Origin: Alphaproteobacteria bacterium
GTDB taxonomy: Bacteria; Pseudomonadota; Alphaproteobacteria; Bin95
NCBI GenBank assembly: GCA_026710105.1
Contig: JAPORR010000083.1
Span: forward strand, 1,289-53,516
Reading direction: 5' to 3'
Length of the DNA stretch: 52,228 nt
Position numbers and translations under genes: made by a program
Notes under the pieces: generated by a model
Databases searched by the model: none
Told to the model about the DNA's origin: nothing
What the model saw: only the letters and a program-made list of their open reading frames with translations
Part shown: piece by piece, positions 1 to 52,228 of the stretch
How positions within the stretch are numbered: position 1 is the first letter of the stretch
Layout: each line of letters begins with the position of its first letter

Positions 1-1
1 T

Positions 2-214
2 GCGACGGGGCCAGCACTCTACGCATTCCTGCTTGGTGCTTTGCTGTGTTTTGTTGGCGGTGCAGTGAACTTCGCCATCGGCGCATCGGGAGTGCTGTTT
101 TCCGGCTTAAATCGAACCGGCTTTCTGGGGCGGAGTTGGAGCCAATGGATTGTCTTCGCGGTCTTCGTCTCGATCAGCGTAACCTTCACGGCACAAGCTG
201 TGGTACATGGATAA
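2..214 (+). CDS. C-terminal end of an unidentified membrane protein (partial)
   Basis: An open frame enters from the window edge and ends at TAA 212-214, giving 70 residues. Two hydrophobic stretches are visible (about residues 6-33 and 52-68), separated by a short polar segment with several Gly/Ser/Arg residues, so this is the tail of an integral membrane protein with at least two helices. No family motif is recognisable in the fragment. The start and most of the protein lie outside the window, so no function is assigned. Confidence 0.5.
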   Translation, partial: ATGPALYAFLLGALLCFVGGAVNFAIGASGVLFSGLNRTGFLGRSWSQWIVFAVFVSISVTFTAQAVVHG

Positions 215-224
215 GGTACTCACA

Positions 225-288
225 GTCCCGGTCGAACTCAGATGACCGCCTGAACTGCCGGGGCGATTCAGGGCCGGGACCATTTTTT
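225..288 (+). terminator. weak terminator-like inverted repeat after the partial membrane gene
   Basis: GTCCCGG (225-231) can pair with CCGGGAC (274-280), and a run of six T follows at 283-288. The 42-base loop is far longer than in a canonical intrinsic terminator, so this is only a suggestion. The rest of the interval 215-391 shows no gene. GGGAGAG about nine bases before the ATG at 392 serves the next gene. Confidence 0.2.
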
Positions 289-391
289 GGGGGAATTATA
301 TACATGATAAAACACCCTACTTAGGACCGACTGTCAGTTTTGTCTTTTTGACGATCTATCACGATTTCCTGAACTGGGAGAGACATCCGCA

Positions 392-1432
392 ATGAAGCTC
401 GGCTTGTCGATTGGCTACTCGGGCGCCAGGCTCGATTTCCCGACGGAACTTGTGAAGCTGGCCGACAGAATCGGCTACGATGCCGTGTGGACGGCGGAAG
501 CCTATGGCACCGACGCCATGACACCGCTCGCCTATCTGGCAGCAGTCACCCAGCGCATCAAGCTTGGCACCGGCATTATCCAGCTTGCGGCGCGCACACC
601 CGCCAATGCTGCAATGCAGGCCCAGACCATCGACGCGCTCGCCGGCGGCGGGCGGATGATCGTCGGCATCGGTGTGTCCGGCCCGCAGATCGTCGAAGGG
701 TGGTATGGCCAGCCCTGGGGGCGACCTTACTGGCGGATCAAGGATTATGTCACGATCATGCGGAAGATCTTCGCGCGCGAAGAGCCGGTGACGCATGACG
801 GCCGGGAAATTTCGCTTCCCTATACCGGCGAAGGTGCTGCTGGTATGGGGAAGCCGCTGCGCCTGATCCTGCATCCCAATCCGGATATTCCGATCTATCT
901 CGGCACCGGTGCCGAATCGACCGTGCGCCTCACCGGTGAGATCGCCGATGGTTGGCTGCCACTCGGCTTCATGCCTGGCACACTCGACGAATATCGGCCG
1001 TGGTTGGATCAAGGGTTTGCACGGGCCGGAAACGGCAAAGGCTTCCACAATTTCGAGATTGTTGCCGCGCCGCATGTCATTCTGGACGGAGATGTGAAAG
1101 CTGGTCTGGCACAACTCAAGCCCCGCGAGGCGCTCTATGTCGGTGGCATGGGACACCGAGATAAGAATTTCCATAACCGGATGATGCATCGACGGGGATT
1201 CGCAGATGCGGCCGAGCGCATCCAGGAGCTCTATCTTGCCGGCCGCAAGGAAGAAGCAGCCGCAGCCGTGCCGGACGAGTGGGTAGACATGAAGGCACTT
1301 GTCGGCCCGCCGGCGCGCATCAAGCAGCGTTTCCGCGCGTGGGCTGACAGCGGGGCTACCGCCATCACCGTGCGTACCCGCAACGAGGAGGCCGTACGCA
1401 TCATCGCCGACGCCGCCCGGCTGAACCGGTAA
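392..1432 (+). CDS. LLM-class (luciferase-like) flavin/F420-type oxidoreductase
   Basis: 346 residues, a usual length for the luciferase-like monooxygenase superfamily. The N-terminus (MKLGLSIGY) is the first strand of the TIM barrel; it is followed by LADRIGYDAVWTAEAYGTD, the conserved helix-strand segment of the family, then an LGTGI strand near residue 50 and GRMIVGIGVSGPQ near residue 88, where the cofactor phosphate is bound. These enzymes use FMNH2 or F420H2 to oxidise or reduce small organics. The sequence resembles the F420-type subgroup, but cofactor and substrate cannot be fixed by eye. The ATG at 392 has GGGAGAG upstream. It is convergent with smpB and appears monocistronic. Confidence 0.8.
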   Translation: MKLGLSIGYSGARLDFPTELVKLADRIGYDAVWTAEAYGTDAMTPLAYLAAVTQRIKLGTGIIQLAARTPANAAMQAQTIDALAGGGRMIVGIGVSGPQIVEGWYGQPWGRPYWRIKDYVTIMRKIFAREEPVTHDGREISLPYTGEGAAGMGKPLRLILHPNPDIPIYLGTGAESTVRLTGEIADGWLPLGFMPGTLDEYRPWLDQGFARAGNGKGFHNFEIVAAPHVILDGDVKAGLAQLKPREALYVGGMGHRDKNFHNRMMHRRGFADAAERIQELYLAGRKEEAAAAVPDEWVDMKALVGPPARIKQRFRAWADSGATAITVRTRNEEAVRIIADAARLNR

Positions 1433-1459
1433 CGCAGGTGCGGGCGCGGTCTGCTGCGT

Positions 1460-1915
1460 TCAACTCCGCGCCTTCATCAGGCGCTGCTTGTCGCGTTTCC
1501 AATCGCGCTCCTTGATGGCGTGACGCTTGTCGGCCTTGCGCTTGCCGCGGGCGAGGCCCAGTTCCAGCTTGGCGTGGCCCCGCTCGTTGAAATAGAGCCG
1601 CAGCGGGACGAGCGTTGCTCCCTCGCGCCGGACGGCACCGGCAAGTCGATTGATCTCGCGCCTGTGCAGCAGCAGCTTGCGGGGGCGTTTCGCCATATGG
1701 CCGAAATGGCGTGCCGGCTTGTATTCTGGGATATGGGCGTTGACAAGGAACATCTCGCCTGAACGCGCGACCGCATAAGCCTCGACGATGGAGCCGCGTC
1801 CCTCGCGCAGTGATTTCACTTCGCTGCCGGAGAGTTGCATCCCAGCCTCGAGCACGTCCTCGATGAAATAATCGTGCCGCGCCCGGCGGTTCTGGGCGAT
1901 CAGCCGAATAGGCAT
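1460..1915 (-). CDS. smpB: SsrA-binding protein SmpB
   Basis: 151 residues, the usual SmpB length. SmpB binds tmRNA and brings it to stalled ribosomes for trans-translation. Visible hallmarks are [12 protein letters not shown] near the N-terminus, the core [19 protein letters not shown], and a basic C-terminal tail rich in K and R that folds into the ribosome decoding centre. ATG 1915 is chosen because an upstream in-frame TTG (1933) would add six residues that align with nothing in the family. It lies 10 bases after the dapA stop on the same strand, so the two are probably co-transcribed; dapA-smpB adjacency is common in alphaproteobacteria. The tmRNA gene is not in the window. Confidence 0.95.
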
Positions 1916-1925
1916 CGGACCAGCG

Positions 1926-2801
1926 TCAGGCAACCAGCTGCAGATCCGTCATTGCGTTCTGAACGCGGGCCCGAGTTTCCGGTGCTGCCGGGGTCAGCGG
2001 CAGGCGCGTGTCAGGCTCGCAATGCCCGAGCAGATGCGCACCATATTTGGCACCCGCTGGGCTCGGCTGGAAGAACATCGCCTTGTGCAGCGGCATCAGG
2101 CGCTCATTGATCTTCATCGCCGTCTCCAGCGCACCCTGCTGCCAGGCTTCATGCATCAAGGAGCAGAGCTTTGGCGCAACATTGGCGCTGACCGATATGC
2201 ATCCCACGCCGCCCTGGACCAGGAAGGGTAGTGCCGTGCCGTCCTCACCGGACAGCTGGCAGAAATCGGGCCCGGTGGCGATTCGCGTCTCCAGTGGGCG
2301 TTGGAGGTCCGTAGTGGCATCCTTGACACCCACGACATTCGGCAGTTTCGCGAGCGCTGCCATCGTCTCGACGGTCATGTCCACTACGGAGCGCGGTGGG
2401 ATGTTGTAGATGATGATCGGGATCTCGACGGCATCGTTGATCGCCTTGAAATGCTCGTAAAGGCCGTCCTGGTTCGGCTTGTTGTAATAGGGCGTCACCA
2501 CGAGGATGCCATCGGCGCCGACCTGCTTAGCGTGCCGGGCAAGGTCGATGGCCTCGTCCGTGGAATTCGAGCCTGCGCCCGCAACCACCGGCACCCGGCC
2601 GGCCGCTGCCTCGATGCAGAGTTCGCTCACGCGCTTGTGTTCGTCATGGCTCAATGTCGGCGATTCGCCCGTGGTACCGCAGGGGACGAGGCCGTGCGTG
2701 CCTTCGGCGATCTGCCACTCGACGAAGTCCTGAAACGCCTTTTCGTCCACACCCCCGTCACGGAACGGGGTAATCAACGCGACCAGCGATCCCTTGAACA
2801 T
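1926..2801 (-). CDS. dapA: 4-hydroxy-tetrahydrodipicolinate synthase
   Basis: 291 residues. It condenses pyruvate with aspartate semialdehyde at the first committed step of lysine and diaminopimelate (cell wall) synthesis. The TIM-barrel active site is complete: [10 protein letters not shown] (T43, T44), TPYYNKP (Y106), IYNIPPRS (Y132) and the Schiff-base lysine in VGVKDAT (K160). The start at 2801 is fixed by AGGAGGT seven bases upstream; an in-frame ATG ten codons earlier lacks such a site. It is followed closely by smpB and is divergent from the haloacid dehalogenase gene. Confidence 0.96.
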
Positions 2802-2903
2802 GGCCGGACCTCCTGCTGCTTGCTTTGGCAAAACATAGTTTCACCCCCGGCATGGGGCAAGTTAGTCTAGTGCCCAACCAATCCCAACTGGAAGCCGGAA
2901 CGC

Positions 2904-3605
2904 ATGCTGGGCGACAACAATCTCCACGACATCCGTGCCTGCGTTTTTGACGCCTATGGCACCCTCTTCGATTTCAATGCGCCACTGGCAGCAAGGCGGG
3001 TGCGTATCGGGTCGGCGGCCGATCAGCTGTCGGCACTCTGGCGGCAGAAGCAGATCGACTATACATGGCTCCGCTCGCTTATGGGCAAATATGCGGATTT
3101 CTGGCAGGTCACGGGCGAAGCGCTGGACTATGCCATGGCGGCCTGCGAAGTAGATGATCCGGCGCTGCGGGCCGAACTCATGCAACTCTATCTTGCGCTA
3201 GATGCGTTCCCAGATGCCCAGCCCTGCCTGGAGGCGCTGAAAGGCCGACGGCGGCGCACGGCGGTGCTCTCCAACGGCACTGTTTCCATGCTGACAGCGG
3301 CCGTGAACGCCAACAGCCTGGCACCACTGCTCGACCGTGTGCTTTCCGTAGAGCCCTGTGGCGTTTTCAAGCCGCACCCGTCCGTTTACCAGCTTGCGGT
3401 GGACGAGCTAGACGCGCCGCCAGCGCAGGTCTGCTTCGTGTCGGCCAATGGGTGGGATGCAGCCGGGGCGGCAGCCTTCGGCTTCCGGGCAGTGTGGATC
3501 AACCGCGCTGGCGCGCCCCGTGAGACGCTGCCCTTCCAGCCTGTGGCAGAGATCCGAGGGCTCGACGAGCTGACGGCCCTGTTGCCCTCCGGAAGTGAGG
3601 AATGA
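2904..3605 (+). CDS. type II haloacid dehalogenase (HAD superfamily)
   Basis: 233 residues, matching L-2-haloacid dehalogenases, which hydrolyse 2-haloalkanoic acids to 2-hydroxy acids in the cytoplasm. The HAD motifs appear in order: FDAYGTLFD with nucleophile D16, LSNGT (motif II), FKPHPSVY with the motif III lysine, and SANGWDAAGA (motif IV, with the S-x-N-x-x-D signature of haloacid dehalogenases). A cap domain lies between motifs I and II. Substrate is inferred from family; some members act on other small acids. A haloalkane dehalogenase is encoded about 41 kb away in this window. Confidence 0.85.
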   Translation: MLGDNNLHDIRACVFDAYGTLFDFNAPLAARRVRIGSAADQLSALWRQKQIDYTWLRSLMGKYADFWQVTGEALDYAMAACEVDDPALRAELMQLYLALDAFPDAQPCLEALKGRRRRTAVLSNGTVSMLTAAVNANSLAPLLDRVLSVEPCGVFKPHPSVYQLAVDELDAPPAQVCFVSANGWDAAGAAAFGFRAVWINRAGAPRETLPFQPVAEIRGLDELTALLPSGSEE

Positions 3606-3650
3606 GTACAGCTCTGCCTTGTTGGCGCTATAGCTGAGGCAAATTGGCTG

Positions 3651-3678
3651 TGGCGGTATCAGAGACCGCCCCTTTCTT
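3651..3678 (+). terminator. putative intrinsic terminator between convergent genes
   Basis: GGCGGT (3652-3657) and ACCGCC (3665-3670) form a 6-bp stem with a 7-base loop, followed by a pyrimidine tail CCTTTCTT. It lies between the stop of the haloacid dehalogenase gene and the convergent stop of dusA, where a terminator is expected. The short stem keeps confidence moderate. Confidence 0.45.
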
Positions 3679-4670
3679 CAGGCTGCCAGGCGGTTGGGCT
3701 GGGCAACGTGGTTGGCGGCAGCGGCCAGCACTTCCGCGCTGGCGCCTGGCAGATGTGCGGTCTCGGCGAGATGGCGGCGGAAGGCGCGCGCGCCAGGTTG
3801 ACATTGGAACAGCCCGTGGACATGCCGGGTGAGTGCATGCAGGCGATCCCCCTCCGCCGCCAGCCGTTCCGCGTAAGGTAGCAGTGCATCGATAGCCTCC
3901 TGCCGCGTTTCCACTGGGTTTCCCGCTCCGAACAGGCGGCTGTCGGCATCAGCGAGCAGCCAGGGGTCTGCATAGGCGGCCCGGCCCAGCATGACGCCAT
4001 CAACGCCGCGCGCGAGCAGGGTCTCCGCCTCGTCAAGACCGACAATGCCGCCGTTCAGCACGATGCAAAGGTCTGGATGGGCCGACTTCAAGCGGAACAC
4101 CAGTTCGTGGCGCAATGGCGGTATCTCGCGGTTCTGTTTCGGGTTCAGCCCCTGCAACCAGGCTTTGCGTGCATGGATGATAAACACGGTGACGCCGGAG
4201 AGCGCATGGACAGTCCGGGCAAAACGTTCGAGCGCGCCGTCATCCTGCCCATCTATGCCTGTGCGGCATTTGACCGTCACCGGGATGGAGACCGCCTCAT
4301 GCATGGCAGCGAGGCAACGGGCGACGAGCTCCGGTTCGGTCATCAGGCGCGCACCGAACCAGCCCCGCTGCACCCGGTCGCTCGGACAGCCGCAATTCAG
4401 GTTGATCTCATCATAGCCGAAGCCCTCGCCGATACGCGCAGCTTCAGCCAGTATTTCCGGCTCGCTGCCGCCGAGTTGCAGCGCGACAGGATGCTCGGCC
4501 GGGTCAAAGGCGAGCAGCCGGTCTTGATCGCCGTGGATGATCGCCCTGGCCGTTAGCATCTCCGTGTAGAGCAGCGCATGCCGGGAAAGCGTGCGATGGA
4601 AGAAACGGCAATGGCGGTCCGTCCGGTCCATCATAGGTGCGACGCAGAAGCGGTGCATGGGCGAAGACAT
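3678..4670 (-). CDS. dusA: tRNA-dihydrouridine(20/20a) synthase DusA
   Basis: 330 residues. DusA is an FMN enzyme that reduces U20/U20a in the D-loop of tRNA. The DusA-specific start HRFCVAPMMDRTDRHCR is present, followed by the FMN-barrel motif ALQLGG, then INLNCGCPSDRV with the catalytic cysteine, KCRTGID, FIIHARKAWLQGL (characteristic of DusA), and NGGI/DGVMLGRAAY for phosphate binding. The ATG at 4670 is chosen because it places the start a few residues before the conserved block; GTG 4700 is an in-frame alternative, and neither has a clear ribosome site. It lies 39 bases downstream of aspC on the same strand. Confidence 0.93.
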   Translation of the reverse strand: MSSPMHRFCVAPMMDRTDRHCRFFHRTLSRHALLYTEMLTARAIIHGDQDRLLAFDPAEHPVALQLGGSEPEILAEAARIGEGFGYDEINLNCGCPSDRVQRGWFGARLMTEPELVARCLAAMHEAVSIPVTVKCRTGIDGQDDGALERFARTVHALSGVTVFIIHARKAWLQGLNPKQNREIPPLRHELVFRLKSAHPDLCIVLNGGIVGLDEAETLLARGVDGVMLGRAAYADPWLLADADSRLFGAGNPVETRQEAIDALLPYAERLAAEGDRLHALTRHVHGLFQCQPGARAFRRHLAETAHLPGASAEVLAAAANHVAQPNRLAA

Positions 4671-4709
4671 ACGGGAGATGGGCAGGCAGGCGACGGACAC
4701 GCGCCGGTG

Positions 4710-6533
<1,824 letters not shown>

Positions 6534-7307
6534 TCAGACCCAGCCTGACAGGTAGATGACCTGGAAGGTCGCGGTCTGTCGGCCTGGCTGTTGCGTGGCG
6601 AGTTCGGCGAACAGCGCACGGCGGGCGAAATGGCGTGGGCGCGCCGCTAGCGCATTGGTTTCGCCCATGGCGCGGAGGTCGGCCATGAGCCTGAAGGGAG
6701 ACTCGTAGCTGACCCGGATGGTGTCCAGGTCGGCGACTGGCATGTCAAAGCCGGCACGCTGCAATAGGCCGGCGGCGTCGCGGAGGTCGGTGAAGGGTGA
6801 CACTCGGGGTGCCGCGCCCCCGGATGTCGCGGCATCGGCAGCGAGCAGGCCCTGACGCAACTCGGTCAGTGTTTCGCCACCGAACAAGCTTGCGAGGAAG
6901 AGGCCGCCCGGCTTGAGCACCCGCTTGATCTGGGCAAGCGCCCCGGGCAGGTCCTGTGTCCAGTGCAGGGCGAGATTGCTGGCCACCAAGTTGAAGCGCT
7001 GCGGCGCGAAGGGTAGATGATCCTCTTCGCCGACCGCCGCAACACCGCCACCGGCACCGCAAAGTCGCTCGGACAGCTCCAGGCGGATCAGGGATTTGAT
7101 GCCGCCGCGTCCTGCTAGCGCCCGCGCCAGCATGCCGTCACGCGCACCGATATCCAGGGCGAGCGGGAAATGGACCGTCACATCGTCGAGCCGGTCGGCC
7201 AGCCGGTCGGCCACTTCGCGAAACAGGAAGTCCGCGCCGGGTGGTGCCGACGCGGCACGATCGCGATGGCGGCGAAGGGCGTTTCGGTCGAAGAGTTGCG
7301 GTATCAT
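6534..7307 (-). CDS. SAM-dependent methyltransferase, NDUFAF5/BioC-like, apparently shortened at the C-terminus
   Basis: 257 residues. The Rossmann methyltransferase signature is visible: LALDIGARDGMLARAL (motif I), an acidic motif II region, NLVASNLALHWTQDLPGAL (typical of this family), and LKPGGLFLASLFGGETL. It resembles the NDUFAF5-type protein often encoded beside comF in alphaproteobacteria; the mitochondrial homologue modifies a complex I subunit. The frame stops right after YLSGWV, where homologues carry roughly 25-35 more residues, and the IS630 debris lies about 190 bases beyond. The N-terminal start at 7307 is plausible. Activity of the shortened protein is uncertain. Confidence 0.7.
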   Translation of the reverse strand: MIPQLFDRNALRRHRDRAASAPPGADFLFREVADRLADRLDDVTVHFPLALDIGARDGMLARALAGRGGIKSLIRLELSERLCGAGGGVAAVGEEDHLPFAPQRFNLVASNLALHWTQDLPGALAQIKRVLKPGGLFLASLFGGETLTELRQGLLAADAATSGGAAPRVSPFTDLRDAAGLLQRAGFDMPVADLDTIRVSYESPFRLMADLRAMGETNALAARPRHFARRALFAELATQQPGRQTATFQVIYLSGWV

Positions 7308-7336
7308 CGACTCCCCGCTGCACCGGAAGGGAAACC

Positions 7337-8884
7337 ATGGTCGAGAACTATAGCCGGATCACCGCTAAGGCGTTGCGTGAGGCGATGGATGATGGGGACG
7401 AGCTCGCCATCGTCGATTTTCGCGAGGAAGGTGCATTCGCGCCCGCGCATCTGCTGCATGCCTGCAATATCCCGCTCTCCCGGCTAGAGCTCGAGATACG
7501 CGACCTTGTGCCGCGCCAAGCAACAAGGATTATCGCCACCGACAATGGCGGGGGGCTGGCGGCACGCGGCGTGGCGCGGCTCCGTGCACTCGGTTATACG
7601 AATGTCGCCCTGTTCGCGAACGGTGTCGAGGCTTGGCGAGACGCCGGCTATGAGGTGTTCTCCGGCTTCAACGTGCCGAGCAAGGCGTTCGGCGAATATG
7701 TCGAGCACGCCTATGGCACCCCGTCCGTCTCTGCCGAAGAATTGCGCAACATGCTTGCCGGCCCGGATCCAGTGGTCGTGCTCGACAGCCGCCCGATGGA
7801 CGAGTTCCGCAACATGAATATTCCGACAGCCACCTGCTGTCCGGGAGGCGAGCTCGTCTATCGCGTTCACGACCTCGCACCGTCACCGGACACGACTGTC
7901 ATCGTGAATTGCGCCGGCCGCACGCGCAGCATCATCGGCGCGCAATCGCTTATCAACGCCGGGATCCCAAACCGAGTGGCAGCGCTGCGCAACGGCACGA
8001 TGGGCTGGCATCTAGCCGGCCTCGAGCTGGAGCGCGGCAAGGAGCGCTTGGCACCAGACCCAAGCGCCGCCGGGCTAGAGGTGGCACGCGCCTGCGCCGG
8101 AGTCGTGGCGGCGCGTTTCGAAGTGCCTATCGTCCGCGAGATTCCGCCAGCCCCGGAGCGAACCACCTATGTGTTCGATGTCCGCCATCCGTATGAATTC
8201 GAGGCGGGGCATCTGAAAGGGTCGCGCTTGGCGCCCGGCGGGCAATTGGTGCAGGCGACGGACCGCTATGCAGCGGTGCGCGGTGCTCGCATTTTCCTGG
8301 TGGACGACACCGGCGTGCGCGCCGTCATGACGGCGCATTGGCTTCGGCAGATGAACTGGGACGCATCGGTGCTAGAAGGCGCGCTGACTCGCGGCCCGCT
8401 GGAGACCGGACCCGCCGTACCTGAGCCTGCCACATCCAAGACAGCGACGCCGGTCGATGTGCCGACTGTCGGCCCCGAAGGCATCGAGGGCGCGGTCGTG
8501 GTCGATTTCGCCGACAGTCGTCGCTATGCTGAAGGCCATATTCCTGGCGCCTGGTTTGCTATCCGGGCGCGGCTAGCGACGGCGCACCTGCCGGAGGCGG
8601 ATCGTTATGTTTTTACCTCGCCCGACGGCCGGCTGGCGCGTCTCGCCGCCGCCGATTTCGGCCGCCCGGTCGCCGTTCTGGAGGGAGGCACTGAAGCTTG
8701 GGTGGGGCCGCTGGAGCGCGGCGCACTGCATATGGCAGACACGCCTGACGATGTGTGGCTCAAGCCCTATGAACAGGACGGGACCGTCGAGGAGAACATG
8801 CAGGCTTATCTCGACTGGGAAACCGGCCTCGTGCAGCAGCTAAATCGCGACGACACGACCCGGTTCTGGAGCCGGCTTGACTGA
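7337..8884 (+). CDS. multidomain rhodanese-like sulfurtransferase (four rhodanese repeats)
   Basis: 515 residues with four rhodanese-like domains, approximately 1-120, 135-260, 285-375 and 390-495. Each shows the V(V/D)F/LDxR strand and a GH(L/I)xGA-like element. Only domain 2 has the active-site loop with a catalytic cysteine (VNCAGRTRS). In domain 1 the position reads ATDNGGG, in domain 3 VDDTGVR, in domain 4 TSPDGRL. Such proteins move sulfane sulfur from thiosulfate or a persulfide to an acceptor. ATG 7337 is preceded by GAAGGGAAA; an upstream in-frame start would overlap the divergent methyltransferase gene. The acceptor and pathway are unknown. Confidence 0.85.
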   Translation: MVENYSRITAKALREAMDDGDELAIVDFREEGAFAPAHLLHACNIPLSRLELEIRDLVPRQATRIIATDNGGGLAARGVARLRALGYTNVALFANGVEAWRDAGYEVFSGFNVPSKAFGEYVEHAYGTPSVSAEELRNMLAGPDPVVVLDSRPMDEFRNMNIPTATCCPGGELVYRVHDLAPSPDTTVIVNCAGRTRSIIGAQSLINAGIPNRVAALRNGTMGWHLAGLELERGKERLAPDPSAAGLEVARACAGVVAARFEVPIVREIPPAPERTTYVFDVRHPYEFEAGHLKGSRLAPGGQLVQATDRYAAVRGARIFLVDDTGVRAVMTAHWLRQMNWDASVLEGALTRGPLETGPAVPEPATSKTATPVDVPTVGPEGIEGAVVVDFADSRRYAEGHIPGAWFAIRARLATAHLPEADRYVFTSPDGRLARLAAADFGRPVAVLEGGTEAWVGPLERGALHMADTPDDVWLKPYEQDGTVEENMQAYLDWETGLVQQLNRDDTTRFWSRLD

Positions 8885-8926
8885 TTCCAGCCTGTGCTCG
8901 CCAGAACGGGAGCTACGACAATTGCG

Positions 8927-9552
8927 CGGCAGTTGTTGGATCTGGAGCTCGTCATCGAGCCCCTGTGCGGCAGTTGCGGGCCCCCCTGACTTCGAGGTGG
9001 AAGCAGACTCCCTGTGTGGCGCCTGTATGACACGACGCCCGGCTTACGGCCATGCAAGAAGCGCCCTGATATGCCAGGGCAATGCAAGAGAGCTCATTTG
9101 GCGTTTCAAATTCCAGGACAAACTGGCTTGGTGCTGCTACTGGCGGCATGGACACGGGACGCTGGCGTCGGCTTGCTGGGCAGCGCGGACTGAATTGTGC
9201 CGCCTCAGCGGACATGCCTCTACCGGAGGCACTACAACCAGTCCGTCTTGCTGGCCAAGCGGCTTGCCGGAAAGGGTAGTGCTGCCTTCGCCCGATATAC
9301 TGCGGCGTATTCGTCGCACTCGCCCGCAGGCGGAACTTAATCTCAGCAAGCGCGGACGTAATATCGCCGACGCATTACATATTAAGCCGGGGAGGCGGGA
9401 TCGTATGCGCGGCACGCATATTGTCATCGTAGACGATGTGCTGACGACCGGGGGGAGGTGGCGCTAGAAGCCTGCGCGCGCTGAAACGCACCGGCACGGC
9501 CCTCGTGGATGCGTTGATTGTGGCTCGAGTGGACATCCCAGATCGGGGCTAA
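8927..9552 (+). pseudogene. comF: comF-like phosphoribosyltransferase pseudogene
   Basis: Remains of a ComF-family double-zinc-ribbon phosphoribosyltransferase (DNA uptake/competence-related). QLLDLELVIEPLCGSCGPP reads in one frame and ends at a stop near 8990. SLCGACMTRRPAYGHARSAL and LIWRFKFQDKLA follow in another. A third gives RRHYNQSVLLAKRLAG, the conserved PRTase-side motif. The C-terminal part returns with IVIVDDVLTTGG, the PRPP-binding loop, and shifts again before ending at TAA 9550-9552. Several frameshifts and at least two stops rule out a functional product. Its end overlaps the convergent ndk stop by four bases. Confidence 0.8.
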
Positions 9553-9971
9553 CCGATAATTTCACAGTCGCTGAAGAAATAAGCGATCTCGCGAGCGGCA
9601 CTGTTGGGAGAATCGGAGCCGTGAACCGAATTCGCCTCGATCGATTCACCGTAGTCCTTGCGAATCGTGCCCGCGGCTGCATTGGCGGGATTGGTGACGC
9701 CCATGATTTCGCGATTGCGCTCTATGGCGTTATCGCATTCGAGAACCTGCACGACGATAGGACCGGAGGTCATGAAGGCGCAGAGGTCGTTGAAGAAGGG
9801 TCGCTCGCTGTGCTCGGCGTAAAACCCTTCCGCCTGTTCGCGTGTGAGCCGGATTCGCTTCTGAGCCACGATCCTTAGCCCGGCCTGTTCCAGCCGGGCG
9901 ACGATCTTGCCCGTCAGGTGACGCCGGGTTGCGTCGGGTTTCACAATGGACAACGTGCGTTCACTCGCCAC
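9549..9971 (-). CDS. ndk: nucleoside diphosphate kinase
   Basis: 140 residues, the standard bacterial length. It transfers the gamma-phosphate of ATP to nucleoside diphosphates through a phosphohistidine. The start reads [20 protein letters not shown]; the active site is NSVHGSDS (H117), and [14 protein letters not shown] is the nucleotide-binding segment. The start is GTG 9971, supported by GGGAGGAAA upstream and by the family N-terminus; the frame extends upstream of it without resemblance to anything. It lies about 64 bases downstream of holC. Confidence 0.96.
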
Positions 9972-10035
9972 TTCAGGTTTCCTCCCAGCAAGGCGGGCGG
10001 CGTTATAACCATGCAGCCCCGGCCGCACAACGGCG

Positions 10036-10488
10036 TTATCCTGATTGCAGCCAGCCCTGAGGCCCGAACCGCAGATAGGCAGGCCGGACGCCCTCGTCGC
10101 GGAATGCGGCGAACCGGTCCCGGGCGATGTCCCGCATCGCGGGATCACGCCGGTCGAATAGATAGGTGGTTTCGGCGAAGCCCTCGCGGTCATGCATCGG
10201 CGCATCGTCCACGACGACGAGTAGGTCGGCGACATTGGGATTCCCCGCCGCCGCTGTCAGCCACACCGGATGCTTCGCAGGATCGCCTTCGCAGCCATGC
10301 GGCAGGAAACTGTCATTGCGATAGGTCCAGAGCCCCTGGTCGAGCACTGCAACGCGTTCTTCTTGGCCGAGGCGGACACAGACCCGCCTGCCTTCGGCCA
10401 GCGCCGTTTCCAGCAACCGCCCTAGGCCGAGGTCGAGCGGTGCGCCGTTCAGGTCGTAGAAGTTGGGCGGGTCAGCTTTCGTAGACAT
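10036..10488 (-). CDS. holC: DNA polymerase III chi subunit
   Basis: 150 residues. HolC is the clamp-loader accessory subunit linking DNA polymerase III to SSB. Conserved features include [17 protein letters not shown], the [16 protein letters not shown] block that is diagnostic for the family, and HPVWLT before the second half. Its first 17 bases overlap the end of pepA on the same strand. pepA-holC coupling is widespread in proteobacteria and supports the call. Confidence 0.92.
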
Positions 10489-11929
10489 CCCGGACCAGAC
10501 GATCTAGCAGGCGTACGCCATAGCCTGTCGCACCCTTAGGCACAGTTGGACGCGCCTTGTCTGTCCAGGCAGTGCCAGCAATGTCGAGATGCGCCCAAGG
10601 CACATTGCCGACAAAGCGTTTCAGGAACTGCGCCGCGGTTATCGCGCCAGCTTCGCGTGGGCCGATATTCTTCATGTCCGCAATCTGCGATTTTAGCATC
10701 TTGTCGTAGGTGTTATGAAGCGGGAATCGCCACAGTTTCTCGTCCACCGCCTCGCCCGCCGCAACGAGCGAGGCGGCCAGCTTGTCGTCATTGGAGAACA
10801 TACCGGCATATTCATGGGCGAGCGCCATCACCATGGCGCCGGTCAGCGTCGCCAGATCAACGACGGCGTGTGGCTTGAAGCGTTCGATGACGTAAGCCAG
10901 CAAGTCCGCGAGAACGAGGCGACCTTCAGCGTCGGTGTTGATGACCTCTACCGTCTGTCCCGAATAACTGGTAACGACATCACCAGGCCGCTGCGCGGTC
11001 GCCGAGGGCATGTTCTCTACCAAGCCGACAATGCCGACGACATTTGCGGCCGCCTTGCGTCCGGCAATCGCTCTCATCGCCCCGGCTACGGCGGCTGACC
11101 CGCCCATGTCCCACTTCATCTCTTCCATGCCGCTACTGGGCTTGATCGAGATGCCGCCGGTGTCGAAGGTCACGCCCTTGCCGACGAGAACGATTGGCGG
11201 TCCGTCGGCACCTGACCAATGCATGACGACCACTCGGGCTTCGCGCGCGCTGCCCTGGGCCACCCCGAGCAGGGTGGCCATTTTCAGCTCTTCGAGCGCC
11301 GCGTGATCAAACACTTCCACCGAAACGCCAACTGATTCCAGGTCACGAAGCCCTTCCGCATAGGTTTCGGGATAGAGGACATTGCCGGGTTCCGAGACGA
11401 AATCTCGCGCGAAAGCGACGGCTTCGACAATTCTGGCACCATCCCGCTCGTAGGATTTGTGTGCGGCCTCGAAATCAGATGACGCAATCGTGAGTTCGGC
11501 CAGGGTTGGCTTCTCCTTGTCCTGGAGTTGCGTGCGATATTTGTCGAAGCGGTAAGAGGCGAGGGCGGCGCCTAGGCCAGCAGCTGCCGCGGATTCGGCC
11601 AGGGGCCAGAAGAGAACCCCCGACTCTGAGCCTGATGTCGCGAGCGCGGTATAGACCGTGCCGCCGATATCCTCGGCAAGCCGCACATCCAAGCCCTCTC
11701 CCGATCCAACCAGCAAAACTCGATCGACATTGAGGCCGGGGGGAGCGACTACTTCCAACGTGGCCTTCGCTTCGCCATCGAAGTGAGATGCCGCTATTGC
11801 CTTCGATAGCGCACCAGATGTGGCGTGGTCCGCCTCGGCTGCCATGCCGTCCAGAACCCCACCCTTCGCAATAGTCAGCACCAAAGCCCCCGAAGCAGGC
11901 AAAACGGGAGCAGCGAACGAAATCTTCAT
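10472..11929 (-). CDS. pepA: leucyl aminopeptidase (M17)
   Basis: 485 residues. It is a hexameric cytosolic aminopeptidase with two metal ions that releases N-terminal residues from peptides. The N-terminal macrodomain-like region is followed by the catalytic domain with VGKGVTFDTGGISIKPS, MKWDMGGSAAV and the signature NTDAEGRL, which together supply the metal ligands and catalytic Lys/Arg. The ATG at 11929 has GAGGG six bases upstream; an in-frame start four codons earlier is less likely. It is divergent from lptF, with 54 bases between the starts, and overlaps holC downstream. Confidence 0.95.
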   Translation of the reverse strand: MKISFAAPVLPASGALVLTIAKGGVLDGMAAEADHATSGALSKAIAASHFDGEAKATLEVVAPPGLNVDRVLLVGSGEGLDVRLAEDIGGTVYTALATSGSESGVLFWPLAESAAAAGLGAALASYRFDKYRTQLQDKEKPTLAELTIASSDFEAAHKSYERDGARIVEAVAFARDFVSEPGNVLYPETYAEGLRDLESVGVSVEVFDHAALEELKMATLLGVAQGSAREARVVVMHWSGADGPPIVLVGKGVTFDTGGISIKPSSGMEEMKWDMGGSAAVAGAMRAIAGRKAAANVVGIVGLVENMPSATAQRPGDVVTSYSGQTVEVINTDAEGRLVLADLLAYVIERFKPHAVVDLATLTGAMVMALAHEYAGMFSNDDKLAASLVAAGEAVDEKLWRFPLHNTYDKMLKSQIADMKNIGPREAGAITAAQFLKRFVGNVPWAHLDIAGTAWTDKARPTVPKGATGYGVRLLDRLVRDVYES

Positions 11930-11983
11930 CGGAACCCTCATGTGGCTTGTCTGATTTCCGGTAAAGCAGCATACAGACGGATA

Positions 11984-13075
11984 ATGCGCCAGACTGATCT
12001 TTACCTCCTGCGACGCCTGCTTGTCGCACTGGGCGCGGCGACTGGGGCTCTCTGCCCGCTGCTGTTGCTGGCGACAGCAGCGCGTTTCGTCGATGACATC
12101 GTAGAACGCGGCGTTGCCGTTGAGTTGTTCATTGCGCTTGTGCTTCTCGCACTTCCTTATCTTGCAGGCGCGGCGCTGCCGCTGGCACTACTGATCGCCG
12201 TGGTGCTGGTCTATGTCCGGCTTTCTGCCGACAGCGAGACGATCATTATGCGGGCAGCGGGCGTCAGCGACCTGCGTCTAGCGGCGCCGGGGCTGCTGGT
12301 CGGATTGGCGGTTATGGCAATCGTTGCCTGCAATGCGCTGGTGATCGCGCCTGTTTCGGAACGCGAAGTCCGCAGCCTCCAGTCGAGCCTGAAGAATCGT
12401 TTCTCAGTCCTGTTCGTGCAGCCCGGCGTCTTCCGCCAGATCGGCCGGCACATGATGCTGTTCGTGCAGGACAGTGCCGGCAATGGTGAATATTCCGGTG
12501 TTCTGTTTCAAGACAACAGTGATGCCGGTCGGCGCATAACCTATATGGCCGAGAGAGGGACCGTGGCGATAGAGAGTGGAATCCCGAGGCTCGCTTTGTT
12601 CAACGGCAGCCGCCAGGAGATCGACAAGGAAACAGGCCGCCTGACCCTCGTCTATTTCGACCTCAATACAATCGAACTGAACTTGCCGACTATACCTAAG
12701 AGGACACGCAGCCGGCGAGAGCGAACCCTAGGCGAGTTGCTGGATCCTTCCGCCGAAGAAGTGGGAGAGCGAAGCGTCGCGAAGCATCGGGCGGAGGGAC
12801 ATTTTCGACTGGCAAGCGGCCTCATGCCAGGCGCAGTGACCGTCGTCGCGCTTGCATGCATGCTTTTGGGGGGCGAAAACCGCCGTGATCAGTCCTTCAG
12901 GCCGGCTCTTGCCGGTGCGCTTGCTTTCGGCCTTCTGGTCGGGGCTTATGCTGCAAAGGCGGCCGTAGCGAAGCTGCCAGCGCTTGTTGCACTTCAATAT
13001 GCTGTGGGGGCAGCTCCCATTCTTATCGGGCTCTTTCTTCTGGCGCGAAGCGGGCGCCGCCCTCTGTCTGCCTGA
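11984..13075 (+). CDS. lptF: LPS export ABC transporter permease LptF
   Basis: 363 residues of the YjgP/YjgQ family. LptF and LptG form the inner-membrane heterodimer that, with LptB, extracts lipopolysaccharide and passes it to the periplasmic bridge. It starts near LYLLRRLLVALG; three hydrophobic helices lie in the first ~130 residues, a beta-jellyroll periplasmic domain at about 145-270, and three helices at the C-terminus. The conserved early motif LPLALLIAVVLVYVRLSADSE contains the coupling region. It lies 11 bases before lptG, clearly in one operon, and is divergent from pepA. No lptB is in the window. Confidence 0.93.
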   Translation: MRQTDLYLLRRLLVALGAATGALCPLLLLATAARFVDDIVERGVAVELFIALVLLALPYLAGAALPLALLIAVVLVYVRLSADSETIIMRAAGVSDLRLAAPGLLVGLAVMAIVACNALVIAPVSEREVRSLQSSLKNRFSVLFVQPGVFRQIGRHMMLFVQDSAGNGEYSGVLFQDNSDAGRRITYMAERGTVAIESGIPRLALFNGSRQEIDKETGRLTLVYFDLNTIELNLPTIPKRTRSRRERTLGELLDPSAEEVGERSVAKHRAEGHFRLASGLMPGAVTVVALACMLLGGENRRDQSFRPALAGALAFGLLVGAYAAKAAVAKLPALVALQYAVGAAPILIGLFLLARSGRRPLSA

Positions 13076-13086
13076 GCACCCTGCCA

Positions 13087-14178
13087 ATGGAGCACTACAG
13101 CGTACTCTCTCGCTATCTTGCCTGGCGGTTTTTCGTCTGGGTCTGCGTTGTCCTGCTCGTGCTAGCGGCGTTTGTCTGGCTGATCGGCATGATCGAACTG
13201 TTGCGTCGCGCCGGGTCGCGGGAGGAGGCAACTGTCGCCATCGTGCTGGGGATGGCAGCGCTTAAGCTGCCGGCGATGCTGGAGCTCTTGTTGCCCTTCG
13301 CGGTGCTATTCGGCAGCCTGTTCGCCTTCGACCGACTTGTACGACACAACGAGTTGACGGCGGCGCATGGCGCAGGCGTATCAGTGTGGCGGATATTGTT
13401 GCCGGCACTGGCTGTAGCCTTTGCGTTGGGCGTAGGGAAAGTAGCTTTCTATAGCCCGCTTGCCGCCATTGCTGAGAGCCGATTCGAACGGCTGGAAGCC
13501 AAGTATTTCAGCAACGCTGCCCCAATATCGTCGATTTCTCGTTCGGGACTCTGGCTGCGCGAAATTCATGAAGGAAACCTGACAATTGTGTTCGCAGATC
13601 ACGTCGACAAAGACCGCATTCTGCATGATGTCGTGTTCTATCGTTTCGAGGGCTTGAGGCACTTCCAGAACCGCCTTGATGCCAGATCAGCGGCGCTGCG
13701 CGACGGCCATTGGTTGCTGAAAGGCGTATGGGATGCCGATTTGAGGGGCGTGTCGGACCGGCGGAATACCATGACGGTCCCCACGACGCTCAATTGGGAC
13801 AGTATCGAGAGCGGTCTGACGGAGCCGGCGACGATGTCGGTCTGGGTTCTGCCGGGCTATATCCAGGCGCTGGAAGAAGCAGGTTTCCCGGCGCGAAAGC
13901 ATCGCATCCGGTTTCACGCCTTGCTGGCATCGGTTGTCCTAACAGCAGCAATGTTGCTGATCGGGGCGACAGTCTCCATCCGGTCGCAGTGGCGAGGCGG
14001 AACCGCCGCAATGCTGTCTATGGGCATTGGTGCTGGCTTCCTGCTCTATATCCTGGCTGATATCGTTGCTGCACTCGGCTTGTCTGGACGGGCGCCTGTT
14101 GTGCTCGCAGCCTGGACGCCGGCTGTAGCTGCGGTGATGCTCGGATGCGCTGCGCTCTTGCATCTAGAAGACGGCTAG
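13087..14178 (+). CDS. lptG: LPS export ABC transporter permease LptG
   Basis: 363 residues, partner of LptF with the same architecture: helices around 14-35, 60-85 and 98-120, a periplasmic domain roughly at 135-260, and three C-terminal helices. The motif LPFAVLFGSLFAFDRL near residue 75 and HRIRFHALLAS near residue 275 are typical of LptG. The start is ATG 13087. The next gene, surA, begins only 43 bases after the stop. In most alphaproteobacteria lptD stands here; it is absent. Confidence 0.93.
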   Translation: MEHYSVLSRYLAWRFFVWVCVVLLVLAAFVWLIGMIELLRRAGSREEATVAIVLGMAALKLPAMLELLLPFAVLFGSLFAFDRLVRHNELTAAHGAGVSVWRILLPALAVAFALGVGKVAFYSPLAAIAESRFERLEAKYFSNAAPISSISRSGLWLREIHEGNLTIVFADHVDKDRILHDVVFYRFEGLRHFQNRLDARSAALRDGHWLLKGVWDADLRGVSDRRNTMTVPTTLNWDSIESGLTEPATMSVWVLPGYIQALEEAGFPARKHRIRFHALLASVVLTAAMLLIGATVSIRSQWRGGTAAMLSMGIGAGFLLYILADIVAALGLSGRAPVVLAAWTPAVAAVMLGCAALLHLEDG

Positions 14179-14221
14179 CGGCATAACTGCACGCGTTCAG
14201 GATCGAGCGGGAAGGGCGAAG

Positions 14222-15169
14222 ATGCGGTGTGTATGCCTGCGGTTTGTCTTGCTTGTGTGCGGCCTCGCTGTTTGTGGTGCCGCACACGCGCAGCAGGCAG
14301 GCCGAATCGTGGCGGTTGTCAATGACGACGTTATTACCCAATACGACCTGGTGGCACGGCTCGGCATCGCGCTGGCTTCGTCGAATGTCCAAGACACACC
14401 GGAGGTTCGCCGCCGGCTGGGATCGCAAGTCCTGCGGACGCTTATGGATGAGCGCTTGCAAAGCCAGGAAGCGGCGCGTTTAGGAGTCCGTGTGAGCGGG
14501 CACGAAATCACCCAGCAAATCGAGGATATCGAGAACCGAAACAATCTTGGGTCCGGAGGACTGGGTCGTTTTTTCCAAGATAACGGGCTCGATATGGAAG
14601 CATTGAAGGAGCATCTGAGGGTCGAGGTCGCCTGGAACAAGATGCTGGCTGGGCAGATTGCGCCGCGTATCGAAGTCGGAGCGGACGAAATCGATGCACA
14701 CCTTGCAGAACGACGCGCCGCTGTCGGCTCGACTGAATATGTCGTTTCGGAAATCTTTCTAGAACTGGACAACCCGGAGAACGAAAGCGAAGTCCGCGCC
14801 GCCGCAGACGGGATTGCAGCGCAGTTGCGCGCAGGGGTCTCCTTTTCGGGGCTGGCCCAGCAATTTTCCCAATCTACATCCGCGGCACTAGGCGGCGATC
14901 TCGGGCGCGTGCGGGCCGGGCAACTCGATGCTCGCCTGGAAGCCGCGCTGGACACATTGGTGCCGAATAGCATTTCCCCCCCGATCCGCCTTGAGAACGG
15001 GTTTTACATATTGCTACTTCGCGAGCGAAGCGTTGTCGAAAGCCCGTCAGCGGACGCTGGCGAGCGTGCTGAGATTGAACGGCAATTGCGTCTGGAGCGC
15101 ATGAACCGGCGGGCGGACCGCTATTTGCAGGATCTGCGCCGGACAGCATTGATATTCCGCCGGGGATGA
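14222..15169 (+). CDS. surA: SurA-type periplasmic chaperone / peptidyl-prolyl isomerase
   Basis: 315 residues with a clear signal peptide (hydrophobic run, cleavage after AAHAQ near residue 24). The SurA N-terminal domain follows (RIVAVVNDDVITQYDLVAR, the family hallmark). One parvulin domain lies at about 180-280, with YVVSEIFLEL and ALGGDLGRVRAGQL. SurA escorts outer-membrane beta-barrel proteins, LptD among them. The E. coli protein has two parvulin domains; this one has one, as is frequent in alphaproteobacteria. ATG 14222 has AAGGG upstream. It lies between lptG and pdxA in the operon. Confidence 0.88.
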   Translation: MRCVCLRFVLLVCGLAVCGAAHAQQAGRIVAVVNDDVITQYDLVARLGIALASSNVQDTPEVRRRLGSQVLRTLMDERLQSQEAARLGVRVSGHEITQQIEDIENRNNLGSGGLGRFFQDNGLDMEALKEHLRVEVAWNKMLAGQIAPRIEVGADEIDAHLAERRAAVGSTEYVVSEIFLELDNPENESEVRAAADGIAAQLRAGVSFSGLAQQFSQSTSAALGGDLGRVRAGQLDARLEAALDTLVPNSISPPIRLENGFYILLLRERSVVESPSADAGERAEIERQLRLERMNRRADRYLQDLRRTALIFRRG

Positions 15170-15173
15170 GCCT

Positions 15174-16148
15174 TTGCAGCCGCTGGCGTTAACTATGGGC
15201 GAACCGGGCGGCGTTGGCGGAGAGCTTGCGTTGAAAGCTTGGGAAACACCTAGTGTGCCGGCCTTCTTCATGGTGGGCGATCCCGACTGGCTATCGCGGA
15301 TCGACATGGCTGTGCCCATACGAAGCATAGATCACCCCAGCGATGCTGTGCGTGTATTCCCCGCCGCCCTGCCAATATTGCCACTTCCGCTGTCAGTGCC
15401 GGTGGAACCGGGCATGGCTGATCCCCGGCATGCGCCCACGGTCATTGCATCCATCGAGCGGGCAGTAGCTGCCGTACATAGGGGTGAGGCTTCAGCGGTC
15501 GTCACACTTCCGATCCAGAAGGAAAGCCTGATAAGTGCCGGTTTCCCGCACCCGGGGCATACCGAATTCCTGGCGGCACTGACTGGTACCCGACGGTCGG
15601 TCATGATGCTGGTCTGTAAGGATCTGCGGACCGTCCCGATGACTGTGCATATTCCGCTCTCGGAAGTTCCGTACCAGTTGACGACAGGTCTTGTAGAGGA
15701 GACGGCGCGAATCGTTGCAGACGCTTTGCGAGCCGATTTCGGCATCATCGCGCCGCGTCTGGCCCTCGCCGGCCTGAACCCCCATGCCGGCGAGGAAGGC
15801 GCGCTGGGTAAGGAAGAAGGCGCCATGCTGGTTCCAGCGGCGGCCAAACTCAGGCGCGAAGGAATTGATATCAGCGGCCCCCTCCCGGCAGACACGCTCT
15901 TCCACAGCGAAGCTCGAACCCATTATGATGTCGTGCTTTGTGCTTATCATGACCAGGCGCTTATCCCGGCGAAGATGCTCGACTTCTACAATGCAGTGAA
16001 TGTCACGCTCGGCCTCCCGATCGTAAGAACCTCGCCCGACCACGGAACGGCACTCAATATCGTCGGTACTGGCCGTGCGCGGCCCGACAGTCTGATTGCA
16101 GCCCTGAAACTGGCGCGTGACATGGCAGAGCGTCGTCAAAGTGTCTGA
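15174..16148 (+). CDS. pdxA: 4-hydroxythreonine-4-phosphate dehydrogenase
   Basis: 324 residues. PdxA oxidises 4-phosphohydroxy-L-threonine in the DXP-dependent pyridoxal phosphate pathway. Key blocks are LALTMGEPGGVGGEL, PGHTEFLA with a metal-binding histidine, GLNPHAGEEG, AYHDQALIPAK and RTSPDHGTAL, covering all divalent-metal ligands. The start is probably TTG 15174, four bases after the surA stop; no ATG fits before the first conserved residues. Its end overlaps rsmA by eight bases. Confidence 0.94.
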   Translation: MQPLALTMGEPGGVGGELALKAWETPSVPAFFMVGDPDWLSRIDMAVPIRSIDHPSDAVRVFPAALPILPLPLSVPVEPGMADPRHAPTVIASIERAVAAVHRGEASAVVTLPIQKESLISAGFPHPGHTEFLAALTGTRRSVMMLVCKDLRTVPMTVHIPLSEVPYQLTTGLVEETARIVADALRADFGIIAPRLALAGLNPHAGEEGALGKEEGAMLVPAAAKLRREGIDISGPLPADTLFHSEARTHYDVVLCAYHDQALIPAKMLDFYNAVNVTLGLPIVRTSPDHGTALNIVGTGRARPDSLIAALKLARDMAERRQSV

Positions 16149-16956
16149 CGGCAACCTACCGCGCCCACAGGACCTGATCTGGCGCTACAGACTAGATGCT
16201 CGGCGCGCGCTTGGTCAGCATTTCCTGCTTGATCCCGGCATTGCAAACCGCATTGCCCGCGCGGGCGGCCCCCTGGAAGGGCGGACGGTGGTTGAGATCG
16301 GCCCCGGCCCCGGCGGCCTGACACGCGCGCTGCTTGAGGCCGGTGCAGAACGGGTTGTCGCCATCGAGCGCGATGCCCGATGTGTCAAGGCGCTGGCGGA
16401 GCTGGCCGCGGCCAGCGGCGGACGGCTCCGGGTGCTGGCGGCTGATGCACTGAATGTCGATGTAACCACGCTTGGGCCCGCGCCAGTCAAGCTCATCGCC
16501 AACCTGCCGTATAATATCGCGACGCCGCTATTGATCGGTTGGCTGCGCTGTATGGATGGGATCGAGTCCATGATCCTGATGTTCCAGAAGGAGGTCGCCG
16601 ACCGCCTGCTAGCATTACCCGGCAGCAAGGCGCGGGGTCGACTGTCGATCCTTGCGCAGTGGCGTGCCGAAATTCGTCGATGCTTCGACCTGCCGCCTGA
16701 CGTCTTTTCGCCGCCGCCAAAAGTTTTTTCCAGCGTGGTCGCGTTAACGCCGCACCTGTCACCTCTTTCGGCAGCCTTGGGCGATCTAGAACTGGTCACG
16801 GCCCGTGCGTTTGGGGGGCGGCGGAAGATGCTTCGTCGCACGCTCGGCGACCTTCCCGTCCGCGCGGGCTTGGACGACACTCTGCGTCCCGAACGATTGA
16901 CGGTGGAAGATTTCTGTGCGCTCGCGCGTATGCTGCGGACGCAGGCCCTAGAATGA
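16141..16956 (+). CDS. rsmA: 16S rRNA (adenine(1518)-N6/adenine(1519)-N6)-dimethyltransferase RsmA/KsgA
   Basis: 271 residues. It dimethylates two adjacent adenines in helix 45 of 16S rRNA as a late checkpoint of 30S assembly. Motifs: ARRALGQHFLLD, VVEIGPGPGGLTRALL (SAM motif I), VVAIERDARC, and NLPYNIATPLL (motif IV, the catalytic N-L-P-Y). The C-terminal helical domain has RRKMLRRTL. GTG 16141 gives the N-terminus expected for alphaproteobacteria; an in-frame ATG at 16117 lies deeper inside pdxA. It is the last gene of the lptF-rsmA operon. Confidence 0.95.
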   Translation: MSDGNLPRPQDLIWRYRLDARRALGQHFLLDPGIANRIARAGGPLEGRTVVEIGPGPGGLTRALLEAGAERVVAIERDARCVKALAELAAASGGRLRVLAADALNVDVTTLGPAPVKLIANLPYNIATPLLIGWLRCMDGIESMILMFQKEVADRLLALPGSKARGRLSILAQWRAEIRRCFDLPPDVFSPPPKVFSSVVALTPHLSPLSAALGDLELVTARAFGGRRKMLRRTLGDLPVRAGLDDTLRPERLTVEDFCALARMLRTQALE

Positions 16957-17027
16957 CAATATGGCCTGTGGCCAGCCCTTTTGGGCCTTGGTCCAGATTG
17001 CATCCAATAATCGCTGGTGATCATTAT

Positions 17028-17639
17028 ATGAGCGCTGGAAATTGGACTATTCGTGTCCCGTGCTTGCCGACAATGTCTGTTTTCTTCATTGCCTTTATAA
17101 CGGCGTTCATTCTTCCGCCGGGATCGGCAGCAGCTGATGCGCGGTTTTCCCGTCTGTCCGAACCTGGCATCGTTGCGCTCATGCGTCATGCGCAAGCGCC
17201 AGGGACCGGAGATCCAGCGTCGTTCAGACTCGACGATTGCACTACCCAGCGCAATCTCGACAGGCTGGGCGAAGCGCAGGCGCGAGAGATTGGGGCGGCG
17301 ATCCGCGCCGCCGGCGTGAGCGTTGACCGGATTTTCACTAGCCAGTGGTGCCGCTGCCGCGACACGGCGAAGCTGCTTGAGCTGGGCCAGGCCGAGAATC
17401 TACCCGCACTCAATTCATTCTTCCGGGATTTAGGCCAGGCAGGTAAACAAACAGCCACGCTTCGCGAATTTCTGTCCAGCCTTCCGCTGAAGGAGACCGT
17501 TCTGATGGTCACGCATTATGTTAATATCGCGGCGCTAACCGGCCGAAGCGTTGCCTCCGGCGAGGTCCTACTTCTCAAGATAAAGCCCGATGGCGGGATG
17601 TCCGTCGTCGACGAGATCTTGATCGACATCCGAAGCTGA
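17028..17639 (+). CDS. exported histidine phosphatase family protein
   Basis: 203 residues with a signal peptide: a hydrophobic run SVFFIAFITAFIL and probable cleavage after GSAAA. The mature part has the branch-2-like histidine phosphatase motif LMRHAQAPGTGDP carrying the phospho-accepting histidine. The DDC...QRNLDRLGEAQAREIG segment, FTSQWCRCRDTA, and the second histidine in VTHYVNI complete the fold. Such periplasmic phosphatases dephosphorylate small molecules; the substrate is unknown. ATG 17028 is preferred because the next ATG (17073) would leave no basic residue before the hydrophobic core; the upstream ATG 16953 overlaps rsmA. Confidence 0.75.
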   Translation: MSAGNWTIRVPCLPTMSVFFIAFITAFILPPGSAAADARFSRLSEPGIVALMRHAQAPGTGDPASFRLDDCTTQRNLDRLGEAQAREIGAAIRAAGVSVDRIFTSQWCRCRDTAKLLELGQAENLPALNSFFRDLGQAGKQTATLREFLSSLPLKETVLMVTHYVNIAALTGRSVASGEVLLLKIKPDGGMSVVDEILIDIRS

Positions 17640-17668
17640 CCCCAGCGGCTCCACCCAAGGCGCGCCTT

Positions 17669-18952
17669 TCAGCCCAGGACCTGTGCCAGGTCGGCGATAA
17701 TGTCGGCGGCAGTCTCCAGACCGACGGAGAGGCGGACCACCTCATCACCCGCGCCGGCGGCAACCGCCTGTTCCTCAGAAAGCTGGCGGTGGGTGGTGGA
17801 GCGGGGGTGGATGATGAGCGAGCGTGTATCGCCGATATTGGCGAGATGACTCAGCAATTCTACGTTCTCCACGAGGCGTACACCCGCCTCGTAGCCGCCC
17901 TTGAGCCCAAAAGTGAACACTGAGCCGCCGGAGCCGCCGAGATATTTGTCGGCGAGCGGCTTGTAAAGGTTGTCGTCTAGCCCCGCATAGGAAACCCAGG
18001 CAACGGCCGGATGGCTGGAGAGATAGCGTGCCACTGCAAGCCCGTTCTCGCTGTGTCGGGCCATGCGCAGCGGCAGCGTCTCTATGCCGGTGATGGCGAG
18101 GAAAGCGTTTAGAGGCGCCATGGCCGCGCCAAGGTCGCGCAGACCCACTGCGTGACAATGCACCGTATAACCGAGATCACCGAAGGTCTCCCAGAAGCGC
18201 AGGCCGTGATAGGCGCCCTCGGGCTCCGTCATGGAGGGGAATTTGTCGTTTTGTCCCCAGTCGAAGCGGCCGCTATCTATCACCATGCCGCCCATCGCAT
18301 TACCGTGGCCAGAAAGGAATTTAGTCGTGGAATGTACGATGAGGTCTGCGCCCCACTCGAACGGCCGGCAGAGGAAGGGAGTGGCCATGGTGTTGTCCAC
18401 CATCAGGGGCACACCTACTTCATGTGCGATGTCCGCAAGCGGTTCTAGGTCGCTGACGACTCCCCCCGGATTGGCGAGCGATTCGCAGAACAGCACACGG
18501 GTTTCCGGGCGTATCGCGGCGCGCACCGTATCGAGATCGTCGAAATCCACCAGCGAAGCCTGCCAGCCGAACTTCGCAAAGCTGCGCGTGAACTGCGTAA
18601 CAGAACCGCCATAGAGCTTGTTCGAGGCCAAAAGATGCGCGCCCGGCTGCATAAGCGGGAAAAGCGCCAGCATTTGCGCTGCATGGCCGGAAGCCGCGGC
18701 TGTGCCGCCCCGTCCGCCTTCAAGCGCGGCCAAACGTTCCTCCAACACCGAGACGGTAGGGTTAGTCAAACGTGAATAAATGAAACCGTAGGTCTGAAGG
18801 TTGAATAGCGAGGCCGCGTGATCGACATCATCGAAGACATAGGAAGTCGTCTGGTAGATTGGCGTCGAGCGTGCACCTGTAGCCGGGTCGGGGCTGGCAC
18901 CTGCGTGGATGGCCAGTGTCTCGAAGCCGAAGGGTGATTTGTTTTCATTCAT
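17669..18952 (-). CDS. metY: O-acetylhomoserine aminocarboxypropyltransferase (sulfhydrylase)
   Basis: 427 residues of the Cys/Met-metabolism PLP family. It makes homocysteine from O-acetylhomoserine and sulfide. Visible are GFETLAIHAG, the PIYQTTSYVF block, IYSRLTNPTVSVLEERLAALEGG, CESLANPGG, VDNTMATPFLCRP, and HSTTKFLSGHGN with the Schiff-base K211. The length and the insert after the PLP lysine separate it from cystathionine gamma-synthase. ATG 18952 follows the upstream gene by one base, so it is translationally coupled to the CoA-binding protein. Confidence 0.93.
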   Translation of the reverse strand: MNENKSPFGFETLAIHAGASPDPATGARSTPIYQTTSYVFDDVDHAASLFNLQTYGFIYSRLTNPTVSVLEERLAALEGGRGGTAAASGHAAQMLALFPLMQPGAHLLASNKLYGGSVTQFTRSFAKFGWQASLVDFDDLDTVRAAIRPETRVLFCESLANPGGVVSDLEPLADIAHEVGVPLMVDNTMATPFLCRPFEWGADLIVHSTTKFLSGHGNAMGGMVIDSGRFDWGQNDKFPSMTEPEGAYHGLRFWETFGDLGYTVHCHAVGLRDLGAAMAPLNAFLAITGIETLPLRMARHSENGLAVARYLSSHPAVAWVSYAGLDDNLYKPLADKYLGGSGGSVFTFGLKGGYEAGVRLVENVELLSHLANIGDTRSLIIHPRSTTHRQLSEEQAVAAGAGDEVVRLSVGLETAADIIADLAQVLG

Positions 18953-18953
18953 G

Positions 18954-19436
18954 TCAAGCAATCCGGTGGCGTTTTGAGGAGATACGCTGCGAGTTGAAGC
19001 CGCCCCAAGAAAGCTCACCGAAGAGGCGCGCATATTCGATCTTCGGGCATCGGTTCATCACCACGGCAAGCCCTGCCGCCTCGGCGCGCTGGGCCGCCTC
19101 GTCATTGCGCACAGTGAGTTGCATCCAGACGACCTTCGCACCGATCTCAATTGCCTGGTCCGCCAGCAGGCCGGCGGCCTCGGAATTGCGGAAGATATCG
19201 ACCATATCAACCGGCTCCGGCAGGCCGACGAGGTCAGCGTGGCAAGGTTCGCCCAGAATAGTCTTGCCGCTCGCGGCTGGGTTGACAGGATGCACGTGGA
19301 AACCCTTTGCCTGAAGATACTTCATCACGAAATAGCTGGGTCGATTCCAATTGGGGCTCGCACCGACCATTGCGACTGTTCGCACGCTCTCCAGTACGTC
19401 CTTGAGATAAGCGTCAGTATAGCTGTCATGATTCAT
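18954..19436 (-). CDS. CoA-binding (YccU-type) domain protein
   Basis: 160 residues forming one Rossmann-like CoA-binding domain. VRTVAMVGASPNWNRPSYFV is the glycine-rich loop; KGFHVHPVNP, the DMVDIFRNSEAA strand-helix and GAKVVWMQL match YccU-type proteins. The biochemical role of this family is not established. ATG 19436 has GGAGG five to six bases upstream. It lies one base ahead of metY, a pairing repeatedly seen in alphaproteobacteria, so a link with sulfur amino acid metabolism is plausible (inference). Confidence 0.85.
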   Translation of the reverse strand: MNHDSYTDAYLKDVLESVRTVAMVGASPNWNRPSYFVMKYLQAKGFHVHPVNPAASGKTILGEPCHADLVGLPEPVDMVDIFRNSEAAGLLADQAIEIGAKVVWMQLTVRNDEAAQRAEAAGLAVVMNRCPKIEYARLFGELSWGGFNSQRISSKRHRIA

Positions 19437-19520
19437 GATGTCCTCCGGTTACATCACCTATGGCCGCTCGACAATCCCGTCGCTGCAGGCTTCATGAGCT
19501 ACAGGCTGACGCCGCCGGTC

Positions 19521-20312
19521 TCATTCCCCCGATTGCAAGATGAGGCCGCGCCGGCGAGCGGTCTGGAAGGCATAGAGGAAAAGTGCCGCTCCGCATGCGA
19601 GATAGACAAGGTTCAGGCTGATGGCCCGCAGGAACAGGTCTGTGCGGAAAGAGCCTTCGATCATCACCGCGCGCATACCCTCAAACACATGGGAGGAGGG
19701 AAGGATGAAGGCAATCGCCTGTGCCGCCCCGGGCAGCACATCGACCGGGTAATAGACGGCGCTCAGCGGTGCTAGGATGAAGATCAGGGCCCAGGCGAAG
19801 CTTTCCGCCGAGAGCCCGTAGCGGATGAGGAGTGCGCATACGGCAAGACCGATCGACCAGCCGAACATCATAAGACTGGCGAAGAAGGCGATGAGCGGCA
19901 GGCCCAGCGAATAGATAGAGTATTCGTACAACAGCCAGGCAGCGAGCGTTGCGGGAGCGAGGCCGAGCGAGGTCCGCAGCAAGCTCGCGAGCATCATGGC
20001 CGCCATGAGTTCGCCAGGCCGAAGAGGGCTTGCAAACAACTGGCCGAGATTACGCGCCCACATTTCCTCTAGGAAGGAGATGCTGAGCCCGAGCTGACCC
20101 CGAAACAGCACATCCCAGAGCAGAACGCCGCCCAGCAGCGCGCCGGCGGCATTCGCTAACCAACTGCTGTGCTCCAGGAAGAATTTGGTGATGAAGCCCC
20201 AAAGTACGACTTGGACGATGGGCCAATAGACGAGCTCGATAATGCGTGGCACTGAGCCCCGGTAGAGGTAGTAATAGCGGGCCAGCATGGCCCCGATGCG
20301 TCCAGGGTTCAT
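19521..20312 (-). CDS. ABC-2 type transporter permease
   Basis: 263 residues with about six hydrophobic helices. IIELVYWPIVQVVLWGF is the first helix and LGQLFASPLRPGEL the cytoplasmic coupling segment typical of ABC-2 exporters (polysaccharide/drug export type). Near the C-terminus LAPLSAVYYPVDVLP and PSSHVFEGMR are strongly conserved in the family. ATG 20312 begins the conserved region; a further 44 upstream codons overlap the TPR gene and look non-coding. No ATPase gene is adjacent on either side, so the partner must be encoded elsewhere. Confidence 0.82.
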   Translation of the reverse strand: MNPGRIGAMLARYYYLYRGSVPRIIELVYWPIVQVVLWGFITKFFLEHSSWLANAAGALLGGVLLWDVLFRGQLGLSISFLEEMWARNLGQLFASPLRPGELMAAMMLASLLRTSLGLAPATLAAWLLYEYSIYSLGLPLIAFFASLMMFGWSIGLAVCALLIRYGLSAESFAWALIFILAPLSAVYYPVDVLPGAAQAIAFILPSSHVFEGMRAVMIEGSFRTDLFLRAISLNLVYLACGAALFLYAFQTARRRGLILQSGE

Positions 20313-20358
20313 GTTGGCCCGCGCGTCGTTGGTCCAGCCGGTCGCCGTTCCGCTCGCC

Positions 20359-20814
20359 TCACCGGTCGTTCGCCTTCTTCCAGGCGGTGATTTCCGCCTT
20401 GAGCTCATCATATTCCTCGCAGCCGAGCAGGCAGATACGATCAAGCTCCGCTAGGTGCTCGTTCGCCCCTTCGAGATCTCCCAACATCAGGCGTAGCTCG
20501 CCAGCATATTCGTGTGCGCCCTTGTGGTCGGGGTCGAGAAGGAGTGCCCGTGCATAGGCCTCACCGGCTAGCTCGAGGCGGCCAAGCTTGCGGTTCGCGT
20601 AACCGAGCCAGTTGAAAGCATCGGCGCTAGTCGGGTTCCCTTCGATATAGATCTCCAGTTCGGTAAGTGCGTCTCCATACTCCCCAGCATCGATCTTCGT
20701 CTCAATGGCTGCAAGCGGCCCCGATTTGTTCCCATCATCGCTGTTTCCGCCGAGAGCAAGAGCTGTTCCCGTTATGCAAAGCATAGCGGCTGCCAGCATC
20801 CATCTGCCGATCAT
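20359..20814 (-). CDS. exported TPR-repeat protein
   Basis: 151 residues. A signal peptide is evident (MIGRWMLAAAMLCITGTALAL). Tetratricopeptide-like helices follow: DALTELEIYIEGNPTSADAF, WLGYANRKLGRLELAGEAYA and AHEYAGELRLMLGDLEGANEHL. A C-terminal pair of cysteines (RICLLGCEEY) may form a disulfide. TPR repeats mediate protein-protein contacts; the partner is unknown. ATG 20814 has AGGGA seven bases upstream. Confidence 0.8.
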   Translation of the reverse strand: MIGRWMLAAAMLCITGTALALGGNSDDGNKSGPLAAIETKIDAGEYGDALTELEIYIEGNPTSADAFNWLGYANRKLGRLELAGEAYARALLLDPDHKGAHEYAGELRLMLGDLEGANEHLAELDRICLLGCEEYDELKAEITAWKKANDR

Positions 20815-21011
20815 GTTTTTGTCCCTGAATTTGTCATCCTACCGCGGTCTAGAGTTAAGCAGCCAACCGACAGGCTTCAAGCGCCGCGTATGTCGGCCTC
20901 ATGATAATTTGGCATCCCCCGAAGGGCCTGTCGATGCGAAGAGGGCTCGGTAGTCTACGATCTCAGTGTCGGCAATATGTTGCTGGATTGCCGTGATCCT
21001 TCAGCCGATGC

Positions 21012-21040
21012 TTGACAGTGCCGGGGCGCGCGCCTAGACG
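21012..21040 (+). promoter_or_regulatory. sigma-70-type promoter of tRNA-Val
   Basis: A perfect -35 box TTGACA (21012-21017), exactly 17 bases, then TAGACG (21035-21040) as a -10 box; the tRNA begins 12 bases later. Position and spacing fit a strong tRNA promoter, although the -10 is only a partial match. Confidence 0.6.
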
Positions 21041-21052
21041 ACCGGTCTCTCC

Positions 21053-21127
21053 GGGCGCGTAGCTCAGCGGGAGAGCACTGTCTTCACACGGCAGGGGTCG
21101 CTGGTTCAAACCCAGCCGCGCCCACCA
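21053..21127 (+). tRNA. tRNA-Val (anticodon CAC)
   Basis: A complete cloverleaf: acceptor GGGCGCG/CGCGCCC, D-stem GCTC/GAGC, anticodon stem CTGTC/GGCAG with loop TTCACAC (anticodon CAC, reading GUG), T-stem GCTGG/CCAGC with TTCAAAC, discriminator A and an encoded CCA at 21125-21127. A T-run follows at 21129-21134. Confidence 0.93.
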
Positions 21128-21595
21128 GTTTTTTAAGTCACTTACCTGCCTCTGTTCCAAAATAGGACCAGGCGATATATTGTGGCGATCGCACAGAAAT
21201 CATCCGATCCGCACCGACTGGCGACGATAATATCGCATAGTCATCCGACCTTCAACGAGTGGCGGACGCGGGATCCTTGAGGTTTCCGGCTGGGCTGCGG
21301 TGCATCGGGTCAAGGATGATCCTGCGCTTGGAGAGGTTGCGAACGGTGGAGATCTCATTACCCAAGTTGGCACTTTTTCCGGGCCAGCTTAGCTTGACAG
21401 AGCCGATTTCGTCTTGCTGCCCCCTAGACTGAAGTTCGAGGCTCCCTCTGGCATTTCCATAGCGATCGCCGCAAGAGCCAGATCGTGGTTGCCCCGCCTG
21501 CGCGGGGATGGTGCCTCCTGGGGCATAACTTGATCCGGCGCGGCGTCTCCCGGTGGAGAATCCGTATCAATGCGGGCGCGCTGCAACCGTGATCG
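21128..21595. other. intergenic stretch downstream of tRNA-Val
   Basis: No intact gene is seen in these 468 bases. On the plus strand, about 21265-21385, a short open segment reads GILEVSGWAAVHRVKDDPAL and then GGDLITQVG, which faintly resembles the end of a PDZ domain, but it has no start or upstream context and ends at a stop. No integrase fragment or repeat of the tRNA end was found. Confidence 0.3.
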
Positions 21596-22039
21596 TCAAC
21601 CTTTCCAGTCAAGCAAATCCGGGGGAATGTCGCCCCGAAGCAGATCGGTCCATATCGGCTTGTCGCATGGCTGGCCGCTCCGCTCGGACCAACCGCAACC
21701 GTCGGGTGCATAGACAAGACGGTTTCTAGCAGTCGTGGCTGAGTTGTAGTCATCCCATAGCCGGACGCTCATCACACCGACATCGTGCTTCGGGAATTGG
21801 TCAACCGCCGCCTGCATCATCGTTTCAAGCTGTTGGCGCATCGTCGTCGCGGTATCGGCTTCAATTTCGAGCGTAACCCTATGCCAGCCGACAAAGGACT
21901 TCTTTACCTTGACCACGGTGTACGGCTCCGGCGCGATAGTGACGGCTGGCTCGTCTCCGTTCCCGCCGAACATGGCAATCGCCACGACCGCTAGAGCCAC
22001 CCCTAGAATCACCCGCCAGCCGATTAGCATTCGTTTCAT
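21596..22039 (-). CDS. hypothetical single-span membrane-anchored protein
   Basis: 147 residues. An N-terminal helix (VILGVALAVVAIAMF) after a basic MKRMLIGWR start indicates a membrane anchor or uncleaved signal. The rest is a compact soluble domain with PYTVVKVKKSFVGWHRVTLE and an alternating strand/helix pattern. It ends in a Cys-containing YAPDGCGW/QPCDKP region that could form a disulfide. The pattern recalls the DUF4875 family, without certainty. ATG 22039 has AAGGAA upstream. It is the last of the minus-strand genes behind the transporter, but an operon link over a 172-base gap is uncertain. Confidence 0.6.
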   Translation of the reverse strand: MKRMLIGWRVILGVALAVVAIAMFGGNGDEPAVTIAPEPYTVVKVKKSFVGWHRVTLEIEADTATTMRQQLETMMQAAVDQFPKHDVGVMSVRLWDDYNSATTARNRLVYAPDGCGWSERSGQPCDKPIWTDLLRGDIPPDLLDWKG

Positions 22040-22211
22040 GCCAAGGTTCCTTTTGTAGATTGTCCCGCCGAAGATCACTCAAAATCCGGCCCAACCGTCG
22101 AAGTCAGGAGGATTCCGGCGAGGTTTCCCGATTGACCGGAACAGAGTCTTGATGTCAGCGCGAGCGGCGGGTCCGCAGTGGGATGGAGAAGAGGCTATAT
22201 CGAGTTGTGTG

Positions 22212-22385
22212 CTAACCGAACGCCGCCACGAGGCCGATGACAAAGCCGATCAAGCCGATGACGGTGATAACGGCGCCGCCGACCTTGGCTTGCAGGCCGT
22301 CGTCGTTGCCGATGCCTGTGCGCATAGCGACAATGCCCAGTACCGTGACGAGAGCGGACATGATAAGACCGAGCGCTGTTCCCAT
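22212..22385 (-). CDS. small two-helix membrane protein (57 aa)
   Basis: A short gene with AAGGA seven bases before ATG 22385 and stop TAG 22212-22214. Two hydrophobic helices flank a polar loop with RTGIGNDDGLQAK; the second helix is rich in G, V and I (AVITVIGLIGFVIGLVAAF). Codon usage is that of the neighbours, and a clear ribosome site supports translation. It lies about 73 bases after the second permease of the polyamine-type transporter. The function is unknown; a role as a small transporter accessory is only a guess. Confidence 0.65.
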   Translation of the reverse strand: MGTALGLIMSALVTVLGIVAMRTGIGNDDGLQAKVGGAVITVIGLIGFVIGLVAAFG

Positions 22386-22458
22386 TAGATTTTCCTTCGT
22401 CTTGCAGCCGCTGTAGGGCGCCGACCGAGGCCCAGCTTTCGCAAGCTGGAACGATGTT

Positions 22459-23313
22459 CTACTGCGGTGACATGCCTCTGAGCCGTTCGGAGCGGCGTCG
22501 CAGCAATTCGACAGTAGTCAACAAGCCGACCGAGACGACTACCAGGATCGTAGCGACGGCGAGGATCGTCGGGCTGATCTGTTCGCGCAGGCCAGTGAAC
22601 ATCTGCCACGGTAAGGTCTTCTGGCCGGCCGAGCCGACGAACAGCACTACGACCACTTCGTCGAAGGAAGTGATGAATGCGAACAGTCCGCCGGAAATCA
22701 CGCCGGGCAGGATCAGCGGTGCCTGCACCTTAAAGAAAGTCCGGACCGGATTGGCGCCGAGATTGGCTGAGGCGCGGGTTAGGCTTCTGTCGAAGCCGAC
22801 CAGTGTTGCGGTCACCGTAATGATGACAAACGGGATACCAAGCGCCGCATGTGCGAGCACGACCCCGACATAGGTGCCTTGGAGGCCGATACGAGAATAG
22901 AAGAAATACATGCCGGCCGCCGAGATGATAAGCGGCACGATCATCGGGGAAATCAGCACCGCCATAATAACGCCTCTGAACGGCACATGGCTCTGAGACA
23001 GGCCGATAGCCGCCAGCGTGCCCAAGCTCACCGAAAGCAAGGTGGCAACAGGTGCGATGCGCACAGAATTGTAGAGAGCATTCTGCCAGTCGCTGTTGGT
23101 GAAAAAGTCATTGTAGTTGACCAGGCTGTAGGCACCGGCCTCGAAAGCCAACATCTCGGGCGTGAAAGTGAAGTAGGGCAGCGAGTTGAAACTGAGCGGG
23201 ATGATAATTAGCAGTGGGAAGATCAAGAAGAAAAAGATCAACGCGCAAATTAGCCGGAAACCCCAATACCAGAGCTTCTGGCCGGTCGATGCATATGGCG
23301 GCAGTGCGGCCAT
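22459..23313 (-). CDS. ABC transporter permease, spermidine/putrescine type (PotC-like)
   Basis: 284 residues with six predicted helices. The binding-protein-dependent permease signature appears as SANLGANPVRTFFKVQAPLILPG (the EAA loop that docks on the ATPase). The first periplasmic loop carries LSFNSLPYFTF, typical of PotC/PotI-like proteins. It begins four bases after the stop of the other permease, so the two are coupled. With the binding protein and ATPase upstream it forms a complete importer for a polyamine-like or related organic cation; the actual substrate cannot be read from sequence. Confidence 0.88.
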   Translation of the reverse strand: MAALPPYASTGQKLWYWGFRLICALIFFFLIFPLLIIIPLSFNSLPYFTFTPEMLAFEAGAYSLVNYNDFFTNSDWQNALYNSVRIAPVATLLSVSLGTLAAIGLSQSHVPFRGVIMAVLISPMIVPLIISAAGMYFFYSRIGLQGTYVGVVLAHAALGIPFVIITVTATLVGFDRSLTRASANLGANPVRTFFKVQAPLILPGVISGGLFAFITSFDEVVVVLFVGSAGQKTLPWQMFTGLREQISPTILAVATILVVVSVGLLTTVELLRRRSERLRGMSPQ

Positions 23314-23317
23314 TCTT

Positions 23318-24601
23318 CTATCCCAGCTTCACATTGTCGATGCCGATGATCTTGTCGTAGAGCCAGTAGAGGAGCAGCACGACCACCAGCAGGATAACTC
23401 CCAGCGCGGCGGCAAGCCCCCAGTTCAAGCTCGACGAAATATGGTAGGCAATCCGGTTAGAAATAAAGGTACCCGAGGTGCCGCCAACCAGTTCGGGCGT
23501 GATGTAGTAGCCGATAGCAAGAATGAAGACCAGAATTGCACCAGCGCCGATTCCGGGTACGCTCTGGGGGAAATAGACCCGCCAGAACGCCGTCCAGTCT
23601 GTCGCACCAAGCGATCTGGCAGCACGCATGTAGCTCGGCGGAATCGTGCGCATGACCGAATAGAGTGGTAAGATCATGAAGGGCAGCAAGATATGCGTCA
23701 TGGCGATGATCGTGCCGGTCTGGTTATTGATCATCGCGAGGCGTGCATCGTCTGCGATCAAGCCTAGGAACACGAGAGTGTCGTTGATGACTCCCTGCTG
23801 CTGGAGCAGCACTTTCCAGGCGGAGGTGCGGACCAAGAGGGATGTCCAGAACGGCAACAGTACAAGGATCATCAACACATTTGAAGTACGCATCGGCAGC
23901 GTTGCCAGTAGAAAGGCCACTGGATAGCCGATCAGGAGGCAAGCAACTGTAATCGCGACGCTCAACAGCAGCGTGCGCTCGAACAGGAAGATATAGATAC
24001 GCTCGTTTTCCGGCTTCGCTTCGATACCGTCGGCTCCGAGCCTGGTATCAATGGAATTGAGAAAATAGCCAGAAGTATAGTTGCCGGAAAACCGCTTAAT
24101 GACAGCCCAGATTTCTGGATTAACCCAATCTTTATGGATCTTCGCGAACTGTGCGGCGAGATTGCCGTCCTCTGCCATTCGCTTGACGCGCCGGCCAGTC
24201 TTTCGCAACAGGCTGGCAAGACCTGTCTTCTCATAATTCAGCCGCGACCCGACCCTTGTATGAGCCTTGGCAGCAACTGCTGCCAGCAGGTCCTGATGCA
24301 GCGCGACAAACACCGCTTCGCCGGGTGGCTCGCCCGAAGTTTCATCCCAGTCCGCGAGGGCCTGAACTGTGAGAGGCAGCGTATCAGGCACGATGGAATT
24401 TTCGACCGACCGGAACAGCATGTCCGCAATCGGCGCGGCGAAGGTGACCAGAATGAAGATCAACAGCGGCGCAATTAGCGCAAGCGCGCGCAGCTTTTGC
24501 AGGCGCAGGGCTCGGGCGAGAGATTGCTTGAGTGGCCGTCCGTCAGCTGCCAGAATCAGCCCGGTGGCATTCTCACCGTTCGCCATCATACCCCGCTGCA
24601 T
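23318..24601 (-). CDS. ABC transporter permease, spermidine/putrescine type (PotB-like) with a long periplasmic loop
   Basis: 427 residues, about 120 more than usual for PotB. Helix 1 lies near residues 38-60. A polar segment of roughly 155 residues then precedes helix 2 (near 218), where normal PotB proteins have a few tens of residues. The C-terminal part carries the EAA-type loop (AARSLGATDWTAFWRVYFPQ) and the last helices. The subgroup with this insert occurs in alphaproteobacterial polyamine-type importers. The start at 24601 is an ATG; ATG at 24586 is an alternative. A terminator hairpin separates it from the binding-protein gene. Confidence 0.88.
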   Translation of the reverse strand: MQRGMMANGENATGLILAADGRPLKQSLARALRLQKLRALALIAPLLIFILVTFAAPIADMLFRSVENSIVPDTLPLTVQALADWDETSGEPPGEAVFVALHQDLLAAVAAKAHTRVGSRLNYEKTGLASLLRKTGRRVKRMAEDGNLAAQFAKIHKDWVNPEIWAVIKRFSGNYTSGYFLNSIDTRLGADGIEAKPENERIYIFLFERTLLLSVAITVACLLIGYPVAFLLATLPMRTSNVLMILVLLPFWTSLLVRTSAWKVLLQQQGVINDTLVFLGLIADDARLAMINNQTGTIIAMTHILLPFMILPLYSVMRTIPPSYMRAARSLGATDWTAFWRVYFPQSVPGIGAGAILVFILAIGYYITPELVGGTSGTFISNRIAYHISSSLNWGLAAALGVILLVVVLLLYWLYDKIIGIDNVKLG

Positions 24602-24610
24602 GTTCGGTAT

Positions 24611-24646
24611 AAGAAAAAAAGAGGAGGATCCCGAAGAATCCTCCTC
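24611..24646 (-). terminator. intrinsic terminator after the binding-protein gene
   Basis: On the minus strand GAGGAGGAT (complement of 24638-24646) pairs perfectly with ATCCTCCTC (complement of 24621-24629) around an 8-base loop, followed by a U-rich tail (complement of 24611-24620). It lies between the substrate-binding protein and the first permease and would give more binding protein than permease by partial termination. Confidence 0.85.
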
Positions 24647-24655
24647 ATGCCGCTA

Positions 24656-25753
24656 CTATTTGGCAAGCCAAGTCTGGAATTTCGCGTCGATGTCGTCGCG
24701 ATAGTCTGCCCAGAATTCGTAGTTGTAGAGCAATGTGTTGCTCATATTGGTTGGCTCGTTCGGCATATGGGGCGCCATGTCGATGCCAAGGGTCGCGTGC
24801 TTGCCCACCAGCGGCGCTGAAGACGCGCGCGCCGGGCCGTAGGAGATGTATTTCGCCTGGTCTGCGAGGCGCTGGGTGTCGGTAGCGAAACGGATGTAAT
24901 GCAGGGCCCGCTCCTTGCGTTCCTCGCTCAGATTCGCCGGGATGATCCAACCGTCGAGATCGAATACCTGACCATCCCAAAGCATCGCAACAGGCTGTTT
25001 ATCCTCTTCGATCAGCTTGAATAGACGACCATTGTAGGTGGAACCGATCACGACCTCGCCATCGGCCAGAAGCTGCGGCGTGTCCGCGCCGGCAGACCAC
25101 CACACAACCTGGTCTTTTATCGTGTCGAGCTTGGCGAAGGCGCGTGCCTGGCCTTCTTCCGTCGCCAGCATATCGTAGATGTCCTCCATGGCGACGCCAT
25201 CGCACATCAGCGCCCATTCCATGTTGTTGATCGGCCGCTTCTCAAGGCTACGCTTGCCCGGATAGGTCTCCAGGTCGAAGACGGCGCAGACATCCTTAGG
25301 CGGCGTGTCGCCAACCATATCAGTACGGTAGCCGAAGGTCGTGGAATAGACGATCTGAGGGATAAAGCAGGGCGTTACGAGGAAATCCCCGAAATCCTTG
25401 GATGCTGGCGTGCCATCCGGTGCAGGAGCCAGCATAGCGTCCGGGTCGATCTCTAGCGCGAGGCCTTCATCGCAAAGTCGAATAGCGTCAGAGGCGACCA
25501 CATCGACCACATCCCAGGTCGTGTTGCCGGCCTCCGCCATCGCACGCAGTTTGGCAACCGCTTCGGCACCACTCTCGTCGTTGATGATGTTCAGGCCCGG
25601 ATTCATTTCCATGTAGGGCTTGTGATAGGCGTTCATCTGCGATGCAGAATAGGCACCGCCCCAGGACACGATGGTCATGTCCTGCGCCTGCGCCGCCCCA
25701 GCCATAGCTGCAGAGACGACTGCACCAGCTGCAAGAAATGTTCTCAGTCTCAT
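24656..25753 (-). CDS. ABC transporter substrate-binding protein (PotD/PotF-like)
   Basis: 365 residues. A signal peptide (MRLRTFLAAGAVVSAAMAG, cleavage after AQAQ) sends it to the periplasm. The mature start DMTIVSWGGAYSASQMNAY is the hallmark of the PotD-like family 1 binding proteins; DVVDVVASDAIRLCDEGLAL and LADGEVVIGSTYNGR follow in the ligand cleft. ATG 25753 has AGGGAG nine bases upstream. It is the binding component of the adjacent importer. Confidence 0.9.
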   Translation of the reverse strand: MRLRTFLAAGAVVSAAMAGAAQAQDMTIVSWGGAYSASQMNAYHKPYMEMNPGLNIINDESGAEAVAKLRAMAEAGNTTWDVVDVVASDAIRLCDEGLALEIDPDAMLAPAPDGTPASKDFGDFLVTPCFIPQIVYSTTFGYRTDMVGDTPPKDVCAVFDLETYPGKRSLEKRPINNMEWALMCDGVAMEDIYDMLATEEGQARAFAKLDTIKDQVVWWSAGADTPQLLADGEVVIGSTYNGRLFKLIEEDKQPVAMLWDGQVFDLDGWIIPANLSEERKERALHYIRFATDTQRLADQAKYISYGPARASSAPLVGKHATLGIDMAPHMPNEPTNMSNTLLYNYEFWADYRDDIDAKFQTWLAK

Positions 25754-25834
25754 GTGGCGTTCTCCCTTGTTTACCACTCGTTCGGTTCAGGTGCGGCGCG
25801 AAGAAGAAACGGCGCCGCTCAATCAGGCATAAGG

Positions 25835-26929
25835 TCAGGCTGCGTCAAGAGCTCGGCAATCGTCCGTGAGCCAGCCGATTGGTGTTGTCTCTCCTACTTT
25901 GAGGACCGAATGTTTGGCCGAATTGGGAATCTTGACGACGAAATCATCACGGCCTGCAACTTCCATCCGACAACGTATGTGGTCGCCGAGGTAAATGAGC
26001 TCGACTACCCTGCCATCCAGCCGGTTCGGCGCGGAAGACTCCGCAATCAGCACGCGCTCAGGCCGGATCGAAAGCATCGTCCGAGACCCGGCTGCCCCGC
26101 AATTGATTGCCATAGCCCCGATTTCGCCGGCACCGTCGAGACGAATACGCGCCTCACTACCTGAAATGGATTCAACCGTGCCGTCGAGCTTGTTGTTCTC
26201 TCCAATGAACTGAGCCACGAAAGCATTTTCGGGCCGCTCATAGAGGTCTTCCGGCGGTGCGAGTTGCTGGATTACGCCATCGTTGAAAACCGCGATCCGG
26301 TCGGACATTGTTAATGCTTCCGACTGGTCATGCGTGACATAAACGACCGTGACGCCGAGCCGCTCATGCAGATGCTTGATCTCATACTGCATATGCTCGC
26401 GAAGCTGCTTGTCGAGCGCTCCCAGCGGTTCATCCATCAACACGAGGTCCGGCTCGAAGACGAGGGCCCGTGCAAGCGCGACGCGTTGCTGCTGGCCGCC
26501 GGAGAGCTGAGCCGGGCGGCGGCCAGCGAATTCGGAGCCCCCCATCTGTACCATCTCCAGTGCGCGCTGGACTTTCTCCTCCACCTCGGCGCGACCCATC
26601 CGACGCACCTGTAGCGGGAAGGCCAGGTTCTCGGCGATCGTCATATGTGGGAAGAGGGCGTAATTCTGGAACACCATCCCGATGCCGCGTCTGTGGGGCG
26701 GGATGTTATTGATAGGCTGCCCACCAAGGCTGATGTCACCATGCGTGGCCACCTCGAACCCGGCCAGCATCATCAGGCAGGTCGTCTTGCCGGAGCCGGA
26801 GGGGCCGAGCATCGTCAGGAACTCGCCGCGCGCGATCTCGAGATTCAGGTTCTTGACGACAAGCGATACGCCGTCATAGCTCTTTTGGACGCCGTCGAAG
26901 ACGACGAAAGCGCGGTCGCGATCCGGCAC
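25835..26929 (-). CDS. ABC transporter ATP-binding protein (PotA-like)
   Basis: 364 residues. Walker [11 protein letters not shown]-loop [11 protein letters not shown], signature [15 protein letters not shown], Walker [13 protein letters not shown] and the switch histidine in VTHDQSEA are all present in order. A C-terminal TOBE domain (from about residue 265, [11 protein letters not shown]) is typical of PotA and related importers. The start is GTG 26929, supported by CAGGAG six bases upstream; upstream in-frame residues do not match the family. It is first in the importer operon. Confidence 0.92.
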
Positions 26930-27089
26930 GGTGTCTCCTGCTGCCAGCGAGTTGCAGGCGAACGCTAGCACAAACCGGGCGGCTGTCGAAAGGGGGCCTC
27001 GGACCTTCGATGGCAAGGCGGGGTTTTCCGCCTATATGCTTGCTGCTATTCGCCATGGGTCCGCAACCTCAAGCGAAGGAGGTCCCGGT

Positions 27090-27335
27090 ATGGCCCAACA
27101 ACTCCTCCATCTCGTTTTCGGCGGGCGCCTGACGCACCCGGACGAAACCGAATTCGCCAACTTAGACGCTCTCGATATCGTCGGCATCTACCCCAATTAT
27201 GCCGAAGCGGCCCGGGCCTGGCGGAGCAAGGCTCAGGGCACGGTGGACGACGCGCATATGCGCTATTTCGTCGTGCATCTGCACCGCTTGCTGGACCCCG
27301 ACAGCCACGACCACACGGAAGGACATTGCCGATGA
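27090..27335 (+). CDS. DUF4170 small protein
   Basis: 81 residues. The sequence LLHLVFGGRLTHPDETEF, DIVGIYPNYAEAARAWRSKA and the histidine-rich C-terminus YFVVHLHRLLDP match the DUF4170 family of alphaproteobacteria, whose function is unknown. ATG 27090 is preceded by AAGGAGGT, a near-perfect ribosome site. Its TGA overlaps the ATG of the next gene (ATGA), so the two are translationally coupled. It is divergent from the transporter operon. Confidence 0.88.
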   Translation: MAQQLLHLVFGGRLTHPDETEFANLDALDIVGIYPNYAEAARAWRSKAQGTVDDAHMRYFVVHLHRLLDPDSHDHTEGHCR

Positions 27336-28977
27336 ACGGAGGCGAGGCCCTGGTGGAAACGCTTGTGGCATGGGGCATCGAAGCCGCCTTCGCCGTTCCG
27401 GGCGAAAGCTATCTCCCGGTCCTTGCCGCGCTGCAGCGCCGGGCCAATGCCATCCGTCTTGTCACCCCACGGCATGAATCGGGCGTTACCTTCGCTTGCG
27501 CGGCCTATGGCAGAATTGCCGGCAAGCCGTCGGTTGGCCTCGTCAGCCGCGGGCCGGGCTCCACCAATGCATCCATCGGCCTGCATGTCGCACGTCAAGA
27601 CTCGGTGCCAATGCTGCTGGTTATCGGTGATGTGCCGACGGCGTCCAAAGGCCGCGAAGCCTTTCAAGAAATTGATTACCACAACATGTTCTCCGGCATT
27701 ACGAAAGCAGTACTCGAACCCGCAAGCGCGGCGGAGGTGCCGGCGAAGGCCGCCCGCGCGCTGGAGCTCGCGATGGCGGGCCGGCCGGGACCGGTCGTTC
27801 TGGTGATGCGAAGGATATTTCGGACGGCGAGGCAGGCACGCGCGCCATTCCACCGCCGACGCCCCGTGAGCCGCTGCTCCCGGACCAGGAGATCGTCACC
27901 GAGGCTGCCCGGCGTATCGATGCGGCAGAAAGACCCGTCATCATAGCGGGCGAACTCATCGCGTTCGAGGACGTGGAGGGCCCGCTTACGCGTTTCGCCG
28001 AAGCGAGCGGAGCGGCGGTGACCGCCGCCTATCGCTGCCAGGATGCGCTTTCCAACAACAAACCCGTCTATATTGGCCATCTGGAGATCAACCGGGCCGA
28101 TTTCCAGGAACAAGCCTGGGAGGAGGCCGACCTTGTGGTCGCTGCTGGGGCGCGGCTGGACGGGATCACGACCCGCGACTTTTCCATGATCCGGGACAAT
28201 CAGACGCTGATCCATATCCATCCGGATGCCGAGGTTTTGGCGCGCTGGTCGTCCGACGTAGCAATCCGCTCCGACACCGGCCCTGCGCTGGCGGCACTTG
28301 CGGATGCTGTTTCAAGCGGCGGGCCCGGCCGCCGCGAATGGCGAGCGGAACTGAACGGGGCGTATCGCCGCTTTTCGGAGCCGGGCGGTGTACCCGTCCA
28401 CGGTCGCGTCGATCTCGCGGCAATCGCGGCCGAAACCCGAAGGCAGTTGCCGCCTGATGCTGTTGTAATTACCGACAGCGGCACATTCGCACGCTGGGTG
28501 CATCGTTATTTCCGGTTCGAAGGCCCGCGCACTCAAGCCGGCCCGATGGCGGGCGCGATGGGATATGGCGTCCCGGGCGGCATCGGCGCAGCGCTTGCGC
28601 GACCCGGGCCGCCTGTCGTCGTCTTCGCAGGCGATGGCGGGTTCTTGATGACGGGGCAGGAGGCTGTGACCCTCTTGCAGGAACGCCTGCCGGTGAAGAT
28701 CGTCGTTTGCGACAACAGCGCCTGGGGCTCGATCCTGACCTCGCAACAGACCCGCTACGGCGAAGGCGGTATTTTCGGCACGAGATTGGACAGCCCGGAT
28801 TTCGAAGCTGTCGGCCGGGCTTATGGGCTCCATGCAAGCCGCGTGCGGGAGACCGCGGCGTTCGCCGGCGCCCTTGGCGCTGCGCTCGCATATCCGGGGC
28901 CGGCGCTGATCCATCTCGAACTCGACGAGCGCGATATCTCCCCGTTCACCGGCGCATCGCAGTCCTACCGCGTCTGA
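27332..28977 (+). pseudogene. acetolactate-synthase-like TPP enzyme, frameshifted once
   Basis: The two halves of a ~548-residue TPP enzyme lie in different frames. The N-terminal half (to about 27808) has VPGESYLPVL with the catalytic glutamate (E25) and RHESGVTFACAAYGR. The C-terminal half has the TPP/Mg motif GDGGFLMTGQEA...CDNSAWG. The shift is at about 27809, where VLVM should continue with (P)KDISDGEAGT; restoring one base would rebuild the frame. No other lesion is seen, so this may be a recent mutation or a sequence error. Its ATG overlaps the DUF4170 stop. Substrate is not predictable; related enzymes act on 2-oxo acids. Confidence 0.82.
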
Positions 28978-28979
28978 AA

Positions 28980-29033
28980 CAGGCGCCCGGTTTTCGCGAG
29001 ATGCCATGCCTCCTCCTTGAGGCCCGGCGCCTG
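28980..29033 (+). terminator. possible weak terminator before the acyl-CoA synthetase gene
   Basis: CAGGCGCC (28980-28987) can pair with GGCGCCTG (29026-29033), right after the stop of the TPP enzyme. The loop of 38 bases is long and no T-run follows, so it may be a weak or processing structure rather than a terminator. Confidence 0.2.
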
Positions 29034-29083
29034 CTGTTCTAGCGTGCCGCGGCCGAGGTTTGAGGCCCGAGGGGGAAGCCGGA

Positions 29084-31204
29084 ATGACCATTCGTATCGA
29101 GACGCTCGACGCATTCTTCAATCCCCGTTCGGTCGCGATTGTCGGCGCCTCGTCGAATTTCGCAAAGATCGGCGGCCGGCCGGTCCACAACATGAAAATC
29201 GCCGGCTATGGCGGCAGGATCTATCCAGTCAATCCAGGCGCCGCCGAGATCCAGGGCTTGCCGGCCTTTCCCGGCATCGCGGATATCCCCGGCGCGGTTG
29301 ATATGGCGGTGATCGTCGTGCCGATGCCTCATGTCGAGGCGGCGGTGACGGCCTGCATCGAGAAGGGCGTTAAGGCCGCGATCGTGCTGTCCTCCGGCTT
29401 TGCCGAGATTTCCGAGGAAGGCGCGCAGGCGCAGCGCCGCCTCGCTGATCTTGGCACCGAAGGCGGGCTCCGCATCATGGGGCCTAATTGTATGGGCGTG
29501 ATGAACACCGGCACCGGCATGATCGCCACCTTCATCTCCGCTATCGGCGATAGGGGGCCGGAGAGAGGCACGATTTCCGTTGCGGCACAGTCCGGCGCCT
29601 TCGGCGGTCATTGCTTCACGCTGGCGCGCGAACGCGGCCTCGGCCTCAATCTCTGGGCAACGATGGGCAACCAGTGCGATGTCGAGTTCTCGGACTGTCT
29701 TGCCTATATGGCGCAGGATCCGGGCACCAGGGTCGTGCTCGGCTATATGGAAGGCGTGCAGGACGCCGAAAAGCTGGTCGAGGCGCTGGAGATTGCGCGC
29801 GCCGCAAAGAAGCCGGTCGTACTGATGAAGGTTGGGCGTTCCGAAGTCGGCACGGCGGCCGCGGCCTCGCACACGGCGTCGCTTACGGGCTCCGACGCTG
29901 TATTCGATGCGCTGCTCCGCCAATACAATGTCTTTCGCCCCCACAGCATCGACGAGATGTTCGATGTCGGCTACGCCTTCGCCGGCGGCCTGCTGCCGAA
30001 AAGCGCGAAGACCGGCATCGTCACGGTCTCCGGCGGGGTCGGTGTCATCATGGCGGATGCGGCCGAGGATGCTGGCCTCGAATTGCCGCCGCTGCCGGAG
30101 GCGACGCAGCAGCGGATGAAGGCGCTTGTGCCGTTCGCCGGCACCCGCAACCCGCTGGACGTCACGGCGCAGTTCATCAATGACGCGACGCTGATGGAGA
30201 CGATGTACGGCGCGTTGCTGAAAGAGGGAGACTATGCGAGCGCCGTGTGTTTCCTCGCCGGCGTAGGTCTGAACCCTCTGATGATGAAGGAGCTGGAGCC
30301 GAGCCTGGACGCGGTGCGGCGGCGATTCCCGGACCATCTGCACATGCTCGCCATCCTCACCACGCCCGAGCGGCGCGCGCGGCTCCAGGCGATGGGCTAT
30401 CTCTGCTATGAGGATCCGAGCCGGGCCATTCACGCGCTCGGCGTCCTGGCGTGGTATGCCGAGGCGTTGCGGCGGGGGCCGTCCGCGCCGCCTCCGGACC
30501 TGCCGGCCGGGGCGCCGGAATTGAACGCTGGCACGGCTATCAATGAAGTTGAGGGCAAGCGCATTCTGGCGGCCGCCGGCGTGCCGGCCGTTCCGGAGCG
30601 GCTTGCAGCCTCCGCCGCCGAGGCCGCGGCAGCCGCTACGGCAGCGGGTTTCCCGGTCGTCATGAAAATCGTGTCGGCCGATATCCTGCACAAGTCCGAG
30701 ATCGGCGGCGTCATCCTCAATGTGGCAACGAAGGAGGCTGCCGGGCAGGCTTACCGCGACCTGCTGGCGCGCGCGGCGGCGCATGCCCCCGATGCACGCA
30801 TCGACGGCGTGCTGGTCGCGCCGATGGTGTCGGGCGGCGTCGAGACGATAATGGGTGTCGTTCGCGACCCCGTATTCGGCCCGGTGGTGATGTTCGGGCT
30901 CGGCGGCATTTTCGTCGAGGTGCTGAAGGATGTAACCTTCCGCATCGCGCCGTTCGGCATAGACGAAGCGCACAGGATGATCCGCGAGGTGCGCGGCTAT
31001 CCGATGCTTGAGGGCGTGCGCGGCGCGCCGCCGGCAGATGAGGAGGCGCTGGCCGGGGCGTTGGCCCGGCTCTCCACCTTCGCCGCCATCAATGCGGATG
31101 TGCTGGAGACTATCGACATAAATCCGTTCATCGTGCTGCCGAAAGGAGAGGGCGCCCTCGCTGTGGATGCGCTCATATCCGTCCTGGAGGCTGCCGGGGG
31201 ATGA
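29084..31204 (+). CDS. NDP-forming acyl-CoA synthetase (acetyl-CoA synthetase family, fused subunits)
   Basis: 706 residues. Domains in order are CoA-binding (about 10-130; SVAIVGASSN, VNPG), succinyl-CoA-ligase-like (150-300; GPNCMGVMNTGTG, AAQSGAFGG, ASHTASLTGSD), and an ATP-grasp C-terminal domain (about 490-706; VMKIVSADILHKSEIGGV, MFGLGGIFVEVLKDV). It forms acyl-CoA from acid, CoA and ATP/ADP equivalents, or the reverse. ATG 29084 has GGGGGAAG upstream. It lies before decayed thiolase and DUF35 genes, suggesting the pathway was once larger. The acid substrate is unknown. Confidence 0.88.
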   Translation: MTIRIETLDAFFNPRSVAIVGASSNFAKIGGRPVHNMKIAGYGGRIYPVNPGAAEIQGLPAFPGIADIPGAVDMAVIVVPMPHVEAAVTACIEKGVKAAIVLSSGFAEISEEGAQAQRRLADLGTEGGLRIMGPNCMGVMNTGTGMIATFISAIGDRGPERGTISVAAQSGAFGGHCFTLARERGLGLNLWATMGNQCDVEFSDCLAYMAQDPGTRVVLGYMEGVQDAEKLVEALEIARAAKKPVVLMKVGRSEVGTAAAASHTASLTGSDAVFDALLRQYNVFRPHSIDEMFDVGYAFAGGLLPKSAKTGIVTVSGGVGVIMADAAEDAGLELPPLPEATQQRMKALVPFAGTRNPLDVTAQFINDATLMETMYGALLKEGDYASAVCFLAGVGLNPLMMKELEPSLDAVRRRFPDHLHMLAILTTPERRARLQAMGYLCYEDPSRAIHALGVLAWYAEALRRGPSAPPPDLPAGAPELNAGTAINEVEGKRILAAAGVPAVPERLAASAAEAAAAATAAGFPVVMKIVSADILHKSEIGGVILNVATKEAAGQAYRDLLARAAAHAPDARIDGVLVAPMVSGGVETIMGVVRDPVFGPVVMFGLGGIFVEVLKDVTFRIAPFGIDEAHRMIREVRGYPMLEGVRGAPPADEEALAGALARLSTFAAINADVLETIDINPFIVLPKGEGALAVDALISVLEAAGG

Positions 31205-32126
31205 GCCACAACCCGGTCATCGTCGAGGTGGCCGATACCTCGACGCATGGGCCTCGAATGGCCGCGCTATCTCGACGGCACGAATATCGGCGGCGCAGCC
31301 TTCGTGCTGCATGCGGGCGGCGGAGGCAATCCGTTCCGGCCAAGCGGAGGTGGTGCTGTTCGCTTACAGCTCGCTCCAGAAAAGCCAAGCCGCCCAGACG
31401 GCCTGCCGTTCCCGGTCGGCGCCTATACGATGGCAGCACAGTGTCACGCCCATGTCTATGGCTCGACCCGCAAAACGCTGGCCGAGATCGCCGTGGCAAC
31501 GCGCGCCTGGACCGCGCTCAATCCCGCCGCTGCTTTCCGCGAACCCATGACAGTGAACGATGTGCTGGGTGCGCGGATGATCGCCTCACCGCTCGGGCGT
31601 TATGACTGCTGCCTCGTCACCGACAGCGGCGGGGCCGTGGTGATGGCGACGGAGGAGCGCGCCCGCGACCTGCGTACGCCACCAGTGCATGTGCTGGGGC
31701 ACTGCGCTTCCGCTTCGCATATCAGCATCGCTCATATGCCTGACATGGCGAAGCTCGAAGCCGCGGAGCGGTCCTCGCGCCGGGCCTACATTATGGCGGG
31801 GTCGGCCGAAATCGACCTCGCCATGCTCTACAGCTTCACTGTCACCATGCTGATGACGCTGGAGACGCTCTGCGGCTACGGAAGGGAAGGACTTCGTCAA
31901 GGGCGGGCGGATCGGCGGCGCGTTCCCGGTCAACACCAATGGCGGCGGACTCTCCTATTGCCATCCGGGCATGTACGGGCTGTTCACCATCATTGAGGTG
32001 TGCCACCAGCTCTGGAGCCTTGCGGGCGAGAGGCAGGTCGAGGGCATGCGCACGGCGATATGCCATGGCACGGGCGGCGTTCTGTCTTCCGGTGCGACGC
32101 TCATCCTCTCGACCGAAAAGGGGTAA
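31201..32126 (+). pseudogene. thiolase / lipid-transfer-like protein pseudogene
   Basis: Fragments of a thiolase-fold protein of the kind paired with DUF35 OB-fold partners. ATG 31201 opens with VIVEVADTS, like a thiolase N-terminus; roughly 75 following residues appear deleted. RYLDGTNIGGAAFVLH (from 31265), then in a shifted frame AAEAIRSGQAEVVLFAYSS, then FPVGAYTMAAQCHAHVYG in the first frame again, then after another shift near 31878 KGGRIGGAFPVNTNGGG and HGTGG, ending at TAA 32124-32126. At least three frameshifts and a deletion make it non-functional. The start overlaps the acyl-CoA synthetase stop (ATGA). Confidence 0.85.
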
Positions 32127-32136
32127 AATCCGGCCC

Positions 32137-32529
32137 ATGACCTACGACAAGCCGGTCCCCACCATAGATCCAGGTCGGAGCCCTACTGGAGCGGCGCGCG
32201 CGAAGGCCGCCTGATGGCCCAGCGCTGCGGCGAAACCGGCCGCTGTTTTCTCTATTCGCGCCGTCTTGCGCCGGCCGCCAAGAGCCGCTAGGTCGAGGCG
32301 AAGGGAACTGGGGTCGTCTATTCCTTCACCGTCTGCCACGTGCCGGCCGGCCTTCCGGGACGAGACGCCCTATGTCGTCGCCTGCATCGAGTTGGACAAG
32401 GGTGCGCGCATCGTGAACAGTCTCGCGACCGACGACGTGGACGCAGTTCATATCGAGCAACGGGTCGAGGTGTTTTTCGACAAGGTCTCGGAAGACCTGA
32501 CGATCCCGAAATTCCGTCCGTCCGGCTGA
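32137..32529 (+). pseudogene. DUF35 (OB-fold, zinc-ribbon) acyl-CoA-associated protein pseudogene
   Basis: Remains of the small partner that normally sits next to such thiolases. KPVPTIDP opens in one frame; GRLMAQRCGETGRCFLYSRR (the half zinc-ribbon) lies in another and stops at TAG near 32289; VYSFTVCHVPAG and then DETPYVVACIELDKGARIV follow, the latter again shifted, ending FRPSG at TGA 32527-32529. The second cysteine pair of the ribbon is missing. Broken together with the thiolase just upstream. Confidence 0.82.
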
Positions 32530-32536
32530 AGGGCCC

Positions 32537-33478
32537 GTGCGGAGGCGGTTCTGGCATTACGCGGGCGTTGTCGCCGCCATCGCAGTCTTCGCCGCCGCTG
32601 TCTGGGCGCTGACCTGGCAATTGCGCGACCTTCGCTGGGACGACCTGCTCCGCCAGTTGGAAGCCATCCCGCTGCATCGCGTCCTAGCGGCCGTGGCGGC
32701 GACATTCGCGGCCTATCTGGTGCTGGCGGTCTACGATCACACCGCCTTCCGCTATATCGGGCGGCGCATGGGGTTCGGCCGGGTGGCGTTCGTCTCGTCG
32801 ATTTCCTACGCTTTCAGCCACAATCTGGGCTTCGGGGCGCTGACCGGCGGCGCAGTACGGTTTCGCTTCTATACAGACTGGGGCGTGTCCGCTGGGGACA
32901 TCGCCCGCGTCGTCCTCTATGCCGGCATCGTCTATTACCTCTGCGCGCTGTCGGTGGGCGGGCTGCTGACGCTTCCCAATGCGGCGGCGCTGGCGTATGC
33001 GCTGGAGCTGGAGCCCGGCTTGGTGCGCACGGTCGCAGGGGTCTGGGTGCTGTCCGGCGCGCTCTATGTGCTGTGGTGTCTTTGCGGCAAGCCGGTCGTG
33101 CGCCTCGGCGAACGCGAGGTCACGCCGCCCAAGCTCCGCCACGGGCTGATGCAGTTCGGCGTCGGCATTCTGGAATGGGCGTTCACCAGCGCCGTGCTCT
33201 ACCTCGTGCTGCCGCCGGATTTCGGCATGCCCTACTGGCATTTCGTGGCGGTCTATGTGCTGGCCTACATGGCTGGCTATATCAGCCATGTGCCGGGCGG
33301 GCTCGGCGTATTCGAGACCGTGCTGTTCGTGCTGATGCCGGAGACGGTGCCGACCCATGTCGTGGCCGCGGGCATCATCACTTACAGGGCGATCTACTTC
33401 CTCCTCCCCCTCACCCTCGCACTCACCCTCTTCGGCGCCTACGAAGCCGCCCGGGGCCGCTTCTCGCGCGGGCGGTAG
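32537..33478 (+). CDS. lysylphosphatidylglycerol synthase-type flippase domain membrane protein (UPF0104-like)
   Basis: 313 residues with about eight hydrophobic helices, matching the N-terminal (flippase) domain of MprF-type proteins without the lysyl-transferase part. YISHVPGGLGVFETVL is the family's most conserved block; AFSHNLGFGALTGGAVRFRFY is a second. It probably transports or flips a lipid; no substrate can be assigned. The start is GTG 32537 with AAGGG a few bases upstream, eight bases after the DUF35 pseudogene stop. It is intact although both flanks are decayed. Confidence 0.85.
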   Translation: MRRRFWHYAGVVAAIAVFAAAVWALTWQLRDLRWDDLLRQLEAIPLHRVLAAVAATFAAYLVLAVYDHTAFRYIGRRMGFGRVAFVSSISYAFSHNLGFGALTGGAVRFRFYTDWGVSAGDIARVVLYAGIVYYLCALSVGGLLTLPNAAALAYALELEPGLVRTVAGVWVLSGALYVLWCLCGKPVVRLGEREVTPPKLRHGLMQFGVGILEWAFTSAVLYLVLPPDFGMPYWHFVAVYVLAYMAGYISHVPGGLGVFETVLFVLMPETVPTHVVAAGIITYRAIYFLLPLTLALTLFGAYEAARGRFSRGR

Positions 33479-33554
33479 TGCGCAGGACGCGGTTTCGCGC
33501 CGGAGCGCATGATAGCCCTTGCCGGCATCGACACTTGGCCTGGGAGCTTCCCGA

Positions 33555-34143
33555 ATGACGGCCCACTTCTTCAACGGTCCGATCCTCAACTCGCCCTACG
33601 AATATCCGTCCCGGCATTGGGAACTCGACGGGACCGGCCAGCCCACCGACCGAATCCTCGAACGCCGCCGCGACGTTTCTTTCGTTCCGCCGATTCCCGT
33701 GGCCAGGACGCGCAAGGGGACGTAGCTCGAACTGGTCGCGAACGAAACACGGCGCAGCGGCTTGCGACCGGGGACCGGCTACAGGTTGATCGAAACCATC
33801 ACCAGCATCCACCAGCAGGTCGATAGCTGGCGCGCACTGCCGGAGTCGCAATGGCGGGTGACGCCAGAGACAGCCTGGCTGCTCAAGCACTGGGCCACCA
33901 TCGGTTCAAGGAATTCTGCCCGTTCTTCTGCCAGGTGGAGGCCGTGGAGACCGCGATTTGGCTGACGGAGGTCGCGCAGTCATAGGGAAGCGCCGGGCGA
34001 GCTTTTCTTGAAGAACTCGAAAGGGCGAACGAAGACGCGAATCCCGGCTTGTCCCGGCTGGCGCTGAAACTCGCGACGGGCAAGACCACCGTCATGGCCA
34101 TGCTTATGGCCTGGCAGACCGTCAATGCGGTACGCCGGCCCGG
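33555..34143 (+). pseudogene. N-terminal fragment of a type III-like restriction enzyme (Res) gene
   Basis: ATG 33555 opens with FFNGPILNSPYEYPSRHWEL, the characteristic start of the large helicase-nuclease subunit of the BPTD_3080-type restriction family. An in-frame TAG follows at 33723. Beyond it DSWRALPESQWRVTPETAWL is legible, then after a shift near 33895 FFCQVEAVETAIWLTEVA, another TAG, and RLALKLATGKTTVMAMLMAW. The Walker A, GAGKTT in the family, has lost two residues here. The sequence breaks off after NAVRRPG, about 200 residues into a protein normally of about 900. Confidence 0.85.
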
Positions 34144-34438
34144 CATTCATTTACCGACGGTGTGGACCAGGACGCCTTCATCGGCGATGCGCGGACCTAT
34201 CATGCCGTTCTGCGCAATCTGGAGTTGATCGACGAGACGGCGACCCGCGTACCCGGCGCGATTCGGAGGGCGCATCCCGACATTCCCTGGCATGCGATTA
34301 TCGGGGCGCGGAACCGCCTGGCTTATGCCTATCTTCATATCAATGACGACATGATTTGGACCATGATCGAAGACGCTGTTCCGGAACTTGTCCCTGCATT
34401 GAGGCGTTCTGGAAACAGCGGAGGGAGAAGGCGAATAG
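34144..34438 (+). pseudogene. HepT/DUF86 fragment
   Basis: FTDGVDQDAFIGDARTYHAV then LRNLELIDETATRVPGAIR and HPDIPWHAIIGARNRLAYAY match the core of HepT-like RNases (DUF86; toxin of MntA-HepT pairs). The first 25-30 residues are missing; the frame runs directly out of the res fragment. Near 34408 a one-base shift is needed to reach the normal end ETAEGEGE and TAG 34436-34438. The conserved RN-x-(4)-Y (RNRLAYAY) of the active site is kept, but a complete protein is no longer encoded, and no MntA partner is seen. Confidence 0.75.
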
Positions 34439-34630
34439 ATGGTGCGCAGGCCGGGGACACCGAAATCCGTCGAGACGCTGACGCATGGTGAGGCGTCGCG
34501 GCGGAACATTGCGACGGCGGAGAACCACCCGGTGATAACAGAGGAGGAGAAGGCGCCGGTCCAGGTTGCCTTTGAGCGCCGCAACCAGGACCTCGACCCG
34601 CAGCTTGGGTTTCGAGTGGATAGTGGATAG
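34439..34630 (+). pseudogene. N-terminal fragment of a restriction-system DNA methyltransferase (Mod)
   Basis: ATG 34439 abuts the hepT stop. TPKSVETLTHGEASRRNIAT, VITEEEKAPVQVAFERRNQD and LDPQL match the first 55-60 residues of the site-specific adenine methyltransferases that accompany BPTD_3080-type restriction enzymes (normally hundreds of residues longer). The match ends at LGFRVDSG, precisely where the 7-bp repeat array begins, and no catalytic motif (DPPY) remains. Encoded product 63 residues, not functional. Confidence 0.8.
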
Positions 34631-34708
34631 TGGCCGGTGGATAGTGGATGGCGGTTGCAGGCTGGCCTCGGCCGGACTATCCACTATCCAGTGACCACTA
34701 ACCACTGG
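34616..34708. repeat. inverted clusters of 7-bp tandem repeats (GTGGATA type)
   Basis: Heptamers GTGGATA at 34616, 34623 and 34637, with variants at 34630 and 34644, form the left arm. The right arm (about 34676-34708) carries the same unit on the other strand, read there as GTGGTTA, GTGGTCA, CTGGATA and GTGGATA. GGATAGTGGATAGT (34618-34631) is complementary to the block at 34676-34689, giving a 14-bp perfect stem. The array lies between the truncated mod gene and the ATG of the acyl-CoA dehydrogenase (12 bases downstream), so it occupies that gene's leader. Confidence 0.85.
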
Positions 34709-34719
34709 CAGGCCGCCCC

Positions 34720-35901
34720 ATGGACCTCAATTTCGCTCCCGAAGACGAAGCCTTTCGCGACGAGTGCCGTTCCTTCCTGGCAGAGGCGCTGCCGGGCGAT
34801 GTGGCGCGCAAGGTGGGGCTCGGCGTGCAGCCGACGCTCGACGAGACGATGGCCTGGCACAGGGCGTTGCACGACAAGGGCTGGATCGCGCCCAACTGGC
34901 CAACGGAATGGGGCGGCCCCGGCTGGACGGTGACGCAGAAATATATCTGGGACGAGGAGCAGGCGCTCGCCAATGCGCCGCGTCCGATCCCCTTCGGGCT
35001 TTCCATGTGCGGACCGGTGCTGATGGCTTTCGGCACCGAGGAGCAGAAGCGGGACAACCTGCCGCGCATTCTCTCCGGCGAGCGCATTTTCTGCCAGGGC
35101 TATTCCGAGCCCGGCGCCGGCTCGGACCTCGCCTCGCTCAAGACACGCTGCGAGGTGCATGACGACCGCTTCGTCATCAACGGGCAGAAGATCTGGACCA
35201 CCGCAGCTCACTGGGCGAACTGGATCTTCTGCCTCGTGCGCACCTCGACCGACGGCAAGCGGCAGGAGGGCATTTCCTTCATTCTGATCGACATGGCCAC
35301 GCCCGGCATCGAGGTGAAGCCGCTCATCACCATGGACGGCCTACACGAAGTGAACGAGGTGTTTTTCACCGATGTCGTCGTGCCGCGCGAGAATCTTGTG
35401 GGCGAGGTGAACCAGGGCTGGACCATCGCGAAATACCTGCTCGGCCACGAGCGCATGGGTGGCGGCGCGCTGGGAACGCAGAAGAACGGCCTGCGCTCGC
35501 TCAAGGAGATCGCGGCGGACCGGGGGCTGGAGGACGACCCCGCCTTCATGCGCAAGGTGGTGGAGGTCGAGATCGAACTCCAGACGCTGGAAATGCAGAT
35601 GCTCCGCATGCTCGCCGCCGTTTCGGCAGACCGGGAGATCGGCGCGGAAGCGTCCATGATTAAAATCCGCCGCACGGAAATCCAGCAACGCCTCTCCGAA
35701 CTCAAGATGGAGGCGGCGGCCTATGACGCCTCGCCCTACCGGATCGAGGCTATGGAGCACGGCTGGAACGAGGAGCCGGTTGGCCCCGACTACGCCAATG
35801 CGCTTGCCGCGAAATATTTCAACGACCGCAAGCACACCATCTTCGCCGGCTCCAACGAAATCCAGCGGAACATCATCGCGAAACGGATGCTGGGCCTTTG
35901 A
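34720..35901 (+). CDS. acyl-CoA dehydrogenase
   Basis: 393 residues. FAD-dependent alpha,beta-dehydrogenation of an acyl-CoA thioester. The fold signatures are present: GWIAPNWPTEWGGPGWT, YSEPGAGSDLASLKTRCE (FAD/acyl binding), INGQKIWTT, and the C-terminal HTIFAGSNEIQRNIIAKRML. Its close type is the large acyl-CoA dehydrogenase group with a long loop (HGWNEEPVGPDY). The substrate is unknown. ATG 34720 has only a weak ribosome site, and its leader consists of the heptamer repeat array. Its TGA overlaps the TTG start of the following E1 gene. Confidence 0.92.
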   Translation: MDLNFAPEDEAFRDECRSFLAEALPGDVARKVGLGVQPTLDETMAWHRALHDKGWIAPNWPTEWGGPGWTVTQKYIWDEEQALANAPRPIPFGLSMCGPVLMAFGTEEQKRDNLPRILSGERIFCQGYSEPGAGSDLASLKTRCEVHDDRFVINGQKIWTTAAHWANWIFCLVRTSTDGKRQEGISFILIDMATPGIEVKPLITMDGLHEVNEVFFTDVVVPRENLVGEVNQGWTIAKYLLGHERMGGGALGTQKNGLRSLKEIAADRGLEDDPAFMRKVVEVEIELQTLEMQMLRMLAAVSADREIGAEASMIKIRRTEIQQRLSELKMEAAAYDASPYRIEAMEHGWNEEPVGPDYANALAAKYFNDRKHTIFAGSNEIQRNIIAKRMLGL

Positions 35902-36896
35902 ACCGGCCCAATCTCGACCTTGAACGGCTGGCAGACCGGCATCGGCGGATGCACCGCATCCGCGCCTTCGAGGAGCGGGCCGTCGCAGCACTGGAGGAAG
36001 GACTGGTGCTGGGCGCCATCCACCCCTCCATCGGGCAGGAAGCCTGTGCGGTCGGCACGGTCGGCAGCCTCGCGCGAGACGATCTGCTGCTCTCCACCCA
36101 TCGCGGACACGGCCACACGCTGGAGAAGGGCGCGTCGGCCGCCGCCATGATGCGCGAGCTGTTCGGGCGCGAAGGTGGCAATTGCGGCGGTAAGGGCGGT
36201 TCAATGCATATCGCCGACTTCTCGGTCGGCATGCTGGGGGCGAACGGCGTCGTCGGCGCGAACATCAACATCGCCGCCGGCGCGGCCCATGCGCTGCGGC
36301 TCCGGGGCGAGCGGCACATCGTCTGCTGTATTTTTGGCGACGGTGCCATCAATCGCGGGCCCTTTCTGGAGGGGCTGAACTGGGCACGAGTGTTCGACCT
36401 GCCGGTGCTGTTCGTCTGCGAGGACAACGCCTATGCCGCCACCACGCGCACCGAAACGATGACCGGCGGCCCCGGCCCGGCGGCGCGCGCCGAGGCGCTC
36501 GGCATTCCGGCACACGCCGTGGACGGCAACGATGTGGACCGTGTGGCGGAAGCGGCAACGGAGCTGCGCGAGCGCGTTCTGGCGGGCGCTGGGCCGCAAT
36601 TCCTCTGGGCGAAGACCTGGCGTCTGACCGGGCACACGGCTGTGGACAAGGCAGCCTATCGCGACGCCGGGGAAGCGGCGGCGCGCTGGAAGGACGACCC
36701 AATTGCCCGCGCGGCGCAGACCCTGCGCGCGCACGGCGTTGGAGAGAACATACTGTCGGGCCACCGCGAAGCGGCGGTGGAGGAGATGCGGGCAGCATAT
36801 GAGGAGGCGAAGGCCGCGCCCTGGCCGGAGACCGCCGCTCTCTATGCGGATGTGCAGGATGTGGGCGACCCGCGCGAGGCCGCATTCCGATGGTGA
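35898..36896 (+). CDS. TPP-dependent 2-oxo acid/acetoin dehydrogenase E1 component, alpha subunit
   Basis: 332 residues. E1 alpha of a PDH/acetoin-type dehydrogenase binds TPP-Mg and decarboxylates a 2-oxo acid. The TPP motif GDGAINRGPFLEGLNWA...CEDNAYA is complete; IGQEACAVGTVGSL, HRGHGHTLEKG and GGKGGSMHI are the conserved alpha-subunit blocks. The start is TTG 35898, overlapping the acyl-CoA dehydrogenase stop (TTGA); no better start precedes the conserved part. It is coupled to E1 beta by a seven-base overlap. No E2 or E3 gene is found in the window. Confidence 0.9.
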   Translation: MNRPNLDLERLADRHRRMHRIRAFEERAVAALEEGLVLGAIHPSIGQEACAVGTVGSLARDDLLLSTHRGHGHTLEKGASAAAMMRELFGREGGNCGGKGGSMHIADFSVGMLGANGVVGANINIAAGAAHALRLRGERHIVCCIFGDGAINRGPFLEGLNWARVFDLPVLFVCEDNAYAATTRTETMTGGPGPAARAEALGIPAHAVDGNDVDRVAEAATELRERVLAGAGPQFLWAKTWRLTGHTAVDKAAYRDAGEAAARWKDDPIARAAQTLRAHGVGENILSGHREAAVEEMRAAYEEAKAAPWPETAALYADVQDVGDPREAAFRW

Positions 36897-37876
36897 CAAC
36901 CACCTATATGGAGGCCGGGCGGCGGGCGCTGGCGGAGGAGATGCGCCGCGACCCGACTGTGTGGGCGCTTGGCGAGGACCTCGGGCGCGGCGGTGTGTTC
37001 GGGCAATATGCCGGCATGGCGGAGGAGTTCGGGCCGCTGCGGATTTCGGACGCGCCGATCTCCGAGGCGGCGATCCTCGGTGCGGCAGTCGGCGCGGCGC
37101 TGGCGGGGACGCGCCCGGTGGTGGAGATGCGTTTTGCGGATTTCGCGCTCTGCGCCGTGGACGAGCTGGTGAACCAGGCCGCCAAGGCGCGCTACATGTT
37201 CGGCGGGCAGGGCGGCGTGCCGCTGGTGGTGCGGGAGCCGATGGGCATGTGGCGCTCGTCGGCCGCGCAGCACTCGCAGTCGCTCGAAGCCTGGTATGTG
37301 CATATTCCAGGCCTGACCGTGGTGGCGCCCGCGACGCCGGGTGACAATCTGCGCCTGCTGAAGGCGGCGATCCGCAGCGACGACCCGGTCGTCTATCTGG
37401 AGCACAAGGACCTGTGGGGCATCGAGGAGGAACTCGGCGCGGACGAGCCACCGGGCGAGCTCGGCAGCGCGAGGGTTGTGCGCGAGGGTAGCGACGCAAC
37501 CGTGGTCTCCTGGTCCGCCATGGTCCACAACGTCTGTGAAGCGGCCGGAGAGCTGGCAGAGGAGGGCATATCCGTAGAGGTGGTAGACCTGCGCACGCTC
37601 TGGCCGTGGGATCGCGAAGCGGTGCTGGCCTCCGTGCGCCGGACTGGGCGGCTGGTCGTAGCGCATGAGGCGGTCTTAGTCGGTGGTTTCGGGGCCGAGG
37701 TCGCGGCGACCGTCTCGGAGGCGCTGTTCGGCGTCCTGAAAGCACCGGTGAAACGGCTCGGCGCGCCACGTGTACCCATTCCCTACGCCAAACCGCTCGA
37801 GGATATGCTGCGTGTCGGCCCGGACGCCATTGCGGCGGCGGTTCGCGCGCAATTATTAGGACCGTCTCCCGGATAG
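36890..37876 (+). CDS. TPP-dependent 2-oxo acid/acetoin dehydrogenase E1 component, beta subunit
   Basis: 328 residues, the standard E1 beta length. ALGEDLGRGGVFGQYAGMAEEFG and DAPISEAAILGAAVGAALAG are the pyrimidine-domain blocks; the conserved glutamate of SEAAILG activates the cofactor. EVVDLRTLWPWDREAVLASV and HEAVLVGGFGAEVAA follow in the C-terminal transketolase domain. It overlaps E1 alpha. With the neighbouring acyl-CoA dehydrogenase and decarboxylase-like genes it suggests catabolism of a branched or unusual 2-oxo acid (inference). Confidence 0.9.
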   Translation: MVTTTYMEAGRRALAEEMRRDPTVWALGEDLGRGGVFGQYAGMAEEFGPLRISDAPISEAAILGAAVGAALAGTRPVVEMRFADFALCAVDELVNQAAKARYMFGGQGGVPLVVREPMGMWRSSAAQHSQSLEAWYVHIPGLTVVAPATPGDNLRLLKAAIRSDDPVVYLEHKDLWGIEEELGADEPPGELGSARVVREGSDATVVSWSAMVHNVCEAAGELAEEGISVEVVDLRTLWPWDREAVLASVRRTGRLVVAHEAVLVGGFGAEVAATVSEALFGVLKAPVKRLGAPRVPIPYAKPLEDMLRVGPDAIAAAVRAQLLGPSPG

Positions 37877-37887
37877 GACAGGAAACG

Positions 37888-38394
37888 ATGGCCGATTGGC
37901 AAGAGGACCTTTACCAGGTCCTGAAGGAGTTCGAAGTTAGCCAGGTGAGTTATGTGCCGGATGCCGGCCACCGGGTGCTGATCGACAGGTCGCTTGCGGA
38001 CCCGGAGATGCATTCCGTGCCGCTCACCACGGAGGAGGAAGGCATCGCCATGCTCGGCGGCGCTCATCTCGGCGGCGCGCGCGGCGTGGCGGCCATGCAG
38101 TCCTCCGGCATCGGCAATTGCGTGAACATGTTCTCGCTGGTGAAGAACGGCCTTTTCCCGATGCTGGTGCTGGTGTCGATGCGCGGCGATTTCGGCGAGG
38201 GCAATCCCTGGCAGATGCCGATGGGGCAGGCTGTCGAGCCAGTGATGCAGGCGATGGGCTTCGTCACCATGCGGATCGACCGGCCCGACGAGGTTGAGAG
38301 CGCGATGCGTGCGGCCTGCACAATGGTCTTCAAGTCAGGGCAGGCGGTCGGCGTACTTCTGACACAGAAATTGATTGGTGCCAAGGCATTTTAG
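37888..38394 (+). CDS. sulfopyruvate/phosphonopyruvate decarboxylase-like alpha (PYR-domain) subunit
   Basis: 168 residues forming a single TPP-enzyme pyrimidine domain: TTEEEGIAMLGGAHLGGARG with the conserved glutamate, MQSSGIGNCVNMFSLVKNG and GFVTMRID. It corresponds to the alpha half of split enzymes such as sulfopyruvate decarboxylase (ComD). The partner half follows 16 bases downstream. ATG 37888 has AGGAAA upstream. The true substrate is not certain: phosphonopyruvate- and sulfopyruvate-type enzymes are hard to separate by sequence. Confidence 0.85.
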   Translation: MADWQEDLYQVLKEFEVSQVSYVPDAGHRVLIDRSLADPEMHSVPLTTEEEGIAMLGGAHLGGARGVAAMQSSGIGNCVNMFSLVKNGLFPMLVLVSMRGDFGEGNPWQMPMGQAVEPVMQAMGFVTMRIDRPDEVESAMRAACTMVFKSGQAVGVLLTQKLIGAKAF

Positions 38395-38410
38395 GCAGAG
38401 AGTGGAAGCA

Positions 38411-39037
38411 ATGAATGAAGCATTCCGAGCCGGCATTGCGGCCGAAATGAGCCCTGTCGGCACGCTCGACAGGCGCGAGGCCGTGCCGGCGCTGGTGGGC
38501 GACCCGCAGGACTGGTTGATCGTCGCAGGGCTTGCCGGCACAGCCAGGGACACGGCGGCGCTATGCGAGCCCGAAGCCAATTATTTCGCCTGCGCCGGCG
38601 TCATGGGCGGCGCGGTCGCCATGGGCCTCGGGCTGGCGCTCGCGCGCCCGGACCGCAGCGTGCTGGTGCTGACGGGCGACGGCGAACTGCTGATGAATGT
38701 AGGCTCGCTCGCGACCGTTGCCATACTGAACCCGCCCAACCTATCCATTGTGTGTGTCGATAACGGCCATTACGGCGAGACCGGCTACCAGAAAAGCCAC
38801 ACATCCCTCGGGGTGGACCTGGCGGTGATGGCGTCAGGAGCCGGAATCCCGGCGGTCCGTTCGGTATCCGGGCCGGACGAGATCGAGGTTGCCGGCCGGC
38901 TGCTCCGCGAAGCCAATGGTGTGTCCTTCGTGTTGCTCAAGGTCACGCCCGATGCAGGCCCGCCCGCTATCAGACGCTCGCTGGACGCCGCGCTTGCGAA
39001 GGATCGGTTCCGCGCAGCGACATTGCCGCCGGCATAG
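38411..39037 (+). CDS. sulfopyruvate/phosphonopyruvate decarboxylase-like beta (PP-domain) subunit
   Basis: 208 residues, the TPP-diphosphate-binding half of the split enzyme. FACAGVMGGAVAMGLGLALA leads into the TPP-Mg motif LTGDGELLMNVGSLAT...VDNGHYGETGYQ, complete with the GDG and the N of CVDNG. ATG 38411 has GGAAG just upstream. Alpha and beta together are about the size of a full decarboxylase less the middle domain. The operon 34720-39037 contains four TPP-related genes in a row. Confidence 0.87.
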   Translation: MNEAFRAGIAAEMSPVGTLDRREAVPALVGDPQDWLIVAGLAGTARDTAALCEPEANYFACAGVMGGAVAMGLGLALARPDRSVLVLTGDGELLMNVGSLATVAILNPPNLSIVCVDNGHYGETGYQKSHTSLGVDLAVMASGAGIPAVRSVSGPDEIEVAGRLLREANGVSFVLLKVTPDAGPPAIRRSLDAALAKDRFRAATLPPA

Positions 39038-39049
39038 GTCCTGCCAGGG

Positions 39050-41068
39050 TTACTGCTCGCCGCCGGCGATCTTCGGTCGGAAAGGGTAAGGTTTCCCGCC
39101 AGCACCTATGCCCGGAATCGGGCGCTCGGGTGCGCCTTCATGCGCGGCTTCCATGAAGTCGCGCCAGATGCGGGCCGGCAGGCTCCCGCCCGTGACTTCG
39201 TCCATGGGCTCGCCATCGTCATTGCCCACCCAGACGCCGGCGACCAGATTGCCGGTGAAGCCGATGAAGAAGGCATCGCGGAATGATTGGCTGGTGCCCG
39301 TCTTGCCTGCGGACCGGCGATCGGCGAGTCGCGCGGCCTTGCCGGTGCCCCGGGTTACAACGGCGGCCAGCATATCGTTCATGGACGCCACGACGCCAGG
39401 CGCCACGGCTTCGCCCGCCCCAGCGCCCGAGCGCTCGAACACGCCCTCGATCCGCTGTACCCCATAAGGAATGACCCCGGCACCGCCATTGGCGAAGGTG
39501 GCGTAAGCGCCCGTCAGCTCGATGAGTCTGACCGCGTTCGACCCCAGCGCAATGGTGAGGTCGGGCGCAAGGTCGGACGTAATGCCAAGGCGGCGCGCGG
39601 ATTCGGCGACGCGGCCGCGCCCGGCCCGGTCGGCAAGGCGGACGGCGGCGGCGTTCAGCGATTGCGCGAAGGCGTCCCGCATGGCGACGGAGCCGCGGAA
39701 ACGGCCATCGAAGTTCCGGGGCGCCCATCCGCCCACATTGACGCGCGCGTCGGTCACGATGTCGTCGGGATGCTGGCCGCGCTCCAGCGCCGCTAGATAG
39801 ACGAACAGCTTGAAGGCTGAGCCCGGCTGGCGAAGCGCCTGGGTGGCGCGATTGAATTGGCTGGCGCCGTAGTCCTTGCCGCCGACCATCGCCCGCACTG
39901 CCCCGTCGGGCGACATGGCGACGAGTGCGGCCTGCGACGGGTTCGATATATCCGCCAGCGCCTCGGCGACCGTTTCCGCCGCCAGACTTTGCAGGCCGGG
40001 GTCGAAGGTTGTTGCGATGCGAAGGTCCCGGCCCACCATGCCGAGGCGCCGGTTGACCTGGGCCAGAACCCAGTCGGCGAAATAGCCGCGCCCGTCGGGC
40101 TCCGTTGCTGTCCGCAAAGTCGATGCGCCGGCCTTCGCGGCCTGTTCGGCGGAAATGAAACCAGCCTCTGCCATTGCCTTCAGAACGAGTCGCCCTCGCT
40201 CGGCGGCGCCGGCCGGATTGACCGTTGGCGAGAGCCGGCTCGGTGCCTTGAGCAGACCGGCGAGCACAGCGGCTTCCCAAAGATCGACTTCGGTTGCGGG
40301 TCTGGAGAAGAAGCGCCGCGCCGCGGCGTCCACGCCATACGCTCCGGCGCCGAAATAGGCCCGGTTCAGGTAAAGCGAAATGATGCGGTTCTTGTCGTAG
40401 CGCCATTCCAGCCAGAAAGCGAGCAGCGCCTCGCGTATCTTTCTTTCGATGGACCGCTCGGGCGTTAGGAAGATGTTTTTTGCAAGCTGCTGGGTGATCG
40501 TGCTGCCGCCCTGGCGCACGCCCCCCTCGACGATGTTGACCCAGAGTGCCCGCGCCAAGCCAATCGGATCGACGCCGCTGTGTTCCAGGAAGCGCCGGTC
40601 TTCGATGGCGATGACAGCGTGCTGCACATAGGGAGGCAGCCGGGCAGCGTCAACGGTGTCGCCGTAAAGGTCGCCCTTCGCCAGAACGGGATTACCGGCT
40701 ACGTCGTTGAGGAAGATGCCGGGCCGCCGCCCACTGTCCGCTATCCGGTCGACATCGGGCAAGGTGTAAGAGAAATAGGCGAGTATAGCGATCAGGGCGA
40801 CAAGCCCCCATATGCCGGCGACAGCAATTCCGGAAATAAGGCGCCACAACAACCGTCGGCGCGCGCCTGGGCCGCTGCCTATCTTTCGTTTGCCGCGACG
40901 GGCTCGATGCGGCGGTTTCCGTTTGGGCGCCACTTTCGCGGGAGTTCTGGCGGGCGAATGCGGCGATTCCTTGGCCTTGCCGGAATGACCGCCTGCTCCC
41001 TTGCGCAGGCTCGGCCCGCGCCGCCGCGCAGCACGTCTCTTGCCTCTGTTGTTGCCCTGGCGCGCCAT
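39050..41068 (-). CDS. class A penicillin-binding protein (PBP1A-like transglycosylase/transpeptidase)
   Basis: 672 residues. A basic, lysine/arginine-rich cytoplasmic tail (1-70) is followed by one membrane helix (LISGIAVAGIWGLVALIAIL) and the GT51 domain with EDRRFLEHSGVDPIG (catalytic Glu) and GGSTITQQLAKNIF. The transpeptidase domain carries the nucleophile serine in RQPGSAFKLFVY, SLN (AQSLNAAAV) and KTGTS. It polymerises and crosslinks peptidoglycan in the periplasm. ATG 41068 is preferred over a TTG six codons upstream. It follows the selenoprotein gene on the same strand by 32 bases. Confidence 0.92.
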   Translation of the reverse strand: MARQGNNRGKRRAARRRGPSLRKGAGGHSGKAKESPHSPARTPAKVAPKRKPPHRARRGKRKIGSGPGARRRLLWRLISGIAVAGIWGLVALIAILAYFSYTLPDVDRIADSGRRPGIFLNDVAGNPVLAKGDLYGDTVDAARLPPYVQHAVIAIEDRRFLEHSGVDPIGLARALWVNIVEGGVRQGGSTITQQLAKNIFLTPERSIERKIREALLAFWLEWRYDKNRIISLYLNRAYFGAGAYGVDAAARRFFSRPATEVDLWEAAVLAGLLKAPSRLSPTVNPAGAAERGRLVLKAMAEAGFISAEQAAKAGASTLRTATEPDGRGYFADWVLAQVNRRLGMVGRDLRIATTFDPGLQSLAAETVAEALADISNPSQAALVAMSPDGAVRAMVGGKDYGASQFNRATQALRQPGSAFKLFVYLAALERGQHPDDIVTDARVNVGGWAPRNFDGRFRGSVAMRDAFAQSLNAAAVRLADRAGRGRVAESARRLGITSDLAPDLTIALGSNAVRLIELTGAYATFANGGAGVIPYGVQRIEGVFERSGAGAGEAVAPGVVASMNDMLAAVVTRGTGKAARLADRRSAGKTGTSQSFRDAFFIGFTGNLVAGVWVGNDDGEPMDEVTGGSLPARIWRDFMEAAHEGAPERPIPGIGAGGKPYPFRPKIAGGEQ

Positions 41069-41100
41069 GGCACCATATAGGCCCAAGGTTCGTTTTATTT

Positions 41101-42312
41101 CTAGGCCCCTGCGCGGTGCGCCTGGCTTCGCGGCAGGATCAGCAGGCTGCCGAGGAGTTGCATGCCCTTGTCGTCCTCACTGACGGCGCGTTGGCAAAGC
41201 GCAAGCAAGGCCCTGCCGGCAGCCGTCTCACCCCAGAACCAGTCGGAAAGGTCCTGCGAGGTCGCTCCTCCGGGCTGCGCCGTGGCCGCCTCGGTATAGA
41301 AGGCCATCAGGTCGTCGCAGGCGAGCTTTAGCGCGCGGGACAGCGTGCGTTCGGGCCCCGGGTCATCCCCCTCCGCGCCGTCGGCGTAGCGGCAGACGAT
41401 CCGGGCAGCCTCCTCGATATCGCCGCCGCCAGCCCCGACCGTGGTACGCCCGCGCCGTTCTGTCGCAAGATCCCACCAAGGCCGCAGGCGGGCGATTTCG
41501 TCCACGACGCGTCGCTCATGGCTGCCATCCGGCGCGGTCTCCGGGCGGGGCAGGGATATCGGACAGGCCCAGCCTTCGTAATCGGCAGGCTCCGGCGCCA
41601 GGTCCGGGAATTCCTCCAGCACCGGGCCGACGGGCCGGTCGAGCAGGTGGAGGGCGGCGCGCAGAACCTCGAGCTGGAATTCCGGATTATCGGGCGCGCC
41701 GAGAGGCCGGCCGAGCTCAAACGGAACGGACAATGTGCGCGGATTGCCGATCGCCTCGGCATGCTCGTGGACGAGAGCGATGGCAACCGTCGCAATGCCC
41801 TTGCGTTCCAGATAGTGGGCGAGCGCGCACACGGCGCGCGTGCAGTTCGGTCAGACAGGCACCAGAAGCGCCGTATCGACGCCTTCCGCCAGCATGGCCG
41901 CCGCCGCATCCTCGGCGAAGGGTTGCATCGGCGAAGGGTCGCTGGCGCCCATGAAGGAATAATGATGGGCTGCGACACCGCCGATCTCGCCGGCGGCCGC
42001 CATTTCCTTCAACCGCTCCAGCGGATAGACGGTATTGAGGTCCTGCTGGAAGCCGGTCCGGTCGTAATTGACGGAGATGTGGCTCATCACGATGTCGTTG
42101 GCGCCCGCATCCGCGGGCAGCACCCGGTAATCGATGGCGCCGGGGCCGAACGGGCGGTCCCCTCGTCTGCCGAGGCCGGCGGACGAAACGACGGCAATCC
42201 GGCGTTCGGCCAATGGCGGCCCGGAGACGAAGGCGCCGCCCTCGATATCGGGTAGCGGCAGGCGAGCCAGATGCCTGGCCATGCCGTCCGGCATGTCGGC
42301 GTAGCGGGTCAT
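41101..42312 (-). CDS. glycine/proline reductase selenoprotein B-family protein with in-frame UGA (probable selenocysteine)
   Basis: One continuous reading frame of 403 codons if UGA 41851-41853 is read as Sec154. Before it: AAHHYSFMGAS and VDTALLVPV; after it: PNCTRAVCALAHYLERKG, so the local motif is U-P-N-C, the redox U-x-x-C of the GrdB/PrdB-type family. The downstream half (GRPLGAPDNPEFQ, RGRTTVGAGG, QDLSDWFWGETAAGRALLAL) belongs to the same family with no frame change or other stop. ATG 42312 has AAGGAG seven bases upstream. These proteins are thought to handle reductive cleavage or thiol chemistry; aerobic members have no established reaction. Divergent from the quinone oxidoreductase gene. 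Confidence 0.85.
41823..41850 (-). promoter_or_regulatory. candidate bacterial SECIS hairpin downstream of UGA
   Basis: On the minus strand, 11 bases after UGA, GCGCGC (complement of 41834-41839) pairs with GCGCGC (complement of 41823-41828) around a five-base loop CGUGU with G in second position. The 17 bases from UGA to the loop fit the usual bacterial distance. GC-rich coding sequence can produce such stems by chance, so this is supportive, not decisive. Confidence 0.45.
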
Positions 42313-42380
42313 GGATGCTCCTTGCGGAATCCGCAGCGATGCGCGAAACAACGGGACGATGCTACATAGAGTGAGGCAAG

Positions 42381-43361
42381 ATGCAGGTCAAAGCCATCCG
42401 GATCGACAGACCGGGACCGCCGTCGGCGATGGAATTGCGTATAGTGACGGTCGGCGAACCCGGCCCCGGCGAAGCGCTGATCCGCCATACCGCTATCGGA
42501 TTGAACTATATCGACACTTATCACCGGTCCGGGCTCTACGACCTGCCCATGCCGAGCGGGATCGGCAGTGAGGCGGCGGGCGTCGTCGAGGCGGTCGGCG
42601 AAGGCGTGAAGCATGTCCGGTCGGGCGACCGGGCTGCCTATGCGGGCGGGGCACCAGGCTCCTATTCGGAAGCGCGCATCATGCCCGCCGACAGGCTGGT
42701 GAAACTGCCGGACGACATCGACGACAGGCAGGCCGCGGCGATGATGCTGAAAGGCATGACCGTCGAGTATCTGCTGAACCGCACCTTCGAGGTAACATCA
42801 GACCAGACCATCCTGTTCCATGCGGCGGCAGGCGGCGTCGGGCTTATCGCCGGGCAGTGGGCAAAGGCGCTCGGAGCCACCGTCATCGGCACGGCGGGCG
42901 GCCCCGAAAAATGTGCGCTCGCCAAGGGTTACGGCTATGACCACATGATCGACTACAAGCAGGGCGGCATCGCTCAGCAGGTGCGCGAGTTGACCGGTGG
43001 GACCGGTGTTCCGGTCGTCTATGACAGTGTCGGCAAAGCGACCTGGGAGGAGTCGCTGGATTGTCTGACGCCACGTGGGGTGATGGTGTCTTTCGGCAAT
43101 GCGTCCGGCCCTGCTGCGCCCTTTGCGCCCGGTATCTTGGCAGCCAAGGGCTCACTTTACCTGACTCGGCCATCGCTTGTGCATTACACGCTGACGCAGC
43201 AAGAGGTGCAGGCATCAGCCGAGGCGTTGTTCGCCATGGTGGGTTCCGGCAAGGTCAGAATCGAGGTGAACCAGACTTATACGCTTGCTGACGCCGCCAG
43301 AGCGCATGAGGACCTTGAAGGGCGCCGAACCACAGGTTCGACCGTCCTGCTGGTGGAGTAG
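42381..43361 (+). CDS. NADPH:quinone oxidoreductase (zinc-independent MDR family, Qor-like)
   Basis: 326 residues. ALIRHTAIGLNYIDTYHRSG, PMPSGIGSEAAGVVEAVG and the Rossmann fingerprint HAAAGGVGLIAGQWAKALG are diagnostic for the crystallin-like quinone oxidoreductases; no zinc-binding cysteines are seen. The ending HEDLEGRRTTGSTVLL is the family C-terminus. It reduces quinones or related carbonyls with NADPH. ATG 42381 has GAGGCAAG upstream. It is followed, six bases after its stop, by the enoyl-CoA hydratase gene. Confidence 0.9.
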   Translation: MQVKAIRIDRPGPPSAMELRIVTVGEPGPGEALIRHTAIGLNYIDTYHRSGLYDLPMPSGIGSEAAGVVEAVGEGVKHVRSGDRAAYAGGAPGSYSEARIMPADRLVKLPDDIDDRQAAAMMLKGMTVEYLLNRTFEVTSDQTILFHAAAGGVGLIAGQWAKALGATVIGTAGGPEKCALAKGYGYDHMIDYKQGGIAQQVRELTGGTGVPVVYDSVGKATWEESLDCLTPRGVMVSFGNASGPAAPFAPGILAAKGSLYLTRPSLVHYTLTQQEVQASAEALFAMVGSGKVRIEVNQTYTLADAARAHEDLEGRRTTGSTVLLVE

Positions 43362-43366
43362 TAGCA

Positions 43367-44155
43367 ATGCCAGCAGACAGCATCCTCTACGAAGTCCGGG
43401 ATGGCCTTGCATATGTAACGCTCAACCGTCCCGATGCCGCCAACGCCTTCGACTTGGACCTAGTCCGAGCGTTCCATCGCATCGTGATCGACTGCGACAA
43501 GAACAAGGCGGTGCGCACCGTGCTGCTGACCGGCGCCGGCAAAATGTTCAGCGCCGGCGGCGATCTCAAATTCTTCCTTAAGGCAGGTGACAGGATCGCT
43601 TCTGTGCTGGCCGAGATGACGGGCAGTCTCCACGCAGCGGTTGCGGTGATGAACCGGATGGATGCGCCGGTGGTGGTGGCGGTCAATGGCATGGCCGCAG
43701 GCGGCGGCCTGTCGCTGGCGATGGCTGGCGATATCGTCTTCGCCGCCGAGAGCGCGCGCTTCACCATGGCCTACACCGACGCTGGTCTCTCTCCCGACGG
43801 CAGTTCGACCTGGTTCCTGCCCCGGCTCGTCGGGTTTCGCCGTGCGAAGGAGCTAGCGCTCACGAACCGGATGCTGGGTGCCGCCGAAGCGATGGAGCTC
43901 GGTATCGTGGATCGCGTGGCGCCGGATGAAGAGTTGATAGCAGAAGCGGAGAAGCAAGCACATCGCTTCGCCGAAGGACCAACCGGCGCTTACGGGGCGG
44001 TCAAGCGGCTGATGGCCGAGAGCTTCCAGAACGGTCTTGAGACGCAGATGGAGCTTGAATCCCGTGACATAGCAGCCCGGGCTGCCAGCGGCGACGGACG
44101 CGAGGGCGTGAGAGCCTTTGCCGAGAAGCGCAAGCCGGTGTTTAGCGGGGAGTGA
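43367..44155 (+). CDS. enoyl-CoA hydratase/isomerase family protein
   Basis: 262 residues of the crotonase fold. [17 protein letters not shown] opens the domain; [15 protein letters not shown] forms part of the oxyanion hole, and [19 protein letters not shown] the second one. [20 protein letters not shown] contains the position of catalytic residues; the second conserved glutamate of true hydratases is replaced by Asp/Ser here, so isomerase or other crotonase chemistry is possible. ATG 43367 is the likely start. It lies in a plus-strand cluster with the quinone oxidoreductase and the haloalkane dehalogenase. Confidence 0.88.
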
Positions 44156-44160
44156 CACCC

Positions 44161-45039
44161 ATGAATGCCGCAGAGCCAACGAAGTCATTCCTTGAGGTTA
44201 AGGGCAAGCGGATGGCCTATGTTGAGATAGGGGAGGGCGCCCCCATCGTCTTCCTACACGGCAATCCGACCTCCTCCTATCTCTGGCGCAACATCATGCC
44301 GCATGTGGCTGGTCAGGGCCGTTGCCTAGCGCCCGACCTGATCGGCATGGGCGACAGTGACAAGCTCGACGCCTCCGGACCTGGCAGCTACCGTTTCGTC
44401 GAGCATCGAGACTATCTTGATGGCTTTCTCGACGCCGTCGGCCTCGGCGGCAATGCCGTTCTCGTCATCCACGACTGGGGTTCGGCGCTCGGTTTCGACT
44501 GGGGCAACCGGCATCGCGATCGGGTGCGTGGCTTCTGTTACATGGAGTCCATCGTCCGACCGATGTCATGGGAGGAGTGGCCGGAAACGGCGAAGGCCGT
44601 GTTCCAGGGCTTCCGCTCGCCTGCAGGCGAAGGGATGGTTCTGGAGAAAAACCTATTTGTCGAGCGCGTGCTGCCCGGTTCGATCCTGCGCAAGATGTCC
44701 GAAGAAGAAATGGCGGTTTACCGCCGACCCTTCGTTGCGCCCGGCGAGGACCGGCGCCCGACGCTCACATGGCCTCGCGAGATCCCGATTTCCGGCGAGC
44801 CTGCGGATGTTGTCGAAGTCGTCCGCGCTTATTCGCAGTGGCTAGCGTCATCGGATGTTGCTAAGTTATTCATTGATGCTGAGCCCGGTGCCATACTGAC
44901 TGGTCAGCAAAGGAAGTTCTGCCTCGGCTGGCCCAACCAGACGGTAGTGAAGATCAGGGGAAGCCATTTTCTCCAGGAGGATTCCCCCGACGAGATCGGC
45001 AGGGCCCTCTCGGACTGGCTGCACGAACTGCCAGACTGA
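44161..45039 (+). CDS. dhaA: haloalkane dehalogenase (alpha/beta hydrolase)
   Basis: 292 residues. It hydrolyses carbon-halogen bonds of haloalkanes to alcohol and halide. The DhaA/subfamily II catalytic set is all visible: [11 protein letters not shown] with halide-binding N35, [13 protein letters not shown] with nucleophile D105 and halide-stabilising W106, the catalytic acid in YMES (E129), and base H269 in [13 protein letters not shown] 44161 has GGGAGTGA seven bases upstream; a GTG nine bases earlier is possible. Activity on environmental haloalkanes is inferred, not shown. Confidence 0.9.
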
Positions 45040-45117
45040 TCAGGCTTTATATGGGAACAAGATGGATTGGGGCAGGCAGGCCCTGTGGTCTCGATCCACC
45101 GCCGTCATCGCCCATCC

Positions 45118-45483
45118 TCATCGTCCGCGCGCGGCCTCCACGACCGGTACGGCGCGCCCGTTATAGACGTCAGGTTTGCGCACCCGGACACAGCACCAGG
45201 TGACCTTCGGATCCTCCAGGCAAAATGCCAGAAGCTCATCCACCAGCGTTTCCAGCAGGTCTGTATGCGGGCGGTCTGGCCACTCGGAGGTCACATGTGC
45301 AAAGATGCGGTCATAATCGATGCAGTCGTCGATGCTGCGGGCCGTCTCCCACGCAGGTCGAGTCATCTCCACATCGACCAGCAGGCGTTGGCGCCTGTCG
45401 GGATGGCGCTCCCAGCCGGCTATGCCCACCCTAGTCTCCAGGATGAGACCCTCAAGGGCCACACGTTGCCAGTTTTGCGTCAT
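45118..45483 (-). CDS. folB: dihydroneopterin aldolase (FolB-like)
   Basis: 121 residues, the normal size of the small tunnelling-fold protein. It cleaves dihydroneopterin to 6-hydroxymethyl-dihydropterin in folate synthesis. VALEGLILETRVGIAGWERHP is the family start with the conserved glutamate; RQRLLVDVEM and CIDYDRIFAHV (the Y...D pair near the pterin site), ETLVDELLAFCLEDP and VRVRKPDVYNGRAVPVV follow. ATG 45483 overlaps the upstream SDR stop (ATGA). It ends a three-gene operon. Confidence 0.88.
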   Translation of the reverse strand: MTQNWQRVALEGLILETRVGIAGWERHPDRRQRLLVDVEMTRPAWETARSIDDCIDYDRIFAHVTSEWPDRPHTDLLETLVDELLAFCLEDPKVTWCCVRVRKPDVYNGRAVPVVEAARGR

Positions 45484-46214
45484 TCCTCGATCATTGCCAT
45501 CTCAATGTCTTCATAGTCCTGGAAGCGAAATCCAGCGTCAACATACAGCGTCTCTCCGGTCACACTTTCGGTTTCGATAAGGTAACGCACGGCGCGAAAC
45601 AGGTCGTCCAGCGCGATCTCACGCCCGAGCAGCGTGGAACGGACGACGGCTCGATATTCGTCGGCGCTTTGGCCGCCGCTCGGCAGGGCCACGCCCGGCG
45701 CAACTGCATTGACCCGCACAGCGGGTGCCAATGCCTGCGCTAGCATCGTCGTAGCGTTCTGGAGTGCTGTCTTAGCCAGCGTGTAGGACAAGAAAGACGC
45801 GCTCGGCCGCCAGACCTTGAAGTCGAGAAAGTTGATTGCGACTGCCGGGCGGCCGCGCGCGGCGATGGCGCGGATGAGATTGACTGGGGCCGCCAGATTG
45901 ACAGCGATATTCCGCGCCCAGGTGCCAGCTTCCAGCGTTTCCATGTCGTCATATTCGAAGGTGGATGCGCAATTGACGAGCACATCGACGGGGCCGAGTG
46001 CGGCCTCGCAATCAGCGATCAGAGCCTCGGCAGCATCCCAACTCGAGAGGTCTGCAGGTAGCAAGGCTGCCCGCTTGATTCGTGCGGCAAGCGTTTCCGC
46101 CTCATGCCGAGAACCATTGTAGTGGATACCGACCGAGCGGCCTGTCCGGCCGAAGCTGAGCGCTAGATGACGGCCGATCCGCCGCGCTGCGCCCGTCACC
46201 AGCACGACCGTCAT
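45480..46214 (-). CDS. folM: short-chain dehydrogenase, pteridine-reductase-like (FolM-type)
   Basis: 244 residues. VTGAARRIGRHLAL is the TGx(3)RxG variant of pteridine reductases; NCASTF lies near residue 81, and the catalytic Tyr144 and Lys148 are in SYTLAK. The adjacency to folB with a four-base overlap strongly suggests dihydrofolate/dihydromonapterin reductase work in pterin metabolism. The start at 46214 overlaps the glycosyltransferase stop (ATGA). Confidence 0.82.
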   Translation of the reverse strand: MTVVLVTGAARRIGRHLALSFGRTGRSVGIHYNGSRHEAETLAARIKRAALLPADLSSWDAAEALIADCEAALGPVDVLVNCASTFEYDDMETLEAGTWARNIAVNLAAPVNLIRAIAARGRPAVAINFLDFKVWRPSASFLSYTLAKTALQNATTMLAQALAPAVRVNAVAPGVALPSGGQSADEYRAVVRSTLLGREIALDDLFRAVRYLIETESVTGETLYVDAGFRFQDYEDIEMAMIEE

Positions 46215-47029
46215 GACGCGAGCCAAGCTTCCAGGTTCTCGACCCGCCGGGCGTTCTGCGCCGTACGGAACGCCTCGTTGGTGTGGGCATTGGCGACAAA
46301 TTCAGCGCGGGCGGCGGATGCAATTTCAGGTGTGAGGTCGAGTTCGCCTGCATCTATGGCAGCGATGATGGCGGCATAGCCGCGCGCCGCGCGGTCGGCC
46401 GTGTCCGGTGACTGGGTGATCGAGCCGTCGCGCTTGATGTAATCGTAACCGGTCCGCGCGAGGCCCCGGAACGTGGGGCAGCGGCTGAGCACTTCAAGGT
46501 TGAACACCACATCGCTACAGAAATCGAAGGCGTGCCAGCCCTCGCCGGCAAATTCGCGGCGGAGGAGTGCGTTCATCGGCAGGCGCGGGCCAAGGACCGC
46601 TTCGACCGTCAACGGGAAGTCGACTGGCTCCGCCGGGAACGCAGTTTTCGTCAAATGTCCTTCAATCCAGAGCGCTGTATTGTCCACCGCCGCGCCGTAG
46701 CGATCAGCAAAAGGCAGCATGAAGGCGAAACGGTCGGGACGTACGGCGTCATCGGCATCGAGATTAGTGATAAAGCGTCCGCGCGCCGCTATAAGCGCGG
46801 CATTGCGGGCGGGCCCATCGCCGCTGCCGTTTTGTCCGGTGGAAACCTGCCGGAGTCGTGAGTCGCTACAGCCGAGCAGGGCTACGTAGTCCACACCATC
46901 GTCGGAGGCGAGTACCACCTCAATATCGTCAAATGTCTGCGCAAGCACGCTCTCGACCGCCTTGCCGATGGTTTCAGTGGCCTCAAAACACGGGACCAGA
47001 ATGCTGACGGTCGGTGCTAGACTGGGCAC
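46211..47029 (-). CDS. family 2 glycosyltransferase
   Basis: 272 residues. GT-A fold: VSILVPCFEATETIGKAVES, VLASDDGVDY, GDGPARNAALIAARGRFI and NLDADDAVRP (the DxD-type metal site near residue 105). GPRLPMNALLRREFAGEGW resembles acceptor-binding segments of other GT2 enzymes. The likely start is GTG 47029, with AGGAGG some ten bases upstream; longer in-frame starts add no conserved sequence. It transfers a sugar to an unknown acceptor. Overlaps folM by four bases. Confidence 0.82.
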   Translation of the reverse strand: MPSLAPTVSILVPCFEATETIGKAVESVLAQTFDDIEVVLASDDGVDYVALLGCSDSRLRQVSTGQNGSGDGPARNAALIAARGRFITNLDADDAVRPDRFAFMLPFADRYGAAVDNTALWIEGHLTKTAFPAEPVDFPLTVEAVLGPRLPMNALLRREFAGEGWHAFDFCSDVVFNLEVLSRCPTFRGLARTGYDYIKRDGSITQSPDTADRAARGYAAIIAAIDAGELDLTPEIASAARAEFVANAHTNEAFRTAQNARRVENLEAWLAS

Positions 47030-47088
47030 CAGGGAGCCGCCCTCCTTTGGAAAACAGACGCATCTTAGCAGTATCGGGGAGAACCTGC

Positions 47089-47895
47089 ATGACCGCCCTG
47101 CCGTCCTACGATGTCCTTGCAATCCGCTATGGTGAGCAGGCGCAGCGCCCGGAAGGCTCGACTTTCCTGGGAGGTGACCCCGCCAAAATGATCCCAGGCC
47201 TCGACTTCTTCACCTATGTCATCGTCGGGGCTGGACGAACCTGGATCGTCGATACCGGCTTCAAATCTGATTTTTCCGGCGAGGGCGGCCGCATATTGCG
47301 GCACGACCCGGCAGCCGTGCTGGGTCGACTCGGCGTCGATGCGAAGACGGCGCCCGATGTGTTGCTGACCCACGCGCATTTCGATCATGTCGGTAATCTC
47401 GCCGACTATCCGGCTGCCGCCTTCCGCATGCATGCGGAGGAAATGGTGTCGATCACGGGACCAGACATGACGCACCCGGCCTTCCGCCAAGCCTACCATC
47501 TCTGTGACACGCAGGCGCTGGTGCAGCTCGTCTATGAAGACCGCCTGTGTTTTGACAACGACCCGGTCGTCGAAATTGCGCCTGGCCTCGAGTCGTACCT
47601 GATCGGCGGTCATGCGCGCGGCCAGACAGTGCTTCGCGTTCACAGCAAACGCGGCTGGATCCTGCTGGCCTCGGATGCTGTTCATCTGTTTGAGGAAGTC
47701 ATGCATGAGCGGCCCTTCGCGATCTTCTACGACCTTGCAAAGATGGTGGAAGGCTATCGGCGCTGCCTAGCACTTGCCGGTTCTCTCGACCGGCTTGTGC
47801 CCGGTCACGATCCGCTGGTGACGGTCCGCTACCCGGCCCTGGCAGCCGACCTGGAAGGTGTTGTGTTCGACCTTGGGGTCGTGCCTTCGGCTTGA
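47089..47895 (+). CDS. metallo-beta-lactamase-fold hydrolase (N-acyl homoserine lactonase-like family)
   Basis: 268 residues. The di-metal motif HAHFDH is at residues 95-100, followed by further metal ligands in GGHARGQ and the aspartate of LASDAVH; the terminal ligand is in VPGHDP. The overall pattern VDTGFKSDF and the length match the AHL-lactonase-like subgroup, which hydrolyses lactones or other esters; quorum quenching is possible but unproved. ATG 47089 has GGGGAG six bases upstream. Divergent from the glycosyltransferase. Confidence 0.85.
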   Translation: MTALPSYDVLAIRYGEQAQRPEGSTFLGGDPAKMIPGLDFFTYVIVGAGRTWIVDTGFKSDFSGEGGRILRHDPAAVLGRLGVDAKTAPDVLLTHAHFDHVGNLADYPAAAFRMHAEEMVSITGPDMTHPAFRQAYHLCDTQALVQLVYEDRLCFDNDPVVEIAPGLESYLIGGHARGQTVLRVHSKRGWILLASDAVHLFEEVMHERPFAIFYDLAKMVEGYRRCLALAGSLDRLVPGHDPLVTVRYPALAADLEGVVFDLGVVPSA

Positions 47896-47962
47896 GCTGC
47901 CGAGGCGCTTGCGCAGGCGCTATCTGCGGCTATAGTCGCGCGTCTATTCGGAGGGGCCTCCC

Positions 47963-48355
47963 ATGCTGATCTCACCGGCCTACGCGCAGTCGGGCGGCGG
48001 CGGCGACATGCTGACCGGCCTGTTACCGATCATCCTCATCTTCGTCGTTTTCTACTTCCTGCTGATCCGTCCGCAGCAAAAGAAGGCCAAGGCCCATCGC
48101 GAACTCGTGGCGGCGCTCAGACGCGGCGACAGGGTGGTAACCGCCGGCGGGATCATGGGTGTCGTTGCGCGGGTCAACAACGAGCATGAAGTGCTGGTGG
48201 AAATCGCAGAGGGGGTGCGAGTGCGCATGGTCCGCTCGCAGATAACCGATGTGCTAAGCAAACCCAATCCGGCCGCTGCTGCGCCCGCCAATGATGGCGG
48301 CAGGCCCGCTGGTGGCCTCGGCGGGTTGTTCGGCCGGTTCGGTAAGGGCAACTGA
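47963..48355 (+). CDS. yajC: Sec translocon accessory subunit YajC
   Basis: 130 residues. A short N-terminal segment, one helix (LLPIILIFVVFYFLLIRPQ) and the conserved QQKKAKAHRELVAALRRGDRV identify YajC, a small partner of SecDF in the inner membrane. The C-terminus is a Gly/Ala/Pro tail. ATG 47963 has GGAGGGG upstream; GGAG there may pair with the following CTCC, partly masking the site. First gene of the sec operon. Confidence 0.93.
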   Translation: MLISPAYAQSGGGGDMLTGLLPIILIFVVFYFLLIRPQQKKAKAHRELVAALRRGDRVVTAGGIMGVVARVNNEHEVLVEIAEGVRVRMVRSQITDVLSKPNPAAAAPANDGGRPAGGLGGLFGRFGKGN

Positions 48356-48362
48356 CTCACCA

Positions 48363-49925
48363 ATGCTCTACTTTGCCAGGTGGAAGATCGTTGTTATTCT
48401 GGCGATCTGTGTGCTCGGCTTGATCTACGCATCACCAAATTTCTGGCGGGCGGACAATCTCAGCACGGACCTGCCGAGCTGGATTCCGCATAAAACCGTC
48501 AATCTTGGCCTAGACCTCCAGGGCGGCGCACATCTGTTGATAGAAGTGCAGACCGGCGCGGTATTGCAAGAACGGCTGGAGGCGGTGGAGGACAGTGTCC
48601 GCCGCAGCCTGCGAAATGCACGCATCGGTTATCAAGGGCTGGGCGTGCGCAACAAGGCCGTAGTGTTCGCCCTGCGCGACACCGGCGATCTCGGACAGGC
48701 TCGGCAGCTTGTCGTCGAAGGTGACAACCTGGTGACCGTTGAAATCGACGCGTCTGGGGCTGCACGGTTGGAATATCCGCCGGAAGTGGTCGTGGATATC
48801 GAGAGCGCCGCCGTCGAGCAGACCCTAGAAATCCTGCGCATCCGCCTGAATGAACTCGGGCTGCGGGAGCCGACAATCCAGCGCCACGGCGCGGACCGCA
48901 TCATTGTGCAACTTCCGGGCATCGACGACCCGGATGCGATCAAGGCACTCCTGACCCAGACGGCAAAGCTTACCTTCCATCTGCTCGACCAACGCAACGC
49001 GGACCCAGCCGCTACTGCGCCGCCGGGTGCGCGTTGGCACAAGGGCACGGACTCGTTCGAGCAGGAGATCGACTATCTCGTGGAAAAGCGCGTGCGGGTT
49101 TCCGGCGAACGCCTTGTTGATGCCCAACAGACCTTCCAAGATGGGCAGCCTGTGGTCAGTTTCCGTTTCGATTCGGTGGGTGCGCGGCAGTTCGGCCGTA
49201 CCACGGGCGAACATGTCGGACGGCCACTGGCTATCGTGCTCGACAACGAGGTCATCAGCGCTCCTCGGATCAACGAGCCGATTCTAGGGGGCTCCGGCAT
49301 CATTTCCGGATCGTTCACGCTGACTGAAGCGCAGAACCTAGCCCTGCTGCTGCGGGCTGGCGCCCTGCCAGCACCGCTTGTCTATCTGGAAGAGCGCACG
49401 GTCGGGCCGGGCCTTGGGCAGGACTCCATCGATGCCGGCAAGGCAGCGAGTATCATCGGCATGGTCGCTGTGTTGGTGTTCATGGTTGTGGTCTACGGGC
49501 TGTTCGGCCTCATGGCGAATATCGCGTTGGTATTCAACATGGCGCTAATTTTCGGTGCGTTGTCGCTGCTCCAGGCAACGCTGACCCTTCCCGGCATCGC
49601 CGGCATCGTGCTGACCATTGGCATGGCGGTTGACGCTAATGTGCTTATCTTCGAGCGCATTCGCGAGGAAGCACGGGTCGGGCGCGGTGTTATCGGCGCC
49701 ATCGACGCCGGCTATGACCGGGCACTCAAGACGATCATCGATGCGAACTTGACCACACTGATCGCCGCCGCGCTGTTGTTCTGGTTCGGCTCGGGGCCGG
49801 TTAAGGGCTTCGCGGTCACGCTTGCCATCGGCATTCTAACCTCCATGTTCACCGCCATCTGGGTGACGAGGCTCATGGTCGTCTTCTGGGTCCGCCGCCG
49901 GCGCCCGCAATTATTGCCGATTTGA
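48363..49925 (+). CDS. secD: protein translocase subunit SecD
   Basis: 520 residues. SecD with SecF uses the proton-motive force to pull preproteins through SecYEG. VNLGLDLQGGAHLLIEV (the D1 motif), the large P1 periplasmic domain (about 60-350), LALLLRAGALPAPL (D3), and helices from about 360 on with IGMAVDANVLIFERIREE (D5) are present. ATG 48363 starts seven bases after the yajC stop. RND fold with six helices. Confidence 0.96.
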   Translation: MLYFARWKIVVILAICVLGLIYASPNFWRADNLSTDLPSWIPHKTVNLGLDLQGGAHLLIEVQTGAVLQERLEAVEDSVRRSLRNARIGYQGLGVRNKAVVFALRDTGDLGQARQLVVEGDNLVTVEIDASGAARLEYPPEVVVDIESAAVEQTLEILRIRLNELGLREPTIQRHGADRIIVQLPGIDDPDAIKALLTQTAKLTFHLLDQRNADPAATAPPGARWHKGTDSFEQEIDYLVEKRVRVSGERLVDAQQTFQDGQPVVSFRFDSVGARQFGRTTGEHVGRPLAIVLDNEVISAPRINEPILGGSGIISGSFTLTEAQNLALLLRAGALPAPLVYLEERTVGPGLGQDSIDAGKAASIIGMVAVLVFMVVVYGLFGLMANIALVFNMALIFGALSLLQATLTLPGIAGIVLTIGMAVDANVLIFERIREEARVGRGVIGAIDAGYDRALKTIIDANLTTLIAAALLFWFGSGPVKGFAVTLAIGILTSMFTAIWVTRLMVVFWVRRRRPQLLPI

Positions 49926-49944
49926 GAGGCAGAGGGTCACGATA

Positions 49945-50892
49945 ATGCGACCGCTGCGGTTGATTCCACCCGACACTAGTTTCCGCTTCATTGCGCTTCG
50001 TAAGCGTGCCTACATCGTCTCGATCCTGATGATTTTGGCTTCTGCAGCATCGCTTGCGACGCAAGGCTTGAATTTTGGTATCGATTTTGTCGGTGGCACG
50101 CTAATCGAGGTGCGCACTGATGGCCCAGCAGATATCCAGGCGATGCGCCAAATACTGTCCGCGCTCGACCGGGGCGAGGTCGGCTTGCAGGAATTCGGCC
50201 AGCCGACCGATGTGCTGATTCGTATTCAGCAGCAGCCGGGCGGCGACGCGGCCCAGCAGGCTACCGTCGCCGCTGTGAAGTCGGCTCTCGGTGACAGCGT
50301 CGAGGAATATCGCCGCGTCGAAGTTGTAGGACCCAAGGTAGGCGGCGAGCTGATCGAGGCTGGGGCGATCTCGGTCGGGCTCGCCCTGCTCGCGATCATG
50401 GCCTATATCTGGTTCCGGTTCGAATGGCAGTTCGGCGTGGGCGCGGTGCTCGCCTTGGCCCACGATGTTGTCACGACAGTGGGCGTATTCGCTCTCCTGC
50501 AATTGGAATTTAACCTCTCCACCGTTGCCGCGGTGCTGACCATCGCCGGCTATTCGATCAATGACACGGTGGTTGTCTTCGATCGGGTACGCGAAAACCT
50601 ACGCCGCTTCAAGACCCTGCCGATGACAGACCTGCTGAACCGGTCGGTCAACGAAACATTGTCGCGCACAGTCGTGACTTCCGCGACGACCCTTCTGGCT
50701 CTGTTCGCCCTGTTCTTCCTCGGGGGCGAGGTGATCCGCGACTTCGCTTTCGCGATGATCTGGGGCGTTATTATCGGCACCTACTCTTCGATTTGGATCG
50801 CCTCGACGACTCTCTTGTGGATGGGTGTGCGCCCAAGCGCGAGTGACGAATTGCTCGATGACGCCGAAATTGCCCGCACGCTCGGCGACTAA
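49945..50892 (+). CDS. secF: protein translocase subunit SecF
   Basis: 315 residues. GLNFGIDFVGGTLIEV (F1 motif), VGPKVGGELIEAGAIS, and IAGYSINDTVVVFDRVRENLR (F4 motif) identify SecF; six transmembrane helices. It partners SecD in the inner membrane. It lies 19 bases after secD with GAGGG upstream; its stop TAA shares a base with the next ATG. Confidence 0.96.
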   Translation: MRPLRLIPPDTSFRFIALRKRAYIVSILMILASAASLATQGLNFGIDFVGGTLIEVRTDGPADIQAMRQILSALDRGEVGLQEFGQPTDVLIRIQQQPGGDAAQQATVAAVKSALGDSVEEYRRVEVVGPKVGGELIEAGAISVGLALLAIMAYIWFRFEWQFGVGAVLALAHDVVTTVGVFALLQLEFNLSTVAAVLTIAGYSINDTVVVFDRVRENLRRFKTLPMTDLLNRSVNETLSRTVVTSATTLLALFALFFLGGEVIRDFAFAMIWGVIIGTYSSIWIASTTLLWMGVRPSASDELLDDAEIARTLGD

Positions 50893-51272
50893 TGACCGAC
50901 ATTAGTCCTGTCGTCCCGCAGAACCGCCAAGTCGTTGAAAGCTACGGCAGCAGGTGTTTCCGAATTTCAGGTACGATCTGGACGGGTTCTGTGCTGCTGC
51001 GCCCCGACGTGGTGTTGTCATGGCCGGTGACTGCGTTCCGGGAGGTTGTGCTGGAAAGTCTCATGCCGTTGACAGAGAGTGGCAACGCTCCCGAAATTCT
51101 CTTGATCGGCTGTGGCACCCGGGCAGAAATGATGTCCCGCACGCTGCGAGATGCGATTCGGGCAGAGGGCATGATCGCCGATACCATGGATACCGGTGCG
51201 GCCTGCCGTACTTATAATGTGTTGGTGGCAGAGGACCGCCGTGTTGCGGCCGCGCTGATCGCCGTCGAATAG
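50892..51272 (+). CDS. Mth938-like domain protein (NDUFAF3/DUF498 family)
   Basis: 126 residues. The family pattern FRISGTIWTGSVLLRPDVV, ILLIGCGTRAEMMSRTLR and the final NVLVAEDRRVAAALIAVE are typical. The human homologue NDUFAF3 helps assemble respiratory complex I; the bacterial role is less clear. It overlaps the secF stop by one base (TAATG) and is the usual tail of this operon in alphaproteobacteria. Confidence 0.88.
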   Translation: MTDISPVVPQNRQVVESYGSRCFRISGTIWTGSVLLRPDVVLSWPVTAFREVVLESLMPLTESGNAPEILLIGCGTRAEMMSRTLRDAIRAEGMIADTMDTGAACRTYNVLVAEDRRVAAALIAVE

Positions 51273-51402
51273 CATGGGCATACGGCGCGAAGGCGTGACC
51301 CTGTCGCTGAGCCGGGGATGAATCCGGGTTTTCGGCTGAAGGGACGGATGAGACGCTGCCTCCAGCTCACACCGAAATTCCAGCCGGCGTGTCGCCTTAC
51401 AG

Positions 51403-51431
51403 TTGATTTTGCCGCAATAACCAAGTATCAT
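51403..51431 (+). promoter_or_regulatory. candidate sigma-70 promoter ahead of the sterol methyltransferase-like gene
   Basis: TTGATT (51403-51408) and TATCAT (51426-51431) stand 17 bases apart, a good sigma-70 layout, about 145 bases before the likely start of the next gene. The surrounding interval 51273-51576 contains no gene; its AT content is higher than that of the upstream operon. Alphaproteobacterial promoters are poorly conserved, so confidence is limited. Confidence 0.3.
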
Positions 51432-51576
51432 CACGGTATTGAACGGAGACCTTGACGCAAAAAAATCGCAGAGGTTTCGTTCAGGAACGCCGCGACGCAT
51501 ATTGGTGCCTGTTCAGGAAAAATCTTGCCGACACAACAAGAAAATCCACCGGGCCACATATCCGCTAGGCGATCGA

Positions 51577-52228
51577 GTGTTCGTTCCCTGTCGGCCTATC
51601 ACGTCGGAAGATGTAAAATCTACGGTCGATGATTACACTGCACTTTACGACGTCAGCCTGGACAGCAGAAAAGAGCATTACAGCTCTCTCGTAAACCAAT
51701 ATTACGACCTGGCGACCGATTTTTACGAATTCGGCTGGGTACAATCCTTCCATTTCGCGCCTCGTCGCCGGGGCGAGGCTTTCACGGCGTCTCTGCTTAG
51801 ACACCAGAATTTTCTTGCCGACTGGCTGTCCCCGAAACCGGGGATGCAAGTACTTGATGTGGAGTGCGGGGTTGGAGGACCGATGAGCAATCTGGCGCGC
51901 CGTTCGGGTGCTAGTTTTGTCGGCATCAACAACAACGCCCATCAGATTGAGCGCGCCAAAATTCATACGAAGGATGTCAAGGCATTATGCCGCTTCATCC
52001 TCGGCGACTATATGCAGATTCCGGAAGATGATAACAGCTATGACGCTGCCTTCGCGATCGAGTCCATGCCTCACGCGCCGGACAAAACAGCCGTCTTCGC
52101 CGAAATTCTGCGTGTCTTGCGCCCAGGAGCTTGCTTTGCGGAGTATGAATGGTGCCTTGCCGATGACTTTGACCCGGGCAATGCAAAGCACTTACAGATC
52201 AAGCACGATATCATGGTAGGCAACGGGT
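51577..52228 (+). CDS. sterol C-24 methyltransferase-like protein (Erg6/SMT type), 3' end outside window
   Basis: 217 residues to the window edge without a stop. LVNQYYDLATDFYEFGW and SFHFAPRRRGEAF reproduce SMT region I (the sterol-binding Y-E-x-G-W); VLDVECGVGGPMSNLARRSG the SAM site; FVGINNNAHQIERAK the NNN-Q block; AIESMPHAPDK the region III; AEYEWCLADDFDP the YEW region IV. This combination is specific to sterol methyltransferases rather than generic methyltransferases. SAM motif G is E (LDVECG) and IEATxHAP reads IESMPHAP. The start is probably GTG 51577 (weak TAGG site). Lower GC than its neighbours. Likely substrate a delta-24 sterol (inference). Confidence 0.85.
   Translation, partial: MFVPCRPITSEDVKSTVDDYTALYDVSLDSRKEHYSSLVNQYYDLATDFYEFGWVQSFHFAPRRRGEAFTASLLRHQNFLADWLSPKPGMQVLDVECGVGGPMSNLARRSGASFVGINNNAHQIERAKIHTKDVKALCRFILGDYMQIPEDDNSYDAAFAIESMPHAPDKTAVFAEILRVLRPGACFAEYEWCLADDFDPGNAKHLQIKHDIMVGNG

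Follow-up and report, generated by a model that had tools for sequence, protein, structure and literature searches.

The window, the whole 52,228-nucleotide stretch of alphaproteobacterial DNA analyzed here, comprises bases 1289 to 53516 of contig C45 (53,516 bp), and its right end is the contig end. The genome to which it belongs (G000; 3.35 Mb, 246 contigs) has listed completeness and contamination values of 100% and 0.91%. Toward this end, an intact yajC-secD-secF operon lies directly upstream of a fragment of a sterol C-24 methyltransferase (SMT) gene, as the first-pass annotation had reported, and the last open frame of the window (51439 to 52227 in the ORF list) is SMT homologous and runs off the window end. 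The features considered below are as follows.

49945 to 50892, forward strand: secF, a bacterial chromosomal context; 91 to 93% identity in genus mates
50892 to 51272, forward strand: DUF498 (PF04430) gene, the last intact gene upstream; kept after secF in genus mates, with no SMT beyond
51549 to 51606, forward strand: relic of the normal SMT N terminus in another frame (..ARRSSVRSLS.. versus ARRSSSRSLA in relatives); net +1 frameshift before 51607
51577 to 52227, forward strand: 5′ two-thirds of a probably decayed SMT gene (ORF); 78% identity to a Defluviicoccus-type MAG SMT; Methyltransf_11/25 domains
51739 to 51741, forward strand: region I, YEFGWG changed to YEFGWV (glycine to valine); all 76 relatives have G
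51862 to 51864, forward strand: SAM-binding motif I, LDVGCGVGG changed to LDVECGVGG (glycine to glutamate); all 76 relatives have G
52159 to 52161, forward strand: threonine to alanine in ...YEWCLTD...; all 76 relatives have T
52221 to 52228, forward strand: CAACGGGT, where C45 ends and the insertion point lies; SMT sequence resumes with these bases on contig C6, past a 55-base repeat terminus
Contig C6, outside the window: W to R in PWYRAL, in the C-terminal part; W in 76 of 76 relatives

An SMT gene divided between two contig ends

The SMT part in the window has 79 relatives in named genome contigs, the best of which is 78% identical over residues 10 to 218, and it shares 74% and 73% identity with two members of the same genus. 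It contains a class I SAM methyltransferase domain (Pfam Methyltransf_11, E value of 5e-17), and its Pfam and NCBIfam matches are to generic methyltransferases alone. The Sterol_MT_C domain (PF08498) has a single match in the whole genome, located outside the window at the end of contig C6 (E value of 7e-21; 5e-21 in the protein scan, with 76 bits against a cutoff of 21.7), and was also detected by protein scan in an intact relative (L041). A frame on C6 (18,195 bp) matches SMTs from about residue 225 through to the end, and the C-terminal part of the gene, which the first-pass annotation had lacked, was located there. Judged by its sequence, the gene is an Erg6-type SMT by descent on a bacterial chromosome.

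SMT homology on C6 begins at CAACGGGT, which also forms the last 8 bases of C45, while the 55 bases that separate this octamer from the end of C6 are a repeat terminus with no likeness to SMTs. Thus, the end of C45, and of the window, coincides with an insertion point within the SMT gene, and a copy of a multicopy mobile element probably sits inside it. The duplication of the target site would span 4 to 8 bp, its length being ambiguous because the element itself starts with GGGT and the final GGGT of the octamer may be the element's first four bases. The interrupted allele would show CAAC or CAACGGGT running into GGGTGCAAGTC, and an uninterrupted allele would continue from 52228 straight into TTGCCGGAC.

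The repeat terminus of C6 (GGGTGCAAGTCTGG..) was found at 12 other places in the genome by using a 20-base probe with up to 3 mismatches, and 11 of these are no more than 84 bases from a contig end; the exception (on C106) is the weakest match. Such clustering of copies at contig ends is the typical signature of a multicopy element breaking an assembly. The element, whose terminus reads GGGTGCAAGTCTGGCATGGCGCTG..., was seen on about a dozen contigs, in each case at an end (C6, C34, C5, C18, C24, C31, C92, C96, C110, C166, C190, and C154). Most repeat-bearing contig ends stop 52 to 55 bases into the repeat, a pattern that a graph assembler working with 55-base words would be expected to produce; within the repeat, C190 at its end and C154 at its start share exactly 55 bases. 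C154 is the sole contig that runs on into the repeat; frames judged by eye in its stretch beyond the terminus included HipA-like and integrase-like ones further in and no clear transposase. The terminus had no match in plasmids or viral contigs, and a 30-base version of it had none, at up to 3 mismatches, in 13 genus or family mates.

Genomic setting

The neighbors of the SMT part on C6 are Lon/ClpX/ClpP/trigger-factor-like genes, as read from translations. Because the flanking genes on both contigs (with yajC-secD-secF on C45) are bacterial, eukaryotic contamination, which the first-pass annotation had raised as a concern, was ruled out. In the available stretch of six genus mates, no SMT follows secF-DUF498, in agreement with the earlier view that this spot is otherwise occupied in related genomes. 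The 5′ half of the SMT gene has a GC content of 53% versus 62% for the window, and its GC at third positions is 0.61 versus 0.73 to 0.75 for secD, secF, and an enoyl-CoA hydratase gene. This low GC, from which lateral transfer had been suggested, fits either a lower-GC donor or decay and does not separate them.

Loss of the start, the frame, and invariant residues

Where the relatives have their ATG, the window copy has CCG, and the start is lost. A net +1 base in the window was needed in six of six pairwise DNA alignments to relatives, between the RSL-like and DEVKS-like stretches, and true SMT homology of the window frame extends from about 51607. The only nearby in-frame start is a GTG at 51577, inside the shifted stretch, the alternative being a distant TTG; this GTG could still allow a protein from the 5′ part. 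No single continuous SMT frame was thus found: the 5′ end has a +1 frameshift, and the homology is divided, at a repeat terminus, between the ends of two contigs.

Both halves were aligned with 76 relatives, including myxobacterial ones (77 sequences), and four positions identical in all 76 are altered in the window copy, three on C45 and one on C6. Neither region I (YExGWG) nor the SAM motif (LDVGCGxGGP) is intact; the SMT regions I to IV named in the first-pass annotation are thus not confirmed in intact form, as YEFGWV and LDVECGVGG both replace a glycine present in every relative. At columns invariant in the others, the window copy departs four times versus a median of 0 and a maximum of 2 for other symbiont-clade SMTs; the divergent paralogue L008 also shows four such departures. 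Moreover, the terminal branch of the window sequence in the tree measures 0.39 versus a median of 0.16.

The 320 SMT codons of the two halves contain no in-frame stop, and pairwise dN/dS values (about 0.08 to 0.13) are similar to those among relatives. The window-specific changes are not enriched for amino acid changes, and dN/dS gave decay no support. Given 320 open codons and low dN/dS, decay must therefore be recent or partial, or the pseudogene reading is wrong. Other broken SMT copies were observed at L091:7953-8980 (frameshift) and L095:7193-8185 (in-frame stop), representing either further decay or sequencing error.

Sterol pathway genes in the genome and its relatives

Searches of the genome, listed as 100% complete, returned no match to the cyclase (PF13243), squalene epoxidase (PF08491), or ERG4/ERG24 (PF01222) families, and no relic of the fused epoxidase-cyclase protein, whose sole match was a generic FAD one at 30%. 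Squalene epoxidase and oxidosqualene cyclase, which the first-pass annotation had suggested looking for in the genome, are hence both absent. The symbiont sterol cluster, in which a cyclase, a P450, and ERG24 adjoin the SMT, was not found at the window SMT and was found in L041, a locus of the genus mate G004. There, the intact SMT (L041:7953-8984) faces an opposite-strand fused squalene epoxidase-oxidosqualene cyclase (PF08491, PF13249, and PF13243), accompanied on that strand by a P450, an ERG4/ERG24 reductase, and a Rieske oxygenase; from context, the P450 would be of the CYP51 type, and the Rieske oxygenase could be SdmA-like.

Both G004 and another genus mate, G001, carry an SMT orthologue beside a fused epoxidase-cyclase and ERG24, and complete or partial sterol clusters occur in G001, G003, G004, G005, and G007. 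The states seen within this one genus thus range from an SMT with a complete cluster, through partial clusters and a relic, to the lack of any cluster. More broadly, a cyclase lies near the SMT in 56 of 79 named loci, with up to 8 kb examined on each side. A second, divergent SMT homologue (43 to 46% to the window) was noted in two genus mates, namely, L123 (G001:C74, about 5094-5663) and L008 (G005:C202), and that of G001 adjoins a further fragment of fused epoxidase-cyclase. Tandem SMT copies were also seen on a Binatota MAG contig (L080:5-931 and L080:2340-3218), at 77% and 79% to the L041 SMT.

Place in the SMT family

Phylogenetic analysis placed the window sequence and 66 symbiont SMTs in one clade (100% SH-aLRT), which spans nine named phyla, stands apart from other methyltransferases, and adjoins myxobacterial SMTs. 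A sterol enzyme in a bacterial genome, as first proposed, is thus borne out by the relatives, the Sterol_MT_C domain on C6, the tree, and the bacterial flanks, and the feared placement among non-sterol methyltransferases did not occur; "eukaryote-like" is a misleading label, since the close kin (up to 78% identity, from symbiont MAGs of nine phyla) are all bacterial. A sponge origin is named in some of the relatives' record titles (Spongia, lac_sponge, and Porisulfidus) and would be inferred for the other MAGs. The window sequence occupies a long branch in an unresolved part of the clade, its nearest sequences by path being from Nitrospirota and Rhodospirillales. A sister relation with the SMTs of genus mates was not rejected (AU test, P = 0.34); therefore, a separate transfer is not supported, while horizontal transfer of the window SMT is plausible.

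Interpretation

The explanation that we hold with good confidence is that the window and C6 together contain a recently inactivated, solitary pseudogene copy of a symbiont-type bacterial SMT, with a mobile repeat inside it and its pathway missing. An ancestor may have acquired or carried the SMT, most likely within a sterol cluster circulating among sponge symbionts. Working versions of the enzyme in relatives would use SAM to methylate, at C-24, a sterol supplied by the neighboring fused squalene epoxidase-cyclase, CYP51-type P450, and ERG24 reductase. In this genome, the other pathway genes would have been lost (the epoxidase, cyclase, and ERG24 being absent on search), the SMT has lost its start and its 5′ frame and is altered at several residues that look essential, and insertion of a mobile repeat would have split it in the middle. 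Loss of SMT activity appears likely from these sequence changes, and the order of the events is our suggestion.

The ends of C45 and C6 appear to be neighbors from their homology and shared octamer, and not from reads; synteny is neutral on this point, as genus mates differ both in what follows secF and in what lies upstream of the C6 amidase. That the join comes from homology rather than reads, and that G001 has two SMT homologues, would suit a reading with no split gene, in which C45 and C6 each carry part of a separate SMT gene that the assembly cut short. However, each half is single copy in the genome, both belong to the same subfamily with 70 to 80% identity to the same relatives, and they abut exactly with 8 bases in common, and we regard this reading as quite improbable. 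A small-molecule methyltransferase with no sterol substrate could be imagined from the generic models matched by the 5′ part, but it is scarcely credible given Sterol_MT_C on the 3′ part and in L041, the sterol enzymes adjoining the SMT in relatives, and the distance from other methyltransferases in the tree; on the C-terminal domain and the tree, a non-sterol enzyme was rejected.

It is unlikely, though somewhat less so, that most of the population has an intact, active SMT acting on host-derived sterols, with strain variation accounting for the contig break and the C6 repeat. The 320 open codons and low dN/dS would accord with such activity, as would the SMT of a Chlamydiae MAG that is active in vitro even though the MAG lacks other sterol genes, for which methylation of host-derived sterols has been proposed (PMC10070321). 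Against it, the G-to-E (SAM motif), G-to-V (region I), and W-to-R (C-terminal) changes are unique among 77 sequences, the 5′ start and frame are lost, and C6 continues into the multicopy repeat rather than into SMT sequence. A more elaborate scenario, in which an uninterrupted allele is expressed in part of the population and modifies host sterols without a de novo pathway, with altered catalytic residues shifting product specificity, seems very doubtful.

With the gene seen as a probable pseudogene, the prospect of a notable working bacterial SMT is not supported, the copy being interrupted and decayed and the tested sterol pathway genes absent; it is weak evidence for sterol alkylation by this bacterium. 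The relevance to biomarkers that had been claimed is a sound idea, but it was already published in 2022 and 2023 (PMC9531527 and PMC10070321), and the window copy is a poor example of it. The existence of bacterial SMTs makes 24-alkyl steranes harder to interpret, and what sequence searches count is homologues. An SMT match at a contig end can be a dead gene, and relics should be filtered before symbionts are credited with sterols. Symbiont lineages can lose sterol alkylation besides gaining it, and a genus with mixed cluster states is a usable system for the frequency of trait turnover.

Comparison with known systems

Functional bacterial SMTs and horizontally spread clusters are already known, and the window holds a probable pseudogene of a known family. 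Sterol gene clusters with ERG24, CYP51, and ERG7 occur in 10 phyla of Ircinia symbionts, where SMT1/ERG6 often lies on the opposite strand at the cluster 3′ end, and these clusters are horizontally transferred, purifying selection acting on their core genes (Kelly et al. 2022, PMC9531527). The present case shares with them the kind of protein (by homology), the kind of hosts (by some record titles), and, in the relatives, the opposite-strand SMT at the cluster 3′ end, whereas the window SMT is solitary after secF and DUF498, interrupted, and apparently decayed, and its genome lacks the cyclase, the epoxidase, and ERG24. SMTs from sponge symbionts and other bacteria methylate sterols in vitro, and three bacterial ones, two from a sponge metagenome and one from the Chlamydiae MAG, reach 24-isopropyl sterols (Brown et al. 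2023, PMC10070321). These share the methyltransferase and Sterol_MT_C domains with the window gene, but they are intact, whereas the window copy is split and altered at invariant sites. Region I, the SAM motif, region III, and the C-terminal domain of yeast Erg6 are all recognizable in the window/C6 gene. The yeast sequence is distant in the tree, and the nearest kin of the window SMT are bacterial.
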